A DNA stretch of 64,000 nucleotides. Origin: an uncultured Anaerolineae bacterium. Its GTDB lineage: Bacteria > Chloroflexota > Anaerolineae > Anaerolineales > Villigracilaceae. A program made the translations under genes and the position numbers. The stretch covers positions 25,643 to 89,642 of the forward strand of contig CAIJPN010000041.1 of assembly GCA_903822545.1 (NCBI GenBank), read 5' to 3'. The notes beneath the pieces are model-generated. The model worked only from the letters and a program-made list of their open reading frames with translations. It was not told the origin of the DNA and did no database searches. Below are positions 1 through 64,000 of this stretch, piece by piece. The stretch's first letter is position 1, and the number at the start of each line of letters is the position of its first letter.

Positions 1-339
1 CGGCCCTATCGATTGGGCCGGGGTGAAGGTCAGGATGGTGTCATCCATCCAGTTCCACAGGCCCTGCATGGCCGGATCAACCGTCAGCGCGGATGCGACT
101 GAAACGCGTTCCATGGCCTGGTTGAAGTAGATGAAGATGGTCTGTTGGCTGGAAATCTGGCTGCCCGCTGGGGGGATGGTTTCGGCGATGGCAGGCGGCA
201 TGGGCATGGGCGTCGGGGTGGCGGTGGGCGGCGGCGCGAATGGTGATGCCAGGTTGGGGGTGGTCAGCCCGCAGGCCAGGCTGGCAAGGATTAACAGGCT
301 GATGATGACAATTGTGTTCGAGCGGTAGTTGGTTTTCAT
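1..339 (-). CDS. Lipoprotein with SbsA-type Ig-like domain, 3' end missing
   Basis: The first 113 codons of a minus-strand gene that runs off the left edge of the window. The start ATG at 339 follows a clear GGAGGAG ribosome site. Residues 1-23 form a lipoprotein signal ending in the lipobox ASLAC (Cys23). A short Pro/Thr/Ala linker follows, then from about residue 55 a segment (ETIPPAGSQISSQQTIFIYF) matching the start of a bacterial SbsA/Big_5 Ig-like domain, including the typical FNQAM and LTFTPAQ strands. In Chloroflexota such an N-terminus often belongs to very large alpha-2-macroglobulin-like lipoproteins, but the missing C-terminus prevents a choice. A TATAAT -10 box lies at 363-368 (minus strand). 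Confidence 0.75.
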   Translation of the reverse strand, partial: MKTNYRSNTIVIISLLILASLACGLTTPNLASPFAPPPTATPTPMPMPPAIAETIPPAGSQISSQQTIFIYFNQAMERVSVASALTVDPAMQGLWNWMDDTILTFTPAQSIGP

Positions 340-443
340 GGCGCTCCTCCGTGGTCTTAATGATTATAGCGTATCGACGCCTGTAAATTTAACTGATACG
401 GACGATGATTTGTTCCCCTGGCGGGGTGGCGCGGGGAAGTAAA

Positions 444-469
444 AACCCCTCACCGAATGGCGAGGGGTT
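444..469 (-). terminator. Terminator of the peptide ABC transporter operon
   Basis: Inverted repeat AACCCCTC...GAGGGGTT with a short extra stem towards the loop. On the minus strand it is followed by a T-rich tract (TTTTTACTT). It lies just after the stop of the last permease gene. Confidence 0.7.
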
Positions 470-488
470 GAAAATGAAAAAGGTTGTT

Positions 489-1427
489 TTATGCGCCATG
501 ATTGGCCAGGCGCGGGTCGAGGGCATCGCGCAGGCCGTCGCCGATCAGGTTGAAGGAGAGTACCGTCAGCATGATGGCGATGCCGGGGAAGAAAACCAGG
601 TGCGGGGCGTTGAAGACGCTGTTGCGTTCTTCGCCAAGCATCAGGCCCCATTCGGGGGTGGGGAATTCTGCGCCCAGGCCGAGGAAGCTGAGGGCGGCGG
701 CGCTCAGGATGGCGGAGGCAATCCCAAGTGTGCCCTGGACGATGAGCGGGGTGAGGGCGTTGGGCAGGATGCGGGTCAGTAAAATCCGTAATTCGGATGC
801 GCCGAGGGAGCGTGAGGCGGAGATAAAATCCAGCTCTTTGACAGAGAGTACGCTGGCGCGCACTACGCGGGCAAAAATGGGAATTTCGATGATGGCGATT
901 GCCAGCAAGGCGTTAATTAGACCTGGGCCGAGTACCGCCACGATGGCGATTGCCAGCAGCAGGCTGGGGAAGGCCATGAGAACATCCAGCGAGCGCATGA
1001 TCAGGTCATCCAGCCAGCCACCGATAAACCCGGCGATGGCTCCCAGGAAACAGCCGATGATGATGGCGAAGCTGACGGTGGAGATGCCAATGATCAGTGA
1101 CAGGCGCGCGCCAAAGATAATGCGCGAGAACAGGTCGCGGCTGTTGCCATCGATGCCCATCAGGTGTTCTTGTTGTTCCGCGGGGCATCCCAGGAGGTGG
1201 ATGCAGGCGACATCGCGGCGCTTGACGTTTTTTAACGGCACGATTGGATCAAATGGGGCGATTTGTTCGGCGAAAATGGCACAAATGATCAAAATTCCTA
1301 GCAGCGCCATGCCCAATTGGGCCGAGCGGTGCTGGAAGAGACGCCGGACGGTCATGATGTAGGGGTTATCGCGCTGCTGGATGGATTCGGCAGATAAGAC
1401 GGGGACGGATGCGGGTTGTTGGGTCAT
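489..1427 (-). CDS. dppC: Peptide/oligopeptide ABC transporter permease (DppC/OppC type)
   Basis: A 312-residue inner-membrane permease of the BPD_transp_1 fold with the OppC N-terminal extension. It forms one half of the membrane channel of a peptide- or oligopeptide-type importer. After a cytoplasmic N-terminus there is a first membrane helix (about 40-57), then the periplasmic loop and the five-helix core. The EAA loop region shows as SASRSLGASELRILLTRILP, the site that docks on the ATPase subunits. Its start lies one base after the stop of the upstream DppB-like gene, so the two are co-transcribed. No ATPase gene is in the window, so the ATP-binding subunits must be encoded elsewhere. Substrate cannot be told from sequence; dipeptides, oligopeptides or nickel are all handled by this family. 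Confidence 0.92.
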   Translation of the reverse strand: MTQQPASVPVLSAESIQQRDNPYIMTVRRLFQHRSAQLGMALLGILIICAIFAEQIAPFDPIVPLKNVKRRDVACIHLLGCPAEQQEHLMGIDGNSRDLFSRIIFGARLSLIIGISTVSFAIIIGCFLGAIAGFIGGWLDDLIMRSLDVLMAFPSLLLAIAIVAVLGPGLINALLAIAIIEIPIFARVVRASVLSVKELDFISASRSLGASELRILLTRILPNALTPLIVQGTLGIASAILSAAALSFLGLGAEFPTPEWGLMLGEERNSVFNAPHLVFFPGIAIMLTVLSFNLIGDGLRDALDPRLANHGA

Positions 1428-1428
1428 T

Positions 1429-2505
1429 TTATTTCACCCTTACGCGCGGGTCGAGGTAGGCATAAGACGCATCTACGATGAGATTTGTGAAGACGAAAAT
1501 CAGGGCAATCACCACTGAGAAACCCTGGACGACCGGGTAGTCGCGGCCGAGAATGGCATCAACCATGCGCGAGCCGACCCCGGGCAGGGAGAAGATGGTT
1601 TCGGTTAGCACGGCGCCGGAGAGCAGGCCGCCAGTCTGGATGCCGATGATGGTGACGATGGGAATGAGCGCATTCCGCAGGGCGTGACGCTGGATGACTA
1701 GCGAATATTTCAGGCCTTTGGCGCGGGCGGTGCGGATGAAGTCCTGTCCGAGCACGTCTAGCAGCGCCGAGCGTGTCATGCGGGCGATGACGGCCAGGGA
1801 GATGGTGCCAACTGCGGTTGCGGGAAGTAGCAGGTGTTTAATGGCGTCGAGGGTCAGGGCATAATTGCCGGTCAGGAGTCCGTTCAAGATGGCGGAATAA
1901 GAGAGCAGGGAGAGCACAAAAGCTTTCAGCCCGGTTGGGTTTTCGATCCCCCAGGTTTTTGCCAGTGGCACAAGCGACATTCCAGCAGAGAGCCTGCCGC
2001 TGGGTGGCAGTTGGAAGGGGGTGTCTTTGAGCACCAGGGCAAAAATATATGCCAGCAGCAATCCCAGCCAGAAGACTGGCATGCTGACGCCGATGTTTGC
2101 GCCGAGCATGGTCAGTGTGTCAATGAAGCTGTTACGGTTGAGCGCTGAAACCACTCCCAGCACGACCCCAAAGACGGATGCAAACATCATGGCGAAGAAG
2201 GTCAATTCCATTGTCATGGGCAGGCGTTCTGCGATGATGGTGGTGATGGGGCGGCGGTCTTTGAGCGAGTTGCCGAAATCTCCCTGGGAGATGTTCATGA
2301 CGTAACGGATGAATTGTTCTGGCAGGCTTTTATCCAGCCCGAAGCGCGCTTTGAATTCGTTGCAGGTGCTTTCGGTGGCGTGCTCTCCCAGCATGACGTA
2401 GCACGGATCACCGGGAACCAGGCGCGTAATGGTAAATGTTACTAGCAGGATGCCCAGCAAGACAGGCAAGACGAGGAATAACCTGCGGACAAGGAATTGT
2501 GCCAT
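1429..2505 (-). CDS. dppB: Peptide/oligopeptide ABC transporter permease (DppB/OppB type)
   Basis: A 358-residue permease that pairs with the DppC-like protein downstream. The start at 2505 is chosen because AGGAGTC sits at proper distance; the open frame extends 16 codons further without a ribosome site. The protein begins with the DppB signature MAQFLVRRLFLVLPVLLGIL and has the LVPGDP motif. Its EAA loop reads FIRTARAKGLKYSLVIQRHA, followed by LRNALIPIVT. The central region (residues about 175-220) is longer than in E. coli DppB. A stem-loop separates it from the binding-protein gene upstream, a usual way of making more binding protein than permease. Confidence 0.92.
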   Translation of the reverse strand: MAQFLVRRLFLVLPVLLGILLVTFTITRLVPGDPCYVMLGEHATESTCNEFKARFGLDKSLPEQFIRYVMNISQGDFGNSLKDRRPITTIIAERLPMTMELTFFAMMFASVFGVVLGVVSALNRNSFIDTLTMLGANIGVSMPVFWLGLLLAYIFALVLKDTPFQLPPSGRLSAGMSLVPLAKTWGIENPTGLKAFVLSLLSYSAILNGLLTGNYALTLDAIKHLLLPATAVGTISLAVIARMTRSALLDVLGQDFIRTARAKGLKYSLVIQRHALRNALIPIVTIIGIQTGGLLSGAVLTETIFSLPGVGSRMVDAILGRDYPVVQGFSVVIALIFVFTNLIVDASYAYLDPRVRVK

Positions 2506-2527
2506 GCAAGACTCCTGATAAACAAGA

Positions 2528-2553
2528 ATGGAGCATGGTGAACCATGCTCCAT
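2528..2553 (-). terminator. Stem-loop between binding protein and permease genes
   Basis: A perfect 12-bp inverted repeat (ATGGAGCATGGT / ACCATGCTCCAT) with a 2-base loop, followed on the minus strand by TCTTGTTTAT. It lies inside the ABC operon and probably acts as a partial terminator or 3' RNA stabiliser, favouring expression of the binding protein. Confidence 0.55.
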
Positions 2554-2584
2554 CCCATTTTAACCGATTAACTGGCTTCTTGAC

Positions 2585-4267
2585 TTACTCAGCAGGTTGG
2601 TTGATAACCTTGGGCCCAAGCAGGTCTTTGAAGTATTGGAAAGCGCCGGTGTTGCCCTTGCGCAGCGGGTTTTTGTAGTCCATGCCGATGCTGAAGGAGG
2701 CAACTACGTCGTTGGCATCCAGGGCGGCGCCGTTGGAGAAGACAACGCCCTTCTTCAAGACACAGGTCCATTCGGTGGCGTCGGCGTTGCCGGTGCAGCT
2801 TTCGGCAAGGTCAGGTTCCGCGATGGATGTGGTGGTGAAGGTGTAGAGCTTGCTGAAGATCAGGTTGCAAGCGCGGAAGGAGTTGCCATCGGTTTCGTCT
2901 GCGCACATCAACGAGACGGGTTCGCCATCTTGCGAGAAGATAACGGTGCCATCGGGGGTCTTCATTTGCGGGAAGTTTTCGTTGTATGGGCCGATCTCGA
3001 CGTTTTCAACCGTGGCCAGGTAGGCCTGGTTGACGGTGCCGTGGGCGATGACGATGGTCGGGACGTGCTGGGCATAAAGCTTGTTGACTTCGTCGTACAT
3101 CTTCTGGCGTTCAACCGGGTCACCAGATTTGCCAGCTTTGCTGATCAATTCTGTCATGTCTGAGAAGGGCGCGCCAAAGGACTTGCTGGTGCCCATCAGG
3201 AAGACATCGTACCAGTTGGTGGCATCGGGGTAGTCTTCGCTCCAGCCCAGGAAGAACAGTTCTTTCTTGCCTTCGCGGGTGGCGGGGAGGTAGGTGGCCC
3301 ATTCTTCCATTTCGAGCTTCACTTTGATGCCGGCTTCAGCCAGTTGTGCCTGGACAGCCTGGGCAATCTTGGTGGGCTGGGGGAAGTAGGGGCGAGTGCG
3401 TTCGGCATACGAAAGGGTGTATTCTTTTTCGAAATCGAAGCCTTCGGCCTTCAGCATCTCAACGCCCTTGGCGACATCATAGGTGGTGTCGACGAAGCCG
3501 TCGGTGTAACCAGGTTTGACACCAGGGGGGACGAACTGGGTCGCGGCTACAGAGCCGGGGGCATAGAAGTCGTCAACAATTTGCTGCTTGTTGATGAGCA
3601 TGGCAAAAGCCTGACGCACCTTTTCATTGTCAAAGGGCGGGATGGCATTGTTGATGCCCAGGTACAGGAAGTTGTTGATCTTGCGCGGGGCCAGTTTGAG
3701 GTTGGCATCAGCCGCAATGGTCGCCAGGTCATCAGATGTGACTTCGGCGATACCGCTGACGTTGCCAGCCTGCAGGTCGAGCAAACGGGCGGCAGCTTCT
3801 TTGTTCCACTTCAAGATGAAGGTGGTGTTGGCGGGTTTGGTGCCAAAGTAGTTGGGGTTGGCTTCAAAGGTGATGTGATCGCCGCGCACCCATTCTTTGA
3901 CAATATAGGGCCCAGTGCCAACGGGGTTTTCGTTGAGCTTGGCCGCATCGCCGCCGATTTCCTTCAGGTAACCTTCATCATAGATGTCGAAGGCTTCCAC
4001 CGAGCCGACTTTCGCAATGAAAGCAGGTTCAGGGGCGCAGAAGGTAAATTTGACGGTGAGTTCATCTACAGCCTCGATGGACTTGATGTTGCCGCCGTAG
4101 TTGCAATCGGGAGCCTCAAGTTTCGCGGGCGCGAATGCGGGCACCGCAGTCGGGGCCTCGGTGGGGGGGGCTGCTGGGGCTTCGGTCGCGGCGGGGGCAG
4201 AACCACAGGCCGTCAGCACGATGCTAGCCAGCATAACCAGGGACAACAAAACAGACAAACGTTTCAT
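2585..4267 (-). CDS. Peptide-type ABC transporter substrate-binding lipoprotein, apparently circularly permuted
   Basis: A 560-residue family 5 solute-binding protein (SBP_bac_5), the extracytoplasmic receptor of the importer encoded downstream. Signal peptide with lipobox LTAC (Cys21), then an Ala/Pro/Thr linker. The order of family motifs is unusual. The mature protein starts with IKSIEAVDELTVKFTF and VGTGPYIVKEW, which in DppA/OppA lie about 170 residues in. The usual order then follows (NNAIPPFDNEKVRQAFAMLI, FFLGWSEDYPDATNWY, HVPTIVIAHGTVNQAY). The canonical N-terminus comes last: GEPVSLMCADETDGNSFRAC, EPDLAESC, LKKGVVFSNGAALDANDVVA. The gene ends where the family would continue into IKSIEAV. 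A strong AAGGAGGAG site precedes the start and a TG-extended TATAAT lies at 4353-4358. Family membership is certain; permutation is a reading of motif order. Confidence 0.93.
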   Translation of the reverse strand: MKRLSVLLSLVMLASIVLTACGSAPAATEAPAAPPTEAPTAVPAFAPAKLEAPDCNYGGNIKSIEAVDELTVKFTFCAPEPAFIAKVGSVEAFDIYDEGYLKEIGGDAAKLNENPVGTGPYIVKEWVRGDHITFEANPNYFGTKPANTTFILKWNKEAAARLLDLQAGNVSGIAEVTSDDLATIAADANLKLAPRKINNFLYLGINNAIPPFDNEKVRQAFAMLINKQQIVDDFYAPGSVAATQFVPPGVKPGYTDGFVDTTYDVAKGVEMLKAEGFDFEKEYTLSYAERTRPYFPQPTKIAQAVQAQLAEAGIKVKLEMEEWATYLPATREGKKELFFLGWSEDYPDATNWYDVFLMGTSKSFGAPFSDMTELISKAGKSGDPVERQKMYDEVNKLYAQHVPTIVIAHGTVNQAYLATVENVEIGPYNENFPQMKTPDGTVIFSQDGEPVSLMCADETDGNSFRACNLIFSKLYTFTTTSIAEPDLAESCTGNADATEWTCVLKKGVVFSNGAALDANDVVASFSIGMDYKNPLRKGNTGAFQYFKDLLGPKVINQPAE

Positions 4268-4352
4268 TTACTACTCCTCCTTTTTAGGGGTTGGGGGGTA
4301 AGAATGTGCCATTCGGGCACATACGAACGCTGGTCGGCGAACCAGCTAATAA

Positions 4353-4360
4353 ATTATACA
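4353..4360 (-). promoter_or_regulatory. Extended -10 promoter of the ABC transporter operon
   Basis: On the minus strand TGTATAAT, about 85 bases before the binding-protein start and just past the end of amrS. No good -35 is seen, as is common for extended -10 promoters. Confidence 0.5.
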
Positions 4361-4384
4361 GCAAAAAAGACCCAAAAGACCGTA

Positions 4385-5497
4385 TCAGTGGAATGCCACT
4401 GGCAGCCCGATGCCATTCAGACCCACTTTGTGCGGTTTATCCGTCCAGACACCAGCCACCGTACCGGCACAGCGCGGACATTTCCCATCGGCGGTGATGC
4501 GGTACTCGTAAACCACGTAACCGGTGCGCTTCACCAGCAGTTGCTGGCAGGCCGGGCAGCGCGTATCTTCATATTCCTCTACCCGGCCAGGGATGTTCCC
4601 AGCGTACACAAAACGCAGCCCGGCCTCGCGCCCAATATCGGCGGCGCGCATCAGCGTTCTGGCGGGCGTATTATCGGGTTCGGTCATCTTATAGTCTTTG
4701 TGAAAAGCCGTCACGTGCCAGGGAATATCGCGTGAAACACCCGCCAGGAAGCGCGCCATATCCCACAGTTCATCGTTGCTGTCATTGAAACCGGGTACGA
4801 TCAGGCTCACCACCTCCACCCACAGCCCCAGGGCGCGCGCCTTCGAGATGGTATCCAGCACATTTTGCAGCACCCCGCCCAGGCGGCGGTAATTCTTCTC
4901 CTGCATCGTCTTCAAATCCACCTTGTACGCATCCAGGTGCGGGCGCAGGTACTCCAGCGCTTCCGGCGTGGCATTGCCGTTTGAGACAAAAGCGCATTTC
5001 AGCCCGGCGGCTTTCCCTTTTTGAAAAATGTGGACAGCCCACTCGCTGGTAATCAAAGGCTCATTGTAGGAAGAGACCAAAACCTCCGACTTTGTACGCC
5101 TCGCTAGCTGCATCACTTCCTCAGCACTCACCCGGCGGATAAGGTTCCCGGCCACATCTGAGGCCGGATCGCGTAACGCCTGTGAAGTTAACCAGTTCTG
5201 GCAGTAATCGCAGTGGAAATCGCAGCCCAGCATCCCAAACGTCAGCGCGGTAGACCCCGGCAGCAGGTGTGAAAACGGCTTTTTCTCAATCGGGTCGGCT
5301 TGTAGCGCGGCCACATAGCCCCAGGGGATGCGCAGCTCACCAGACTGGTTAAAGCGCACCTGACAGATGCCGCGTTTCCCCTCGCGGATCAGGCAGCGAT
5401 GCGCACAGGCCAGACAGCGCAGCGAGCCATCTTCCAGCTTCGTAACCAATTCCCCCGAATTCGTGAGCGAATCAAGCAGTGTGGAGAAATTGCTCAT
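4385..5497 (-). CDS. amrS: AmmeMemoRadiSam-type radical SAM enzyme
   Basis: A 370-residue radical SAM protein. The cluster-binding motif CDFHCDYC (CX3CX2C) within GMLGCDFHCDYCQNWLTSQ is the signature of the AmrS family (older annotation: pyruvate formate-lyase activating-like). Near the N-terminus, CLACAHRC and GICQVRF supply further conserved cysteines, and a third cysteine set (CPACQQL, CPRC) at the C-terminus suggests a rubredoxin-like zinc site. The family is named for co-occurrence with AMMECR1 and Memo proteins, neither of which is in this window. The reaction is not established. The start has AAGGAG six bases ahead. It is divergent from mobA, and its stop lies close to the promoter of the peptide transporter operon. 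Confidence 0.88.
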   Translation of the reverse strand: MSNFSTLLDSLTNSGELVTKLEDGSLRCLACAHRCLIREGKRGICQVRFNQSGELRIPWGYVAALQADPIEKKPFSHLLPGSTALTFGMLGCDFHCDYCQNWLTSQALRDPASDVAGNLIRRVSAEEVMQLARRTKSEVLVSSYNEPLITSEWAVHIFQKGKAAGLKCAFVSNGNATPEALEYLRPHLDAYKVDLKTMQEKNYRRLGGVLQNVLDTISKARALGLWVEVVSLIVPGFNDSNDELWDMARFLAGVSRDIPWHVTAFHKDYKMTEPDNTPARTLMRAADIGREAGLRFVYAGNIPGRVEEYEDTRCPACQQLLVKRTGYVVYEYRITADGKCPRCAGTVAGVWTDKPHKVGLNGIGLPVAFH

Positions 5498-5510
5498 GTT
5501 TCACTCCTTG

Positions 5511-5569
5511 TGGCGCAAATTGACCATGTGTGCCGCATCTGGTGACACGCGAATTAGCAATTCGCGCCA
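5511..5569. repeat. Small element with 12-bp terminal inverted repeats and an internal hairpin
   Basis: A 59-bp stretch between amrS and mobA. Its ends are TGGCGCAAATTG and CAATTCGCGCCA, inverted repeats with one mismatch. Inside its right end is a perfect 8-bp hairpin CGCGAATT-AGC-AATTCGCG (5548-5566). It resembles a short non-autonomous palindromic element. It also sits where the regulatory signals of both divergent genes must lie. Confidence 0.5.
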
Positions 5570-5588
5570 CTTACAACATAACCTCTTA

Positions 5589-5594
5589 TATAAT
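5589..5594 (+). promoter_or_regulatory. -10 box of mobA, implying a leaderless mRNA
   Basis: Consensus TATAAT ends six bases before the mobA ATG at 5601. A transcript starting the usual 6-7 bases downstream would begin at or next to the A of the start codon, and no ribosome site is present. Confidence 0.6.
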
Positions 5595-5600
5595 ACAACA

Positions 5601-6194
5601 ATGTTAACCGTTTGCATCCAGGCAGGTGGAAATTCTGCGCGCATGGGGCAGGATAAAGCCCTGCTGCCGTTCCTCGGCCAGCCGCTCATCCAGCGCATCG
5701 TCGCGCGCCTGGCGCCCATCGCCGATGAAGTCATCATCACCACCAACCATCCCGAAAACTACGCTTTTCTCAACCTGCCGCTCTTCCCCGACCTGATCCC
5801 CGAACGCGGCGCGCTGGGCGGGCTGTACACCGCCATTTCGGCGGCAAAATGCCCGTTGGTGGCCGTCGTGGCCTGCGATATGCCCTTCGCCAGCCCGCAA
5901 CTGCTCAGTTTCCAGCGCGACCTGCTCGAAAAAGAATCCGTCGATGTAGTCATCCCCCGGCTGGATGGCGGTCTGGAGCCGCTGCACACACTCTACCGGC
6001 GCGACGTGTGCCTGCCGGCCATCAAAACCGCTATCGATGCCAACCTGTGGAAAGTCATTTCCTGGTTCCCCCACGTCAAAGTCTGCGAAATCAGCCCTGA
6101 AGAAATCGCCCCGCACGATCCGGGCGGACTGGCCTTTGCCAACGTCAACACCCCCGAAGAATTTCGTGCAGCAGAAAAAAAAGCCGGAGGCTGA
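5601..6194 (+). CDS. mobA: Molybdenum cofactor guanylyltransferase
   Basis: A 197-residue nucleotidyltransferase that joins GMP to molybdopterin-Mo in the cytoplasm to form the guanine dinucleotide cofactor. The N-terminal MLTVCIQAGGNSARMGQDKA is the MobA nucleotide-binding signature (AGGxSxRMGxDK). ERGALGGLYTAI and VVACDMPFASPQL carry the second nucleotide contact and metal-binding Asp, and FANVNTPEEF is the typical C-terminal motif. The start at 5601 fits the family N-terminus; the reading frame extends far upstream without family similarity. It appears to be translated from a leaderless mRNA. No other molybdenum-cofactor gene is nearby. It converges with the epimerase gene and shares a bidirectional terminator. 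Confidence 0.92.
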   Translation: MLTVCIQAGGNSARMGQDKALLPFLGQPLIQRIVARLAPIADEVIITTNHPENYAFLNLPLFPDLIPERGALGGLYTAISAAKCPLVAVVACDMPFASPQLLSFQRDLLEKESVDVVIPRLDGGLEPLHTLYRRDVCLPAIKTAIDANLWKVISWFPHVKVCEISPEEIAPHDPGGLAFANVNTPEEFRAAEKKAGG

Positions 6195-6211
6195 GTACCT
6201 CCGGTTTTTTT
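6184..6211. terminator. Bidirectional terminator between mobA and the epimerase gene
   Basis: CCGGAGG-CTGAGTA-CCTCCGG followed by seven Ts and preceded by a run of As, so it can work on both strands. The mobA stop codon lies in its loop. Confidence 0.88.
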
Positions 6212-6214
6212 GTA

Positions 6215-7207
6215 TCACTTATCCAGCAACTTCAAGGCCGCTTGCTCCCGTTCGTCAGTCAGACCGGCGCGCCAGGCGTGGTCAGATGGGCGGGTGGCGG
6301 CCCAATCCAGCGTATCGCGCACGGTTTCAGCCAGCGGGCGGAATTTTAAACCGGCATGGATGGCCTTGGAGACATCCACTTTGGAGAATCCGGCATCGGC
6401 GGGTGAATCGGGAACCCAGACCGGCATATCACTCCACGGGGCAATTTTTTGCTGTTCCAGGAATTCCACCGATGCCCAGCGAAAATTCGCATCGCTGCCG
6501 CTGACCTGTTTGCAGGTTTCGAGCATAGCTCCCAGCGTCAGTTCATACTCCGGGCCGGTAGCGTTATAGTAGCCGGATGCTTTTTGCTCGATCAGTTGGA
6601 TGGTGAACGCTGCCAGATCGCGCCCATCGATAATCTGCACTGGCACGGATGGTTTTTCCGGCGCGAGCACATCCCCGCCGCCAGCGACGCGAAAAGGCCA
6701 GTAAGTGAATCGGTCGGTCGAGTCGTGCGGGCCAACGATCAGGCCGGGGCGGATGATCAGCGCCCGGCTGGGGGAAAATTCCGCTTCGACGGCTTTTTCG
6801 CACAACACTTTGAGCGGGCCATACGTCTCGCCCGTGATCTCTTCCACTGTTTCATCGGGCATGGTTGCCAGCGGAGAGTCTTCGGTGATGCCAACCTGCG
6901 AGAAATCGGCATAGGCCGAGATGCTGGAGATAAACACATACGAATCGGCCAACTCTCTGAGTTTTTGCGCTGAAAGCCGGACGATGCGCGGCAGGTAGCC
7001 GCAAGTATCGATAACGGCCTCAAAGCGCCGGGGCGAGATGGCGGCAAGATCAAATTCCCGGTCGCCGGTGATTGTCTCCAGCGCGGGGTAAAGCGCCGGG
7101 TTCGACTTTCCACGATTAAATAGGGTGACTGTATGGCCGCGAGAAAGGGCTGCGTCCACAAGATGACGACCGAGAAAACGGGTGCCGCCGAGGATGAGGA
7201 TGTTCAC
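6215..7207 (-). CDS. NAD-dependent epimerase/dehydratase (extended SDR)
   Basis: A 330-residue Rossmann-fold protein. The first residues, MNILILGGTRFLGRHLVDAA, contain the GGTxxLG dinucleotide-binding motif. FNRGKSNP and the following GDR are typical of atypical extended SDRs related to mRNA-binding CSP41/isoflavone reductase-like proteins. The expected YxxxK appears as YGPLKVLCEKAV, supporting catalytic competence. The start codon is GTG at 7207 with AGGAG ahead. Such proteins act on nucleotide sugars or related substrates, but the substrate is not predictable here. It lies downstream of the four-helix-bundle gene on the same strand. Confidence 0.85.
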   Translation of the reverse strand: MNILILGGTRFLGRHLVDAALSRGHTVTLFNRGKSNPALYPALETITGDREFDLAAISPRRFEAVIDTCGYLPRIVRLSAQKLRELADSYVFISSISAYADFSQVGITEDSPLATMPDETVEEITGETYGPLKVLCEKAVEAEFSPSRALIIRPGLIVGPHDSTDRFTYWPFRVAGGGDVLAPEKPSVPVQIIDGRDLAAFTIQLIEQKASGYYNATGPEYELTLGAMLETCKQVSGSDANFRWASVEFLEQQKIAPWSDMPVWVPDSPADAGFSKVDVSKAIHAGLKFRPLAETVRDTLDWAATRPSDHAWRAGLTDEREQAALKLLDK

Positions 7208-7234
7208 GAATCGCTCCTGGTGAAAATGAAATAT

Positions 7235-7249
7235 GAAAGAGGAAAGAAG
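7235..7249. repeat. Left 15-bp inverted repeat flanking the four-helix-bundle gene
   Basis: GAAAGAGGAAAGAAG, an exact reverse complement of 7732-7746 on the other side of the gene. The same purine-rich core forms the hairpin at 8528-8568. Confidence 0.8.
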
Positions 7250-7720
7250 TCAGGCTGAGGGAATTTCTACTTTGATATCAAATGATGGGGTGATTTTGTA
7301 CTCAGCCTGTTCTTCGCGGATGGCGTTTTTGCGCTGGTGGGGAATCATGGGCGTTAACATGCCAACCAGGTGCGTTGTTAGTTCTATGCGGTGTTTGATG
7401 ACGCTTTCTGGCAAAACGTGGCGGCTTTTGTAGTACCAGTCGCGGCTTTCACGGGCGGAACCCAGGGGAATCTCAATAAAGCGGGCGCGGTCGAGGCCTT
7501 TGCTGCGCGAATAACCTTCGGTGAGATTGGCACTGATTGAATTCAGGGAGCGGTAAAGCTGGTCGGCAACACTCCACATCAGCGGGTTTTTGGAGATAGT
7601 CAGAATATCCTGCCAGCCAATATCGCCAGCAAACAACGCCAGCCGGTAAACTTCCAATTTCCAGATGGGGTCACGGACAAATTCAGGCGGAACGGTCTCC
7701 AGCCATTCTGAATATTTCAC
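7250..7720 (-). CDS. Four-helix bundle protein of the S23/rRNA intervening-sequence family
   Basis: A 156-residue member of the four-helix bundle family (S23 / IVP). Family marks are WKLEVYRLAL, LTISKNPLMWSVADQLYRSL, ISANLTEGYSRS and the helix GSARESRDWYYKSR. The usual members are 115-130 residues, so this one is slightly long at both ends. The start is taken as GTG at 7720 because AAGGAG lies eight bases ahead; the longer GTG start at 7729 would be too close to it. Members are encoded inside intervening sequences of 23S rRNA genes or stand alone; related Avd proteins act in diversity-generating retroelements. Function of stand-alone copies is unknown. Here the gene is bounded by exact 15-bp inverted repeats. 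Confidence 0.85.
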   Translation of the reverse strand: MKYSEWLETVPPEFVRDPIWKLEVYRLALFAGDIGWQDILTISKNPLMWSVADQLYRSLNSISANLTEGYSRSKGLDRARFIEIPLGSARESRDWYYKSRHVLPESVIKHRIELTTHLVGMLTPMIPHQRKNAIREEQAEYKITPSFDIKVEIPSA

Positions 7721-7731
7721 GGCAGCCACTC

Positions 7732-7746
7732 CTTCTTTCCTCTTTC
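7732..7746. repeat. Right 15-bp inverted repeat flanking the four-helix-bundle gene
   Basis: CTTCTTTCCTCTTTC, exact reverse complement of 7235-7249. On the minus strand the repeat runs into the GAAGGAG ribosome site of the four-helix-bundle gene. Confidence 0.8.
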
Positions 7747-7749
7747 TTC

Positions 7750-9375
<1,626 letters not shown>

Positions 9376-9427
9376 GGGGCTCCTTTTGCGAGTTAAACAG
9401 GCCAGTGTCAAATTTAGTGTAGCATAT

Positions 9428-10327
9428 CTACAGGCTGTGGACGCTGGCCCCCTGCCGGGATATTTTCAACCTGAAGATCCTGGCCGATAAACCGGCGGAT
9501 TCAAACGCCCGCTGCATTTCCGCCCCGATTCTGGCATCCTGCTTCGATGCAAATGCCACCAGGCTGGGGCCCGCCCCTGAAAGCGCTACCGCCGACGCGC
9601 CCGCTTCCCTGGCGGCATCCATGGCGGCTTGCGCCCCAGGGACGAGCGGCAGGCGATAGGGTTGGTGTAGCTTATCAGACATAACCTCACCCAACAGCGT
9701 CAGGTCGCCGCTTTTTAGGGCTTCCACCACCAGCACCGCCCGGCTGATGTTGTAAATCGCATCTCCGCGCGCCACCTGTGCTGGCAGCACCGCTCGCGCC
9801 TGTTTGGTCGGGAAATCAAAATCGGGCAGAACTACCGTCGCCGAAAGCGCTTTCACCGGCAGTTTGCGCGAAAAAACCATCTCCCCATTCATGGTGGATG
9901 CCACCAGCCCGCCCAGCAGCGCCGGGGCCACATTATCGGGGTGGCCCTCGTTGGATGTTGCGATTTTCAAGATTTCGTCGTTGGAAAAAAGCTGCCCCAG
10001 CAGCGCATTGGCCCCCATCAGCCCGGTCAGCATGGCCGCCGAGCTGGAACCCAATCCAGAGCCGAGCGGGATTCGGTTCAGGCAGGCAATCTCCAGGGCA
10101 GGAAAAGGCCTCCCGGCCAGGTCAAAAACCTGTTTGGCGGCATCCACAATCGGGTTGGATTCATCCTGTGGCAATTTCCCGGCCCCCTCGCCTTTTATTG
10201 TTATTGAGAATCGTTCCGCAACTGAAAAATCAGCCTCGTTCCACAGTGTCAGCGCCAGCCCAAGCGCATCGAACCCCGGCCCCAGGTTGGCCGTCGTCGC
10301 CGGGACTTTTACATGGGTTTTCGTCAT
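9428..10327 (-). CDS. thrB: Homoserine kinase
   Basis: A 299-residue GHMP kinase that phosphorylates homoserine in threonine synthesis. [20 protein letters not shown] is the conserved N-terminal motif, [19 protein letters not shown] the GHMP phosphate-binding loop, and [13 protein letters not shown] the C-terminal GHMP motif. The start at 10327 is chosen by family alignment; ATG at 10342 and TTG at 10345 are alternatives and none has a strong ribosome site. It is followed by the carboxylase gene after 52 bases. Homoserine is also the substrate of the MetA encoded 3 kb away, so both branches of homoserine use lie in this region under separate control. Confidence 0.92.
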
Positions 10328-10453
10328 TGCGTCACCATCCATCAAACAAGGGTAGCAAATCTTACCAAAAAACCGGTCTGGCGGGGACTATGATTTGGGT
10401 ATCAGCTCCCCGCCGCCTGGGTGGTTAATTTTACGGTTGACCAGTTTCGTAGA

Positions 10454-10489
10454 TTAGATTATTATCTAACAGATTAGATAATAATCTAA
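10454..10489. promoter_or_regulatory. Palindromic A/T-rich operator-like dyad upstream of the MFS gene
   Basis: TTAGATTATTATCTAA (10454-10469), then CAGA, then its exact reverse complement (10474-10489). Each half is itself nearly palindromic. It lies about 27 bases before the MFS start in the divergent thrB/MFS gap and looks like a double operator for a dimeric repressor, or a hairpin in the MFS leader. Confidence 0.5.
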
Positions 10490-10515
10490 ATCCATGTCCC
10501 CTGTGAAGGTCAATT

Positions 10516-11766
10516 ATGCCAAATGTGATTGCAACCTATGTGCGCCGGGTGGGTGCGTTCAGTTACAATGCGCGTCTGTACCTGGTCAGCGCAGTGCTGA
10601 CGGGTGCAGCGATGGGTGTTTATCGCCTGTTGTTCAATTTTTATGTGCTCAGCCTGGGATTTGATGCCAGCCTGCTGGGCCAACTGCTGACCGTGACGAA
10701 TACTACTGCCCTGTTGACTGCTGTTCCGATGGGCTACCTGGCCGACCGGCTGGGGCGCAAACTCTCGCTTTTGCTGGGGCTGGGGGCGGTGAGCCTGTCG
10801 ATCTTGATTATTGTGTGGGCCCCTTCGGTGGGAATGTTTTATGCCATGAATGTGTTGATTGGGGCTGCGCAAAGCCTGTCTGCGGTAACCATGTCACCGT
10901 TTTTGCTGGAAAATTCAGGTGAGGAGGAGCGCACCTACCTGTTCAGTCTTAGTTCGGGGCTGCAGATGGCGGCGGCGTTTGTGGGCAACTCGATCGGTGG
11001 TTACCTGCCCACGTGGGTTGCATCCAGCCGGGGAGCGGAACCTACCAGCAGTTTTGCTTATGCCGGGGCGCTGGGGATTATTGGGCTGGCTTCGCTGCTG
11101 GGGTTGTTTCCGTTATTTTTCTTAAAGTCCACCGCAAGTGTGAACCGTACGTTTTTCGATCCGTTTTCTTATGCTAAAAAGCATCCAGTGTTGCTTGGGC
11201 AGCTGGTGGGGCCAATGCTGGTGACATCCATCGGCGCGGGCCTGTTCATGCCATTTATGAACGTTTTCTTCCGGGTGGTGCATCACCAACCTGATCCGGT
11301 GATTGGGAATGTGCTGGCCTGGGGTGCGCTGGCAATGGGGATCGGGCTGATTATTGCACCACCGCTGGCTGACCGGTTTGGCAAGGTGCGGCTGGTGGTT
11401 GTGACACAGGGCATTTCCATTCCCTTTCTGATGCTGTTAGGCTTTGCACCTTATTTTTGGATGGCGGCGCTGGCGCATTATGTGCGTCTTTCGCTCATGA
11501 ACATGAGCGGGCCAGTCTATCAGACGTTTGTGATGGAGCATGTGGAACCAGATGCGCGCTCAACGGTGGCAAGCCTGGTGAATATGTCTAATAATTTTGG
11601 CTGGGCCTTTAGCCCGAGCATCAGCGGATTTTTGCAAGTAAATTACGGGTTTGGGCCGGTGTATGCAACTGTGATTGCGTTGTATGTGTTGGCGGTGTTC
11701 ATGTATTGGAAGTTTTTCTGGGCTGCCCGGCCGCTGCCATCGTACGTGACAGGCATCGCTGATTGA
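10516..11766 (+). CDS. MFS transporter
   Basis: A 416-residue major facilitator with about 12 membrane helices. The loop between helices 2 and 3 carries the family A-motif as GYLADRLGRKLSLLLG; a second copy in the other half reads PPLADRFGKVRLVV. The central cytoplasmic loop (around residue 205, SVNRTFFDPFSYAKKH) separates the two six-helix bundles. Substrate is unknown; the overall look is of the multidrug or sugar-efflux type. The palindromic dyad just upstream suggests its own repressor, but no regulator gene is adjacent. A terminator follows. Confidence 0.88.
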   Translation: MPNVIATYVRRVGAFSYNARLYLVSAVLTGAAMGVYRLLFNFYVLSLGFDASLLGQLLTVTNTTALLTAVPMGYLADRLGRKLSLLLGLGAVSLSILIIVWAPSVGMFYAMNVLIGAAQSLSAVTMSPFLLENSGEEERTYLFSLSSGLQMAAAFVGNSIGGYLPTWVASSRGAEPTSSFAYAGALGIIGLASLLGLFPLFFLKSTASVNRTFFDPFSYAKKHPVLLGQLVGPMLVTSIGAGLFMPFMNVFFRVVHHQPDPVIGNVLAWGALAMGIGLIIAPPLADRFGKVRLVVVTQGISIPFLMLLGFAPYFWMAALAHYVRLSLMNMSGPVYQTFVMEHVEPDARSTVASLVNMSNNFGWAFSPSISGFLQVNYGFGPVYATVIALYVLAVFMYWKFFWAARPLPSYVTGIAD

Positions 11767-11798
11767 ATGGATCATGTACCAGCAGCCATCAACCCCGC

Positions 11799-11831
11799 AA
11801 CTCCGGCCCTGGGCCGGGCCGGGAGTTTTTT
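11799..11831 (+). terminator. Terminator of the MFS gene
   Basis: AACTCCGGCCC paired with GGGCCGGGAGTT (one bulge) followed by TTTTTTC. Confidence 0.75.
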
Positions 11832-11933
11832 CGACCATAAATTGTCCGCACCTGCCGAGGCCAGGTGTGGGTAAATACTCACGGCAAATGGTGGTTTTGT
11901 GTGAATGTCTCCTAATTTTGTCCAAATTCCCCC

Positions 11934-11963
11934 TTGACATGCACCCTGCCCCGGTGATATAAA
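11934..11963 (+). promoter_or_regulatory. Promoter of the SAM-riboswitch met operon
   Basis: Perfect -35 TTGACA (11934-11939), 18-base spacer and TATAAA (11958-11963) with an upstream TG giving an extended -10. A start near 11970 would include the whole riboswitch. Confidence 0.8.
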
Positions 11964-12012
11964 CGGCGAAATTCGCTGCTGGAGCAGCGAAAACAATTGA
12001 ATACAGCAATTG

Positions 12013-12113
12013 CTCTTATCCAGAGAGGCGGAGGGACCGGCCCTGCGAAGCCTCGACAACCTGACCCCTGAGTCAAGGTGCCAATTCCGGCAGTAACTTC
12101 TGGAAGATGAGAG
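12013..12113 (+). ncRNA. SAM-I riboswitch (S-box) aptamer
   Basis: Matches the S-box core: CTCTTATCCAGAGAGGCGGA at the 5' side, then GGACCGGCCC, GACAACC, AAGGTGCCAATTCC and GAAGATGAGAG. P1 pairs CTCTTATC (12013-12020) with GATGAGAG (12106-12113). S-adenosylmethionine binding to this RNA normally favours termination. It precedes metY and metA, consistent with feedback control of methionine synthesis. Confidence 0.95.
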
Positions 12114-12137
12114 GCGAATTTTGTGTACGTATATCTT

Positions 12138-12172
12138 AAGCCCTTTCATTTTCCGCAATGAAAGGGCTTTTT
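12138..12172 (+). terminator. Expression-platform terminator of the SAM riboswitch
   Basis: AAGCCCTTTCATT / AATGAAAGGGCTT with a 6-base loop and a T-run, 25 bases after the aptamer. The stretch 12173-12279 up to metY holds short repeats (ACGGTCAACGGTC type) and the metY ribosome site. Confidence 0.9.
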
Positions 12173-12279
12173 GCTGTCAAACCACAGACGATGCACGATA
12201 GACCGATGCGCACGGTCAACGGTCTGCCGTCCACGGTCAAAATCTTATTTGTTTATTCATTGAGAAGGAGACTAACCCC

Positions 12280-13569
12280 ATGACCGCATCCACCCGCAAA
12301 TTTGGCTTTGCCACCCGTCAGCTTCACTCCGGCTACTCGCCCGATCCTACCACCGGCAGCCGCGCTGTGCCGCTGTACCAGACCACCAGCTACCAGTTCA
12401 AGAGCACCGAACACGCCGCCAACCTGTTCGCGCTCAAGGAACTGGGCAACATCTACACCCGCCTGATGAACCCCACCACCGATGTTTTGGAACAGCGCAT
12501 CGCCGACCTGGAAGGCGGCGTGGGCGCGCTGGCGACCAGTTCCGGGCATGCGGCCCAGTTCCAGGCTATTTTCACGCTCTGCGGCGCGGGCGACCACATT
12601 GTTTCGTCCAGCCGTTTGTATGGCGGGACCTACAACCAGTTCGCTTACTCTTTTCCCAAGCTGGGAATCGAGGTGACCTTCGTCGACCCGCGCGATCCCA
12701 AAAACTTCGAGTCCGCCATCCGCCCGAACACCAAGATCATCTACGGCGAAAGCCTCGGCAACCCCGATATTGCCGTTTTCCCCTTTGAAGAAGTGGCCGA
12801 AATCGCCAAAAAGTACAACGTCGTGCTGATGATCGATAACACCTTTGCCACGCCCTATCTTTTCCGCCCGTTTGAGTGGGGCGCGAACGTTGTCACCCAC
12901 AGCACCACCAAGCTGATCGGCGGGCACGGCACCAGCATCGGCGGGATTATTGTCGATGGCGGGAACTTCGACTGGACGAGCGGGCGCTTCCCCAACTTCA
13001 CCGAGCCCGATCCTTCCTACCACGGCCTGGTCTACTCCACGCTGACGGGGGTTGGCCTGCCGCCCTTCATCATCAAGGCCCGTGTGCAGGTGCTGCGCGA
13101 CTTTGGCGCCTGCCAGTCGCCCTTCAACGCCTGGCAGACCATCCAGGGCCTCGAGACGCTCTCCATCCGCGTTGAGCGCCACTCGCAGAACGCCCAGGCG
13201 GCGGCCGAGTATCTCGAAAAGCACCCGAAAGTCTCCTGGGTCAAGTACCCCGGCCTGAAGAGCCATCCCGACTACCAGCGCGCGCAGCGCTACCTGCCCA
13301 AGGGAGCGGGAGCCGTGCTTGGGTTTGGCGTCAAAGGCGGGGCCGAGGCTGGCAAGAAATTCATCGAGAGCCTGCAACTCTTCAGCCACCTGGCCAACGT
13401 CGGGGATGCGCGTTCCCTCGCCATCCACCCCGCCACCACCACCCACAGCCAGCTTAATGATGAACAGCTCGTCTCGGCTGGTGTCAGCCCCGATTTCATC
13501 CGCCTGAGCATCGGGCTGGAAGACATCGATGACATTTTGTGGGATCTTGACCAGGCCCTGAACGCGTAG
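12280..13569 (+). CDS. metY: O-acetylhomoserine sulfhydrylase (aminocarboxypropyltransferase)
   Basis: A 429-residue PLP enzyme of the Cys/Met metabolism family. It makes homocysteine (or methionine) from O-acetylhomoserine and sulfide (or methanethiol). [20 protein letters not shown] and [11 protein letters not shown] are typical of the MetY branch. The PLP lysine lies in [11 protein letters not shown], and [10 protein letters not shown] and [12 protein letters not shown] are further cofactor contacts. The 429-residue length matches MetY rather than the shorter MetB/MetC. The start has GAAGGAG ahead. It is the first gene after the SAM riboswitch, with metA next, so sulfur assimilation by direct sulfhydrylation is implied. 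Confidence 0.94.
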
Positions 13570-13575
13570 TTGCCC

Positions 13576-13606
13576 TGTAGGGGCGAGCCGTCGGCTCGCC
13601 CCTACA
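13576..13606. repeat. GTAGGGGCG palindromic repeat between metY and metA
   Basis: Perfect 14-bp arms TGTAGGGGCGAGCC / GGCTCGCCCCTACA with a 3-base loop. The same palindrome type occurs at 51242-51270 and 57952-57978. Confidence 0.85.
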
Positions 13607-13618
13607 ATTGGAGGAACC

Positions 13619-14560
13619 ATGCCCGTCCGTATCCCCGCCACCCTGCCCGCCCGCGCCATCCTGGAAGGCGAAAACGTTTTCGTCATGGGCGAAGAACGCG
13701 CCGAACACCAGGATATTCGCCCGCTCAAAGTCGCCATCCTGAACCTGATGCCGACCAAAATCGCCACCGAGACGCAGATCCTGCGCCTGCTGGGCAATTC
13801 CGCGATCCAGGTGGATGTGACCCTGCTGCACACCGCCACCCACGAGGCCAAAAACACCGACGCCGAGCACCTGCTCAACCACTACGCCACCTTTGACGAT
13901 GTGCGCAGCGAAAAATTCGACGGCCTGATCATCACCGGCGCGCCGGTGGAGCAAATGCCCTTCGAGCAGGTGGATTATTGGGAGGAACTGACCCGCATCA
14001 TGGATTGGGCTGACACCAACGTGGAATCGACCTTCAACATCTGCTGGGGGGCGCAGGCCGCCCTGTATCATCGCTACCGTATCCCCAAATATGACCTGCC
14101 CCGCAAAATGTTCGGCGTCTTTGAGCACCGAAATTTAGCCCCCACCGAAAAGCTGATGCGCGGCTTCGACGACATCTTCCTGGCCCCGCACTCACGCCAC
14201 ACCGAAATCCGCCGCGCCGATATTGAGAAGATCCCTGACCTGCAAATCCTGGCCGAATCAGACGAGGCGGGCGTCTACATCGTCGGCTCGAAGGATGGCC
14301 GCCAGCTCTTCATCACCGGCCACTCGGAATACGACCCCTTCACCCTCAAAGGCGAGTACGACCGCGATGTGAACAAAGGCCTGCCCATCCACGTCCCGGC
14401 CAACTACTACCCCAATAACGACCCGACCCAAACGCCCAATGTGCGCTGGCGCGGGCACGCCAATTTGCTGTATGTCAACTGGCTGAACTACTATGTTTAC
14501 CAGGTCACGCCGTATGACCCCAAGGAAATCCCCACCGGCGGCACGCGCAGCGATTTTTAA
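13619..14560 (+). CDS. metA: Homoserine O-acyltransferase (MetA family)
   Basis: A 313-residue MetA/HTS family enzyme that activates homoserine for methionine synthesis. Family marks are [54 protein letters not shown] (nucleophile Cys) and [10 protein letters not shown]; the catalytic His and Glu lie in [12 protein letters not shown]. MetA proteins outside enterobacteria often use acetyl-CoA, and the pairing with a MetY sulfhydrylase favours O-acetylhomoserine as product; this is inference. The start is preceded by GGAGGAACC. It follows metY after a 49-base gap holding a palindromic repeat, and ends at a strong terminator. Confidence 0.93.
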
Positions 14561-14566
14561 GATACT

Positions 14567-14600
14567 CTTCCAGCCCTTCTCTCAAAGGAGAAGGGCTGGA
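14567..14600 (+). terminator. Stem-loop after metA
   Basis: TCCAGCCCTTCTC / GAGAAGGGCTGGA, 13-bp arms and a 6-base loop, just after the metA stop; followed by ATGTTTC rather than a long T-run. Confidence 0.6.
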
Positions 14601-14619
14601 ATGTTTCATGGCTGCGTTC

Positions 14620-17271
14620 TTACGGCAGCCACACCGGCGAACTTTCATAGAAACCCGAATTGGTTAACCGTATGGGCCTGGCATCGGGGGTAAACACATC
14701 CAACTGGTAAATGTCATTGTTGCCGGGCGCGTCGATGTCACCAGAAAAGATGATCGAGCGGCTATCCGGCGTCCAGGCGATATCATTCCACCACAACATG
14801 CGCAGTGATTCTCCCACCTGGCGAATTTCGCTGCCATCGGCGCGGGCCAGGTACAGGTCAACGCTGCCCTGCCCGAAGCAATCCACAGTGAAGAGCACCC
14901 ACTCGCCATCCGGTGACCAGCTTGCGCCGATATTGTTCGGGCCAGAATCCAGCGTGGCACAGTAGCCCGGCGTGGCACTCGAGATCATTTTCCTGGCGCG
15001 CTGCCACTGCCAGCTTTTTTCATCGCGGGTGATCACCAGATCCCCATACCACGACACAATCGGCAGATCAGCTGTCAGCGCAATCCGCACTTCACTGGTA
15101 GCGGCATCCAATTCATAGATCCACCAGCGGTCGGTTTTGCCCAGCGGGTAAGAGCCGTCATTACTCGAGTGGGAGAGCTGCACCGCGCGACTATCGAAAG
15201 TCCAGCGCAGCCCGTTGAAGTTCCACAAATCCGCTGCCCCACTCATGGCGCTCAGCGGCGCGCTGGCCAGCAGGCTGCCATCCAGCCCAATCACGCGCAA
15301 ATCATTGTTGGTCAAAAAAGCCAGCTTTTTCCCATCCGGCGACCAGGCGGCCATGCCAGCGTAATCCGACAGCCACGAGAGCGTGCCATCCCGCGCGAGC
15401 AGGTACAGCCCCCAGGCATCCTGGTAACCTGCCAGCGCAACCTTACTGCCATCTGGTGAAACTCGCAGGTTGCTGACCTCGCTAAGGCCAGGCAATGCCA
15501 GCCGGCGCTGATCGCTGCCATCGGGGTTCATCGTAAAGATAGCGCTGGTGCTGCCTTCCCGGCGGGCAAAAACAATCAGCCCGTTGGGGGAAGATGGGAA
15601 CAGATTCTGCCCCTCGGGGGCGGATTCGGCTGTGGGGGCCGGGTTCACGCTGACAGCTTCGGCAAACGGAACCGGCTGGGCCTGGGCCTGTGTCGCCGTT
15701 AAACGAACCGGGGAGGTGGCTGGATCATTCGCCGCCACAAGCACATCCAGCGCGAAAGTGCCCGAGGGGCTGCTTGCCGCAGGGGATGAAAACAACTCAT
15801 AGAGCAGGATACGCCCATCGGCAGAGGGTCGCGGAAAATCCACCCGCCCCTCGATGGCTTTCTCGTTCAATAACTGGATGCGCGACCCATCCGCATTGAG
15901 CAGGTATTGCCAGCTTTTATTATCTGTGCCGCAATACACATTGGCGACCATGAATTTTTCCCCGGCGATGTCAAAATAGCTCATCGGCCAGACTTGCAGG
16001 GTTTTGACATCGGGCTGCAGGCATTTTTCCTGCACATTGGGCCACGAATTGATTTTGGTGGTCTTGCCATCCTTTACCTGCCACCAGTTCCAGTGGTCGA
16101 TCCCGGCGTTGGTGGTGGACATAAAGCCAACCTCACTGTTCAAGTAGATAACCCGGTCAGGTTCGCGCAGCCAGGCGTTGACGTAATACGGGCCGGGGGC
16201 GACTTTTTTCGGTTCGCTGCCATCCAGTGCACTCTGGTAAAGGTGAGTGACCAGCGGCAGGCAATCGCCAGAACAAGCGGATGCGCTATAGAAAACGGAT
16301 TGGCTGTCAGCGGCCCAGCCTTCGAAGGAGAAAGAATAGGGGGCCGCCGCCGGCGGCAGTGGCTGGCGGCCGGTTCCATCTGCGTTGATGACGGTGACCT
16401 GGGGTTTGTTTTCCGTCCAGCCGGTGATGTAGGCCACTTTTAGGCCATCCGGCGACCAGTAATACGATTCGGGGGTGATATCGCTGGCCTGGGTAAGCTG
16501 TACGGCATTGTTGCCATCTGCATTGACCGTGAACAAGTCCCATTTCCCGGCGCGGTCGTTTATGAAGAGAATGCGCGTGCCATCCGGCGACCAGAGCGGG
16601 GAGATATCGTTGGCCGGGTCGTTGGTGAGACGGATGACAGTGCTGCCGTCGAAATCCATGGTGTAGATTTCGCGGTTGCCATCGCGCTCGCTCTCGAAGG
16701 CGATTTTGCGTCCATCCGGTGACCAGACCGGGTTGGAGTCAAAAGCCGGGTGGTTGGTAATGTTGACGGACTGGCCGCCATCGCTGCGGGTCAGGTAAAT
16801 CTCCGAGTTGCCGCTTTCGGTCGATGCGTAGGCCAGCAGCCGGTCGGCGGGGGCAATGCTTTGGGCAGTGGGGGTGATTTCGGGCGCGGCGGTGGATGTT
16901 TCGGCGGGGATTGCGCTGGGGCTGGCAGTTTCCCCGGTGCGTTTGAGATGGGGAATGAGAACGACAAACAGCGTAACAAGGGCGGCCAGGGCGGCAAAGC
17001 CGAGCAGGCCAGTGCGCAGGGTCAGTTTCATTTGGTTTCTCCGGTATGCTGCTCGGAGAGTAGGATAGGCTGTGGGCGGGGTAGGCGCGGAATCCCATTC
17101 AGCGTGGAGGCGGCTGCGGAGGGTGGCATCAAAAGCCGACAGGGCGGTCTGTTCCGCGCGGCAGGAGTCGCAGCTGGCGAGATGTTCATCAAGCTGGGTC
17201 CGCTCTGCGGGGCTGAGAATCCCGTCAATTTCCTTGAAGAGATAGCTTTTGGCTTTTTGGTGGTCAATCAT
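14620..17271 (-). CDS. Transmembrane anti-sigma factor with extracytoplasmic TolB-like beta-propeller
   Basis: An 883-residue protein. Residues 1-40 carry a zinc-finger anti-sigma domain with HX3CX2C (His30, Cys34, Cys37). Residues about 87-108 are a single membrane helix. The rest, about 770 residues outside the membrane, is built of WD40-like PD40/TolB repeats, for example WSPDGRKIAFESERDGNREI followed by YTMDFDG, repeated many times in two blocks separated by an Ala/Pro-rich linker around residues 560-590. It overlaps the sigma factor stop by 8 bases (start ATG at 17271), so the two are translationally coupled. It most likely holds the ECF sigma factor at the membrane and releases it on an outside signal sensed by the propeller. 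No site-2-protease gene is nearby. Confidence 0.85.
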   Translation of the reverse strand: MIDHQKAKSYLFKEIDGILSPAERTQLDEHLASCDSCRAEQTALSAFDATLRSRLHAEWDSAPTPPTAYPTLRAAYRRNQMKLTLRTGLLGFAALAALVTLFVVLIPHLKRTGETASPSAIPAETSTAAPEITPTAQSIAPADRLLAYASTESGNSEIYLTRSDGGQSVNITNHPAFDSNPVWSPDGRKIAFESERDGNREIYTMDFDGSTVIRLTNDPANDISPLWSPDGTRILFINDRAGKWDLFTVNADGNNAVQLTQASDITPESYYWSPDGLKVAYITGWTENKPQVTVINADGTGRQPLPPAAAPYSFSFEGWAADSQSVFYSASACSGDCLPLVTHLYQSALDGSEPKKVAPGPYYVNAWLREPDRVIYLNSEVGFMSTTNAGIDHWNWWQVKDGKTTKINSWPNVQEKCLQPDVKTLQVWPMSYFDIAGEKFMVANVYCGTDNKSWQYLLNADGSRIQLLNEKAIEGRVDFPRPSADGRILLYELFSSPAASSPSGTFALDVLVAANDPATSPVRLTATQAQAQPVPFAEAVSVNPAPTAESAPEGQNLFPSSPNGLIVFARREGSTSAIFTMNPDGSDQRRLALPGLSEVSNLRVSPDGSKVALAGYQDAWGLYLLARDGTLSWLSDYAGMAAWSPDGKKLAFLTNNDLRVIGLDGSLLASAPLSAMSGAADLWNFNGLRWTFDSRAVQLSHSSNDGSYPLGKTDRWWIYELDAATSEVRIALTADLPIVSWYGDLVITRDEKSWQWQRARKMISSATPGYCATLDSGPNNIGASWSPDGEWVLFTVDCFGQGSVDLYLARADGSEIRQVGESLRMLWWNDIAWTPDSRSIIFSGDIDAPGNNDIYQLDVFTPDARPIRLTNSGFYESSPVWLP

Positions 17272-17806
17272 GTTGGCCTCCCAGTGTTCCAGCCAGGCGC
17301 GCGCGGGCGGTGTTGAGCCGCGAGTGGACGGTTCCGGCGGGGATTTGGAGCATTTGGGCGATTTCGGGGACGGTGTAGTCGTGGTAGTAGCGCAGGATGA
17401 GCGGGATGCGGTGTTTTTCATCGAGCGCGGCGAGGGCTTTGCGCAGGGCGCTGTCTTTTTCAGCCTGGATGGCGGTTTGCTCGGGGCCGGGCGCTTCGGG
17501 GCGCGTGAAGGTGAGCGCTTGCAGGATGATTTGCAAACGCTGGCGGCTTTTGCGGCGCTGGAGTTTTGTGCGGCAAAGGTTGATGGCGATGGATGCCAAC
17601 CAGGTGTGAAACGATGATTGCCCCCGGAAGCTATCGAGCGCGCGCAGGGCCGCCAGGAAGGTTTCCTGGGCGGCGTCGCGGGCTTCTTCGGGGTCGTCGA
17701 GGATGGTCAGGGCCAGCCGGTAGATTTTGGGCTGGTGGGTGTTGACCATTTGCTCGATTGCCAGGTCGTCCCCGGCCCGGCAGCGGTTGAGTAGAAGTTC
17801 GTTCAT
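17264..17806 (-). CDS. ECF (group IV) RNA polymerase sigma factor
   Basis: A 180-residue sigma-70 family protein. Sigma-2 region: YRLALTILDDPEEARDAAQE, the -10-binding segment DSFRGQSSFHTWLASIAINL. Sigma-4 region with a helix-turn-helix: LPLILRYYHDYTVPEIAQML in general outline, then IPAGTVHSRLNTARARL. The start MNELLLNR at 17806 is preferred; an ATG three codons earlier is possible. Immediately downstream and overlapping is its membrane anti-sigma factor. Its regulon is unknown, and the first candidate target would be its own promoter upstream of 17806. Confidence 0.92.
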   Translation of the reverse strand: MNELLLNRCRAGDDLAIEQMVNTHQPKIYRLALTILDDPEEARDAAQETFLAALRALDSFRGQSSFHTWLASIAINLCRTKLQRRKSRQRLQIILQALTFTRPEAPGPEQTAIQAEKDSALRKALAALDEKHRIPLILRYYHDYTVPEIAQMLQIPAGTVHSRLNTARARLAGTLGGQHD

Positions 17807-17815
17807 GAGCAGCAT

Positions 17816-18232
17816 CTATTGTATTAGACAATCATGGGTGCGGAATCCTTCATTTGCTAATTTGATGATTTGCACTTTGTGGTGCGGGATTGTTGCCCCG
17901 CTTAGTTTAAGCCGGTAAAAAAATGCCTGCATTTGCTCAACGAAATCCACCTGGAAAGTTTTTGGCAAAGGGATTGGTTTCTGTTATGGGAAAATCCTGG
18001 GCTGGCGAGTCTTACCCGGTCAATTCACCGGTAAAAAAGTGGCACCAGGGCAGTTTGGGCTTGCTTGCCCCGGGCTTTTGGTGTTTGGACTTCAAAAAGC
18101 CCGGGTTATACCCATCGCTGGGGAGGATATCTCATGCACTGTTGTTTGGCAGGCAGGAAATTTTACAATGGTGATATACTTTTTCTGAAAGATTAAATCA
18201 TTTTACTGATTTTTATTGATAAGGTTGGTTAT
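17816..18232. other. 417-base intergenic region between sigma factor and solute-binding-like gene
   Basis: Divergent promoters are expected here. Visible items: an 11-bp inverted repeat CCCGGGCTTTT / AAAAGCCCGGG (18069-18079 and 18095-18105), and a TGATATACT extended -10 (18172-18180) about 50 bases before the downstream start. The plus-strand reading frame at 17923 has no ribosome site or family similarity and is not called. Confidence 0.5.
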
Positions 18233-19408
18233 ATGATTGAAATCGAAATTTCCTTGATGGGTACCGAAGCTGAAGCCCAAAGGATTAAACCCTGGCTGGA
18301 TGAGTTCGAGCGACAGCAGCGCGTGCGCGTCCGCCTGGTTGCGTTTGATTGGGTTGGCGGTTGGGCCAAAATTGTCAATATGGCCCTGTATGGTCGTGGA
18401 CCGGACGTTTCGGAAGTGGGATCTACCTGGACGGCCAGCCTGGCTTCCATGAATGCGTTGACCCCCTATTCCCCGGTCGCGATCAGTTCCATCGGGGATA
18501 GGCAGGCTTTTTTGGATGCATCCTGGGAAAGTTGTGTGATTCCTGGGGATGCCAGGGTTTGGGCAATTCCCTGGCTTGCAGATGTGCATGTGCTGTATTA
18601 CCGGCGCGATGTGCTGGAAAAAGCCAACATCCAGGCCGATTTTGGTTCACATGCGGGTGTGGAATCCATCCTGACGACTTTGCAGCAAGCCGGATACCAG
18701 CATCCCTTATCGCTGATTGTTTCGCCTGAACCGAACATGATCCATGCCGCGGCTTCCTGGGTGTGGCGAGAAGGTGGGCATTTCATTCAGAGCAATGATC
18801 AGAAGGTTTCTTTTGACCAGGAACAGGCGCTGCGTGGGTTTGTAAATTATTTTGGACTGCGGCGTTTTATGGCAGTTGGTTATGCTGAAAACCAGAACTC
18901 ATGGAATAAATTCCTGAATTCAGAACGCCTGGTTGCTACAGCCACCCCGGCTCACTATATGCAGGCCAGGGAAAACAACCCGGATATGGTAAAAAACTGG
19001 GGGGCTGCTTCGGTAGTTGGCGCATCGTTTATGGGCGGCACCAACCTGGCGGTTTGGAAGCATTCACGCCAGTCAGGGGCCGCGCTCGACCTGGTGAAGT
19101 TCTTGACCGAAAAGGCGAGCGGTTTCCCGGCTTCCCCGCATGCCTTCCGCATGCCTTGCCGCCTGTCAGCGTTGAACCAGTTGCAGGAAAGCGATGATGA
19201 GATCATCAAAAATATTGTTGATGCGGTAAAGACCGGGCACAGCTACAAGATCAATCCGCTCTGGAGCCTGGTGGAAAAAGGCCTGATCGCTGAGCTGTCC
19301 ACCCTTTGGCGGTCGCTGCTCGATGATCCGCAACGGGTTGTGGAAAAAACCGTTCGCGATTCGCTTTTGTCGCTGGCGCGGCGTTTGAATATCTCCTTTA
19401 CCGGGTAA
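18233..19408 (+). CDS. Family 1-type solute-binding protein without signal peptide
   Basis: A 391-residue protein with the fold of sugar ABC-transporter binding proteins (SBP_bac_1/8). The start of the domain (IEISLMGTEAEAQRIKPWLD, then the stretch GRGPDVSEVGSTWTASLASM) matches the family beginning directly at residue 1. There is no signal sequence, and the frame upstream closes at a TAA at 18194 with no room for one. It therefore appears cytoplasmic. No permease or ATPase is adjacent. It could be a ligand-sensing protein or a former binding protein that lost its export signal. A ribosome site (AAGG) and extended -10 are present upstream, so it is probably expressed. A strong terminator follows. 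Confidence 0.75.
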   Translation: MIEIEISLMGTEAEAQRIKPWLDEFERQQRVRVRLVAFDWVGGWAKIVNMALYGRGPDVSEVGSTWTASLASMNALTPYSPVAISSIGDRQAFLDASWESCVIPGDARVWAIPWLADVHVLYYRRDVLEKANIQADFGSHAGVESILTTLQQAGYQHPLSLIVSPEPNMIHAAASWVWREGGHFIQSNDQKVSFDQEQALRGFVNYFGLRRFMAVGYAENQNSWNKFLNSERLVATATPAHYMQARENNPDMVKNWGAASVVGASFMGGTNLAVWKHSRQSGAALDLVKFLTEKASGFPASPHAFRMPCRLSALNQLQESDDEIIKNIVDAVKTGHSYKINPLWSLVEKGLIAELSTLWRSLLDDPQRVVEKTVRDSLLSLARRLNISFTG

Positions 19409-19425
19409 TTCCCCCGCCCGGGATT

Positions 19426-19467
19426 AAAACAAACCTGCCCTGGCCAATGCCAGGGCAGGTTTGTTTT
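19426..19467. terminator. Bidirectional terminator between the binding-like protein and pepF
   Basis: Perfect 18-bp arms AAAACAAACCTGCCCTGG / CCAGGGCAGGTTTGTTTT around CCAATG, serving two convergent genes. Confidence 0.88.
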
Positions 19468-19509
19468 GGATACAGCCCTTTCTTGCCGGGCTGGAGGATG
19501 GCTGCTGGG

Positions 19510-21273
19510 TTACGCCAGTTTTTCCAGCTCGTCCACCAGGCCATTGAGCACATCAAAACCGCCCTGCCAGAAGGCGGCAGAGTGCATGTTGATGCCGGCT
19601 TTGGTCAGGATGTTTTCGGGCGATTCGGAACCGCCCGCGGCCAGGATTTGCAGGTAGCGTGGTTTGAAGCTCTCCCCTTCAGCTTTGAACTGTTTGTAAA
19701 GCGAGAGAACCAGCAATTGTCCAAAGGCGTAGGCGTAAACGTAGAAGGGGGTGTGGTAAATGTGCGGGATGGTGACCCATTCCCATTTAAATTCCTCGTT
19801 CAACTCGATGGAGTCGCCAAATTGGGTTTTGAGATTTTCGAGATAAGCGGCAGCCAGTTCATCGACCGAGGCGTTCTCTTGCACCATTTGGTGAGCCTGT
19901 TTTTCGAACAGGGCAAAGAAACTCTGGCGCATGATGGTGGCGTAGTTATCATCCACCTGGCGGAAGAGCATATCGCGGCGCACATCCGGGTCGGTTTCGT
20001 GGGCCAGCAACTGATCGACGAGCATCATCTCACCAAAGGTGGAGGCCGTCTCTGCCAGCGGCAGGGATGAGCTTTGTGTGAACAGGCTGTGATGTTCGGC
20101 CAGCATGGAGTGGATGGCGTGACCCAGTTCATGTGCCAGGGTGGCGACTTCGCGGGCGTTGCCGGTGTAGTTGACCTGCACCCAGGGTGTCAGGTCGGGG
20201 CCAAGCGTGGAGCAGAATGCGCCGCTGGTTTTGCCTTTGCGGATTTCACCATCCAGGTGGTTTTCATCAAAAACACGCCGGGCCAGGTTCCCCACCTTTG
20301 GGTCGAACTGGTCGAACGATTCGAGCACCATGCGGGCGGCCTCGGCAAAATCATATTGTTTGCTCGATTTTGTGACCGGGGCGTAGAGGTCAAACCGGCG
20401 CAGTTTTTCCGCACCCAGCAGGCGGGCTTTAATCTTGAAGAAACGCTGGAAAATCGGGGCATTCTGGCGGGCCACGTCCAGCAGGGTATCGACTACATCG
20501 TTGGGAATATCGTTTGCCAGGTTGCGGGCCGAAAGCGGTGTGGTGTGCTTGCGCAGGTTGATATTCTCATTGTGCCAGTCGCGAACAACGGTCTGGTACA
20601 TTTGCCCGAGGATTGGGCCATCATTGGCATAGACGCGGTAAAACTCCTGGTAAGCGCGGGCGCGCAAATCAGGGTCGGGGCTGTAAGCGTTGCTTAATAA
20701 CTGGCCGCGTGTCATCTCTTTGGTTTCGCCGTTCACTTCCAGCTTGAAAACATAGCGGTTGGTGATGGAGTCGTAAAGCTGGCGCAGGGCATCTACGCCG
20801 CTGACATTTTTGATGTTGATGACTTTTTCTTCGGGTTCAGAAAGCGTGTGCGGTTTGTAATGGCGCATTTCTTCGAGGTAGTAGCGGTAATCGCCAGAAG
20901 CGTCTATTAACCGCGCTGCGTTGGCATCATCCAGCGCTTTCCACCACAGGCTGAAGAACAGGATGCGGTTCTGGAGTTCAGCAAAAAACTGCTGGACACG
21001 CCCCATTAACGCCAGGGCTGCCTGATCTTGGGTGTTGGCGGCAAATGACAGGCTGGCAAACCCGTAAATGCGATAGCCTGCCCGCATGATCTTCTCTGAT
21101 TCTCGCACGGTCACGAGGAATTTTTCAGCGGGCATGTCAGCGGTCAGTTCGCTGCGGAATTCTTCAAATTCAGAGACCTGTCCTTCGAGATGTTTGAAAG
21201 ACAGATTCAGTTCGGGGCTGTCGATGGCGGGGAACAAATCCGACAGGCTCCAGGAAGTAAGGGAATAAGTCAT
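19510..21273 (-). CDS. pepF: Oligoendopeptidase F (M3 family)
   Basis: A 587-residue cytoplasmic zinc metallopeptidase that cleaves short peptides. The HEXXH zinc site is HELGHAIHSM, with the third ligand in the downstream ASTFGEMMLVDQL helix. VNYTGNAREVATLAHELGHA and YVYAYAFGQLLVLSLYKQFK are typical of the PepF/M3B branch. The start has AAGGAG eight bases ahead. It could process peptides taken up by the importer encoded at 0.5-4.3 kb, though it is far from it. A terminator hairpin separates it from the lipoprotein gene upstream. Confidence 0.93.
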   Translation of the reverse strand: MTYSLTSWSLSDLFPAIDSPELNLSFKHLEGQVSEFEEFRSELTADMPAEKFLVTVRESEKIMRAGYRIYGFASLSFAANTQDQAALALMGRVQQFFAELQNRILFFSLWWKALDDANAARLIDASGDYRYYLEEMRHYKPHTLSEPEEKVINIKNVSGVDALRQLYDSITNRYVFKLEVNGETKEMTRGQLLSNAYSPDPDLRARAYQEFYRVYANDGPILGQMYQTVVRDWHNENINLRKHTTPLSARNLANDIPNDVVDTLLDVARQNAPIFQRFFKIKARLLGAEKLRRFDLYAPVTKSSKQYDFAEAARMVLESFDQFDPKVGNLARRVFDENHLDGEIRKGKTSGAFCSTLGPDLTPWVQVNYTGNAREVATLAHELGHAIHSMLAEHHSLFTQSSSLPLAETASTFGEMMLVDQLLAHETDPDVRRDMLFRQVDDNYATIMRQSFFALFEKQAHQMVQENASVDELAAAYLENLKTQFGDSIELNEEFKWEWVTIPHIYHTPFYVYAYAFGQLLVLSLYKQFKAEGESFKPRYLQILAAGGSESPENILTKAGINMHSAAFWQGGFDVLNGLVDELEKLA

Positions 21274-21293
21274 TGGAAAGGCTCCTTAACAAC

Positions 21294-21326
21294 AAAATAC
21301 ACTCTAACAAACGTAGAGTGTATTTT
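21294..21326 (-). terminator. Terminator upstream of pepF
   Basis: Perfect 13-bp arms AAAATACACTCTA / TAGAGTGTATTTT around a 7-base loop, ending the transcript of the upstream lipoprotein gene on the minus strand. Confidence 0.75.
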
Positions 21327-21455
21327 AACCGTTATTTTTTGCCACGGGAGAATGGTTTCGTCCCTTTCCCGTTAGGGTTTTCTAATGTAACCGGGGCTCC
21401 CTTCCCATTTCTTTTTGAGAAACCCCGCGGATGGCTGCGGGGGTTTCGGGGTTCC

Positions 21456-22433
21456 CTATTTATCGAGCAGGTTAAAATGGTTTGTGAGCGTGTTAACGAT
21501 GTAATTCTCCCAGAGCATCTGCATATCATCGTGATTGTAATCATGGCTGGAGAAGGTCTGGATGATGACGCGGCCTTCAAGACAACTCGTCAGCAGCCCG
21601 TAGCGTGATTTTTCTTTCAAGAATCCGCCTGCCAGCAGGGTGGCGTCGCCGCTGCCTGTCAGGCGGACGTAATCGCCGCCCTTATCGTACCAGTGGGCGT
21701 TGTAATTGGTCAGTGAAAACCCACCGTTTGGGGTGGAGAAAACCGGATTGGCGCTATCCAGCAGGTAAATCGGCTCGACAAATTTACGGGTGGACTGGTA
21801 CTCAATGCCACACTTCGCTGTCAGTGATTGAATCCGTCCGTTGGCGATATTCGACAGGTACCACATTTCCACGATCAGGGCGGTTTTGTCGTTGGTCACT
21901 TTGGGGGTGATCACATCCCAAAATTCGCCCTGCACTACCGAACGACTCTCAGCCGCCACAATGATCAAATCCCACGGCGTGCTGGAATTCAACTGCGACA
22001 TAAAATCACCGGCAGCATCGCCCACATGGATGTATTTCAGCCCCATCAAATCCAATGTACCTTTGACCCACTCGGCCAGCATCTGGTTGCCAATATCCTC
22101 GTACACCAGGATTTTGGCCTTTTTGATGCGCTCAGACATATCCGGCGCAGCGGTTGGCTGGGGTTCGGTTGGCAGCGGAGCGGTTGTAGGCGGGATATCA
22201 GTCGGTGCAGGAGCTGCAGTGGGTGGCACATCGGTGGGGGGCGGGGCAGTTGTAGGTTGCTGTAGCGCGGCCTGGGTCAGTTGCAGCGACATCTGGGTCG
22301 CCTGGATTTCCAGCACAGCCTTGGTGGCATCGAAAGATGGGGCGGCTGGGGTTGGCGCGGCGGCGGGCATGGCACAGGCCAGCGCTGCAAACGCCAGCGC
22401 CAAAAAAGCCAGCAAAATGGTTATGTTTTTCAT
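21456..22433 (-). CDS. Lipoprotein of unknown function
   Basis: A 325-residue protein. Signal peptide with lipobox AALAC (Cys20). Residues about 60-97 are a Pro/Thr/Ala linker (TAPPPTDVPP-like repeats), common in surface lipoproteins of this phylum. The C-terminal 230 residues look globular and begin ERIKKAKILVYEDIGNQMLA, then alternating strands and helices (WDLIIVAAESR, KTALIVEMWYL), reminiscent of a flavodoxin- or glutamine-amidotransferase-like alpha/beta fold, but no catalytic motif is recognised. A TTT-rich gap and terminator separate it from pepF. Function unknown. Confidence 0.75.
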   Translation of the reverse strand: MKNITILLAFLALAFAALACAMPAAAPTPAAPSFDATKAVLEIQATQMSLQLTQAALQQPTTAPPPTDVPPTAAPAPTDIPPTTAPLPTEPQPTAAPDMSERIKKAKILVYEDIGNQMLAEWVKGTLDLMGLKYIHVGDAAGDFMSQLNSSTPWDLIIVAAESRSVVQGEFWDVITPKVTNDKTALIVEMWYLSNIANGRIQSLTAKCGIEYQSTRKFVEPIYLLDSANPVFSTPNGGFSLTNYNAHWYDKGGDYVRLTGSGDATLLAGGFLKEKSRYGLLTSCLEGRVIIQTFSSHDYNHDDMQMLWENYIVNTLTNHFNLLDK

Positions 22434-22539
22434 GAGAGGCTCCTTTGTTAGTTATTATTGCACAAACCATTTCTGCAGAGTTAAAAAACTTTTGATATTT
22501 GCCGTTTTCAGCGAATGCCTATTGGGGCAGCCCATTACG

Positions 22540-22577
22540 CCACAAAAAAACGGGCCTGACGGCCCGTTTTTTTGTGG
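22540..22577. terminator. Bidirectional-type terminator after ychF
   Basis: Perfect 17-bp arms CCACAAAAAAACGGGCC / GGCCCGTTTTTTTGTGG with a 4-base loop, next to the ychF stop. Confidence 0.88.
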
Positions 22578-22578
22578 T

Positions 22579-23631
22579 TTAGATGCTTGAGCGGATGTGG
22601 ACAATATCCCCATCCTTGACGATATATTCTTTGCCTTCCAGCCGGAATTTGCCTTTGGATTTGCACTCGGCCATGCTGCCCAACCCGATCAGGTCATCAT
22701 ACGCCACCACTTCCGCCCTGACAAAGCCTCGCGCCAAATCAGTGTGGATCTCGCTGGCAGATTCCACCGCGGTCGCGTGCCTGCGCGTTGTCCAGGCCCG
22801 CACTTCATCCTCGCCAACGGTGAAAAACGACTGTAAACCCAGCAAGTCATACGACAGGCGGATCATGCGATTCAGCGCCGGTTCATCGATGCCGTATTCG
22901 GCCATGAACATTTCGGCGTCTTCGCTGCTCATTTGGGCGATTTCCATTTCCAGCTTGCCCGGCATCGCCACCGAGGGATGATCCAGTTTGATCTCGGGGG
23001 CTTTTTGCCCCTCGCCAAGGTTGAAAACGGTCAAAATCCGTTTGCGGGTGAGCAGCCCGTAGCTGGAGAGTTCTTTCTGGTCATCCGTCGAATATTCCAG
23101 GTCGCGCAGGGCTTTGCCATCGTTCAGGGCTTCCAGCAGGCGGTTAAACAGGGTGGTCTGGCGCTCGTTGAGGGCTTTATCGGTGCCGCCTTTTTTGCGC
23201 TCATCCACCAGCCGTTCTAACTTGCGTTCGACGGCGATCTGATCGTTGAGCAGCAGCTCCGAGAGCATGGCATCCACATCGCGGGCCGGGTCGACCGAGC
23301 CGGAGGGGTGCGGCACGTTGTCATCTTCAAAGGCGCGCACGACATGGATGTAGGCATCCATTTGCGCCAGGTGGTTGAGCAGGTTGCCTGAAAGGCCTTT
23401 TTGTGTGCCTTCCAGCCCGGCGATGTCAGCGTAAGTCACTTTGGCGTAGATGGTTTTACGCGGGTTGAACATGCCCGAGAGCTTGTCCACGCGCGGGTCG
23501 GGGACATCCACCACGCCGGTGTGGACTTCGATCCGCCCGGCGGATGCGGTGGTGGGGGTATTGCTGCGTGTGAGCGCATTGAACAGGGTGGTTTTGCCAG
23601 ATTGCGGGAGGCCGATAATGCCGAGTTTCAT
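22579..23631 (-). CDS. ychF: Redox-regulated ATPase YchF (OBG family)
   Basis: A 350-residue P-loop protein of the Obg/HflX superfamily that prefers ATP. G1: GIIGLPQSGKTTLFNAL; switch region and G3: VTYADIAGLEGTQKGLSGNL; the altered G4 motif gives ATP rather than GTP use. The C-terminal TGS-like domain includes ARGFVRAEVVAYDDLI and ends EGKEYIVKDGDIVHIRSSI. Length is close to the usual 360. It binds ribosomes and takes part in stress response in other bacteria. It is divergent from the tRNA-Leu gene. Confidence 0.94.
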   Translation of the reverse strand: MKLGIIGLPQSGKTTLFNALTRSNTPTTASAGRIEVHTGVVDVPDPRVDKLSGMFNPRKTIYAKVTYADIAGLEGTQKGLSGNLLNHLAQMDAYIHVVRAFEDDNVPHPSGSVDPARDVDAMLSELLLNDQIAVERKLERLVDERKKGGTDKALNERQTTLFNRLLEALNDGKALRDLEYSTDDQKELSSYGLLTRKRILTVFNLGEGQKAPEIKLDHPSVAMPGKLEMEIAQMSSEDAEMFMAEYGIDEPALNRMIRLSYDLLGLQSFFTVGEDEVRAWTTRRHATAVESASEIHTDLARGFVRAEVVAYDDLIGLGSMAECKSKGKFRLEGKEYIVKDGDIVHIRSSI

Positions 23632-23682
23632 CTTGACCTTATTTGTGGGAGTGGTATACTTTGGGCGCTATACAAAAGAGTT

Positions 23683-23767
<85 letters not shown>

Positions 23768-23821
23768 GCATTATACTCGAAGCAAAACGCCCAAAATGGG
23801 CGTTTTGTGTTTAATCCAACA

Positions 23822-23918
23822 CTGACCCTCACCCTCCGCCGCCGGGGGATGGGACTTTGGAAGCCCTCTGCCCTGACGGGCACACGTCCCGGCGGGAGAG
23901 GGGTTGGGGTGAGAGAGA
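23822..23918. repeat. CTCACCC...GGGTGAG intergenic repeat
   Basis: G/C-rich stretch bounded by ACCCTCACCCTCC and GGGGTTGGGGTGAG, with an inner CGCCGGG/CCCGGCG pair. Related in style to 61843-61917. Such sequences are dispersed in many bacterial genomes. Confidence 0.55.
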
Positions 23919-23919
23919 A

Positions 23920-24240
23920 TTACATCCCCAGCACCAGCTTGAGCCCCCAGAAGATGGCCATCCCGGCCAGGATGGACCAGACGACGCTGCGGGTGCGGTA
24001 GGCCACCAGGGTGGCGGCGACCCCGGCCAGCAGGCGCGGATTTGCCAGGGAGAGAAAAAGCTGGTTGTTTTTCATCGCCAGTTCGGGGGCGATGATGGCG
24101 CTCAGGACGGCGATTGGCACAAAGCGCAGCGCGCGCAAGAAAGCCTCGGGTAGCTGGATGCGTTCCAGTAAAACGATAAAGGATAGACGAATGCTGAAGG
24201 TCAGTATCCCGATGAGGAGCATGATCAGCCAGATTTCCAT
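23920..24240 (-). CDS. azlD: AzlD-type branched-chain amino acid exporter subunit
   Basis: A 106-residue membrane protein with four predicted helices (MEIWLIMLLIGILTFSIRLS start; LPEAFLRALRFVPIAVLSAI centre), the AzlD family pattern. It forms the small subunit of the AzlCD efflux system for branched-chain amino acids or related compounds. It starts one base after the AzlC stop, so the two are co-translated. Confidence 0.88.
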   Translation of the reverse strand: MEIWLIMLLIGILTFSIRLSFIVLLERIQLPEAFLRALRFVPIAVLSAIIAPELAMKNNQLFLSLANPRLLAGVAATLVAYRTRSVVWSILAGMAIFWGLKLVLGM

Positions 24241-24241
24241 G

Positions 24242-24925
24242 TTATTTGCGCTCCATCCACAGGCCCACGCTGATGGCGACCAGCGCAGAGGCGATCAGGC
24301 CTAGTTTGTAAGGCATTCCAAAGAAGATCAGTGCGGCCAGGCTGGCTACGGCGGCAGTGACGATGCCCGCCCGGTCTTTGAGCGCCGGGACAACCAGCGC
24401 GATGAAGGTCAGTGGCAGGGTGAAATCGAGCCCCCAGGATTCGGGCACTTGCGCGCCCAGGAAGATGCCCACGGCGGTGCTGATCTGCCAGCTTGTCCAC
24501 AGTGCCAGCCCGGCCCCGAAGAAGTACCAGTGGGTGAAGGCTTTTGCGCCCTCGTTCTGGTAGCGGGTGATGGTGACGGCGTAGGCTTCATCGGTGAGCA
24601 GGTAGGAGAGTAAGGCTTTCCATCCGGCGTTGAGTTTGCGGGTGTAGGGAGCCAGCGAGGCGGAGTAGAGCGCGTGCCGCAGGTTGACCACAAACCCGGT
24701 GATGATGATTACCAGCGCCGGGGTGCCGGTTTTGATGAGCTGTGCGGTCATAAATTGCGCCGATCCGGCGAAGATGATCGCTGACATGGCTTGCGCCTGG
24801 AGTGAATCCAGGCCGGCACTGAGCGCCAGGATGCCGTAGATCATCCCAAATGGAATGACGCCCAGCAGGATCGGCAACTCGTCGCGCACGCCAGAGAAGA
24901 ATTGTTGCGATGCAGTTTTTTCCAT
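24242..24925 (-). CDS. azlC: AzlC-type branched-chain amino acid exporter subunit
   Basis: A 227-residue protein with about seven membrane helices. The start of the family domain shows as LGVIPFGMIYGILALSAGLD, and the characteristic central motif FAGSAQFMTAQL and the segment NLRHALYSASLAPY are present, along with LTDEAYAVT. The large subunit of the AzlCD exporter. Amino acid export has been shown for some members (BrnFE, YgaZH); substrate here is not known. Confidence 0.92.
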   Translation of the reverse strand: MEKTASQQFFSGVRDELPILLGVIPFGMIYGILALSAGLDSLQAQAMSAIIFAGSAQFMTAQLIKTGTPALVIIITGFVVNLRHALYSASLAPYTRKLNAGWKALLSYLLTDEAYAVTITRYQNEGAKAFTHWYFFGAGLALWTSWQISTAVGIFLGAQVPESWGLDFTLPLTFIALVVPALKDRAGIVTAAVASLAALIFFGMPYKLGLIASALVAISVGLWMERK

Positions 24926-25020
24926 GATGAAAGCCTTTTTGCGGGAAATTTGGCCGATTATAGCCCCACCGTGCTATATTTGGCTGTCTGGTGTTCTACT
25001 TTCATAAATTCAGGAGCCTT

Positions 25021-25722
25021 ATGAACCCCTTTCTCGCCACCGTTTTGACTCTCGCCGCCGCTGTCGGCTGGCTGCGCATTATGGATTTTGCCGCGCACCA
25101 GGGCTGGATCGAGAGCCGTCTGAGCCGCAAAATCATCCACATTGGCACTGGCCCGATCTTTGTGTTGTGCTGGCTGCTCTTCCCCGGCGAATGGTATGAC
25201 CGCTACCTGGCTGCGCTTGTGCCGGCCATGATCACTGTCCAGTTCGCATTGATCGGGTTGGGAATCATCAAAGATGAAGCCTCGGTCAAGGCCATGTCGC
25301 GCACCGGTGACCCCAGGGATATCCTGCGCGGACCGCTGTATTACGGCATCATGTTCGTGGTGCTGACCATCGCCTTTTGGAAGGATAACCCCATCGGCAT
25401 GACTGCGCTGATGATGATGTGTGGCGGCGACGGCGTGGCGGATGTCATCGGGCGCCGTATCCAGTCGCCCAAGCTGGCCTGGAGCCGCGAAAAAAGCGTG
25501 GCCGGGATGCTAAGTGTCTTTTTGGGCGGGGTTTTGCTCTCGCTTTTCATCCTGGGCGTTTATGCGGCCCTGTCGGTTTTCCCCGGCCCATTTCCAGGCT
25601 ACTTCCTGCCTGTTTTTGTAATCGGCTTGGTCAGCATGGCAGTCGAATCCCTGCCGCATAAGGATATTGACAACGTCACGATGACGCTGGCGGCGGTGCT
25701 GGTCGGCTGGCTGATGTTCTAA
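25021..25722 (+). CDS. Polyprenol/phytol/diacylglycerol kinase-like membrane protein (SEC59/VTE5 family)
   Basis: A 233-residue integral membrane protein with about seven helices. ESRLSRKIIHIGTGPIFVLC and the cytidylyltransferase-like signature CGGDGVADVIGRR are the marks of the SEC59/DGK1/VTE5 group of CTP-dependent lipid-alcohol kinases. WSREKSVAGMLSVFLGGVLL follows, as in phytol kinases, and the C-terminus has the ESLPHKDIDNVTM segment. The start ATG at 25021 is chosen for the AGGAG site four bases ahead. Likely role: phosphorylation of an isoprenoid alcohol or diacylglycerol in the membrane. A hairpin with T-run (25768-25788) follows. Confidence 0.85.
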   Translation: MNPFLATVLTLAAAVGWLRIMDFAAHQGWIESRLSRKIIHIGTGPIFVLCWLLFPGEWYDRYLAALVPAMITVQFALIGLGIIKDEASVKAMSRTGDPRDILRGPLYYGIMFVVLTIAFWKDNPIGMTALMMMCGGDGVADVIGRRIQSPKLAWSREKSVAGMLSVFLGGVLLSLFILGVYAALSVFPGPFPGYFLPVFVIGLVSMAVESLPHKDIDNVTMTLAAVLVGWLMF

Positions 25723-25767
25723 AAAACAAGGGCGACCCGGCGGATCGCCCCTACAGATTTTCACACC

Positions 25768-25788
25768 AAAAACGGTAGAGCCGTTTTT
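25768..25788 (+). terminator. Terminator between the lipid kinase-like gene and the M42 peptidase gene
   Basis: AAAAACGG-TAGAG-CCGTTTTT followed by ATTTTT; usable on both strands. A decayed GTAGGGGCG-type palindrome (GGGCGA...TCGCCCCTAC, 25730-25755) lies just before it. Confidence 0.6.
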
Positions 25789-26836
25789 ATTTTTCCAGCA
25801 AATACGCCACAATCCAGTTGGAAGTTGCTTCCAGCGCATCGGTGTGCGTGCGCTCGTAATTGTGCGAAGCGTCCACACCGGGGCCAATCAGCGCCACAGC
25901 CACATCGCCGCCCGCCCGCCAGAAGGCTTCGCCATCCGAGCCATAGTTGGGGTAAATATCAATTTTATGGGGGATGTGATGGGATTCTGCCAACGCCCGC
26001 AGCTTGTTACTCAACCCGTGGTGATATGGCCCCCCGGAATCTTTCACGCACAGCGTCGCGTGGAATTCATCTGACTCCTGACCATCGCCCACCGCCGCCA
26101 TATCAACAGTCACCAGCTCATGCACATCTGCCGGGATGCCCGCCGACGCGCCATGACCAACCTCCTCATAGTTGCTGATGTGCAGGTAAGTGGTCTGTGC
26201 CGGTTTCAAACCCGCCTCGCTGATGGCTTTTACCGCTGCAACGATATTGGCCACGCAGGCTTTGTCATCCAGGAAACGTGAGCGTACAAAACCTTCGGTC
26301 ACTTCGGTGCGCGTGTCAAAAACCACAAAATCGCCAACGCTGATGCCCAGGGCGCGGGTTTCATCGGCAGATGTGGTGCGCGCATCCAGCCGGACTTCCA
26401 TGCTGTCTTCATCGCGTTTGGTGTCGTGTGCCGCGGCCCCGTAAACGTGCCCCGAAGCCTTATGAACCAGGTACGACCCGCGAATTTTGCGGCCCCTGGC
26501 TGTCAGCACCCAGACACCTTCGGTTTCCACGCCACCCAGCACCAGCCCGCCGATGCGCGTCAGCTTGAGCCGCCCATCAGATTTGATCTCTTTTACCATC
26601 GCGCCAAGCGTATCAGTGTGAGCCGTCAGCGCGCGCGGGGCATCGTCATGTTCACCTTGCCAGCGCGCCACCAGCGCGCCTTTGCGCGTTCGCGAAAGCG
26701 TCAGGCCAGGATATTTTGCCAGTTCCTGTTCCACAAAAGCGATCCCGGGTTCGGCGTGGCCGGTTGGGGAGGGTGTATTCAGCAGGTTGACCAGGAAATC
26801 GATCATGTAAGGGGTATTGAGCTTGGGTAAGGTCAT
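25787..26836 (-). CDS. M42 family metallopeptidase (aminopeptidase)
   Basis: A 349-residue dinuclear-metal aminopeptidase. Metal-binding and catalytic positions are seen in ALTAHTDTLGAMV (His, Asp), FLDDKACVANIVAAV (bridging Asp), NYEEVGHGAS (catalytic Glu pair), VTVDMAAVGDG and, near the end, HNYERTHTDALEA (last His). Most M42 proteins form tetrahedral dodecamers that trim peptides. The start at 26836 has GGAGA ahead; a TTG five codons upstream is possible but less likely. Located downstream of the thioesterase gene on the same strand with a short gap. Confidence 0.9.
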   Translation of the reverse strand: MTLPKLNTPYMIDFLVNLLNTPSPTGHAEPGIAFVEQELAKYPGLTLSRTRKGALVARWQGEHDDAPRALTAHTDTLGAMVKEIKSDGRLKLTRIGGLVLGGVETEGVWVLTARGRKIRGSYLVHKASGHVYGAAAHDTKRDEDSMEVRLDARTTSADETRALGISVGDFVVFDTRTEVTEGFVRSRFLDDKACVANIVAAVKAISEAGLKPAQTTYLHISNYEEVGHGASAGIPADVHELVTVDMAAVGDGQESDEFHATLCVKDSGGPYHHGLSNKLRALAESHHIPHKIDIYPNYGSDGEAFWRAGGDVAVALIGPGVDASHNYERTHTDALEATSNWIVAYLLEK

Positions 26837-26863
26837 CAGAAGAGTCTCCAAAAAACGAATAAA

Positions 26864-27286
26864 TTATCCCAGCTTCTCAAACTGGATGATTTTCTCGCGC
26901 CAATCGGGCGGCACTGGGATGGTGGCGCTGGTGCGGTAATCGTAAGTCACCAGCACGCTGGAACCGGTTGCCAGTTCTGCGCCGCTGGCCGCGTCTATAA
27001 TGGAATATTCCGAAGTCATGCTTTTGTTGCCCAATCGGCTGATGCGCATTCGCACCCGCACATCCTGCCCAAACAGGATTGGCGCGAGGAAGGTGACATG
27101 CGCATCAGCCATGATGATGCCAACTTCCAGGAAGGATTGCTGCGGGTTGAAAAGCCCCAGGTGGATCAGGTATTCGATGCGGGTTTGCTCAAAAAAGGTC
27201 AGGAAACGGGCATTGTTGACGTGTCCTTGCGGGTCCAGGTCGCCATAACGGACTTCGATTGGATGGGAAAAGTAATATTCGGTCAT
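26864..27286 (-). CDS. Acyl-CoA thioesterase (4HBT/YbgC family)
   Basis: A 140-residue hot-dog fold protein. The active-site segment HPIEVRYGDLDPQGHVNNAR carries the conserved Asp of the 4-hydroxybenzoyl-CoA thioesterase group, followed by FLTFFEQTRIEYL. Acyl-CoA substrate is unknown. The mRNA appears leaderless: TATAAT (27293-27298, minus strand) ends six bases before the ATG, with no ribosome site. It is divergent from the MBL-fold gene. Confidence 0.9.
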   Translation of the reverse strand: MTEYYFSHPIEVRYGDLDPQGHVNNARFLTFFEQTRIEYLIHLGLFNPQQSFLEVGIIMADAHVTFLAPILFGQDVRVRMRISRLGNKSMTSEYSIIDAASGAELATGSSVLVTYDYRTSATIPVPPDWREKIIQFEKLG

Positions 27287-27292
27287 GTGTTG

Positions 27293-27298
27293 ATTATA
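27293..27298 (-). promoter_or_regulatory. -10 box of the thioesterase gene, implying a leaderless mRNA
   Basis: Consensus TATAAT on the minus strand, six bases before the start codon. Confidence 0.6.
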
Positions 27299-27406
27299 CT
27301 AACTCCGAGGCTTTTTGAAATTGCCAAAAGCCCGGATGCGCTGAAAGCTCCCAGGCACTTCCAATTCACAACGGGTATAATTGAAGCGGAGGCATCAACA
27401 TCACTC

Positions 27407-28054
27407 ATGGAAATTACCTGGTACGGACATTCTTGTTTTCGTTTTATGGAACGCGGCATGGCCTCAGTGGTCACTGACCCGTATGACAGCGAAGTTGTAG
27501 GTTACGAAGCCCTCAAATTACGCGCCGATATTGTCACTGTCAGCCACGACATGCCCGGGCACAGCTTTACCAGTGCGGTAAAAGGCACCTCGCACCAGAT
27601 CACCGGCCCAGGCGAGTTCGAGATTGGCGGCGTTTTTATCACCGGCGTGCAGACCGATTTCAACGGCAAAAAGAACGTTGAAAAACCGCGCAACACCCTG
27701 TATGTTTTCGATTATGATGGCCTGACCGTGGCGCATCTCGGCGATTTGCGCGCTGTCCCCACCCAGGCCGAAATCGAGGCCCTTGGCACCGTTAACGTGG
27801 CTATTGTGCCGGTTGGCGGCGGGCAGGCGCTGAATGCTGCCAAAGCTGCCGAAGTCATCAGCCTGCTGGAACCGAACATCGTCATCCCAATGCACTTTGC
27901 CAACCCGGCCTGCAAAATCCAGCTCGACCCGCTTTCCAAGTTCATCAAGGAAATGGGCCTGGCCGCACCAGAAGAGCAACCACTGCTCAAAGTAACCCGC
28001 TCTTCCCTGCCGGACGAAACGAAAGTTATTGTCTTACAGGTGAGTGGATCGTAG
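27407..28054 (+). CDS. MBL-fold metallo-hydrolase
   Basis: A 215-residue metallo-beta-lactamase fold protein of the short UlaG-like group (Lactamase_B_3). MEITWYGHSCFRF is the typical start. The metal site appears as VTVSHDMPGHSF, a variant of HxHxDH in which the second position is Met-Pro-Gly. VAHLGDLRA carries a further Asp and VIPMHFANP the last His. Substrate unknown. A TATAAT at 27376-27381 and GGAGG at 27388-27392 lie upstream. Co-transcribed with the next small gene. Confidence 0.85.
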   Translation: MEITWYGHSCFRFMERGMASVVTDPYDSEVVGYEALKLRADIVTVSHDMPGHSFTSAVKGTSHQITGPGEFEIGGVFITGVQTDFNGKKNVEKPRNTLYVFDYDGLTVAHLGDLRAVPTQAEIEALGTVNVAIVPVGGGQALNAAKAAEVISLLEPNIVIPMHFANPACKIQLDPLSKFIKEMGLAAPEEQPLLKVTRSSLPDETKVIVLQVSGS

Positions 28055-28064
28055 GAGTTCTCTC

Positions 28065-28367
28065 ATGCCCATCAAATTGCTCATGACCTGGGACATCGTC
28101 CCCGAACGCGAACAGGAATACTTTGAATTCGTTATTGGAGAATTCCTGCCTGGCATCCAGCGCCTCGGGTTGGAACCAACGGAAGCCTGGGCCACCATCT
28201 ATGGCGAATACCCCCAGATCCAGGTCGCCTTTATCACCGCCGACTTGCCTAACGCCCAGCGCATCATCGGCTCACAAGATTGGGTTTCGCTGCGCGACAA
28301 ACTCTTCGGCTTCATCAAAAATTTCTCGTTCAAAATGATCCCGGCCAAAGGTGGGTTCCAGTTCTAA
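28065..28367 (+). CDS. Small conserved-looking protein of unknown function
   Basis: A 100-residue protein starting MPIKLLMTWDIVPEREQEYF after an AGGAG site; the frame upstream is unlikely coding. The beta-alpha-beta pattern and the first strand ending in EREQEYFEF resemble dimeric alpha-beta barrel (ABM/YciI-like) proteins, without a catalytic motif. It follows the MBL-fold gene by 10 bases and is probably co-transcribed with it. Confidence 0.75.
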   Translation: MPIKLLMTWDIVPEREQEYFEFVIGEFLPGIQRLGLEPTEAWATIYGEYPQIQVAFITADLPNAQRIIGSQDWVSLRDKLFGFIKNFSFKMIPAKGGFQF

Positions 28368-28392
28368 CCACGGTTCGTTTGGAGTCTGGCCG

Positions 28393-28483
28393 GGGCGACC
28401 CTTCCAGTCCTAACAAACCGCATTCCTGCCAGGAAGACCAGCACCAATCAACGCTTTCTCACGCAGGGCGGGGCACCCCTACC
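28393..28483. repeat. About 91-bp dispersed element, diverged copy A
   Basis: Runs from GGCCGGGGCGACCCTT to GGGCGGGGCACCCCTACCC. It aligns along its length with 34435-34529: shared blocks GGGGCGACCCTT, CGCATT, GCAC and CCCCTACCC in the same order and spacing. Lies between the 100-residue gene and mutY. Confidence 0.65.
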
Positions 28484-28562
28484 CATACAAATCCGCAAGC
28501 AAGCTTGCGAACTCCAAAAATACTCTTGCCCGGACGAAACCCGTCCGGGCGGCGCGATTAAA

Positions 28563-29621
28563 ATGACCGAATTCTCATCCCGCATCCTGGCCTGGTACCA
28601 CCAAAACGCCCGCAGCCTGCCCTGGCGCATCCCGCCGGGGCAGGCTCTCCGGCATCCCGACCCTTACGCCGTGTGGGTTTCTGAGATTATGCTCCAGCAG
28701 ACGCGTGTCGAAACTGTCATCCCCTACTTCCAGCGTTGGATGGAGCAATTCCCCACCGTCCAGGCCCTGGCCGCGGCCCCCGAACAGACCGTACTCAATG
28801 CCTGGGAAGGCCTGGGCTACTACAGCCGCGCACGCAACCTGCACAAATCCGCAAAAATTATCCTGGGCCAGCACAACGGCAGGCTGCCAGATACGCTCGC
28901 AGCCCTGCGCAGCCTGCCCGGCATCGGGCGCTATACCGCCGCTGCCATCGCATCCATCGCCTTTGGGCAAGATGTCGCCACGCTGGATGGCAACCTGCGG
29001 CGCGTTTTCTCGCGCGTCTTCAACATCTCCCAGCCTGCCGACAGCCCCACCGGAGAAGAAAGCCTGTGGGCGCTGGCCGCCGGGCACGTTCCGCCGGGCC
29101 AGGCTGGCGATTACAACCAGGCGCTCATGGATCTGGGCGCGAGCATCTGCCTCCCCAAAAAACCGCCCTGCCTGCTCTGCCCGCTGGCCGAAATCTGCCA
29201 GGCGCGCGCGCTGGGCCTCCAGGAACAGCGCCCGGTGCTGAAACCAAAAGCCGCAGTGCCGCACAAACTCAAACTCGCGGCAGTAATTATTCGGGAAAAT
29301 CTCGTCCTTTTAGCACAGCGCCCCGCCACTGGCCTGCTCGCCAACCTGTGGGAATTCCCCGCCGCATTTGCAGATGAAGATTCCGCCCTGGCGCTGGCTG
29401 CCGTTATCGAAACAGAATACGGGCTGAAAATCAACCCGTCAAAAACCAGCCTGGGGACCTTCCAGCATGCCTACACCCACTTTAAGTTGACAGAAACCGC
29501 CTACCCGTCTGACCTGCTCGAAAACCCTGCCGCCCCCAACCTGCACTGGGTACCGCTCACCGCCCTGGATGATTACCCCATGGGCAAAGTAGATCGGCTG
29601 ATCGCCCGCAAACTGACTTAA
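28563..29621 (+). CDS. mutY: A/G-specific adenine DNA glycosylase
   Basis: A 352-residue base-excision repair enzyme that removes adenine opposite 8-oxoguanine. VSEIMLQQTRVETVIPYFQR contains the catalytic Glu region, LRSLPGIGRYTAAAIASIAF the helix-hairpin-helix, with catalytic Asp in VATLDGNLRRVF. The 4Fe-4S site is CX6CX2CX5C in CLPKKPPCLLCPLAEIC. The C-terminal 120 residues are the Nudix-like domain that reads 8-oxoG. MutM, the partner in the GO system, is encoded 0.8 kb away on the opposite strand. No good ribosome site is seen before the ATG. Confidence 0.94.
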   Translation: MTEFSSRILAWYHQNARSLPWRIPPGQALRHPDPYAVWVSEIMLQQTRVETVIPYFQRWMEQFPTVQALAAAPEQTVLNAWEGLGYYSRARNLHKSAKIILGQHNGRLPDTLAALRSLPGIGRYTAAAIASIAFGQDVATLDGNLRRVFSRVFNISQPADSPTGEESLWALAAGHVPPGQAGDYNQALMDLGASICLPKKPPCLLCPLAEICQARALGLQEQRPVLKPKAAVPHKLKLAAVIIRENLVLLAQRPATGLLANLWEFPAAFADEDSALALAAVIETEYGLKINPSKTSLGTFQHAYTHFKLTETAYPSDLLENPAAPNLHWVPLTALDDYPMGKVDRLIARKLT

Positions 29622-29662
29622 AAGCGAAGTGGCGGCAGGTTGCCTGCCGCCACTTCGCTTTT
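29620..29662. terminator. Bidirectional terminator between mutY and the downstream convergent gene
   Basis: Perfect 20-bp arms starting AAAAGCGAAGTGGCGGCAGG with a TTG loop; overlaps both stop codons. Confidence 0.88.
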
Positions 29663-30419
29663 AACCGTGTTTATTCCACTCCGCAATCGTCTCGCGGATA
29701 AAGGCCTGGATGCCCGCATCTGGCACATTGTCTACCCCGTCGAACTTGTTCAGGCCGATAATCACCATCACAGAGCCGTAGGGGCCATCTTCCAGGCTGA
29801 TGCCCATGGCCGCGTAGGGCGAACCGACCAGCTTTTTCTGCATATAGTCGTTAATGCGTCGAATGATGCTCATGCCGCTGGTATCCACTTGCTTGGGTAA
29901 GACTGAGTTTTCCAGGAAGGTGCGCGCGCCGCGCATTACATCCAGTTTGGGTTCTGCTTCTATCGGCAGCACCGCTGGCCGGGATGGGAGAACAGCCGGG
30001 GTAACGGGAAGCGATGCGGGGGGCGTGATCACCGGCGCGGGTGCAGGCGCAGGGGCGGCGACTACCGGCGCGGCGGGAGGGGCAGATTTAGCGTCAATCC
30101 ACGGGCGAATGGCTACAATGATGCTGACCAGGCGGGTGCGCTGTGCGGTTGTTATGCTGGCCGGGTCGATTTTCTCCCCTTCCAGTTCTACGCTGTAGGT
30201 TTGCCCATCGCTCGTGTTGACGCGGAGCAAGGATGGCGGGGCAACGGCTGCCGGGCGCTGCGCCAGGCGGGCCTTGAGCACTTCGATTTCTTCGGTAAGT
30301 GTTTTTATTTTCTTTTCAGATTGCCCGCCGCGGATGTTGTCCGTCAGGATGGTATCCAGTTTGCCGATGATGACACCCAGAATGAGTGCCACAATGATGA
30401 GGCCAATTGTGCTTCCCAT
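29661..30419 (-). CDS. Membrane-anchored protein with coiled coil and Pro/Ala linker, unknown function
   Basis: A 252-residue protein. N-terminal membrane helix (residues 4-20), a short coiled coil (KKIKTLTEEIEVLKARLAQR), a small segment with LLRVNTSDGQTYSVELEGEK, a Pro/Ala-rich linker (about 115-160) and a C-terminal domain of about 80 residues ending ETIAEWNKHG. The C-terminal part (MSIIRRINDYMQKKLVGSPY) is not recognised. It is the last gene of the prs-mutM operon, starting six bases after mutM. Confidence 0.7.
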   Translation of the reverse strand: MGSTIGLIIVALILGVIIGKLDTILTDNIRGGQSEKKIKTLTEEIEVLKARLAQRPAAVAPPSLLRVNTSDGQTYSVELEGEKIDPASITTAQRTRLVSIIVAIRPWIDAKSAPPAAPVVAAPAPAPAPVITPPASLPVTPAVLPSRPAVLPIEAEPKLDVMRGARTFLENSVLPKQVDTSGMSIIRRINDYMQKKLVGSPYAAMGISLEDGPYGSVMVIIGLNKFDGVDNVPDAGIQAFIRETIAEWNKHG

Positions 30420-30425
30420 AGCGAT

Positions 30426-31229
30426 TTACCTGTATTTTTGACAATTTGGGCAAAAATGCGTGCCCCGCTGTCCAACAATTGTGCGCTGGATGGGTGTTCC
30501 GCATGCGGGGCAGGGCTGGCCGGTGCGGTCATAGGCGCGGAAGTGGTTTTGGAAGCCGCCTCCGCGATAAACCCAGTCGATACTGGCGCCATTGTGGTCG
30601 ATGCCAGTCTGTAAAACAACCCGAATGGCATCGAAGAGTCGCAGGGTTTCTTCTTTTGTAATTGTACCCGAAAGACGCAAGGGATGAATTCGGGAAAGGT
30701 GAAGTGATTCGTCGGTGTAGATGTTGCCCAACCCTGCCAGGAAACCCTGGTCAAGCAGCAGTGGTTTGATCTGGCGGTTTTTCTCCCGCAATTTTTGGAA
30801 CAGTACATCGGGGGTGAAGGCTGGGTCGAAAGGTTCCGGGCCGAGATGGCCGATAACATCTTCGGGGTGTGTTGTCAGCCAGGCGCGGCCAAATTTGCGG
30901 GTGTCGTTAAAAGCCAGCTGGCGGTTGTCTGAGAGAAACAGCAGCAGCCGGTCATGCTTTTGGGGGTCGGTATCTGCCGGTTTGGTGGTCAGGTCGCCGC
31001 TCATGCGCAAGTGGATGAATAGATGGTATGTAAACAATACCACATGCAGGTATTTTGCTCGACGCCTGACATCCAAAATTTCTTGCCCGGTGATCATTTC
31101 GGGGAATTGCTGGGCAGAGGGCGTCTCGATGGTGCGCGGCCAGAGCACTTGCGCCGAAATAATTGTACGCCCGACCAACTGCGGGCGCAAATTACGGGCG
31201 ATGGTTTCCACTTCTGGTAATTCTGGCAT
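30426..31229 (-). CDS. mutM: Formamidopyrimidine-DNA glycosylase
   Basis: A 267-residue bifunctional glycosylase/AP lyase that removes 8-oxoguanine and formamidopyrimidines. The N-terminal PELPEVETIARNL supplies the catalytic Pro and Glu; LLLDQGFLAGLGNIYTDESL is the helix-two-turn-helix region, and the C-terminal zinc finger is CX2CX16CX2C (CPACGTP...CPNC). Second gene of a prs-mutM operon, three bases after the prs stop. Confidence 0.95.
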   Translation of the reverse strand: MPELPEVETIARNLRPQLVGRTIISAQVLWPRTIETPSAQQFPEMITGQEILDVRRRAKYLHVVLFTYHLFIHLRMSGDLTTKPADTDPQKHDRLLLFLSDNRQLAFNDTRKFGRAWLTTHPEDVIGHLGPEPFDPAFTPDVLFQKLREKNRQIKPLLLDQGFLAGLGNIYTDESLHLSRIHPLRLSGTITKEETLRLFDAIRVVLQTGIDHNGASIDWVYRGGGFQNHFRAYDRTGQPCPACGTPIQRTIVGQRGTHFCPNCQKYR

Positions 31230-31232
31230 AAG

Positions 31233-32216
31233 CTATTCGTTAAACATTTCGCCAACGCTGCGGCCTTCGTGGGCGCGCAGCATTACTTCAGCCAGCAGGG
31301 GCGAAACAGAGAGCACCGTCAGTTTGTCTTTCAGGAAAACCATTTTTTCGGGCGTAATCGGCACCGAATCTGTGGTGATAATGCCCTTGATGGGCAGGCT
31401 GCCGATACGTTCAGCTCCGTTTTTAGACAAAATCGGGTGAACACATACGATGTATACATCCAGCGCGCCATTTTCTTTCACCAGGTTGACAGCCTGGGCG
31501 ATGGAGCCGCCTGTGTCGATTTCATCATCCACCAGGATGACATCGCGGCCTTTCACATCGCCGATAACCGTCAGGGCCTGGGCTTTGGCATCGTTCGCCA
31601 CCCGGCGCTTTTCGATAAAGGCGATGGGCGCATCGATCCCGGCGGCAATGTTGCGGCCCTTTTTGGCGAAGCCCAGGTCAACCGTTACTACCACCGGGTC
31701 TTTCATCGTCGGGCGGATCCGGTTCAGGTGGTCGCTGATAATGTGGAAGGCGGTCAGTACATCCCCCGGCACCGAGAAAAAACCCTGGATCTGCCCGGCG
31801 TGTGGGTCGAGCAGGATGTAGCGGTCGGCGCCGGCCACTTCGATCATTTCTGCCACCAGCCGGGCCGAGATGGGCACACGCGGCTGGTCTTTTTTATCCG
31901 AGCGGCCATACGCCATATATGGGATCACCGCTGTAATGCGCGCCGCTGAATCCAACCGCAATGTCTGAATCAGGATCAACAGTTCCATCAGGTTACGATG
32001 TACTGGTGAAGATGTGGTCTGGATAACATAGACATCCTGTCCGCGCACACTGGAATGCAGCTTAACGAACAGGTTCTCGTTTGGGAATTCGATGACATCG
32101 CGCCCGCAAAGTGGCTGGTGCAGGTATTCGGCTACCTTTTGGGCCAAATCCGGCGATCCGGTTCCGGCATACAGTTTAATCCCGCCGTAAACCTTCATTT
32201 CACGATTGTGTGACAT
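31233..32216 (-). CDS. prs: Ribose-phosphate pyrophosphokinase
   Basis: A 327-residue enzyme making PRPP from ribose 5-phosphate and ATP. IKLYAGTGSPDLAQKVAEYL is the start of the family domain, DPHAGQIQGFF the ATP/metal region and VILVDDEIDTGGSIAQAVNL the PRPP-binding loop. The start at 32216 (MSHNRE) has AGAGG four bases ahead; the true domain starts eight residues later. PRPP feeds nucleotide, histidine and tryptophan synthesis; TrpD, a PRPP user, is also in the window. Confidence 0.94.
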   Translation of the reverse strand: MSHNREMKVYGGIKLYAGTGSPDLAQKVAEYLHQPLCGRDVIEFPNENLFVKLHSSVRGQDVYVIQTTSSPVHRNLMELLILIQTLRLDSAARITAVIPYMAYGRSDKKDQPRVPISARLVAEMIEVAGADRYILLDPHAGQIQGFFSVPGDVLTAFHIISDHLNRIRPTMKDPVVVTVDLGFAKKGRNIAAGIDAPIAFIEKRRVANDAKAQALTVIGDVKGRDVILVDDEIDTGGSIAQAVNLVKENGALDVYIVCVHPILSKNGAERIGSLPIKGIITTDSVPITPEKMVFLKDKLTVLSVSPLLAEVMLRAHEGRSVGEMFNE

Positions 32217-32285
32217 AAAACCTCTGAATAAAAACAATTAACGTTAACAACGGTTCTGGCTGGCGCATGCCAGCCAGCTGTCATT

Positions 32286-32825
32286 TTATACTTTAGATTG
32301 CCATTCGCTGGCCAGCATGCCCATAAGGAGCATATCCTCATAATGACCATGCTTGAAATTAGCCTGGCGCAGGCGGCCTTCATGCACAAATCCGCATTTT
32401 TCGTAAGTACGGATGGCGCGCGGGTTACTCTCATGAACATGCAGGAAAATCCGGTTCAGGTTGAGCGTTTCAAAACCATGCTTGCAGAGCAGGCGCACTG
32501 CCGTGCTGCCATGCCCACGATTCCAGATCGTCTTCTCGCCCAGCATAATTCCCAATTCGGCGCAGCGCACCCGCCAGTCGATATCAAAAAAGGCACAGTT
32601 GCCGATCAAACGCCAATCCTTGCTCTCGCGAATTTCAATCGAAAGCGGCTTTTCGGCTTTTTCGCGCTTCGCCAGGTTCTCAAACCACGCCTGCTCATCA
32701 GACAGAGACATCGGCAGGTAAATCGCCAGGCCGTCGTTCACATCCGGGTCATTAATCCAGCGATAAAAAGACTCAATATCCCCGCGCTCCACTGCGCGCA
32801 GGCGCATATTCTCAGTGTAAATCAT
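32286..32825 (-). CDS. GNAT acetyltransferase (RimJ/RimL-like)
   Basis: A 179-residue N-acetyltransferase of the ribosomal-protein/spermidine group. MIYTENMRLRAVERGDIESF and YRWINDPDVNDGL are typical of this group; the acetyl-CoA loop is seen as KTIWNRGHGSTAVRLLCKHG, followed by LNRIFLHVHESNPRAIRTYE and KCGFVHEGRLRQ. Overlaps the stop of meaB by four bases (ATGA), so it is coupled to it, but a functional link is not obvious. Confidence 0.9.
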   Translation of the reverse strand: MIYTENMRLRAVERGDIESFYRWINDPDVNDGLAIYLPMSLSDEQAWFENLAKREKAEKPLSIEIRESKDWRLIGNCAFFDIDWRVRCAELGIMLGEKTIWNRGHGSTAVRLLCKHGFETLNLNRIFLHVHESNPRAIRTYEKCGFVHEGRLRQANFKHGHYEDMLLMGMLASEWQSKV

Positions 32826-33820
32826 TTTCCAACTCCATTGAGCAGCAAATTGACCGCTTCGCGGGGAGAAAGCTGCCGTTTTTGGATGGAATCAACCGTT
32901 TCATCCAATCTTTTCTCCGTTAAACCCGCCCTGAAGCGTGCCACCAGTTCATTTTGCACCAACGCGTCGAATTCAGCTTCCAGCCGGGCGCGTTCCCGTT
33001 TCTGCCAGTTGCCACTCTGCCGCAGGTATTCCCCGTGGCTTTGAATTGATCCCAAAAGCTCTGGCAGCCCCTTCCCCTCGGTGGCTACCGTCCGCTGGAT
33101 GATTGGCATCCACATCCCGGCCATTTCCTCGGCGGAGGCCTGCACCGCCATATACGTGCCATGATGCTGGAAAATCTTCTGCACCGGGTGCGCCAGTTCC
33201 AGCATCGTCTTAAGGGCGCGCTCGGTGCTTTCCACGCCTGGCCTGTCAGCCTTATTAATAACCAGAATGTCAGCGATCTCCAAAATCCCGGCCTTAATCG
33301 CCTGGATTTCATCTCCCAGGCCGGGGGCTTCCACTACCAGCGTGGTGTGCGCCAGCCGGGCAATATCCACCTCGCTCTGGCCTGCGCCCACTGTTTCGAT
33401 CAGCACAATCTCAAACCCGGCGGCATCGAAAACCTGCACCACACCTGCCGTTGCCGTGGCCAACCCACCCAACGATCCCCGCGAAGCCATCGAGCGGATG
33501 AAAACGCCCTTATCGCCCGAAAGATCGCGCATCCGCACCCGGTCGCCCAGCACTGCCCCGCCCGTGAACGGGCTGGATGGGTCTACCGCCACAATCGCCA
33601 CTTTTTTGTCCAGTTTGCGAAAGTGGATCGCAATCTGATTCACTAGCGACGATTTGCCGGTTCCCGGCGCGCCAGTGATGCCAATCAGGTGTGCCCGGCC
33701 GGTGTGCGGGAACAACTCATCCAGCGCGGCCAGCCCCTCCGGGGTTTCGTTTTCCACACGAGTCAACAGGCGCGCCAGCGAAAGCCGGTCACCTGCGAGA
33801 ACAGCATCAGCGAGGGTCAT
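32822..33820 (-). CDS. meaB: Methylmalonyl-CoA mutase-associated GTPase MeaB
   Basis: A 332-residue G3E-type GTPase that guards loading and repair of the B12 cofactor of methylmalonyl-CoA mutase. P-loop GITGAPGTGKSSLVNQIAIH, then VAVDPSSPFTGGAVLGDRVR, ETVGAGQSEVDIARLAHTTL and NKADRPGVEST as the base-recognition motif. It lies downstream of the separately encoded B12-binding subunit of the mutase, with a hairpin between them. The large catalytic subunit is not in the window. Confidence 0.95.
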   Translation of the reverse strand: MTLADAVLAGDRLSLARLLTRVENETPEGLAALDELFPHTGRAHLIGITGAPGTGKSSLVNQIAIHFRKLDKKVAIVAVDPSSPFTGGAVLGDRVRMRDLSGDKGVFIRSMASRGSLGGLATATAGVVQVFDAAGFEIVLIETVGAGQSEVDIARLAHTTLVVEAPGLGDEIQAIKAGILEIADILVINKADRPGVESTERALKTMLELAHPVQKIFQHHGTYMAVQASAEEMAGMWMPIIQRTVATEGKGLPELLGSIQSHGEYLRQSGNWQKRERARLEAEFDALVQNELVARFRAGLTEKRLDETVDSIQKRQLSPREAVNLLLNGVGK

Positions 33821-33841
33821 TTTGGGTTACTCTGGGAATTT

Positions 33842-33878
33842 AACAGGCACTACGTAAGCTATCTGCGTAGTGCCTGTT
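33842..33878 (-). terminator. Hairpin between the B12-binding subunit gene and meaB
   Basis: Perfect 13-bp arms AACAGGCACTACG / CGTAGTGCCTGTT with an 11-base loop. Only a weak T-tract follows on the minus strand, so partial termination is likely. Confidence 0.55.
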
Positions 33879-33880
33879 GG

Positions 33881-34279
33881 TTATGCCGGTACGGCGCTGC
33901 GGATGTCGGCGACGATTTGTTCGGTGGAAGCCCCCGGCCCGTAGACACCGGCGACCCCCATTTCTTTCAGCGCAGGAATGTCTTCATCTGGGATAATACC
34001 GCCCAGGAAGACAAGCACATGCTCCTGCCCGTTGCCCTTGAGCAATTCCAAGATGCGCGGGGCCAGCGCCATATGCGCCCCAGACAGGATGGAAAGACCA
34101 ACCACATCCACATCCTCTTGCAGGGCCGCTTCAGCGATCATTTCAGGGGTTTGGCGCAGGCCAGTATAAATCACTTCCATACCAGCATCGCGCAGGGCGC
34201 GCGCAACCACCTTCGCGCCCCGGTCGTGACCATCCAGGCCAGGTTTGGCAACAAGCACACGGATTTTGCGTTCAGCCAT
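33881..34279 (-). CDS. Methylmalonyl-CoA mutase small (B12-binding) subunit
   Basis: A 132-residue stand-alone cobalamin-binding domain. The cobalt-ligand motif DGHDRG (DxHxxG) is in [33 protein letters not shown] and [20 protein letters not shown] follow, as in the C-terminal domain of methylmalonyl-CoA mutases. It is encoded as a separate subunit, as in archaea and some bacteria. The start has GGAGG five bases ahead. Together with MeaB and an acyl-CoA carboxylase subunit elsewhere in the window, it points to a propionyl/methylmalonyl-CoA route. Confidence 0.93.
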
Positions 34280-34434
34280 GGGTTCCTCCAGGAAAAACTT
34301 TATCTCGCTCGATTATATAATACTCGCGGCTGAAAACTGCGCTTTCTGGCTTAAGAAAAAATGGGAAACTCTCAACCCCCTTCCCGGACTTTCCCGTTTT
34401 GTTTTTTTGCTCTACCGTTTTTGGTGTAAAAATC

Positions 34435-34529
34435 TGTAGGGGCGACCCTTCAAAGCATACACAGGCGCATTTTTGCAGGGAATTCAGGCACAAAGCCACG
34501 ATTTTTCGCACGGGGCGGGTCGCCCCTAC
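34435..34529. repeat. 95-bp dispersed element with terminal inverted repeats, copy B
   Basis: Ends are TGTAGGGGCGACCC and GGGTCGCCCCTAC (inverted, 13 bp). The interior aligns with the diverged copy at 28393-28483. The termini match the GTAGGGGCG palindromes at 13576, 51242 and 57952, suggesting that those are deleted forms of the same element. Confidence 0.75.
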
Positions 34530-34676
34530 CCGTTCCCCATTAAGAAAGGAAGAGCCATTTTTTTAATGGGGAACGGGGATTATCTCCGTTTCATTACAAT
34601 TACCATTCAGCGCTTGCGCTTGACCTGACCAACTCGGGGGGATACAATAATGTGACGCTTGTTCTATACTTTATGC

Positions 34677-34682
34677 TATACT
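34677..34682 (+). promoter_or_regulatory. -10 box of the unknown eight-gene operon, probable leaderless start
   Basis: TATACT ends five bases before the ATG of the first gene at 34688; no ribosome site is present between them. Confidence 0.5.
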
Positions 34683-34687
34683 AAAAT

Positions 34688-34936
34688 ATGGACTCAATGC
34701 GCGTATTCTGGTCTGAATGGGCTGAAACGTTGCGTCGCCGGGGCCTGGATGGATTTGCAGCCTGGTTTCTTGAGGCTGCTGGCCCACTTAACATACTCGG
34801 AGCGCAATTGCTGTACATCGGGAAACCGATGCTCGGTTCCAATTGGGATGAGCGTATACAGGCTGCCGCGCGCCTGCTGGAAGATGACGAAGAATCGCAG
34901 GCATTCATCGAATACCTGAAAGGACAAACGCCGTGA
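34688..34936 (+). CDS. First small gene of the unknown operon
   Basis: An 82-residue mostly helical protein (FWSEWAETLRRRGLDGFAAW, AAARLLEDDEESQAFIEYLK). No family is recognised. The middle segment FLEAAGPLNILGAQLLYIGK is hydrophobic enough to lie against a membrane. Its last codons overlap the next gene by four bases (GTGA), which ties it to the operon. Likely a small accessory subunit of the membrane complex encoded downstream; this is inference from position only. Confidence 0.7.
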   Translation: MDSMRVFWSEWAETLRRRGLDGFAAWFLEAAGPLNILGAQLLYIGKPMLGSNWDERIQAAARLLEDDEESQAFIEYLKGQTP

Positions 34937-35679
34937 ATTTAACGAGTCTCGCCGGACTGGGCATTGTACTGGTATCTGCCATTCTCCTGGCGGTATTTGC
35001 CTTCCTGTACCGTCGCTCCCCGTTTGTCTTTCGTAAGATCCCCGCCTTTAGCCGCCTCCGCCAGGCCATCAACTTTGTGGTGGAAGATGGCACACGCCTG
35101 CACATTTCGCTGGGACGTGGCAGCCTGGTTACGCCTTTTGGAGCGGCTGCGCTCTCCGGGTTGAGTTTGTTGCGCAAAATCGGGGAAACCACCTCGCTCA
35201 GTGACCGTCCCACCATCGCTACCAGCGGTGACGGGTTGGTTTCACTCGCCGCACAGGACACCCTGCGCGCCTCGCTTGAAGCAGTCGCCCCCAACCAACC
35301 ATTCAACATTCTCAACAGCCGTTTCACCGGCCCAACCCCCTTCTCCTACGCCGCCGGGACAATGCCCGCCATCCGCGATGAAGGGGTCGCTACCAATGTG
35401 CTGATCGGCAACTTCGGCGTTGAAGCTGCCTTGCTGGTGGATGCTGCCGAGCGGCAGGGTGCGCTCATCATCGCCGCCAGTGACAACCTCCCAGCCCAGG
35501 CTGTGCTGTACGCAGCCACCAAAGAGCCTGTGCTCGGCGAAGAACTCTACGCTGCCGGGGCATACCTCCAGGCTGGAGCATTCCACGCCGCCAGCCTGCG
35601 TGTTCAAGACATCCTGCGCTGGGGCATCATCGCTATCATCGTTGTCGGCGCACTCCTCAAACTGGTGGGAATTTTATGA
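34933..35679 (+). CDS. Bitopic membrane protein of the unknown operon (DUF6754-like)
   Basis: A 248-residue protein beginning with a membrane helix (residues 4-24) and ending with another (about 229-247). Between them is a globular domain with INFVVEDGTRLHISLGRGSL, SLSDRPTIATSGDGLVSLAA, GVATNVLIGNFGVEAALLVD and ALIIAASDNLPAQAVLYAAT. From memory this resembles DUF6754, a family of unknown function; the match needs checking. The start is GTG in the four-base overlap with the gene before. The next gene again overlaps by four bases. Confidence 0.75.
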   Translation: MNLTSLAGLGIVLVSAILLAVFAFLYRRSPFVFRKIPAFSRLRQAINFVVEDGTRLHISLGRGSLVTPFGAAALSGLSLLRKIGETTSLSDRPTIATSGDGLVSLAAQDTLRASLEAVAPNQPFNILNSRFTGPTPFSYAAGTMPAIRDEGVATNVLIGNFGVEAALLVDAAERQGALIIAASDNLPAQAVLYAATKEPVLGEELYAAGAYLQAGAFHAASLRVQDILRWGIIAIIVVGALLKLVGIL

Positions 35680-36287
35680 AATTAAAAGGCCTGTTCTCCA
35701 CCGCCATTGCCGTTATCTCCGGGATGATCGTCCTGGTGGGGCTTTTTGCGCCCATCGCGCTGCTTCCTGTTATTTCATCGTTGTTCCTGCAATGGGCCAG
35801 TATCCTGGCGGGCATCGCCATCCTGATTGGCATTTTTAGTATGTTTGGCACACACCTGTCAAAAATTCGCCAGCGCTCCAAAAACTCCACCTACAGTTTT
35901 GCGCTGCTACTTTTCTTCCTGCTCACCTTTTTTGCCTCGGCCTTGCCCCAAAATACTTTGTTGGAAGGTATCCTGCTCAACAATATCATGATCCCTGTCG
36001 AAGTCAGCCTGATGGCGTTGCTGTCAGTCTCCCTCGTCTACGCCTCCGCCCGGCTGCTCACCCATCGCACCGATTTGAAATCCATCATCTTCATCGTTAC
36101 CGCGCTGGTCACCCTCATTGGATTAACACCCTGGCCGGTTATCGGTACCCTGCCCATCGTCAGTGGGCTTGTCCAGATGCTGGCAGCAGGCGGCGCGCGC
36201 GGCATGTTGATCGGCATCGCCCTTGGCACACTCCTGACCGGGATGCGAGTCATCTTTGGGGCCGATCGCCCCTATGGGGGTAAATAA
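35676..36287 (+). CDS. Polytopic membrane protein of the unknown operon
   Basis: A 203-residue hydrophobic protein with about six membrane helices (for example AVISGMIVLVGLFAPIALLP, the segment FALLLFFLLTFFASAL, IIFIVTALVTLIGLTPWPVI). A short charged cytoplasmic loop (GTHLSKIRQRSKNS) follows the second helix. No family recognised. It starts within the stop region of the DUF6754-like gene (ATGA overlap), and its own stop shares a base with the start of the scaffold gene, so translation is tightly coupled. Confidence 0.75.
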   Translation: MKLKGLFSTAIAVISGMIVLVGLFAPIALLPVISSLFLQWASILAGIAILIGIFSMFGTHLSKIRQRSKNSTYSFALLLFFLLTFFASALPQNTLLEGILLNNIMIPVEVSLMALLSVSLVYASARLLTHRTDLKSIIFIVTALVTLIGLTPWPVIGTLPIVSGLVQMLAAGGARGMLIGIALGTLLTGMRVIFGADRPYGGK

Positions 36288-39200
36288 TGGCTGAGATTAC
36301 CTGCCCCCTGTGTGGAAGGGCCAACCCCGCCAAAAGCGAGTCCTGCTCCAGTTGCGGCACGCCACTTAAACAGAGCACCACTCCGCTAGACCCGATCAAA
36401 CCGGGCGAGCTTCCCACCAAAAAATCCACATCTGACCTCGAATCAACCCTGCCCGGCTGGCTGCGTGATGCGCGCCAGGCCGCATCTGATGACACCCACC
36501 AAAACGCACCGGGCGATGATTTTACCTTCAATTTTGGTGCCACTGAACCTGAAAAACCTGCCGAAAGCAGCATGCCCGACTTTCTCAAAAAAGCCATGGC
36601 GGCCGATAATTCCCCCGCTGCCCCGGTAGACTTCCTGGCCGGGCTGGCTCAAACCTCTTCCGACGACGATGAAGAAGTACCCGATTGGCTTTCCAGCCTG
36701 CGCGGTTCCACGCCGCCGGAACCTCCCGCCGCTGCTGCACCACCACCACCCGCCCCACCCGCCCCGCCGCCAACTGCCACTTCGTCAGACTGGCTGGCCG
36801 GCTTCAAAGATGATCCTGAGCCAGCCGCCCCGCTTCCGGCTGAACAAAACATGGATTGGGGCTTCGGCTCCAGCCAGGCCTTCGATTTCAACAACCTGGA
36901 TACAGAACCCGAACCGCCCGCCACTGGCACATCACCCGACTGGCTCTCATCCTTTGGAGGCAGCCAACCTTCCACCCAGGACAATAGCGGTTTTGATTCA
37001 GCCCCAGCTGCATCAGACAGCCCAGATTGGCTCAAATCCCTGGCATCCTCCAGCCCGGAATCAGCCGCCCCTCAGCCTGCTTCGCCGCTTCCTCCTGCTG
37101 CTGGCCCCGCTGCCAGTGATACGCCAGACTGGCTTTCCAGTTTTTCTGCCCCTGAGCCCCCCGTAAAAAACCAGGACACGCCTTCATCCGACTGGCTGTC
37201 CGATTTCAGTCAACCTGCCGCCCCCGCCAGTGATGCACCAGATTGGCTTTCCGGCCTTTCCACGCCGGAAGCACCCGCCGGGCAACAGCAACCGCCCGCC
37301 GCCGAAAGCGCCGCTGCATCAGACTGGCTCGCGGAATTCAGCTCACCAGCTGCATCCACCCCTGCGCCCGCCGCCGAGACGCCAGATTGGCTTTCTGGCC
37401 TTTCCACGCCGGAGACACCCGCCGGGCAACAGCAACCGCCCGCCGCCGAAAGCGCCGCAACCCCAGACTGGCTCGCGGAATTCAGCTCACCGGCTGCATC
37501 CACTCCTGCATCTGCCGCCGAGACGCCAGATTGGCTTTCTGGCCTGTCCACGCCGGAGACACCCGCCGGGCAACAGCAACCGCCCGCCGCCGAAAGCGCC
37601 GCAACCCCAGACTGGCTCGCGGAATTCAGCTCACCAACTGCATCCACCCCTGCGCCCGCCACCGAGACGCCGGATTGGCTTTCTGGCCTTTCCACGCCGG
37701 AGACACCCGCCGGGCAACAGCAACCGCCCGCCGCCGAAAGCGCCGCAACCCCAGACTGGCTCGCGGAATTCAGCTCACCGGCTGCATCCACCCCTGCGCC
37801 TGCCACAGAAACACCCGCCGCAGAAAGCACAGATTGGCTCTCGGGGTTTGGCCAGGCTGAGTCTGCTGCCCCGGCAGAAGGAATGCCAGATTGGTTGGCC
37901 GGTTTGCAAGGAACACCCGCAGCGCAGCCGGCGGTTGGTAGTGAAACAACCCTGTCGTTTGGCCTTCCGGCTCCTGGAGAAACGCCGCCCAGTCCGTTAG
38001 CATCTATGCCAGATGCCGGGGCGGATGATTTCAATACGATGCCCGATTGGTTGTCTGAATCTTTGGGCGAGAAACCTGCCACGCCTGAAGAAAAACCCGC
38101 AGCCAAGACGCCAAAGGCTTTCCAGACAGGTTCGTTGGGTGAGATCAGTCTGCCGGCGGGTTCTTCTGAGGATATGCCCGATTGGTTGGCCGGACTGGGC
38201 GCGGTATCCACCCCTGGTGGAATGCCCGCCGCGGATTCTGGAACAAGCCAGGCTGCTGATGCAGACTGGTTGGCGGGGTTCAATGCCAGCCAGGATCAAC
38301 CTGTCGAAACGCCGGGCAGCAGCCAGGGCGGAATGCCCGCGGGTGGATTGGCCCAGGCGTTGGATCAGCCAGGTGGCGAGAGCCTGCCCGGGATGGGGTC
38401 TTCATCCCCATTTGACCAAAGTATGGACTCGCTGCTGTCGATGGATATGCCCGACTGGCTGGCGGGTTTCAAACCGGCTGATACTCCCGCGATTTCGGAT
38501 GGCTCGGATGCCAGCGCGGGTGAGCCGGACCTGGCACAGACTGAACTGCCTTCATGGGTGCAGGCCATGCGCCCGGTGGAGACGGTGATCCGCCAGACCC
38601 AGGATGATGAACAGTCGGAAGCTGAGAAGAGCGGGCCGCTGGCCGGACTGCGGAATACGCTGCCTGGGGTAAGCCAGTTTTCGATCCGCAAGCCGCGGCC
38701 ATATTCGATCAAGATACAGGCCAGTGAGCTTCAGCAAGCCCAATCGGCGATGCTGGAGGAATTGTTGCTGGCTGAGACAACCCCTCTGCCGTTGAAGGCT
38801 CAGGCGCGGGTGGTTCCTAACCGGACGCTGCGCTGGCTGGTTGCGGGTGTGCTGCTGTTGGCGATTTTGTTGCCGTTGGTGATGGGCCTTTTCAGTGGTG
38901 AAGCATGGCTGCCGCGCCCAACCAATTTGGATATTGCCACGAATAATTTCATCATCGCGGTGGATGCGCTGCCTGCCAATGCTCCTGTACTGGTGGCGAC
39001 AGACTACCAGGCCGGTTTTGCCGGTGAGATGGAAGCCGCGGCTGCGCCGGTGCTCAGTCATTTGATGTTGAAGGGTGCGCGCCTGGCGTTTGTCACGTCG
39101 CTGCCTTCTGGCTCGTTGATGGCGGAGCGGTTGGTGGCTGGCCAGGCAAACCAGGGCTACCTGCCAGGTGAACAATATGTTTTCTTGGGGTATCTGCCTG

Positions 39201-39670
39201 GTGGCGCGGCGGGGATTCGGGTTTTTGCTGATTCTCCGGCTGCGGTGGCCGGGTCGAATACGGCCAATGGGGATCTGTGGACAACCCCGGCCCTGGAAGG
39301 TGTTTCTAAGTTAAGTGATTTTGCGGCGCTGGTTGTACTGGCCGATAACCCGGATGATGCGCGCCTGTGGGTTGAGCAGGCCCAACCCCAACTGGAAGGC
39401 AAGCCGATGCTGGTGGTTATCAGCGCCCAGGCCGAGCCGATGATCCGACCGTATTATGACTCGGGTCAAATCCAGGGGCTGGTGACGGGTCTTTCGGGCG
39501 GCATGGCTTATGAAACTTATTTTTCGCAGTCTGGCGCCGCTTCCAGTTATTGGGATGCGTATGGGATTGGTTTGGTTGCGGCACAGTTGTTGATCCTGGT
39601 TGGTGCAGGTTGGAGCCTGGTGGCCGGGTTGCGCGCCCGCCAGAGCCGGCAGGGATTGGAAGAGGCTTAG
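36287..39670 (+). CDS. Large zinc-ribbon scaffold protein with an array of DWL motifs and a membrane-anchored C-terminal domain
   Basis: An 1127-residue protein. N-terminal zinc ribbon CX2C...CX2C (CPLCGRANPAKSESCSSCG). Residues about 30-780 are Pro/Ala/Ser-rich and probably disordered. They are punctuated by about 20 copies of a short acidic-aromatic motif, (P/S/A/T)DWL(S/A/K), such as TPDWLSGLS, TPDWLAEFS and MPDWLAGL. Four 144-bp (48-residue) units in tandem hold eight of these motifs. A membrane helix follows at about 849-868, then an outside domain of about 230 residues and a second helix near 1100-1118. No known family for the whole protein. The layout suggests a multivalent cytoplasmic docking arm for another member of the operon. 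Confidence 0.8.
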   Translation: MAEITCPLCGRANPAKSESCSSCGTPLKQSTTPLDPIKPGELPTKKSTSDLESTLPGWLRDARQAASDDTHQNAPGDDFTFNFGATEPEKPAESSMPDFLKKAMAADNSPAAPVDFLAGLAQTSSDDDEEVPDWLSSLRGSTPPEPPAAAAPPPPAPPAPPPTATSSDWLAGFKDDPEPAAPLPAEQNMDWGFGSSQAFDFNNLDTEPEPPATGTSPDWLSSFGGSQPSTQDNSGFDSAPAASDSPDWLKSLASSSPESAAPQPASPLPPAAGPAASDTPDWLSSFSAPEPPVKNQDTPSSDWLSDFSQPAAPASDAPDWLSGLSTPEAPAGQQQPPAAESAAASDWLAEFSSPAASTPAPAAETPDWLSGLSTPETPAGQQQPPAAESAATPDWLAEFSSPAASTPASAAETPDWLSGLSTPETPAGQQQPPAAESAATPDWLAEFSSPTASTPAPATETPDWLSGLSTPETPAGQQQPPAAESAATPDWLAEFSSPAASTPAPATETPAAESTDWLSGFGQAESAAPAEGMPDWLAGLQGTPAAQPAVGSETTLSFGLPAPGETPPSPLASMPDAGADDFNTMPDWLSESLGEKPATPEEKPAAKTPKAFQTGSLGEISLPAGSSEDMPDWLAGLGAVSTPGGMPAADSGTSQAADADWLAGFNASQDQPVETPGSSQGGMPAGGLAQALDQPGGESLPGMGSSSPFDQSMDSLLSMDMPDWLAGFKPADTPAISDGSDASAGEPDLAQTELPSWVQAMRPVETVIRQTQDDEQSEAEKSGPLAGLRNTLPGVSQFSIRKPRPYSIKIQASELQQAQSAMLEELLLAETTPLPLKAQARVVPNRTLRWLVAGVLLLAILLPLVMGLFSGEAWLPRPTNLDIATNNFIIAVDALPANAPVLVATDYQAGFAGEMEAAAAPVLSHLMLKGARLAFVTSLPSGSLMAERLVAGQANQGYLPGEQYVFLGYLPGGAAGIRVFADSPAAVAGSNTANGDLWTTPALEGVSKLSDFAALVVLADNPDDARLWVEQAQPQLEGKPMLVVISAQAEPMIRPYYDSGQIQGLVTGLSGGMAYETYFSQSGAASSYWDAYGIGLVAAQLLILVGAGWSLVAGLRARQSRQGLEEA
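37235..37810 (+). repeat. Four tandem 144-bp repeats inside the scaffold gene
   Basis: Units of exactly 144 bases (48 codons) beginning near 37238, 37382, 37526 and 37670, nearly identical. Each encodes PDWLSGLSTPE..., GQQQPPAAESA and (T/S)DWLAEFSSP. Recent unit duplication is implied by the near identity at DNA level. Confidence 0.88.
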
Positions 39671-39671
39671 G

Positions 39672-40355
39672 ATGCAGATATCCATCGATTTGATTGCTGG
39701 ACTGCTAAGTTTTTTGTTCACCCTGATGATTTTGAGCTATATCATCGGAGATAACCCTTTCTTCCGGTTGGCTGTGTATGCGTTTGTTGGGATTTCTGCG
39801 GGATATGTAGCCTGGATTGTGCTTGACCTGGTGCTGATCGATAAACTCATCCGCCCGCTCATCCAGGGCAGCATGGCTGAACGGCTGCTACTGGCGATCC
39901 CGATGCTGCTGGCAGTGATGCTGTTCATGAAAATCAGCCCGCGCCTGGAATTTGCCGGACGCCCAGTGCTGGCCTTCCTGGTGGGCGTAGGGGCGGCCGC
40001 GGCCATCTATGGTGCGCTGATGGGTACGATTTTCCCACAAGTGCAGGCATCCACCAACAGCTTCGATACGTCTGGCATTGCAGAAACCGGGTTGAAGGTC
40101 GAAGCCATCGGACGCGGTTTCTTTATCCTTTTGGGCACAATCTCCACCCTGGCTTATTTCCAGTTTGGGATTCGCGCCAGCTCTGCCACCAGCGGCAAAC
40201 GCGGCATGGTGATGCAGGCAGTGGCATTCCTCGGATTGGTATTTTTTGCCATCACCTTTGGCGTTTTGTTCGCCGGTGTTTATTCTGCTGCCATCACTGC
40301 ACTGATTGACCGGGTGCAGAGCATGGTAACTTTTGTCGCTTCGTTTTTCTTCTAA
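39672..40355 (+). CDS. Second polytopic membrane protein of the unknown operon
   Basis: A 227-residue protein with about six membrane helices (ISIDLIAGLLSFLFTLMILS, the segment LAVYAFVGISAGYVAWIVLD, then MLLAVMLFMKISPRLEF). A loop with ASTNSFDTSGIAETGLKVEA faces one side. The start ATG at 39672 lies one base after the scaffold stop. No family is recognised, but the pattern is that of a channel- or anchor-type subunit conserved in position next to the ASKHA ATPase gene. Confidence 0.75.
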   Translation: MQISIDLIAGLLSFLFTLMILSYIIGDNPFFRLAVYAFVGISAGYVAWIVLDLVLIDKLIRPLIQGSMAERLLLAIPMLLAVMLFMKISPRLEFAGRPVLAFLVGVGAAAAIYGALMGTIFPQVQASTNSFDTSGIAETGLKVEAIGRGFFILLGTISTLAYFQFGIRASSATSGKRGMVMQAVAFLGLVFFAITFGVLFAGVYSAAITALIDRVQSMVTFVASFFF

Positions 40356-40360
40356 GACTT

Positions 40361-42109
40361 ATGCCCACATCCCTTGTTGAAGGCAATTCCCTGCTGACGG
40401 TTGATATTGGTTCGGTCAACACCCGCGCCGCGTATTTTGACGTAGTGGAGGGTAGTTACCGCTTCATTGCCATGGGACAGGCCCGTACCACCGCCAACCC
40501 GCCAACCAACAACATCATCATCGGCGTGCAGGATGCCATCCGCAACCTGCAAAACCTGACCGGTAAAACCCTGATGGATGACGAGGGGCGGCTGGTCATC
40601 CCATCCCAGCCAGATGGCACCGGTGTGGATCACCTGGCAACATCAGTCTCAGCCGGCAGCGCGCTCAAAACTGTCGTGGTTGGCCTGCTGCCCGATGTTT
40701 CCCTGAGAAGTATCGAATCCCTGGCGCAAACTACCTATACCAGGGTAGTAGAGACGTTGGGGATGAACGATTCACGCAAAATGGAAGAACAGGTAGATGC
40801 CATCCTGCGCTATTCGCCCGATTTGATCATGATCGCGGGCGGTACGGATGGCGGCGCCACCCAGTCTTTGCAAAAACTAATCGAAGTAATCGGCCTGACA
40901 TCTTACCTGCTGCCTGAAAGCAAACGCCCGGCCATTCTCTACGCTGGCAATCATGCCCTGGCCGATGACGTGGAAGCTGCGCTCAAAAACATCAGCTCTG
41001 CTGTGGCGATTTGCCCCAACATTCGCCCATCGCTGGAATTGGAAGACCTGGCCCCGGCCCAAAGCGCCCTGGCAGGCCTGGTAATGCAGATCCGCGAACA
41101 ACAGATGTCCCAACTCCATGATGTACGCTACCTTTCGGGCGGCACACTCATCCCAACGGCCTATGCCCTGGGGCGCATGGTGCGCTTCCTGGCGCGCTAT
41201 TTCGGCTCTGACAAGGGCGTGTTTAATGTCGATTTGGGCGCATCGGCCCTGACAACCGCCACATCCCTGAGTGGGGATCTAAATCTCAGCGTTTTCCCGC
41301 AATTTGGGATGGGCGAACCACTCTCAGGGCTGCTACGCTACACCAACCTGGAAGAGATCGAACGTTGGGTGACAGTGGATATTCCCAAAGAAGCCCTGCG
41401 CGACTACCTTTACCAGAAATCCATCTACCCGGCGAACACCCCTGCCAACGCAGAAGAACTGGCGATCGAGCAGGCCATTGCCCGGCATGTGATGTACCTT
41501 TCGATGCGCGCAATGACAGCGCGCTTCCCCGGCGCTTTCAGTGGTGAAGGCCAGTTCCCCCAGTTTGAACCCATCATCGCATCCGGTTCCACGATCACCA
41601 ATGCGCCAACTGCCGGGCAAAAGCTGCTGATGCTGCTCGATGGGCTCCAGCCGGTAGGCGTCACAACCATCGTGCTCGACCAGAACAACCTTTTACCCAT
41701 GCTCGGGGTGGCTGCTGAGCAAAATAACCTCATGCCAGTGCAGGTGCTCGATTCTGGTGCCTTGTCTTACCTTGCCAAAGTCATTTGCCCGGTCGGGAAT
41801 ACCGCCTACGGCACACCCATCCTCAATCTCAAACTCATCCAGGAAGATGGCATGACCTCTGAGACTGAAACCAAGATGGGCGCGCTGCAAATGCTGCCAG
41901 TACCCAGTGGACGCATGGCGCGCCTGCAACTGCGTCCCATTGGGCGCACTGATGTAGGCCTTGGCCCCGGCAAAGGCATGGAAGTGGAAATTGTCGGCAG
42001 CCCGTTGGGCGTTGTCGTGGATGCGCGTGGCCGACCGCTCAAACTCCCCACCGAGGGTGGGGCGCGGCGCGACCTGCTCAAAAAATGGCTTTCAAGAGTG
42101 GGAGGCTAA
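40361..42109 (+). CDS. GlmL/MutL-type ASKHA ATPase of the unknown operon
   Basis: A 582-residue protein related to the glutamate mutase L (MutL/GlmL) family of actin-like ATPases. Phosphate-1 motif LLTVDIGSVNTRAAYFD, connecting and phosphate-2 motif GVFNVDLGASALTTATSL, adenosine motif IIASGSTITNAP. The DLIMIAGGTDGGA segment is shared with GlmL. GlmL proteins normally sit by the B12-dependent glutamate mutase genes mutS/mutE; none are here. The C-terminal 150 residues (from about 430) form a separate beta-rich domain ending GGARRDLLKKWLSRVGG. The neighbours are membrane proteins, so an energising or assembly role, as PilM has in pilus systems, is plausible but unproven. Confidence 0.82.
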   Translation: MPTSLVEGNSLLTVDIGSVNTRAAYFDVVEGSYRFIAMGQARTTANPPTNNIIIGVQDAIRNLQNLTGKTLMDDEGRLVIPSQPDGTGVDHLATSVSAGSALKTVVVGLLPDVSLRSIESLAQTTYTRVVETLGMNDSRKMEEQVDAILRYSPDLIMIAGGTDGGATQSLQKLIEVIGLTSYLLPESKRPAILYAGNHALADDVEAALKNISSAVAICPNIRPSLELEDLAPAQSALAGLVMQIREQQMSQLHDVRYLSGGTLIPTAYALGRMVRFLARYFGSDKGVFNVDLGASALTTATSLSGDLNLSVFPQFGMGEPLSGLLRYTNLEEIERWVTVDIPKEALRDYLYQKSIYPANTPANAEELAIEQAIARHVMYLSMRAMTARFPGAFSGEGQFPQFEPIIASGSTITNAPTAGQKLLMLLDGLQPVGVTTIVLDQNNLLPMLGVAAEQNNLMPVQVLDSGALSYLAKVICPVGNTAYGTPILNLKLIQEDGMTSETETKMGALQMLPVPSGRMARLQLRPIGRTDVGLGPGKGMEVEIVGSPLGVVVDARGRPLKLPTEGGARRDLLKKWLSRVGG

Positions 42110-42112
42110 ACC

Positions 42113-43165
42113 ATGCCAGCACAGGTAGTTCATATCCTCCCCGTCACCACCATTGTCCGCAAGCGTCTCCTGCCGGTAGATGGACAGATTATCGTCAAAG
42201 AAAACCAGAAAGTTTCGGCATCTGACTCTATCGCGGAGGCCATTACCGGACGCAAACACGTTATCATCGATGTTGCTTCGCAGCTGAAGCTGTCTCCCAA
42301 AAAAGCCGAACCGTTCATCAAAGTAAAACGCGGACAAAAAGTCGCCAAAGGCGATATCGTGGCCGAATCTGGCGGGCTGCTGGCGCAGGAAATCACAACC
42401 CCGGCCAGTGGGCGCGTTGTGGTGTTGGGCGGAGGCAAAATTGTGCTGGAAACCGGCGGTTCCCAGGTGGAACTGAAAGCCGGGCTGAGTGGCACGGTCA
42501 CTGCAATCATCCCCAATCGTGGAGTGATTATCCGCGCGGTGGGCAGCCTGATCCAGGGTGTGTGGGGCAACAACCGCGTCGACACCGGCGTAATGATCAG
42601 CCTGCTCGATAAACCCGAAGACACCCTCGAAGCCTCGCGCATGGATGTCAGCCTGCGCGGCGCAATCTTGCTGGCCGGGCATGTCGCCGAGGCATCCGTC
42701 ATCAAAGCCGCCGGAGACCTGCCGGTGCGCGGCTTAATCTTGTCCAGCATCTCCCCCAATGCCATCAACGCGGCGGCGCAGGCCAACTTCCCCGTGCTGG
42801 TGCTTGAAGGCTTCGGGAAACGCCCCCTCAGCCCCACCCTTTTCAAACTATTGACCACCAATGTCAAACGTGAAGTTTCCATACTCGCAGACATGGATCG
42901 CCAGTCCGGGCAACGCCCAGAGCTGGTCATTTCCCTGCCGCTATCGCAAGAACCCCCGGAACCCAGGGATGACGAAGCCTTTGCCCCCGGTCAGACTGTG
43001 CGGATTTGCTGGTTGACTCGCCCCGCCCAAACCGGGACTCTCACCCAACTCCGCCCTGGAATTTCGACCCTGCCCAATGGCGTGAGCGCCCCCGCGGCAG
43101 ATGTGCGCCTCGAAAACGGCGAGCAAATCCTTGTTCCGCTCAACAACCTCGAAGTCTTGGGGTAA
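42113..43165 (+). CDS. Protein with biotinyl/lipoyl-like motifs, unknown operon
   Basis: A 350-residue soluble-looking protein. IVKENQKVSASDSIAEAITG and VKRGQKVAKGDIVAESGGLL followed by TTPASGRVVVLGGGKIVLET resemble the barrel-sandwich hybrid (lipoyl-like) fold, but no lysine in an MKM-type motif is seen. The middle part (VRGLILSSISPNAINAAAQA, FPVLVLEGFGKRPLS) is alpha/beta, and the C-terminal part is a small beta barrel. It starts three bases after the ATPase gene, so the two products may work together. No function can be assigned. Confidence 0.75.
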   Translation: MPAQVVHILPVTTIVRKRLLPVDGQIIVKENQKVSASDSIAEAITGRKHVIIDVASQLKLSPKKAEPFIKVKRGQKVAKGDIVAESGGLLAQEITTPASGRVVVLGGGKIVLETGGSQVELKAGLSGTVTAIIPNRGVIIRAVGSLIQGVWGNNRVDTGVMISLLDKPEDTLEASRMDVSLRGAILLAGHVAEASVIKAAGDLPVRGLILSSISPNAINAAAQANFPVLVLEGFGKRPLSPTLFKLLTTNVKREVSILADMDRQSGQRPELVISLPLSQEPPEPRDDEAFAPGQTVRICWLTRPAQTGTLTQLRPGISTLPNGVSAPAADVRLENGEQILVPLNNLEVLG

Positions 43166-43189
43166 AATATTAGAAACAGGAGAAGAACG

Positions 43190-43894
43190 ATGGCTAACAC
43201 CTTCATTTTCGACGATAACGAACAGCCCGAACCCGATGATAACAGCCTGCCCGCCGAAACGGACGAACCCGCCCCCGAGGGGGGAGATGGCGAATCGGGG
43301 AATAATCGCACCTTTATGATCGTGGCGATTGCGCTGGGAGGCATTGTTCTGCTCTCCCTGATCTGTGTGGCAGTTTACGCCTTGGTCATCCTGCCCGGGC
43401 AGCGCAGCCAGGCCAACGATGTCAACGCCACCAACGTTGCGGTGCAGACCCAGGCCGCCATCGGTGTCATGCAAACCAGCACAGTCATGGCTTACTCGCC
43501 CACCCCGCTGCCCACCGAAACATCCCTGCCGACCGAAACGCCCACCCCGCTCATCCCCATGCCCACCGATACCCCCGTTCCCGGTGTTACCATCGACCCG
43601 TTGACCGCCACCGTCAACGCCCAGTTTACCCAACTGTCCAAAATGCAGTTGCTGACCGAACAGGCCAAAGCGGGCACACAGGCTCCAGGCGCAGGCACGG
43701 GTACAGCAGCTTCCAGCGGAGGGGCAGGCAGTACAGCCCCTGCCAATACCAGTGGAACCCCAAAAGCCACTGCCACCATGCCTAACAGCGGTTTTGCCGA
43801 TGAAGTCGGACTGCCCGGCATGATCATCCTTTCGGCTGTGCTGCTGGTTGTCATCCTGCTTGCCCGCCGCCTGCGCATGGCCCCGGCACGCTAA
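43190..43894 (+). CDS. Bitopic protein with LPXTG-like C-terminal tail, last gene of the unknown operon
   Basis: A 234-residue protein. Acidic cytoplasmic N-terminus (residues 1-40, rich in Asp/Glu/Pro), a membrane helix at about 43-65 (FMIVAIALGGIVLLSLICVA), a Pro/Thr-rich outside linker, and a C-terminal tail MPNSGFADEVG + hydrophobic stretch + ARRLR. That tail has the tripartite layout of sortase-type sorting signals, with MPNSG in place of LPXTG. A good ribosome site (AGGAG) precedes it, unlike the other genes of the operon. A strong bidirectional terminator follows at 43918-43949. Confidence 0.75.
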   Translation: MANTFIFDDNEQPEPDDNSLPAETDEPAPEGGDGESGNNRTFMIVAIALGGIVLLSLICVAVYALVILPGQRSQANDVNATNVAVQTQAAIGVMQTSTVMAYSPTPLPTETSLPTETPTPLIPMPTDTPVPGVTIDPLTATVNAQFTQLSKMQLLTEQAKAGTQAPGAGTGTAASSGGAGSTAPANTSGTPKATATMPNSGFADEVGLPGMIILSAVLLVVILLARRLRMAPAR

Positions 43895-43917
43895 GCCCAA
43901 AATTTCCCTATGGTTAT

Positions 43918-43949
43918 AAAAAAGCGCGGAAAAGCTCCGCGCTTTTTTT
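43918..43949. terminator. Bidirectional terminator of the unknown operon and the phosphohexomutase gene
   Basis: GCGCGGA-AAAGC-TCCGCGC with flanking runs of As and Ts, between convergent genes. Confidence 0.88.
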
Positions 43950-43974
43950 GTTGCCCGTTCTGGTGGATGAATTT

Positions 43975-45432
43975 TTACACGATGCTGGCTGCCACTTTTT
44001 GCCCATACCCCAGCAAATCCTTAACCATCTGCTGGGTGCGCCCTTCAGCGTAAACCCGTAAAACCGGTTCTGTGCCCGATGGGCGGATGAGTAGCCACGA
44101 ATCGTCGGCCATAACATATTTTATACCATCCATGCTCGAGACTTCAGCCACTTTTTCGCTGCCGATCTCGGCCGGGGCACCCTTCACCAACGTTTCGGTC
44201 ATCTCCCCTTTCGAGACGGGGCGGCTCAGGCGCAGATCGGCGCGTTCATAAAAGGCCGGGCCAACATCATCGAGCAAGTCGGAGACAAGTTCAGAAAGCG
44301 GTTTGCGCGCCTGCGCGATGATCTCTACCAGCAACAGGCCCATGATCGGCCCATCGCCTTCAGGAATGTGCCCTTTGAATGAGATGCCGCCCGATTCTTC
44401 ACCGCCGATCAGCACATTTTCGGTCATCATGTAATCAGCGATGTGATTGAATCCCACCGGTGTTTCGTGGATTTGCAGGCCGTAACGCTTGGCCAGGCGG
44501 TCGATCATGCGTGTGGTTGAGACAGTGCGCACCACAGAGCCAGTCCAGCCGCGTTTTTCCACCAGGTAGCGCAGCGCCAGCGCCATAATTTTGTGCGGGT
44601 CAACAAAATTACCGCGCTCATCCATCGCGCCGATGCGATCGGCATCGCCATCTGTCGCCAGGCCAAAGCTGCCCATCCCGGCCCCAATCGCGCCCGCCAG
44701 CGGGGAGAGATATTTGCCAATCGGTTCCGGGTGGACTCCGCCAAAGCCAGGATTCATCTCCCCGCGAATTTCGACGATCTCACAGCCGGTGCCGTGCAAA
44801 AACGAACGAATGGTGCCGCGTCCAGAGCCATACATCGAATCGACCACAAAGCGTTGTGGATTTTCGGCGATAATATCAGCGTTAATCAGCTTGCGCAGGT
44901 GGTCAAAATAGGGGGGCAGCGGGTTGAATTTTTGGATCAGCCCCATGCTGCGGGCTTTTTCAAAATCCATCAGGTTGGGGCCGCGTCCCCGTTCTTCGTT
45001 ATCGTTGATATAAACTTCCACGCGGCGGCACTGCTCAGGCAACGCTGACCCGCCGTAAGCTGCCTTGAGCTTGACGCCGTTATAGCGCGGCGCATTGTGC
45101 GAGGCCGTAATCATCACCCCGCCAATGGCGCTGAGATTCTTAACCGCGTAAGAAATAGCCGGGGTGGGCGCATCGGCCTGGGCCAGGTAAACAGTAAAAC
45201 CATTGGCGGCCAGCACACGCGCCACATCCTGTGCATAGCGGTCAGACAGGAAGCGGGTATCAAAACCCACCACAAATTTGCGTGGATCGGGTTTGGCGTT
45301 GCCGATATTGGGGTCCCAGTGTTCCGATGCAACTGCATCGGCAATGGCCTGGGCAACCATGCGCAGGTTGCTGAATGTAAAACTATCTGAAATAACGGCG
45401 CGCCAGCCGTCGGTGCCAAAGTGTATGGGCAT
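43975..45432 (-). CDS. Phosphohexomutase (phosphoglucomutase/phosphomannomutase family)
   Basis: A 485-residue alpha-D-phosphohexomutase. Family motifs in order: IHFGTDGWRAVISDSFTFSN at the start, GVMITASHNAPRYNGVK (phosphoserine), LATDGDADRIGAMDERG (metal-binding DGDADR), GGEESGGISFKGHIPEGDG (sugar-binding) and WLLIRPSGTEPVLRVYAEG (phosphate-binding). Substrate could be glucose, mannose or glucosamine phosphate. The start at 45432 has GGAGA ahead and fits the family N-terminus; upstream in-frame codons do not. A terminator hairpin separates it from the DUF389 gene. Confidence 0.93.
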   Translation of the reverse strand: MPIHFGTDGWRAVISDSFTFSNLRMVAQAIADAVASEHWDPNIGNAKPDPRKFVVGFDTRFLSDRYAQDVARVLAANGFTVYLAQADAPTPAISYAVKNLSAIGGVMITASHNAPRYNGVKLKAAYGGSALPEQCRRVEVYINDNEERGRGPNLMDFEKARSMGLIQKFNPLPPYFDHLRKLINADIIAENPQRFVVDSMYGSGRGTIRSFLHGTGCEIVEIRGEMNPGFGGVHPEPIGKYLSPLAGAIGAGMGSFGLATDGDADRIGAMDERGNFVDPHKIMALALRYLVEKRGWTGSVVRTVSTTRMIDRLAKRYGLQIHETPVGFNHIADYMMTENVLIGGEESGGISFKGHIPEGDGPIMGLLLVEIIAQARKPLSELVSDLLDDVGPAFYERADLRLSRPVSKGEMTETLVKGAPAEIGSEKVAEVSSMDGIKYVMADDSWLLIRPSGTEPVLRVYAEGRTQQMVKDLLGYGQKVAASIV

Positions 45433-45458
45433 TTGCGTTCTCCAATTTCCAAAAATAG

Positions 45459-45488
45459 TTCCAGTGACATCTGCAAATGTCACTGGAA
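45459..45488 (-). terminator. Terminator of the HAD-DUF389 transcript
   Basis: Perfect 12-bp arms TTCCAGTGACAT / ATGTCACTGGAA with a 6-base loop, followed on the minus strand by CTATTTTTGG. Confidence 0.7.
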
Positions 45489-45516
45489 GTGGGGTTTTGC
45501 CAGGGATGGGCAGGCT

Positions 45517-47007
45517 TTAGGGTGGGGTGGGTGTTCCAGTTGCGATCAGGTTGAGCAGCATCCAGCCATTGATATCGCGCACAGGTGTCTTGACGATAAC
45601 ATGCACCCAGGTTTCATTGTTGATGATGATGGGCGCATCTGGCAAGATTTCCACCAGGTAACCATTTTGGACAGTTGTGATCGCTGCTCCGGCAGGTTCA
45701 ATGCGAATGACAGCGCCATCACCCGGCGAGGCAATGCGTCCGTAGATTGGTGTGGGCAGGGGGGTGATGGTGGGTTCCGGTGACGAGGTGGGTGTCACCA
45801 GGAAACGTGTGGGTGTGGGTGGGATGGCGGTGGCTGTCGATGTGGGGGTGTTGACGGGAGTATCAGTGGCGGGAGCGGTCACAATCGGCAGGGTGGCGGT
45901 AGCGGTAAAAGTTACCGGCGTAGGAGCAGCTGGTCGAGCTTCCAAAATAGCGCCCAGCCCGGCAATGCCCGAAACGATCAGCAGGCTGGTGATGATGGCT
46001 GCGCCGCTCAGGGCATAGCCGCTGCCATCGGTGGGACGAAAGCCCATGTAAAAGTAGGTTGCCAGGCCTACGATGAGCGAAATTGCCAGGTGGACGGCAA
46101 AAATCAGCAAGGCTTCGGGCCACAGGCCCTCCACATTATTCCCCAGGCCAAAACCGGCCACGCTGATGGGCAGGAAAAGCTCGTACACCAGCATGATATT
46201 GGCGATTAGCGGCTTTTCTTCACGCTGGATAAATGTGACGACAAAAGCGATCGTTCCCACGATCAGCAGGGCAATATCGGCCTCCCAAAAACGGGCATGC
46301 AGGAAGGCTTGGTTAAAGGTTAGCGGCAGCCAAACGCGTGAGGCCACCCCGGCGATCAAACCAGTGACGAAAACGAGCAGGAACGAAGTCAGCATCCCGC
46401 CCAGTGTTTGCCCAAAGGAATGGGTCTCACCTGTGGCGGTGGAGAGGATCATGCCAGCCCAGGGGGTCAGGACGGGCGCGAGCAGCATGGCAAACAGTAA
46501 AATGGCGGGCCGGTCGAGCAGGAAGCCCAGGCCGAGCAGGGTTCCGGCCACTGTGGCAAAAATGAATATGTCGATGGTCGGCGCGGCGCGGTTGACCATG
46601 CTTTCCAATTGCTCGTCAAGCTGCTCCACATCGGGGCGGGTTATCGCTGCACGGCGAGGGCGGCTGCGGCGGCGTGTGGGCGGGCGGCGGCGCACAAGTT
46701 CTTCACCACCCCCGCCAGATTCCAGCGGATTGAAGTTTTCGTTCGATTCGGGGTCGAAATCTTCCAGTTTGAATTCGCGTGCCTGGAAGATTTCGGACAG
46801 GTCGATGGGTTCTTCCGGTTCAACCGGGAAGGTGGCGTTTTCCAGGCTGTCTGCCCCGGCCATTGCTACCGTTTCATTTTCTTGACTCTCGGCTGTGGTA
46901 TTGCCCTCGATTGGCAATGTCTCAGAATCCGAAGTGGATCCATCCAACCGGGGGTTTTCTGGCGGATTCTGGTCATCGGGAAGGGGTTTTTCTTCAGGGA
47001 AGGTCAT
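45517..47007 (-). CDS. DUF389 membrane protein with C-terminal SH3-like domain
   Basis: A 496-residue protein. N-terminal cytoplasmic acidic region (about 1-130, with an Arg-rich patch RRRPPTRRRSRPRRA), then about eight membrane helices with the DUF389 core (FAMLLAPVLTPWAGMILS), a TPT-rich linker (about 375-415) and a C-terminal SH3-like domain (GRIASPGDGAVIRIEPAGAA to ETWVHVIVKTPVRDINGWML) outside the membrane. DUF389 proteins are of unknown function. The start overlaps the HAD gene's stop by four bases. Confidence 0.85.
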   Translation of the reverse strand: MTFPEEKPLPDDQNPPENPRLDGSTSDSETLPIEGNTTAESQENETVAMAGADSLENATFPVEPEEPIDLSEIFQAREFKLEDFDPESNENFNPLESGGGGEELVRRRPPTRRRSRPRRAAITRPDVEQLDEQLESMVNRAAPTIDIFIFATVAGTLLGLGFLLDRPAILLFAMLLAPVLTPWAGMILSTATGETHSFGQTLGGMLTSFLLVFVTGLIAGVASRVWLPLTFNQAFLHARFWEADIALLIVGTIAFVVTFIQREEKPLIANIMLVYELFLPISVAGFGLGNNVEGLWPEALLIFAVHLAISLIVGLATYFYMGFRPTDGSGYALSGAAIITSLLIVSGIAGLGAILEARPAAPTPVTFTATATLPIVTAPATDTPVNTPTSTATAIPPTPTRFLVTPTSSPEPTITPLPTPIYGRIASPGDGAVIRIEPAGAAITTVQNGYLVEILPDAPIIINNETWVHVIVKTPVRDINGWMLLNLIATGTPTPP

Positions 47008-47474
47008 TTTCGCAGGCTCGCGATCAAGCGCAAGGGTTTGTCGAACAAATCCAGGGCAGAGAGAATGTCGGGCATCAGCAAGTCAGACGCATTCAGGCTG
47101 GAAACTGCCAGCCCTTCCACCGACATGACGCAAACGCCCAGCGTTGCGGCTTCGAGCATCCCGGCATCGTTTGCGCCCTGGCCGATGGCGGCGACTGTAG
47201 CAGCGCCCAGCTGGCGGACGTATTCGGCTTTTTGCCTGGATTCGTCGCCCGGCTGGATGCGCACTGCTTTCAGGTTGAGCAAATGGTCGATGATGGCCTG
47301 TTTGCCATGCGTATCCGCCGTCAACAGGTGGATTTGCAACCGGTCACGCAGCAAGCCGATTCGCCTGGCAATGCCTTCGATTAGCTGCCCGTCGATTGCC
47401 AGCGTGCCGTTGACATCCATGACGAGGTGCTCGATGCGCAATTCCCCGCGCCCGGGAATGTTTAGTTCGATCAT
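47004..47474 (-). CDS. HAD-superfamily hydrolase (soluble P-type ATPase-like)
   Basis: A 156-residue HAD phosphatase-like protein. Motif I is VMDVNGTLA (DxNGT rather than DxDGT), motif II LLTADTHG and motif IV AAIGQGANDAGML. This short soluble form resembles the P-domain of P-type ATPases. Change of the second Asp to Asn in motif I matches P-type ATPase-like relatives that act as phosphatases. The mRNA appears leaderless, with TATAAT at 47481-47486. It is coupled to the DUF389 gene by a four-base overlap. Confidence 0.85.
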   Translation of the reverse strand: MIELNIPGRGELRIEHLVMDVNGTLAIDGQLIEGIARRIGLLRDRLQIHLLTADTHGKQAIIDHLLNLKAVRIQPGDESRQKAEYVRQLGAATVAAIGQGANDAGMLEAATLGVCVMSVEGLAVSSLNASDLLMPDILSALDLFDKPLRLIASLRK

Positions 47475-47480
47475 GCGCCA

Positions 47481-47486
47481 ATTATA
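47481..47486 (-). promoter_or_regulatory. -10 box of the HAD gene, implying a leaderless mRNA
   Basis: Consensus TATAAT on the minus strand ends six bases before the ATG at 47474. Confidence 0.6.
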
Positions 47487-47529
47487 CCGAACTTATGCAG
47501 GGGTTTGATTGCTGATAGTGTGCAAAAAG

Positions 47530-47556
47530 AACCGGCGCATGTTTGCTGCGCCGGTT
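47530..47556 (-). terminator. Terminator of the frr-uppS-cdsA-glpX operon
   Basis: AACCGGCGC / GCGCCGGTT with a 9-base loop, followed on the minus strand by CTTTTTGC. Confidence 0.8.
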
Positions 47557-47615
47557 TGATTCCTGGGGGGGGAAGCTCACCTTTTTACAGCGCAAGTAGA
47601 ACTTGCGCGTATCGA

Positions 47616-48599
47616 TTAATAGTCGATTGGGCTGAGCCGTTTGAGCTTGTCCCAGCGATGGGTGGCTTTCATCTCGCGGACGGTTCCGGTCAGGCCGCGC
47701 ACCACCAGCGAATCGGTGCTGGCGCCATCGCCAAAGTATTTGACGCCGTGCAGCAGTTCGCCATCGGTGATGCCCGTGGCGGCGAAAAAGACATCTTCGG
47801 TGGATACCAGGTCGCCCATGGTCAGGACTTTGTCAAAATCGTAGCCCATTTCACGCCCACGCCGCAATTCTTCTTCATCGCGGGCGAACAGCTTGCCCTG
47901 GATTTCACCGCCCATGGCGCGCAGTGCGCAGGCCGCGATGACGCCTTCGGGGGTGCCACCGATGCCAAACAACACATCGATGCCTGAATCGGGCCATGCG
48001 GTCATCAACGCACCAGCCACATCTCCATCCGGGATCAATCGAATGCGGACGCCAGCCTGGCGCATTTCGGCCACCATCTCGTCGTGGCGCGGGCGTTCGA
48101 GGATGATACAGGTCAGGTCTTCCAGGCTTTTGCTCTTAACGCGCGCAATTTCTTTCAGGTTATCGGTAATCGAGCGTTCGATATCGATGTGGCCTTTGGC
48201 TTCAGGCCCGACAGCGATTTTGTTCATGTAAACGAATGGGCCGGGAAAAAACATCGAACCGCGCGGGGCAATAGCAACGGTGGAGATGGAGTTGGTGCGG
48301 CCCATCGCAAGTGGACGGGTTCCATCTATGGGGTCAACGGCGATGTCGAGTTCCGGCCCCTGCCCCTGGCCAACGTGTTCGCCGTTATAGAGCATGGGGG
48401 CTTTATCTTTTTCACCTTCGCCGATGACGACAACGCCGTTGATTTCCATTTTGCTCAGTACCAGGCGCATGGCATCGACTGCGGCTTTATCGGCGGATTC
48501 TTTGTCCCCGCGGCCCATAAAACGACCAGCGGCCAACGCGGCTGCTTCGGTTACGCGGACAAGATCCAGTGCAAGGTTACGAGTGGGTTCGTGTTCCAT
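47616..48599 (-). CDS. glpX: Class II fructose-1,6-bisphosphatase
   Basis: A 327-residue metal-dependent phosphatase of gluconeogenesis. GRGDKESADKAAVDAMRLVL at the start of the domain, GVVVIGEGEKDKAPMLYNGE and DIAVDPIDGTRPLAMGRTNS are GlpX signatures; FGIGGTPEGVIAACALRAMG follows. The start at 48599 fits the family N-terminus and has AGGA ahead. It lies in the place where dxr often follows cdsA in other bacteria. Confidence 0.94.
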   Translation of the reverse strand: MEHEPTRNLALDLVRVTEAAALAAGRFMGRGDKESADKAAVDAMRLVLSKMEINGVVVIGEGEKDKAPMLYNGEHVGQGQGPELDIAVDPIDGTRPLAMGRTNSISTVAIAPRGSMFFPGPFVYMNKIAVGPEAKGHIDIERSITDNLKEIARVKSKSLEDLTCIILERPRHDEMVAEMRQAGVRIRLIPDGDVAGALMTAWPDSGIDVLFGIGGTPEGVIAACALRAMGGEIQGKLFARDEEELRRGREMGYDFDKVLTMGDLVSTEDVFFAATGITDGELLHGVKYFGDGASTDSLVVRGLTGTVREMKATHRWDKLKRLSPIDY

Positions 48600-48622
48600 A
48601 AAATATCCTTTTTGAGACTGGT

Positions 48623-49435
48623 TTAGATGCCAAACCAGGTGACGAAATAGTATCCAATAATAACGGCCCACAACCACGAGTCTATACGGTCGAAGCTGCC
48701 GCCGTGGCCGGGCAGGATGTTCCCCGAATCTTTTAGCCCGGCCTCGCGCTTGATCATACTTTCAGCCAGGTCGCCGAGTGGGGATAAGGTGCCAATCAGC
48801 AGCCCCAGCATTGCGCCCTCCAACGGCGTCAGGTGCAACAGTGGGCCGTAAGTGGTAAAAGCCCAGGCGAGGTAAGCCCCAGCCGCTACAGCGCTGATGA
48901 TCCCACCGAGATATCCTTCCCAGCTCTTTTTGGGGCTCAAGCGCGGGGTCATTTTGTGCTTGCCATAGCGCACACCGATCATGTATGCGCCGGTATCTGT
49001 CAGCCAAACGCAAGGCAGGACAAGCATGATCCACCAGCCGCCGTTAGGAAGCGCACGTAATTCTGCCAGGTATGAGCCGATCCAGCCGATGTAAAGCAGG
49101 CCTGAGAGTGTGGCAGCCATGCTGGCTGAAACATATTTATATCCGCGCTCATATTCAATAACATGATAGGCCAGCGCGAATAACACCACTGCGCCAAAAA
49201 CCATCTGCGCGTTGGGGTTGCCAAAAAAAAAGCGCGCTGTAAAGATAACAAACGTCCCACCGGCGGTGAGCAGGCGGGACGGTCTGGTTTGGATGGTGGT
49301 GAACATGCTGGCATATTCCCAGGCGGCAGCCACCAGGAAAAAGCCCATCAACAGGTAATATGGTATTCCTCCCACCAGCAGGGCGGGCAGCCCAATGACA
49401 GCCAAAAGCAAGGCTGTGATGGTGCGTTTAGCCAT
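48623..49435 (-). CDS. cdsA: Phosphatidate cytidylyltransferase
   Basis: A 270-residue integral membrane enzyme that makes CDP-diacylglycerol for phospholipid synthesis. The CdsA signature is in SPLGDLAESMIKREAGLKDS and LPGHGGSFDRIDSWLWA; LSPKKSWEGYLGGI is a further motif. The start at 49435 is chosen because AAGGT lies at proper distance and the longer frame overlaps uppS; eight bases still overlap the uppS end. Confidence 0.93.
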   Translation of the reverse strand: MAKRTITALLLAVIGLPALLVGGIPYYLLMGFFLVAAAWEYASMFTTIQTRPSRLLTAGGTFVIFTARFFFGNPNAQMVFGAVVLFALAYHVIEYERGYKYVSASMAATLSGLLYIGWIGSYLAELRALPNGGWWIMLVLPCVWLTDTGAYMIGVRYGKHKMTPRLSPKKSWEGYLGGIISAVAAGAYLAWAFTTYGPLLHLTPLEGAMLGLLIGTLSPLGDLAESMIKREAGLKDSGNILPGHGGSFDRIDSWLWAVIIGYYFVTWFGI

Positions 49436-50174
49436 TGCTACCTTCATATTCGGGGGCGGCCACTTTTCCATACCGGCGGTCACGTTCGGCGTAGGTTTTC
49501 AGGGCTTTCTGGAACTCTTCCTTGCCGAAATCAGGCCAAAACGTGGGCGTAACATACCATTCCGAGTAGGCAGCCTGCCAGATGAGAAAATTACTGATGC
49601 GTAACTCACCCGATGTGCGGATAATCAAGTCTGGGTCGGGAACGCCGGCCGTGTACAGATAGCGGCTGACCAGTTCGGGTGAGACCTCCGCCGCCGGGAC
49701 GCCATCACGTATCATTTGCTGGATGGCCTGCACGATTTCATCGCGGCCACCATAATTGAAGGCTACATTCACGATCAGCCGGGAATTTTGCTCTGTGGTC
49801 TGTACTGCAAAGAGCACTTTTTCTTGCAGGTTGGGCGCAAGCTGGTCCAGGCGTCCCAGGTGGCGCAACTGCACCCCCTGGTCTTTCAGTTCTTGCAACT
49901 CACGGTCGATCACATCTTCGAGAATCCGCATCAGGCCGTTGACTTCCTCGCGTGGGCGCCCCCAGTTTTCTGTTGAAAAAGCATAGATTGTGAGATATTT
50001 GACCCCAAACTCCACACAAGCACGGATAATGCGGCGCAGGTTCTCTGTCCCGGCTTTGTGGCCTGCCAGGCGGGGAAGACCACGCTTGAGCGCCCAACGC
50101 CCGTTGCCATCCATGATAATGGCAACATGTGTTGGAATTTGCTCGGGTCGAAGTATTTGGCCAGATTTGCTCAT
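49428..50174 (-). CDS. uppS: Undecaprenyl diphosphate synthase (cis-prenyltransferase)
   Basis: A 248-residue enzyme that elongates farnesyl diphosphate to the C55 carrier lipid of cell-wall synthesis. HVAIIMDGNGRWALKRGLPR is the signature with catalytic Asp; YLTIYAFSTENWGRPREEVN and DLIIRTSGELRISNFLIWQA are family motifs, and YSEWYVTPTFWPDF follows. The start at 50174 matches the family length; a TTG start 11 codons upstream is possible. Part of a frr-uppS-cdsA-glpX operon. Confidence 0.94.
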   Translation of the reverse strand: MSKSGQILRPEQIPTHVAIIMDGNGRWALKRGLPRLAGHKAGTENLRRIIRACVEFGVKYLTIYAFSTENWGRPREEVNGLMRILEDVIDRELQELKDQGVQLRHLGRLDQLAPNLQEKVLFAVQTTEQNSRLIVNVAFNYGGRDEIVQAIQQMIRDGVPAAEVSPELVSRYLYTAGVPDPDLIIRTSGELRISNFLIWQAAYSEWYVTPTFWPDFGKEEFQKALKTYAERDRRYGKVAAPEYEGSNG

Positions 50175-50203
50175 AGATGTATGCTTTTCAACGTTTCCAG
50201 GAC

Positions 50204-50761
50204 TCAAACTTCCATGATTTCCTGTTCTTTGCGCAGGCCGATTTTTTCAAGCTCGGCCATGATTTTGTCTACCAGCTTTTGGAGTTCTTCCTCCCCGCGT
50301 TTGTGCTCATCTTCTGAGATCAATTTCTCGTTCTCATACTCTTTCATATCTTTTAGCACATCACGCCGGATGTTGCGCAGTGCTACCCGCGATTCTTCCA
50401 ACCGGTTATGAACGTGTTTAACCAAGTCGCGGCGGCGGTCGCCGGTAAGCGGGGGCAGGATCAATCGGATGGCCTGGCCATCATTGTTGGGCGTCAGCCC
50501 CAGGTCTGAGGCCAGGATGGCCTTTTCGATCCCTTTGAGCGTGCTCTTGTCAAAGGGCTTGATCAAAATCTGGCGTGGTTCCGGTATGCTGATGGTTGCC
50601 AACTGGATGAGGGGCGTTTCTGCACCGTAATACTCCACATGGATTCTTTCCACCAGCGCCGGGTTGGCGCGTCCAGTGCGCACACTGGCCAGGTCTTGTT
50701 CAAGCACACTGACCGCACTGTGCATTCGATGTTCAGCATCTTTAAGCAGGTCTTTTATCAC
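50204..50761 (-). CDS. frr: Ribosome recycling factor
   Basis: A 185-residue factor that splits post-termination ribosomes with EF-G. Typical motifs: LASVRTGRANPALVERIHVE, LIQLATISIPEPRQILIKPF, AILASDLGLTPNNDGQAIRL, LPPLTGDRRRDLVKHVHNRL. Start codon is GTG with AGGAGG five bases ahead. First gene of the frr-uppS-cdsA-glpX operon in this window; pyrH and tsf are not adjacent. Confidence 0.95.
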   Translation of the reverse strand: MIKDLLKDAEHRMHSAVSVLEQDLASVRTGRANPALVERIHVEYYGAETPLIQLATISIPEPRQILIKPFDKSTLKGIEKAILASDLGLTPNNDGQAIRLILPPLTGDRRRDLVKHVHNRLEESRVALRNIRRDVLKDMKEYENEKLISEDEHKRGEEELQKLVDKIMAELEKIGLRKEQEIMEV

Positions 50762-50856
50762 CGCAGCCTCCTGTGGGGGGTCTAGTTTCTATCTAAGGAT
50801 ACACTAAAATTCTAAAATCCGCTACGGATGTAAGATTTTCTGCCAACATTCCGTCC

Positions 50857-50884
50857 TTGACAAATCTACCCCCCGGCCTATAAT
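50857..50884 (+). promoter_or_regulatory. Promoter of the trp operon
   Basis: Perfect -35 TTGACA (50857-50862), 16-base spacer and perfect -10 TATAAT (50879-50884). Transcription would begin near 50891, just before the T-box leader. Confidence 0.88.
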
Positions 50885-50904
50885 TCAGCCAATCTATATC
50901 CAAA

Positions 50905-51230
50905 AACGCTGACGTGGACGAGTACGCTTCAAGGCGATTTCCAGAGAGCCGGTGGATGGTGTGAATCCGGTAAATGCGCAGGAGCCGAATGGATCACTGA
51001 GTTGAGCGGGCGAAAGGTGACAAGTAGCCCAATCCGGGAACTCCCGTTATAGAGCGAGGGTATAACCAGTGTTCAGTAAACAGTTATCAGTGGACAGTGG
51101 CGTACCCGAAAGAGTGACGCTGGCTTCTTCTCCCTGTTGCTTCACAACAGGGAGTTTTTTTTAAAGCGTAAGCTGGGTGGTACCACGGGAGTCTCCTCTC
51201 GTCCCAACGGACGGAGGGGATTCTGTTTTT
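50905..51230 (+). ncRNA. Tryptophan T-box leader with two unusual insertions
   Basis: T-box riboswitch that reads uncharged tRNA. Stem I begins GACGTGGACGAGTACG, with the AGAGAGCCGG element and GTGAATCCGG on its far loop. The specifier is read as TGG (50990-50992, in GAATGGATCAC), fitting tRNA-Trp and the trp genes downstream; GGA is a less likely alternative. The conserved T-box TGGTACCACG is at 51178-51187, followed by a terminator hairpin (51191-51226) and T-run. Two extras lie inside: repeats of CAGT type (51067-51100) in one stem-loop, and a complete extra terminator at 51130-51162. Confidence 0.92.
51130..51162 (+). terminator. Extra terminator within the T-box leader
   Basis: CTCCCTGTTG-CTTCA-CAACAGGGAG followed by eight Ts, placed before the T-box sequence instead of after it. 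Confidence 0.75.
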
Positions 51231-51241
51231 AACCAATATCC

Positions 51242-51270
51242 GTAGGGGCGAGCCGATGGCTCGCCCCTAC
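51242..51270. repeat. GTAGGGGCG palindromic repeat before trpE
   Basis: GTAGGGGCGAGCC-GAT-GGCTCGCCCCTAC, perfect 13-bp arms, 12 bases after the T-box terminator. Confidence 0.85.
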
Positions 51271-51305
51271 AAAACCGGAAACAATGTGGCAAAGAAAGGT
51301 TTGCT

Positions 51306-52742
51306 ATGCTCATCGACTCGACAACCGTTCAAACGCTTATCCGCGAAATCCACGCCGACCTGGAGACGCCCGTCAGCGTTTATCTCAAGCTGCGGGACGA
51401 GAATCCGTCTTTTTTGCTCGAGTCCGTTGAAGGCGGGGAGCGGATTGCGCGTTTCTCGTTTATCGGTATCCAGCCCCGGGCACAGTACATCCTGCGAGAC
51501 GGCGAAATCCAAATCAAAGACGAAAACGGAATACGGAATACGCAATATTCCGGCGACCCAACCCATTTCCTGCAAGCCGAAATGAGCCGTTTCCCCGCCA
51601 TCCACGTCCCCGGCGCGCCGCGTTTCTCCGGCGGGATGGTTGGTTACCTGGCTTATGATGCCGTCCGCTTCTTTGAGCCAACCCTGCAAAAGCACATGGG
51701 CGCGCCGCGCCTCCCCGATGGCATTTACCTGCTGGCCGATACCATCGTCGCCTTTGACCACGCCCGCCGCAGCCTGTTCCTGATTGCCAACGTGCTGGAT
51801 GGCGATACTGCCGCCGCCGAACGCAAGCTGGATGCCATCGCTGCCCGCATCGCTGCCCCGCTGCCGCCCGCCAAACCCGCTCCCGCCACGCCAGCCGCCA
51901 CCCGCTCCAACCGCACCCAGCCCGAGTTTGAGCGCATGGTGGCCGCCGCCAAGGAGCACATCGCGGCTGGCGATATTTTCCAGGTGGTGCTCAGCCAGCG
52001 TTTCACCCGCGAGACCAACGTCGCGCCGTTTGACGTGTACCGCGCCGTGCGCCGCCTGAACCCATCGCCGTATATGTTCTTTTTTGATTTTGGACTCGTG
52101 GATGGGGAACCGTTATATCTGGTGGGTTCCTCGCCCGAGATGTTTGTCCGTCTCGAAGGGCGACGCGCTTCGCTCCGCCCCATCGCCGGGACGCGCGCGC
52201 GAGGGGCCGATGCCACCGCTGATGCCGCGCTCGCCGCCGAACTGCTCGCTGACCCCAAGGAACGCGCTGAACACGTCATGCTGGTCGATTTGGGCCGCAA
52301 CGATATCGGGCGCGTCAGCGAATATGGCTCGGTCAACGTCTCGGAGTTTTTCACCATCGAGAAGTATTCGCATGTCATGCACATCGTCTCCCACGTCGAA
52401 GGGACGCTGCGCCCCGAACTGACCGCCTTCGACCTGGTGCGCGCCGCCTTCCCCGCCGGGACGGTCTCGGGTGCGCCCAAAGTCCGCGCCATGGAAATCA
52501 TCGCCGACCTGGAGCAGGATTCGCGTGGCGCGTATGCTGGCATGGTCGGCTACTTCGGCTTTGATGGCTCGATGGACACCTGCCTCGCCATCCGCACCAT
52601 GGTCAGGCGTGGGAACACCGTCAGCGTCCAGGCTGGCGCCGGCATCGTCGCCGACTCTGACCCGGCCAGCGAATACCGCGAGACGGTGAACAAGGCCTCG
52701 GCGATGCTGAGAGCAATTGAAATGGCAGAATCAAACAGTTAA
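51306..52742 (+). CDS. trpE: Anthranilate synthase component I
   Basis: A 478-residue chorismate-using subunit that makes anthranilate with ammonia from TrpG. RFSFIGIQPRAQYI belongs to the N-terminal Trp-binding domain; HIAAGDIFQVVLSQRFTRET, RPIAGTRARGADATADAALA, HVMLVDLGRNDIGRVSEYGS and AFPAGTVSGAPKVRAMEIIA are catalytic-domain motifs. A short region (about residues 72-82, ENGIRNTQYS) is encoded by a dispersed repeat (GGAATACGGAATACG) and is probably a harmless in-frame insertion. Controlled by the Trp T-box. Confidence 0.95.
   Translation: MLIDSTTVQTLIREIHADLETPVSVYLKLRDENPSFLLESVEGGERIARFSFIGIQPRAQYILRDGEIQIKDENGIRNTQYSGDPTHFLQAEMSRFPAIHVPGAPRFSGGMVGYLAYDAVRFFEPTLQKHMGAPRLPDGIYLLADTIVAFDHARRSLFLIANVLDGDTAAAERKLDAIAARIAAPLPPAKPAPATPAATRSNRTQPEFERMVAAAKEHIAAGDIFQVVLSQRFTRETNVAPFDVYRAVRRLNPSPYMFFFDFGLVDGEPLYLVGSSPEMFVRLEGRRASLRPIAGTRARGADATADAALAAELLADPKERAEHVMLVDLGRNDIGRVSEYGSVNVSEFFTIEKYSHVMHIVSHVEGTLRPELTAFDLVRAAFPAGTVSGAPKVRAMEIIADLEQDSRGAYAGMVGYFGFDGSMDTCLAIRTMVRRGNTVSVQAGAGIVADSDPASEYRETVNKASAMLRAIEMAESNS
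51519..51551 (+). repeat. GGAATACG-type direct repeat inside trpE
   Basis: AAGACGAAAACGGAATACG then GAATACGCAATATTCC: heptamer-like direct repeats of the kind otherwise found between genes, here read in frame. Confidence 0.65.
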
Positions 52743-52855
52743 TGTCATTGCGAGGAGGGCGTAGCCCGACGAAGCAATCTCCCATTAAACGGGACTACCC
52801 CATCGACAGGAGCTTGCTTCACTCGCCAAAACCGCTCGTTCGCAATGACATCCCA
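52743..52855. repeat. TCATTGCGAG...CGCAATGACA intergenic repeat
   Basis: Starts TGTCATTGCGAGGAGGGCGT and ends CGTTCGCAATGACA, so its ends are inverted repeats. A widespread type of bacterial intergenic repeat, here filling the trpE-trpS gap. Confidence 0.8.
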
Positions 52856-52872
52856 AAAAGAAAGGACACAAA

Positions 52873-53934
52873 ATGACCCCCACCCCCACCAAACCCCGCC
52901 TGCTGACCGGCGACCGCCCGACTGGACGGCTGCATCTCGGTCACTATGTTGGTTCGCTCGCCAATCGTGTGCGACTCCAGCACCAATACGAATCGTTTTT
53001 CATCATCGCCGACCTGCACACGCTGACCACCAAGCCCGAACCGCAGTACATCAAGGAAATCCCGACCTTTATCCGCGAAACGGTGCTGGATTACCTCGCC
53101 ATCGGCATCGACCCGGAAATCAGCACCATTTTTGTGCAGTCCGCCATCCCGGAGACTTACCAGCTCAACTTGCTGTTCGAGATGCTGGTCACTGTTCCGC
53201 GCCTGGAGCGGATGCCGACCCTGAAAGATATGGCCCGCGACGCCCACATGGACACCATGCCTTTTGGCTTGCTCGGCTACCCGGTCTTACAGGCAGTCGA
53301 TATCCTGCTGCCGCGCGCCCAGGTCGTCCCGGTCGGGCGCGATAACCAGTCGCACGTTGAACTGGCCCGCGAGATGGCGCGCCGCTTCAACAATCTCTAC
53401 GGCGACGTGTTCCCCGAACCCGATTCCATCATCGGCGATGTCCCGCTGCTGGTCGGCACGGATGGCCAGAGCAAGATGAGCAAATCGCTCGGCAACGCCA
53501 TCTATCTTTCGGATGACGCCGCCACTGTGATGGAAAAAGTCCGCAACATGTACACCGACCCCAAGCGCTTGCGCGCCACCGACCCCGGAACGGTCGAGGG
53601 CAACCCGGTCTTTATCTACCACGACGCCTTTAACCCCAACCGCGCCGAAGTGGACGACCTGAAAGCCCGCTACCGTGCCGGTCAGGTCGGCGATGTGGAA
53701 GTCAAAACCAAACTGGCCGCCGCCATCAACGCCTTCCTCGAGCCCTTCCGCGAGCGCCGCGCCTACTACCTCGCCCATCCCACCATCCCGCAGGATGTGC
53801 TCGCCAACGGCATCCGCAAAATGCAGGCCGAAGCGAAGGAAACGATGGAACTCGTCCGCGCGGCCACGGGCTTGTCTTATACGCTCGATTTATTCGCGGA
53901 TGAAGTCGATTTGTTTGGCGAATATGATGGATAA
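52873..53934 (+). CDS. trpS: Tryptophanyl-tRNA synthetase
   Basis: A 353-residue class I synthetase. HIGH region [20 protein letters not shown], the Trp-pocket segment with [20 protein letters not shown] and [20 protein letters not shown], and the KMSKS loop [16 protein letters not shown]. Encoded within the trp operon between trpE and trpG, so the T-box regulates both tryptophan supply and its charging. Confidence 0.95.
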
Positions 53935-53935
53935 C

Positions 53936-53995
53936 GGTCAAAAGTCAAAGGTCAAAAGTCTTTGATACCGACCTTCGACTTTCGAGCTTTGACAA
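53936..53995. repeat. GTCAAAAGTCAAAGG-type direct repeats
   Basis: GGTCAAAAGTCAAAGGTC followed by AAAAGTCTTTG and an inverted part GACTTTCGAGCTTTGAC, filling the trpS-trpG gap. Confidence 0.75.
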
Positions 53996-54007
53996 AAGGA
54001 ATTTCCC

Positions 54008-54571
54008 ATGCTCGTCTTAATCGATAATTACGACTCCTTCACCTACAACATCGTCCAATACTTTGGCGAACTCGGCGCGGATATTCGCGTTTTCCGCAAC
54101 GACCAGGTCACGCTCGAAGCGTTGATTGCGCTCAATCCCTCCCACCTGGTCATTTCCCCTGGCCCCGGCGAACCCATCGCGGATGGCGGCGTCTCAGCCG
54201 ATGCGCTGCGCTACTTCACCGGCAAAATCCCGGTTTTAGGTGTCTGCCTCGGCCACCAGTGCCTCGGCGCTGTCTACGGCGGAAAGGTTGACCGCGCCCC
54301 GCGCCTGATGCACGGCAAAACCTCCCCGGTCAATCACAACGGACAGGGCATCTTTGCAGGAATCCCCAGCCCCTTCGAAGCCATGCGCTACCACTCGTTG
54401 GTGGTTTACGATCCCGTCCCCGCCGAACTCGAAGTCACCGCCACCACCCCCGAAGGCGAAATCATGGGCCTGAAACACCGCCAGCACCCCACCTTCGGCG
54501 TCCAATTCCACCCGGAATCGATTCTGACTGAATATGGAAAAGTACTTTTACAGAACTTTCTAAACCTATAA
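54008..54571 (+). CDS. trpG: Anthranilate synthase component II (glutamine amidotransferase)
   Basis: A 187-residue class I amidotransferase. LIDNYDSFTYNIVQYFGELG at the start, SPGPGEPIADGG, the nucleophile in GVCLGHQCLGAVYGG, and the His-Glu pair in GVQFHPESILTEYG. It gives ammonia to TrpE. Third gene of the trp operon. Confidence 0.95.
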   Translation: MLVLIDNYDSFTYNIVQYFGELGADIRVFRNDQVTLEALIALNPSHLVISPGPGEPIADGGVSADALRYFTGKIPVLGVCLGHQCLGAVYGGKVDRAPRLMHGKTSPVNHNGQGIFAGIPSPFEAMRYHSLVVYDPVPAELEVTATTPEGEIMGLKHRQHPTFGVQFHPESILTEYGKVLLQNFLNL

Positions 54572-54625
54572 ATTCGAGATTCGATAATCGAGATTCGAAA
54601 ACGAATATCAAATTATCGAATATCC
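54572..54625. repeat. ATTCGAGATTCGA-type direct repeats
   Basis: ATTCGAGATTCGATAATCG, AGATTCGAAAACGAATATC and ATTATCGAATATC: direct and inverted copies of a short motif, filling the trpG-trpD gap. Confidence 0.75.
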
Positions 54626-54640
54626 AGAACGGAGTTCACC

Positions 54641-55666
54641 ATGCTCAAACCCTACATCACCAAAGCCATCAACCGCACCGACCTGACCGCCGACGAAGCC
54701 GAGCAGGCCATGACCATCATCATGACCGGCCAGGCCACCCAGGCGCAGATTGGCGGCTACCTCGTCGCCCTGCGCATGAAAGGCGAAACTGTCGATGAAA
54801 TCACCGGCTCCGTGCGCGCCATGCGCGCCGTGGCCGTCAAAGTCCCGGTCAGTGACCGCGCCACCCCCATCTATGACATCGTCGGCACCGGCGGCGATGG
54901 CGCCCACACCTTCAACATCTCCACCGCCGCCGCCTTTGTCGTCGCTGGCAGCGGACGCCGCGTGGCCAAGCACGGCAATCGCGCCGCCTCGTCCCAGTGC
55001 GGCAGCGCGGATGTGCTCTCCGCCCTCGGCGTCAACCTCGAGCTGACCCCCGAACAGGTCGGCCAGGCCATCGATGAAATCGGTATCGGCTTTATGTTCG
55101 CGCCCAAATTCCACCCGGCCATGCGTCATGCGGGCGGCCCGCGCAAGGAACTCGGCCAGCGCACCATTTTCAACCTGCTTGGGCCGCTCACCAACCCGGC
55201 CGGGGCCGAAATCCAGCTGACAGGCGTCTACGCCCCTGCCCTCACCGAACCACTGGCGCATGTTCTCGCCAACCTGGGCAGCCGCGCCGCGCTCGTCATC
55301 CACGGCGCAGGCGGCACCGACGAACTCAACCCCTGCGGCCCCAACCGCATCAGCCACCTGCAAGATGGCGCAGTTCGCACCTACGACCTCGACCCGGCTG
55401 AATATGGCCTGGCCCGCGCCACCATCGCCGACCTGCGCGGCGGCACCCCCGATGAATCCGCCGCGATGATGCGCAACCTTTTCACCGGCAAGCTGACTGG
55501 CGCTCGCCGCGATGCCGTCTTGCTCAACGCTGCTGCCACCCTGGCCGCCGAAACCGGCGATTTCAAATCCGCCCTGGCCGAATCTGCTGGGATGATTGCC
55601 TCTGGCGCTGCGCTCAAAAAGATGAACGCATTGGTGGATTTCTCCCGCTCATTCAATGCCCCCTAA
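54641..55666 (+). CDS. trpD: Anthranilate phosphoribosyltransferase
   Basis: A 341-residue enzyme that joins anthranilate to PRPP. The PRPP-binding loop is IVGTGGDGAHTFNISTAAAF, followed by VAKHGNRAASSQCGSADVL, FAPKFHPAMRHAGGPRKELG and RTIFNLLGPLTNPAGAE. Last gene of the operon here; trpC, trpF, trpB and trpA are not in the window. Confidence 0.95.
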   Translation: MLKPYITKAINRTDLTADEAEQAMTIIMTGQATQAQIGGYLVALRMKGETVDEITGSVRAMRAVAVKVPVSDRATPIYDIVGTGGDGAHTFNISTAAAFVVAGSGRRVAKHGNRAASSQCGSADVLSALGVNLELTPEQVGQAIDEIGIGFMFAPKFHPAMRHAGGPRKELGQRTIFNLLGPLTNPAGAEIQLTGVYAPALTEPLAHVLANLGSRAALVIHGAGGTDELNPCGPNRISHLQDGAVRTYDLDPAEYGLARATIADLRGGTPDESAAMMRNLFTGKLTGARRDAVLLNAAATLAAETGDFKSALAESAGMIASGAALKKMNALVDFSRSFNAP

Positions 55667-55708
55667 AACAGGCCAGCATCCCCTCGTGGTGCGGCGGCAG
55701 CCCCAATA

Positions 55709-55747
55709 AAACAAGTTCCGGGTTTTCCATAAACCCGGAACTTGTTT
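55709..55747. terminator. Bidirectional terminator between trpD and the helicase gene
   Basis: Perfect 17-bp arms AAACAAGTTCCGGGTTT / AAACCCGGAACTTGTTT with a 5-base loop. Confidence 0.88.
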
Positions 55748-55748
55748 A

Positions 55749-57923
55749 CTACTTGATTATCGTCAGATTTGCCAGGCTGGCCACCAGCCGCTTGATCCCC
55801 ACACTCTCAAAGACCACATCCACCGTCTCGTTTTCGCCCAGGCCGCGACTGTCGAGCACAATGCCCACATCCCAGATCGGGTGCTTGACGCGCATCCCGG
55901 CCTTGTATTTCTGTTCTAAAACGGGAGCAGAGTTACGGGGCGAGGGCAGCGACCAGGCAGAATCATTCGAGCGGTATCCAGCCCGGGTTCCCCTCCCCGC
56001 CCGGCCCTTACCGGTCAGCAGTTCCTCCGAAATATCGCGCAGGAAGCGGCTTTCCACCGTATCTTCGGCAAACCCGCGCCCGCCGCGGCGCATGGCGCGC
56101 ACCAGGTACAGGCGCTCCTTGGCGCGCGTGATGCCCACGTAAAAAAGGCGGCGCTCCTCTTCCATCTCTTCCGGCTCATCGAACGAACGGCTGTGCGGCA
56201 GGATGCCATCATCCAGCCCCACCAGGAACACCGCGCCAAATTCCAGACCTTTGGCGGCGTGGAAGGTCATCAGCGTCGGCACATTGCCTTCGCTGATGGT
56301 GTCCTGGTCGCTGACCAGCGCCACATTCTCCAGGAAATCTGAAAGCGTGCGCGTGGTGTATTCATCCGCCAGGCGGCGCAACTCCAGCACGTTATCCCAG
56401 CGTTCCTTGCCATCTTCCGTGCCGTCATCCAGGTGATCTTTATAGTTGATATCCAGCAAAATCTGGTCGAAAAGTTCGGGGACGGTGGACGTGGTGGAAT
56501 GGTTGCGCCACTTGGAGAGCATCCCGCCAAAATCGGCCAGCGGAAGGGCGGCCCGCCCTGAAAACTGCTCCCAATATGGAGAGTTTGACCCGGCTGCCAG
56601 GCTCATTGCCACCTGCCCCGGGCTGATCTGCGCGGCCCGCCCGGCCTGGTGCAGCGCCATCAGGCTTTTTTCGCCAATCCCCCGTGGCGGAACGTTGATC
56701 ACCCGGTCGAGCGAAATCTCATCATCGGGGTTTTGCACCAGCCGCAGGTACGCGATCACATCCTTCACTTCGCGGCGTCCATAGAATCGCTGCGCGCCGA
56801 CCAGCCGGTAGGGCAGCCGCGCTGCCAGGAAAGCTTCTTCCAGCATACGCGACATCGAATTGGTGCGATACATCACCGCGCAGTCGCCCGGTTCGAACTG
56901 CCGGCTGGCCACCAGTTGGGCGATCGTATCCACCACAAAGCTGGCCTCGCCATAATCATCGGCGGCCTCGTAAAAAACAGCCTTCTCACCCTGCCCGCGC
57001 TCGGTGAAGAGCTTCTTCTTGCGGCGGCCATGCGCCTTATCAATGACCGACATGGCCGTATCGAGAATCGACTGCTTCGAGCGATAATTCTGCTCCAGCA
57101 AAACCACCTGCGCGCCGGGGAAATCCTGCTCAAAGCGCTGCACATTGCGATAATCTGCCCCGCGCCAGCGGTAGACACTCTGGTCGGGGTCACCCACCAC
57201 AAAAATGTTGCGGTGCGCCGAACTCAGGTGCTTGAGCAGGCTGTACTGCGCCTGGTTGGTATCCTGGAACTCGTCCACCAGCACGTGACGGAAGCGCTGG
57301 GCGTATTTTTCGCGCACATCGGGGTGCTGATCCAGCAGGGTGGCGGTCATCAAGAGCAGGTCGTCAAAATCGACGCCGTTGGAGGCTTGCAGCATGGCTT
57401 GGTATTTCTGGTAGATGCGCTTGACGGCTTCGTCGCGGTAGGTGACAACTGGGAAATCATCGGGTTGGATCAGCTCGTTTTTGGCGCGGCTGATGGCGGC
57501 GTGGGCCACTACCGGGCGATACAGCTTTTCGTTGAGATTCAGCTCTTTGATTGCCGCTTTGACCACTTTCTCCTGGTCGTCTGCATCAAAAATGACAAAC
57601 TCATTCGAGACGGGCAGCCGGTCGGCTTCGCGGCGCAAGATCCGCGCGCAAATGGCGTGGAAGGTGCCCAGCAGCAACCCGCGTGTCATTTCTTCGCCCA
57701 AAAGCTGCTGCACGCGGTGTTCCATCTCGCGGGCGGCCTTGTTGGTGAAGGTGACGGCCATCATCTGGTAGGGGCGCACACCCTCGTAACCGATGAGATA
57801 GGCGATGCGCTGTGTCAGCACGCGCGTTTTGCCAGAGCCGGGGCCGGCCAGCACCAGCACCGGGCCATCTGCGGCGGTGACGGCTTTCTTTTGGGCAGGG
57901 TTGAGTTTGTCGAGGAAATCCAT
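55749..57923 (-). CDS. pcrA: ATP-dependent DNA helicase, PcrA/UvrD type
   Basis: A 724-residue superfamily 1A helicase for repair and replication. Motif I: VLAGPGSGKTRVLTQRIAYL; Ia: AVTFTNKAAREMEHRVQQLL; II: HVLVDEFQDTNQAQYSLLKH; III: VGDPDQSVYRWRGADYRNVQ; V/VI: TFHAAKGLEFGAVFLVGLDD and RRLFYVGITRAKERLYLV. The C-terminal AGMRVKHPIWDVGIVLDSRG is the Tudor-like RNA-polymerase-binding domain of PcrA. The start at 57923 fits the family. A TATAAT at 57933-57938 ends nine bases before it, so the leader is at most a few bases long. Confidence 0.95.
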   Translation of the reverse strand: MDFLDKLNPAQKKAVTAADGPVLVLAGPGSGKTRVLTQRIAYLIGYEGVRPYQMMAVTFTNKAAREMEHRVQQLLGEEMTRGLLLGTFHAICARILRREADRLPVSNEFVIFDADDQEKVVKAAIKELNLNEKLYRPVVAHAAISRAKNELIQPDDFPVVTYRDEAVKRIYQKYQAMLQASNGVDFDDLLLMTATLLDQHPDVREKYAQRFRHVLVDEFQDTNQAQYSLLKHLSSAHRNIFVVGDPDQSVYRWRGADYRNVQRFEQDFPGAQVVLLEQNYRSKQSILDTAMSVIDKAHGRRKKKLFTERGQGEKAVFYEAADDYGEASFVVDTIAQLVASRQFEPGDCAVMYRTNSMSRMLEEAFLAARLPYRLVGAQRFYGRREVKDVIAYLRLVQNPDDEISLDRVINVPPRGIGEKSLMALHQAGRAAQISPGQVAMSLAAGSNSPYWEQFSGRAALPLADFGGMLSKWRNHSTTSTVPELFDQILLDINYKDHLDDGTEDGKERWDNVLELRRLADEYTTRTLSDFLENVALVSDQDTISEGNVPTLMTFHAAKGLEFGAVFLVGLDDGILPHSRSFDEPEEMEEERRLFYVGITRAKERLYLVRAMRRGGRGFAEDTVESRFLRDISEELLTGKGRAGRGTRAGYRSNDSAWSLPSPRNSAPVLEQKYKAGMRVKHPIWDVGIVLDSRGLGENETVDVVFESVGIKRLVASLANLTIIK

Positions 57924-57951
57924 AGTCTGGTGATTATAACAAAACAATAAA

Positions 57952-57978
57952 GTAGGGGCGCAGCTGCTGCGCCCCTAC
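57952..57978. repeat. GTAGGGGCG palindromic repeat between pcrA and mscL
   Basis: GTAGGGGCGCAG-CTG-CTGCGCCCCTAC, perfect 12-bp arms; related to 13576-13606 and 51242-51270. It lies just upstream of the pcrA promoter region. Confidence 0.85.
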
Positions 57979-58001
57979 GGGTGTTCAGGGAAAATGGGGG
58001 T

Positions 58002-58397
58002 TTACAGTTGCGAGGTGCAGTTGGGGCAGCGGGTGGCTTTTAGCGGAACCTGGCTGCAGCAGTGCGGGCATTCTTTGGTGGTAGGCGCGGCCGGGGCGGG
58101 AGCGGGGGCAGGTTTTTTCATTGAGTTGGCGGCTTTGACCATCAAGAAAATGACGAAGACGATAACGAGGAAATCCACAACCGCCTGTAAGAATGTGCCA
58201 TATTTGACAACGGCGCTTCCCACGGTGACAGACATTTCAACAAAACTGATGCCGCCCAACAGCAAACCGATTAACGGCATAATCACATCGCCGACCAACG
58301 ATGCAACGATCTTCCCAAATGCGCCGCCAATGATCACACCGATGGCCAGGTCGAGCACATTGCCGCGTAGCGCAAAATCACGAAATTCTTTTAACAT
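58002..58397 (-). CDS. mscL: Large-conductance mechanosensitive channel with C-terminal zinc ribbon
   Basis: A 131-residue channel that opens under membrane tension to relieve osmotic shock. FRDFALRGNVLDLAIGVIIG is the N-terminal helix and pore start, GAFGKIVASLVGDVIMPLIG the first membrane helix, and FVIFLMVKAANSMKKP the second. After an Ala/Pro linker there is a CX2C...CX2C zinc ribbon (CPHCCSQVPLKATRCPNC), a variation seen in some MscL proteins. Confidence 0.94.
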   Translation of the reverse strand: MLKEFRDFALRGNVLDLAIGVIIGGAFGKIVASLVGDVIMPLIGLLLGGISFVEMSVTVGSAVVKYGTFLQAVVDFLVIVFVIFLMVKAANSMKKPAPAPAPAAPTTKECPHCCSQVPLKATRCPNCTSQL

Positions 58398-58655
58398 TTT
58401 CCGACTCCTGAATTTAATATGGTTTTGAAATGATGCGCGATTTTACCGTTTCTATATGCGCATGTCCAGCGTTTCTATCACTGATCCTGGGCGCATCCCT
58501 TGCAAGTTAAGCCTGTTGGTTTTCTATTGGAACAGCATTTTTATGTGATTTCTCAAAAAAACGGGATAAATCAACCTGCCTGGCCCTGCGCAAATTAAAT
58601 TCAAGCAAGCCCTTAAACCCCCGAAAGAATCACTGGAAATCACAGCAGAGTCCGC

Positions 58656-58661
58656 TATAAT
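58656..58661 (+). promoter_or_regulatory. -10 box upstream of the secreted lysozyme-like gene
   Basis: Consensus TATAAT 23 bases before the start at 58685, with AGGAA as ribosome site between them. Confidence 0.55.
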
Positions 58662-58684
58662 GGAATGGTACAGGAACACTATCT

Positions 58685-60325
58685 ATGAAACGACCGGGGA
58701 CTTTTTTCAGGCTTTTGGCCTTCTTTGCGGTGCTTGGCGGGGGATTTACACTGATGCTCTTTATGCGGCCACAATCCGCCCATGCAGTCACGCCTACACT
58801 CACCCCAACCCCCGGGCCAGACCGATTTACCCACACATCTGTGGATGTTAAAGAGTTTGAGTGGTGGCTGTTGGAGTGGGAAGATAGCGAAGTCGTTTGC
58901 CAGCTGTGGGTTTACCACCCTGGTTTGCCTACACATGATGATGTCTTTACCCAGTGCGGTGAAAAACTTTATACCCGGTGGGTCGAAAAGTCCCAGCCGT
59001 GTTCTGAGAAAGATGTGACGGCCTGCAAAGGCTTCTACTTCATGATGTTAAGCGAAAAAACCATCCAGCGTGAAGTCCCGGCGCAGCTTCCAGCCCCCAA
59101 AGTGTGGGTTTCCCTGGAAAACTGCCAGCCCGACCGGCGCGGATGGTGTACTGGCAAACCCCAACTGCTGCTCATCGCCGAAGAGCCGTTGGATGGCTAC
59201 AGCATCACCAGCATCCAGGGCTTTGTGGGCAAGGATACATTCAGATGCGATGGCAGTATGTGCGCATTCAGCCTGGGAGCCACTGCCCCAGAGGGGGTTC
59301 ACCTGGTTTTTTGGGCTAACTCCAGCTATGGTGATAACAGCGAGATCTTTGAAGCCCGCATCCGCGTGATTTCTTACAAAGCCGAGCACGAAACCGCCCT
59401 GCTGGATAAATGGCTGGTGGATGTGCTCTCGAGCCAGTGGACTGGCGATCCACCCGCATCTTGCGCGCTGACCTGGGGAACTTTCCCACCCACCGAAAAA
59501 CTTCCTGGCTGGCTGCAAACGCCTGGATCCAGTGAGCAGTTGCAATCCAACATCCCCTTCGCCTACCTGGCCGGGAAGCTGATTGCGCGTGGGGCCGTGG
59601 ATGTCAGTTCTTGCCTGGATGGCGGTCTGGCTCCCGGCGGCGCAGCCAGCGAGTGCGGCATGGATGCAGCCCGTTCCTCGGTGGAGGAGTGGCAGAACCG
59701 TTTTGACTCCATCATCATCAGCGAAGCCCAAAATACCGGCGTCCCGGCCCAGCTTCTTAAGAACCTGTTCAGCCGCGAAAGCCAGTTCTGGCCGGGAACT
59801 TTCCCCTATGCTGATGATGTCGGCCTGGGACAGCTCACCGAAAAGGGCGCAGATACCATGCTGTTGTGGAATCCCGCATTCTACGGCGATTTTTGCCCGC
59901 TGGTGCTGGGCGAAGATTTGTGCGCGGCTACCGGCTATGGCAATCTCTCTGATGAACATCGCGCCATGCTGATTGGCGCCCTGGTGCAAAGTGTGGATGC
60001 CACCTGCAATGATTGTCCCCTGGGCATTGACCTGAACCGGGCCGACTTTAGCGTTTCGGTGTTTGCCCGCACACTGCTTGCCAACTGTGAACAGGCCGGG
60101 GCTACCGTAAAAGTTGTGACGGGCAAGTATCCTGGCGCAACCTTTAGCTACCAGGATATGTGGCGAATGACACTGGTCAACTATAACGCCGGGGTGGGCT
60201 GCCTCTACAGCGCCCTCAGCAGTGTCAAAAAGAATGGGCAGCCTTTCGACTGGCCGACCATCGCTGAACATCTCTCGGCGGCCTGCCCTGGAGCAGAAAA
60301 ATACGTCGAAGACATCGCCCAATAG
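58685..60325 (+). CDS. Secreted cysteine-rich protein with lytic-transglycosylase-like domain
   Basis: A 546-residue protein. N-terminal signal or anchor helix (residues 8-27, LLAFFAVLGGGFTLMLFM) then a TPTPG linker. The first 270 mature residues are not recognised. Residues about 335-546 resemble an SLT/lysozyme-like fold: IISEAQNTGVPAQLLKNLFS followed by RESQFWPG (catalytic Glu candidate), DDVGLGQLTEKGAD, and later the YNAGVGCLY segment. Unusually many cysteines (around 20) suggest disulfide bonds, so it acts outside the cell. Role is probably peptidoglycan or glycan cleavage. A terminator follows. Confidence 0.72.
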   Translation: MKRPGTFFRLLAFFAVLGGGFTLMLFMRPQSAHAVTPTLTPTPGPDRFTHTSVDVKEFEWWLLEWEDSEVVCQLWVYHPGLPTHDDVFTQCGEKLYTRWVEKSQPCSEKDVTACKGFYFMMLSEKTIQREVPAQLPAPKVWVSLENCQPDRRGWCTGKPQLLLIAEEPLDGYSITSIQGFVGKDTFRCDGSMCAFSLGATAPEGVHLVFWANSSYGDNSEIFEARIRVISYKAEHETALLDKWLVDVLSSQWTGDPPASCALTWGTFPPTEKLPGWLQTPGSSEQLQSNIPFAYLAGKLIARGAVDVSSCLDGGLAPGGAASECGMDAARSSVEEWQNRFDSIIISEAQNTGVPAQLLKNLFSRESQFWPGTFPYADDVGLGQLTEKGADTMLLWNPAFYGDFCPLVLGEDLCAATGYGNLSDEHRAMLIGALVQSVDATCNDCPLGIDLNRADFSVSVFARTLLANCEQAGATVKVVTGKYPGATFSYQDMWRMTLVNYNAGVGCLYSALSSVKKNGQPFDWPTIAEHLSAACPGAEKYVEDIAQ

Positions 60326-60333
60326 GGCGCAGC

Positions 60334-60371
60334 AAAAAAACTGGATGGAGATTGCTCCATCCAGTTTTTTT
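60334..60371 (+). terminator. Terminator after the lysozyme-like gene
   Basis: AAAAAAACTGGATGGAG-ATTG-CTCCATCCAGTTTTTTT, 17-bp perfect arms. Confidence 0.88.
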
Positions 60372-60490
60372 ACAGGCCAAAAGACATATATTATTTTGTG
60401 ATGTTTGTAACTATTCTGAGCTTTTAGAAATACTTATGATAATGGATGTAATTATTTTGCTGCGCTAATAATAATATTGAGGAGCCTGCC

Positions 60491-61435
60491 ATGTCCAATG
60501 TAGCTGAGCTAAAAGTGTTTGTTGCCGCCGCCGAAGAATTGAATTTTAGCCGGGCCGCCCATCGACTTCATCTTTCGCAATCAGCAGTCAGCCAGAACAT
60601 ACAGTTGCTTGAGAAAACCTACGGGGTGGAGTTGTTCGTGCGGCATGGTCGCACGGTGGAACTGAGCGAAACCGGCCAGCTCATCCTGCCGATGGCGCGC
60701 GGGGTGCTCAATTCGATGCGCATGTTGGAAGACACCCTGGCGAATACACACGGGGAAATTGGCGGGGAATTGACGATCGGCTGCTCTGCCACCACCGGGA
60801 AATACTTCATCCCGAGCCTGTTGGCCGCTTTCAGGCAGGATCACCCATCCGTGCGTACCCGTGTCAGTGTGATGAGCCGCCACTCGATCAGCGAACGGCT
60901 GATTGACCTGAGCCTGGCCCTGGGCGTGGTCAGCAAAAGGATCAATCACCGCGATGTAGAATCCCATTTATTGATGGATGACAGGCTCATCCTGATCGTG
61001 CCGGCAGACCACCCCTGGGCGGCCCAGGGCAGTATCAGCCCCAGGGATATTCTGGGCCAGCCCTTCATCCGGCGTGAAGAAAGCTCTGGAACGTGTGATG
61101 CGGTTTTTAATGCGTTAAGAGCCTGTGGGGTGAGCATCGAGATGCTGAATATCATCATGGAGCTGGGCAATGCCGAGGCTGTGGAAATGGCTGTTGAGCG
61201 CGGGATTGGCATCGCTTTCGTCTCAGAACTGGTAGCGGCGCGCGGCCTGGCGCTTGGGCGTGTGAAAAAGGTGCAAGTGGAAGGTGTTTCGCCGGTGCAG
61301 CAGATTTTCTTGTGCCGCCAGGCCGCCAATACCTTCACCCGCGCAGAATCAGCTTTTTGGGATTTCGTGCAGGCGCGCGGCGGGCAGCTGCGTTCGGAAT
61401 TGCTCTATAACCTGGCTGATGTAACCCCGGCCTGA
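60491..61435 (+). CDS. LysR-type transcriptional regulator
   Basis: A 314-residue regulator. N-terminal winged helix-turn-helix with ELKVFVAAAEELNFSRAAHR and LHLSQSAVSQNIQLLEKTYG, then VELFVRHGRTVELSETGQLI. The effector domain follows (residues about 90-300, start GEIGGELTIGCSATTGKYFI), of the CysB/CbbR-like type. GAGGAG precedes the start. Target and effector are unknown; no divergent gene is adjacent, as its upstream neighbour is the lysozyme-like gene ending in a terminator. Confidence 0.92.
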   Translation: MSNVAELKVFVAAAEELNFSRAAHRLHLSQSAVSQNIQLLEKTYGVELFVRHGRTVELSETGQLILPMARGVLNSMRMLEDTLANTHGEIGGELTIGCSATTGKYFIPSLLAAFRQDHPSVRTRVSVMSRHSISERLIDLSLALGVVSKRINHRDVESHLLMDDRLILIVPADHPWAAQGSISPRDILGQPFIRREESSGTCDAVFNALRACGVSIEMLNIIMELGNAEAVEMAVERGIGIAFVSELVAARGLALGRVKKVQVEGVSPVQQIFLCRQAANTFTRAESAFWDFVQARGGQLRSELLYNLADVTPA

Positions 61436-61448
61436 TGGGTTGGATGGT

Positions 61449-61778
61449 TTAACGGTTGTCCCCATCGCCCTGGATTGCGCCCCGCTCCAGGCGGCTGTAA
61501 AGCTTATCGAGGTTGTGGGTGGCTACTTCATCGAGTGGGATTTCCAATTCTGTACAAACCTGGGCTATGTACCAGAGCACATCCCCAAGTTCGGCCCTGA
61601 GCGCTTCGCGCGTTTCAGGGCTGATCTGCCCGCCTTTGTCGCGGAAGACTTTTTTGATCTTCCCGGCTACTTCACCGGCTTCGTTGACCAGCCCCAGCGT
61701 AGGGTAGATGACTGGATGCCCGATCGCCGGGTATGCGGCGGTCTTGCGTGATTTTTGCTGGTATTCGTTGAAATCCAT
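61449..61778 (-). CDS. MazG-like nucleotide pyrophosphohydrolase
   Basis: A 109-residue all-alpha NTP pyrophosphatase. MDFNEYQQKSRKTAAYPAIG, the family GLVNEAGEVAGKIKKVFRDK with the EAGEV metal site, and LRAELGDVLWYIAQVCTELE with the ELGDVLW motif. The start at 61778 has GGAGA ahead. The longer open frame upstream translates a G/C-rich intergenic repeat and is not coding. Confidence 0.93.
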   Translation of the reverse strand: MDFNEYQQKSRKTAAYPAIGHPVIYPTLGLVNEAGEVAGKIKKVFRDKGGQISPETREALRAELGDVLWYIAQVCTELEIPLDEVATHNLDKLYSRLERGAIQGDGDNR

Positions 61779-61842
61779 TTTTTCTCCGGTTTGTGTAAAT
61801 TTCATAATTAACCCAATTGCAACCTTTGGAGAATTTGCCATC

Positions 61843-61917
61843 ATCCCTGGCCCTTCTCCCGGCTGGGGAAGGGGATTCTCCCCCTCTCCCCTTGGGAGAG
61901 GGCCGGGGTGAGGGAAT
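61843..61917. repeat. CCCTCACCCCGGCCCTCTCCC-type intergenic repeat
   Basis: G/C-rich stretch between mazG and the HIT gene, containing CCCCTCTCCCCTTGGGAGAG and GGCCGGGGTGAGGG. A widely dispersed type of bacterial repeat, whose translation mimics coding (HPGPLPRGEG). Confidence 0.7.
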
Positions 61918-62016
61918 TTCACGCCAAAAGGCAATCTGTGGGTTTAAGGTAGCAACTTGTGTTTAATACCCACGCCCAACCTGGGCCCGGTTCTACCTGT
62001 GCAGGCCAGATGTGTG

Positions 62017-62460
62017 CTAACCGGCCAGCTTTTTTTCTATTGCCACGCGGATGCTTTCCATCAGCGGTTTGTGGGTTTTGGGGTCGAACCTGGGCATCTG
62101 ATCCCACGGGTAGAACCAGACCGGGTTGTGGCGATATTCATCGGGCTCGGCGGCATAACGCGGGATGATGTGGGCATGCAGGGCCGGATCAGAATTGCCC
62201 AGGATTTCGTAGTTGATGCGCGCGGCGCTGGTGACTTCGAGCAGGGCGTCGCCAATGATAGACATATCGAGCAGGAAGCGTGTGCGGGCTTCGGGGGGCA
62301 GGTCATTCAGCGATGGCACCACCGGGTCTGGCAGCAGCAGGCAGTAGCCGTTGAGTACCTGCACATCGCCAAAAACTGCCCAACCGGATGGCATTTTGCA
62401 CAATACGGTGGGGTTTTGCCCTTTTCGGGCCATTTCTACGCGGGTGTGGATTAAGGTCAT
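62017..62460 (-). CDS. HIT-like protein
   Basis: A 147-residue HIT-fold protein. The histidine triad region is seen as DPALHAHIIPRYAAEPDEYR (HxHxx type, with the third His not clearly present), after LNGYCLLLPDPVVPSLNDLP. Such proteins are nucleotide hydrolases or transferases. No ribosome site is seen before the ATG at 62460. The C-terminal part carries WFYPWDQMPRFDPKTHKPLM. Confidence 0.78.
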   Translation of the reverse strand: MTLIHTRVEMARKGQNPTVLCKMPSGWAVFGDVQVLNGYCLLLPDPVVPSLNDLPPEARTRFLLDMSIIGDALLEVTSAARINYEILGNSDPALHAHIIPRYAAEPDEYRHNPVWFYPWDQMPRFDPKTHKPLMESIRVAIEKKLAG

Positions 62461-62482
62461 GGGGGCTGTGGAAAGTGGCAGA

Positions 62483-62656
62483 TTAGATGTGCCTGGATTT
62501 TACAGCCTGGTTTAAAAGCCAGGCTATTTTTTGCGCTCTTTCTTCTGCATCTTCATTGTTTTCATAATTGGAGCAGACGCAAATTTCGCGCTTTTCGGTC
62601 TGGTCAATCACCTGGAAGGTGTTCGTATCAAATTTGTGGACGGTATATCTTGGCAT
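62483..62656 (-). CDS. 57-residue protein downstream of the nuclease-like gene
   Basis: A short open frame not previously obvious: MPRYTVHKFDTNTFQVIDQT at the start and a charged helical C-terminal half (ENNEDAEERAQKIAWLLNQA). ATG at 62656 lies six bases after the stop of the HARE-HTH gene, with AGGT five bases before it. Base composition is AT-rich like that gene. It has the look of a single-domain beta-beta-alpha protein; no family is recognised. It is probably co-transcribed with the gene upstream. Confidence 0.65.
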   Translation of the reverse strand: MPRYTVHKFDTNTFQVIDQTEKREICVCSNYENNEDAEERAQKIAWLLNQAVKSRHI

Positions 62657-62662
62657 GTTGAC

Positions 62663-63664
62663 CTACATAAGGGCTTGTTCTGCCAAAGCAGATGCGGAAA
62701 TTTTGGTATGAAGTTCTGAAACAGCATCATAATCCCAAAATTTTACATGGGGCTTGATAGGGGCAAAGGCGCTCAGTGATATTTTGTTATCAAACTCGGC
62801 TCGGCGGTGACTGTCAGCAACGATATAGTAATTTACCCTGAAATCCTGGAATTCAACAAATTTGAGCAACGAGTTGTAAATATCGGTGGAATGTTCAACT
62901 TCAAAGAAAGAATGGGGATATTTTCGAGAATTAAACCATGAAACATCAATTGTGATGGCTTTTTGCAAAACATTGGGGTAGGTGAACTCATATAATTTGG
63001 AAATTGTTGCCACTTCGCCCAATTTTTGCTGCGAAAACGGTTTGTTTTTATCTTGAGATGGAATAAAGGTCTCAAATCCTTTGAAATTACCGATTTCAAC
63101 CACCAAACCCTGGAAAAAGTAATGTGAATATTCTTTGCTTTTGGTTGACGGTTTTGTTTCGGTGAATATTTCCATCACCTTGTCTTTTTCAGCTGTCAAA
63201 GCCCACAATCCTGGGCGGATTTTGAAAAATTCCGCGTTGGTTTGAACAATCCTGCGAATACTGGCAAAAGGTGTTTTTGTTCCCCATTTGCAATCAGGGA
63301 TTTTCGGCACCGATTGATACAGCTGACCCAAAGTGGCATAACCGCCATTTTGGGTCATGGCTTCAATAACCGCCTCATGTTGTTTCATGTGCTTTTGTCT
63401 CCAAGAGGAAATACCCGAAACTTCATACCAACAATTGTCGCACAAATCTGGCGAATTGGTTGGAGCTTCTTTCTTGCAAATTTTCTTGCCGCAGCGTTGA
63501 CATTCCCACAGCTCACCAGAACATCCCTCGTGGTTTTTACTCTGGCAGCCGAAAATCCGGTCAGTATGGGCATCATAATAGCTGCTAAAAAATTGTTGAA
63601 AGGCACGAAAAGGGTCAAAACCAGGGTAAATCATCGACATTTGCTTCACATTCTTGTGTGACAT
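62663..63664 (-). CDS. Zinc-binding, HARE-HTH and restriction-nuclease-like protein
   Basis: A 333-residue protein, AT-richer than its surroundings. The N-terminal 100 residues hold a Cys-rich cluster (CQSKNHEGCSGELWECQRCG, then CKK...CDNCW). Residues about 90-165 (HEAVIEAMTQNGGYATLGQL to FKIRPGLWALT) match a HARE-HTH DNA-binding domain. The last 150 residues contain AITIDVSWF and FFEVEHSTDIYNSLLKF, a pattern seen in PD-(D/E)XK-type restriction-like nucleases (Asp, then Glu-x-Glu). Such combinations occur in restriction and defence genes. The start at 63664 is preferred since TATATT lies six bases ahead; ATG at 63640 or GTG at 63688 are alternatives. Confidence 0.72.
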   Translation of the reverse strand: MSHKNVKQMSMIYPGFDPFRAFQQFFSSYYDAHTDRIFGCQSKNHEGCSGELWECQRCGKKICKKEAPTNSPDLCDNCWYEVSGISSWRQKHMKQHEAVIEAMTQNGGYATLGQLYQSVPKIPDCKWGTKTPFASIRRIVQTNAEFFKIRPGLWALTAEKDKVMEIFTETKPSTKSKEYSHYFFQGLVVEIGNFKGFETFIPSQDKNKPFSQQKLGEVATISKLYEFTYPNVLQKAITIDVSWFNSRKYPHSFFEVEHSTDIYNSLLKFVEFQDFRVNYYIVADSHRRAEFDNKISLSAFAPIKPHVKFWDYDAVSELHTKISASALAEQALM

Positions 63665-63782
63665 GTGCCAAATATAGAAGAATGTCACTCAAATTACCAC
63701 CTGATAAAAGTGACATCTGGCAAGTTGCATACCACTGGCCCGCGCTGGGCGGCTGGAAGAGCCTGGAAAGCCATATCCCGGC

Positions 63783-63884
63783 ATGGTAGCCTGGTTTGAT
63801 CGCTTGAAAACCAAAATCCAAAGCCTTCAAACTGAAATCCAAAGCCTTCAAACCAAAATCCAAAGCCTTCAAACCAAAATCTAA
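63783..63884 (+). pseudogene. Possible coiled-coil reading frame broken by a stop in the 21-bp repeats
   Basis: On the plus strand ATG at 63783 opens MVAWFDRLKTKIQSLQTEIQ and continues in KIQSLQT heptads, an ideal coiled-coil pattern with Ile and Leu at a/d. One unit has TAA (63882-63884) in place of CAA, ending the frame after 33 residues; beyond it the heptads continue to the window edge. It may be the start of a broken repeat-protein gene, or chance coding potential in a satellite. Confidence 0.35.
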
Positions 63885-64000
63885 AGCCTTCAAACCAAAA
63901 TCCAAAGCCTTCAAACCAAAATCCAAAGCCTTCAAACCAAAATCCAAAGCCTTCAAACCAAAATCCAAAGCCTTCAAACCAAAATCCAAAGCCTTCAAAC
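63811..64000. repeat. 21-bp tandem repeat array, running off the window
   Basis: Nine nearly identical units of CCAAAATCCAAAGCCTTCAAA from 63811 to 63999, with changes only in units 2 (CTGAAATCC) and 4 (ATCTAAAG). Because 21 is a multiple of three, each frame reads as a 7-residue repeat: KIQSLQT on the plus strand and KALDFGL on the minus strand. No spacers, so not a CRISPR. Confidence 0.92.

Follow-up and report, generated by a model that had tools for sequence, protein, structure and literature searches.

The question raised by this locus is what a compact operon arranged around a predicted ASKHA ATPase encodes, and whether its gene set forms a conserved unit. The locus lies in the window, i.e., the whole analysed stretch of 64,000 nucleotides from an uncultured Anaerolineae bacterium. 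The operon is part of a conserved, unnamed Chloroflexota system, here designated g1 to g8, which has apparently not been studied so far in the literature searched. Tentatively, with a probability of roughly 40%, it is interpreted as encoding a scaffold complex predicted to span the membrane: g6 and g7 would dock on the P-x-W-L array of g4 and signal to the envelope. The following features were assigned:

34620..34648, plus strand: promoter-like site TTGACC-17-TACAAT, best sigma-70-like match (10 of 12 positions, consensus only)
34688..34936, plus strand: g1, small protein of 82 aa, no predicted transmembrane (TM) segments found
34933..35679, plus strand: g2, DUF6754 protein with a TM segment, a Rossmann-like domain (predicted cytoplasmic) and a TM segment
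35676..36287, plus strand: g3, polytopic membrane protein (6 predicted segments)
36287..39670, plus strand: g4, scaffold with an N-terminal zinc ribbon, W-L motifs and a C-terminal TM/Rossmann-like/TM part
39672..40355, plus strand: g5, polytopic membrane protein (5 to 7 predicted segments)
40361..42109, plus strand: g6, predicted ASKHA ATPase, a distinct Chloroflexota subfamily within the MutL/GlmL family
42113..43165, plus strand: g7, barrel-sandwich hybrid (RnfC_N-like), middle domain and C-terminal KOW domain
43190..43894, plus strand: g8, two TM segments flanking a Pro/Thr-rich linker, C-terminal LPxTG-like signal
43916..43950, plus strand: strong intrinsic terminator, symmetrical and possibly bidirectional (-22.4 kcal/mol, z -4.6)

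The eight genes follow each other in the order g1 to g8 at positions 34688 to 43894 of the plus strand, and the tight packing described in an earlier note on this DNA was borne out by the ORF coordinates. Neighbouring genes overlap by 4 (g1/g2), 4 (g2/g3) and 1 base (g3/g4) or are separated by 1 (g4/g5, with the g5 start set at 39672), 5 (g5/g6), 3 (g6/g7) and 24 bases (g7/g8). The single strong terminator was likewise recovered by folding against shuffled sequence, none of 200 shuffles being equal to it; it is absent from the output of a simple terminator scan. The TATACT boxes formerly taken as promoter, a few bases before the ATG, were replaced by the site at 34620 to 34648 as the best promoter-like match, both being judged by consensus only. 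Four membrane proteins had been described, two polytopic and two bitopic: g3 and g5 are indeed polytopic, whereas g2 and g8 are not strictly bitopic, since two hydrophobic segments were predicted in each, as also in g4.

The conservation of the gene set was analysed in 80 related loci, which were drawn through relatives of g5. A recount on raw ORFs found the complete set of eight in 65 of these loci (an initial longest-ORF gene picker missed genes and gave 23), and each of the 15 incomplete loci is cut by a contig or sequence end. The order by ORF start is preserved in 79 loci, the exception being L127, in which g3, by its longest-ORF start, begins 34 bases ahead of g2. Thus, the proposed co-conservation was confirmed, and the scattering in related genomes without co-occurrence that had been named beforehand as contrary evidence was not seen. 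The order g1 to g6 is the same in Chloroflexia-type loci, and homologues of g1 hold the same position from Anaerolineae-type through Chloroflexia-type loci. Two of the loci sets were hand-picked. The alignments comprised, in addition to the window copy, 40 of 46 (A1), 37 of 38 (A2), 38 of 43 (A3), 30 of 35 (A4), 31 of 36 (A5) and 39 of 61 members (A6).

Among 251 sampled Chloroflexota genomes, DUF6754 (g2) was detected in 56 (55 of them passing the family cut-off), all of which also encode an operon-type g6 and 54 a g7. The core is wider than these membrane genes: g6 was found in 150 genomes (after subtraction of G089 and G178, which have canonical GlmL only), g7 in 148, both in 141 and neither in 94, where some of the g6 and g7 genomes represent weak matches (E 1e-10 to 1e-4). 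This co-occurrence corresponds to a p-value of 4e-49 (Fisher, ignoring the tree). The two genes are adjacent in 111 of 114 genomes entered by hand, a list that excludes about 21 Chloroflexia-type genomes, in which g7 is located away from g6, as well as genomes lacking a position for g6 or g7. For the loci L087 to L105, g2, g3 and g5 were not found; in loci of this range g6 is preceded by soluble zinc-ribbon scaffolds, and those examined have no membrane segment. As some lineages have the scaffold-g6-g7 unit in soluble form, the membrane arm was probably acquired later.

The assignment of g6 to the GlmL/MutL family was supported by a Pfam match to PF13941 with 208.2 bits (cut-off 27), whereas the GlmL equivalog model NF040745 of NCBIfam was failed with 96.3 bits (cut-off 475). 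The glutamate mutase partner is missing as claimed, the own genome giving no hit to glutamate mutase E (PF06368). Across the 251 genomes this family exceeds its cut-off in only four, so that a constant association of the ATPase with glutamate mutase genes, also named beforehand as contrary evidence, was not observed. Genome G176 encodes a separate GlmL beside glutamate mutase and, in a different context, an operon-type g6. A role of g6 as the GlmL accessory protein was rejected because the mutase exceeds its cut-off in so few genomes and because G176 has the two paralogues separately. By pattern, a basic-aromatic stretch is found at the end of 9 of 15 long g6 tails, compared to none of 47 short tails and 1 of 763 other ORFs; this ending occurs often in Chloroflexia-type genomes and is absent in the window g6. 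Five tails of Herpetosiphon type themselves bear P-x-W-L/M motifs.

Both elements of the giant motif scaffold with zinc ribbon that had been noticed in g4 are present by sequence. It contains 21 W-L motif copies, 16 of the form P-x-W-L and 5 with S, T or A replacing P, and a 144-base tandem repeat at 37238-37804. The motif-rich part is predicted to be on the cytoplasmic side, and the Rossmann-like domain between the two membrane segments is predicted to face outside. The bacterial SH3 domain found between the membrane segments in one of 39 g4 relatives fits such an outside loop. The C-terminal 297 aa were modelled with a mean pLDDT of 91.5; for the Rossmann-like models of g2 and g4, Foldseek returned no match at E ≤0.001.

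An upstream ORF with at least three P-x-W-L motifs was detected within 3 kb in 45 of 58 g6 loci, and 35 of these 45 ORFs contain a zinc ribbon (by pattern). The remaining 13 loci had no such ORF, and several g6-g7 pairs have no P-x-W-L scaffold nearby. As a control, 14 of 357 other ORFs of at least 300 aa reached three motifs, of which 10 are the unlabelled scaffold itself and four are fragments of truncated scaffolds next to g2 and g3. For 46 scaffolds, which had been preselected for at least three motifs, 718 motifs were counted compared to 14 after per-protein shuffling, and 58% of the tryptophans are located in a P-x-W-L motif. The array length ranges from 3 to 63 motifs. No 12-mer is common to the scaffold proteins of seven families, which fits an independent re-expansion of the motif. 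Across lineages, the element that recurs is a scaffold combining a zinc ribbon with a P-x-W-L motif that expands anew. PDWL-type motifs also occur, together with TPR repeats, in two further proteins encoded by this genome.

The ATPase is not the only product of a named family, as had been stated, since g2 matches DUF6754 (PF20539) with 87.2 bits (cut-off 27), a name absent from the open-access literature searched. The Rossmann-like domain of g2 is predicted to face the cytoplasm. The designation of g7 as lipoyl-like was revised to a barrel-sandwich and KOW protein. Its N terminus resembles RnfC_N, scoring just under the Pfam cut-off, and the RnfC subfamily TIGR01945 was failed with 18.5 bits (cut-off 245.95). 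The C terminus resembles KOW domains in a profile match of a 38-protein alignment to SPT5 chains (E 4e-9); Pfam detects KOW (E ≤0.05, best 4e-5) in 11 of the 38 members, the window g7 alone giving no hit. The C terminus of g8 consists of MPNSG in the window, a TM segment and an Arg-rich end; LPxTG was found in 13 of 14 and 41 of 63 relatives, and three sortases are encoded in the genome. The PADLOC anti-phage models resulted in no matches at E 0.01 in a search covering g2 to g8 (g1 not included).

According to the proposed mechanism, g6 would bind ATP, change its state and, together with g7, likely dock, directly or via a third protein, on the P-x-W-L array of g4, which is predicted to lie in the cytoplasm. 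P-x-W-L would be the docking peptide, with g6, g7 or a third protein as receptor. The membrane part would be formed or anchored by g2, g3, g5 and g8, the last possibly via sortase, and g6 would relay a nucleotide-dependent clustering signal across the membrane to the envelope. The array would set the number of ATPases gathered under one membrane patch, as the FtsN and PilN tails do for FtsA and PilM with one site, whereas g4 offers many. Against docking, the array may serve another receptor (PDWL-type TPR proteins; the motif on the Herpetosiphon-type g6 tail). Counted against the mechanism as well are the 13 g6 loci without an upstream motif ORF, the missing basic-aromatic tail of the window g6, the separate g7 of Chloroflexia-type genomes and the Rossmann-like models without a Foldseek match.

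A possible, if doubtful, alternative is a soluble system for chaperoning or assembly resembling Hsp70, in which g6-g7 remodels clients collected by the scaffold via P-x-W-L, the membrane genes only position the system near envelope clients and the KOW domain of g7 (profile match above) would contact ribosomes or nascent chains. The wider distribution of the g6-g7 core, the soluble scaffolds of L087 to L105, the TPR proteins with the motif elsewhere in the genome and the MutL family, to which accessory proteins of B12 enzymes belong according to NCBIfam names, are consistent with this, but no constant client gene adjoins g6-g7 in the loci inspected, where the neighbours vary by lineage, and the DUF6754 membrane arm accompanies g6 in 56 genomes. 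A regulator of envelope or storage polysaccharide is quite improbable. Counting three genes on each side in the 80 loci, a gene that we take to be GlgC-like (a similar gene in L066 was confirmed by Pfam) is encoded upstream in the same orientation in 28, and a phosphoglucomutase-type gene is convergent downstream in 38, the window copy being confirmed by Pfam. AnmK and glucosamine isomerase follow g7 in L103, and the genes downstream in Herpetosiphon-type loci are presumably Wzz-like. The sugar genes are, however, never constant, and none is located within the operon. In favour of such a regulator, the 150 g6 genomes all belong to the 224 that have any MraY-like match, and g6 occurs in none of the 27 lacking one; this pattern is confounded by the tree, with the 27 genomes all being small and the MraY cut-off passed by 161 of 251.

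A GlmL-like helper of a B12 mutase, with methylmalonyl-CoA mutase as partner, is the least probable explanation. It would account for the PF13941 membership and for the MeaB and B12-binding subunit genes (Pfam) that adjoin the operon divergently upstream in the window; such genes are within three genes in only 14 and 12 of the 80 loci, and the low GlmL score, the four mutase genomes and the two paralogues of G176 argue against it as well. A dedicated machine of multicellular filaments, either a gliding motor or a septal junction, is unlikely. The operon is present in G110 (L045), assigned to the gliding filament Herpetosiphon aurantiacus 114-95T, in G118, G238 and G166, consistent with Chloroflexus and Roseiflexus (both after the available part of PMC3368417), and in named Oscillochloris and Bellilinea records. 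The available parts of PMC7332563 and PMC13104615 assign no genes to septal channels, nor to Chloroflexota gliding beyond Tad pili. However, the core cannot be explained by a role in filaments only, since g6-g7 also occurs in Thermomicrobium and further lineages. Similarly improbable is a transmembrane cytomotive scaffold of the Chloroflexota, on whose P-x-W-L array an actin-superfamily ATPase would polymerise or cluster and drive or gate gliding motors or septal channels, 3 to 63 motifs tuning the motor number.

The conserved ATPase of this system is found in about 60% of the sampled genomes of a phylum with little-known cell biology, its DUF6754 membrane arm in about one fifth, and the short P-x-W-L motif was identified as repeatedly expanded. 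Such ATPases should not be read as glutamate mutase or mismatch-repair "MutL" proteins. The presence in the cultured H. aurantiacus, following the assignment of G110, makes questions of gliding, septal channels and envelope assembly testable.

Compared to known systems, g6 shares its ATPase family (PF13941) with GlmL/MutL, and differs by a region lying past the Pfam match, in which D554 and R556 are invariant (40 aligned rows), and by its location in a different, conserved operon. The N-terminal domain of g7 resembles the RnfC/NqrA barrel-sandwich and its C-terminal domain the NusG/Spt5 KOW, whereas further domains of RnfC and NusG are not listed by the Pfam scans of g7. No FtsA or PilM family match to g6 was obtained at E ≤1 (Pfam, NCBIfam). 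FtsA itself exceeds its cut-off in 236 of 251 genomes, including that of the window, and the g6 system is thus no substitute division anchor in most. By analogy, the PilM-like membrane machine suggested earlier is plausible; the predicted cytoplasmic motif-rich part and the two predicted membrane segments of g4 speak for it, as does the basic-aromatic motif, reminiscent of the FtsA membrane anchor, in which the tails of Chloroflexia-type ATPases often end, while the soluble scaffolds and the even wider g6-g7 pair speak against a membrane-only reading. According to PMC7613929, FtsA docks on FtsN and PilM on PilN, and FtsA carries an amphipathic helix. The basic-aromatic tail of Chloroflexia-type g6 is in the corresponding place. 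Shared with these systems is the arrangement proposed for g6 and g4, with an actin-superfamily protein beneath the membrane and a partner composed of a peptide portion in the cytoplasm and a domain outside. In contrast to FtsA and PilM, g6 belongs to another family, and its partner g4 carries many motifs, a zinc ribbon and two predicted TM segments.

The eight-gene system g1 to g8 is firmly real and conserved, as judged from its anatomy and its occurrence in relatives, and apparently uncharacterised so far. The following features were located:

34688-43894, plus strand, eight-gene operon g1-g8 (gene coordinates)
34620-34648, plus strand, candidate promoter TTGACC-17-TACAAT (consensus match)
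43916-43950, plus strand, terminator (folding -22.4 kcal/mol, z -4.6)

According to the coordinates, the first three gene junctions overlap by 4, 4 and 1 bases, and the other four leave 1, 5, 3 and 24 bases between the genes. Pfam families over the cut-off were obtained only for the membrane gene g2 (DUF6754, 87.2 bits) and the predicted ASKHA ATPase g6 (MutL, 208 bits).

Using the membrane protein g5, 279 relatives were drawn from the genome collection, and the best 80 were examined as loci. All eight genes are present in 65 of the 80, the remaining 15 being interrupted by the sequence end; all members lie on a single strand across the 80 loci and the order of ORF starts is retained in 79. 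The genes are not scattered in relatives, the outcome that the earlier note had named as refuting, and the operon proposed there holds. In a sample of 251 Chloroflexota genomes, DUF6754 was detected in 56 (vs. none of 14 control genomes), and around these matches the order g1-g2-g3-g4-g5-g6 was found repeatedly. The operon was also assigned to the gliding filament Herpetosiphon aurantiacus.

The divergent genes 5′ of the operon (32822-34279) encode MeaB and a B12-binding protein, which occur within three genes of it in only 14 and 12 of the 80 loci. A GlgC-like gene upstream of g1 on the same strand is frequent (28/80), and a convergent phosphoglucomutase-type gene lies 3′ of the operon in 38/80 (window copy 43975-45483). 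In the Herpetosiphon-type loci L045 and L046, g6 is followed on the operon strand by further genes, which we take to be Wzz-like and other envelope-type genes.

An assignment of g6 as GlmL, the glutamate mutase accessory protein, is ruled against by its score of 96 bits vs. a cut-off of 475. Glutamate mutase E is over the cut-off in 4/251 genomes, the window's own not among them, so the ATPase is not always tied to the mutase, in agreement with the earlier note. In genome G176 a GlmL-type protein (530 bits) adjoins the mutase and the operon g6 lies about half a megabase away; these are two paralogues in two contexts. FtsA is over the cut-off in 236/251 genomes, so in most genomes g6 is an extra protein and not the division anchor. 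Chloroflexia-type g6 carries a long tail; of 15 long tails, 9 fit a basic-aromatic end pattern, vs. none of 47 short tails and 1 of 763 other ORFs, and in five Herpetosiphon-type loci the tail itself carries the scaffold-type motif.

The core of g6 and the barrel-sandwich protein g7 is more widespread than the membrane arm. Operon-type g6 was found by profile search in 150/251 genomes, including all 56 with DUF6754, and g7 in 148; both are present in 141 and neither in 94. Of 114 genomes listed for their gene positions, 111 have g7 no more than 1.5 kb after g6; the list leaves out about 21 Chloroflexia-type genomes whose g7 sits elsewhere. In the Chloroflexia-type loci L198, L199, L200, L214 and L215, g7 lies apart from g6, with one or two regulator-like genes after it; those of L200 encode a receiver-histidine kinase and a receiver protein. 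In L087-L105, g2, g3 and g5 were not found; a zinc-ribbon protein with at least three motifs directly precedes g6 in half of the 20 loci retrieved with these, and the eight such scaffolds examined have no membrane segment. In L201 and L207 (family f54, Thermomicrobium-like), g6-g7 comes after a zinc-ribbon protein of 221 aa that has two P-x-W-L motifs, and the best FtsA matches in these genomes reach only about E 1e-17. Beside transporter-like genes, L100:4233-8027 (G184) encodes a protein of 1264 aa, one part of which is of the MutL type. It is seemingly another branch of the MutL family; the G184 genome gave no g7 match.

The scaffold g4 starts with a zinc ribbon (weak Pfam matches) and ends in a predicted TM segment, Rossmann-like domain and TM segment. 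Its 21 copies of the W-L motif include 16 of the P-x-W-L form, and part of the array lies inside a 144-base tandem repeat. Over 46 scaffolds, each with between 3 and 63 copies, 718 were counted vs. 14 in shuffles, with the preference [DE]-[LV]-P-[DA]-W-L-[RQ]-[ED]. Scaffold proteins of seven families share no common 12-mer. Selection would appear to act on motif number, given the apparently independent expansion of one short motif. The loop that joins the two TM segments of g4 is probably outside, as suggested by the flanking charges (judged by eye) and by one relative in which this position holds a bacterial SH3 domain together with a Thr/Pro linker.

As to the role, g6 is present in 150/224 genomes with an MraY-like match and in 0/27 without any. 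The latter are small and agree with lineages for which a loss of wall genes has been reported (passages of PMC10608941), for which reason the pattern may reflect ancestry only. Sections on septal channels and gliding in filamentous Chloroflexota assign no machinery beyond Tad pili (parts of PMC7332563 and PMC13104615). The MraY pattern, the occurrence in H. aurantiacus and gliding or septal channels are leads to the role.

For the mechanism, we infer that the motif would be received by g6 or g7. There is room for a third receptor, since the motif also occurs in the tail of g6 itself and in two TPR proteins of the window's genome. One, truncated at the contig end, combines several PDWL/LPxWL motifs with strong TPR repeats (L115:7752-9275; G000:C71:22751-24274); the second has such motifs and a weak TPR match (L116:2-1528; G000:C203). 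Both may be clients of the receptor that serves the scaffold motif, or may use it as well. In FtsA-FtsN and PilM-PilN, an actin-like protein binds a cytoplasmic peptide of a membrane protein (excerpts of PMC7613929). By analogy, g6 would likewise dock on a peptide of a membrane protein, but here with many sites on one protein, the scaffold.
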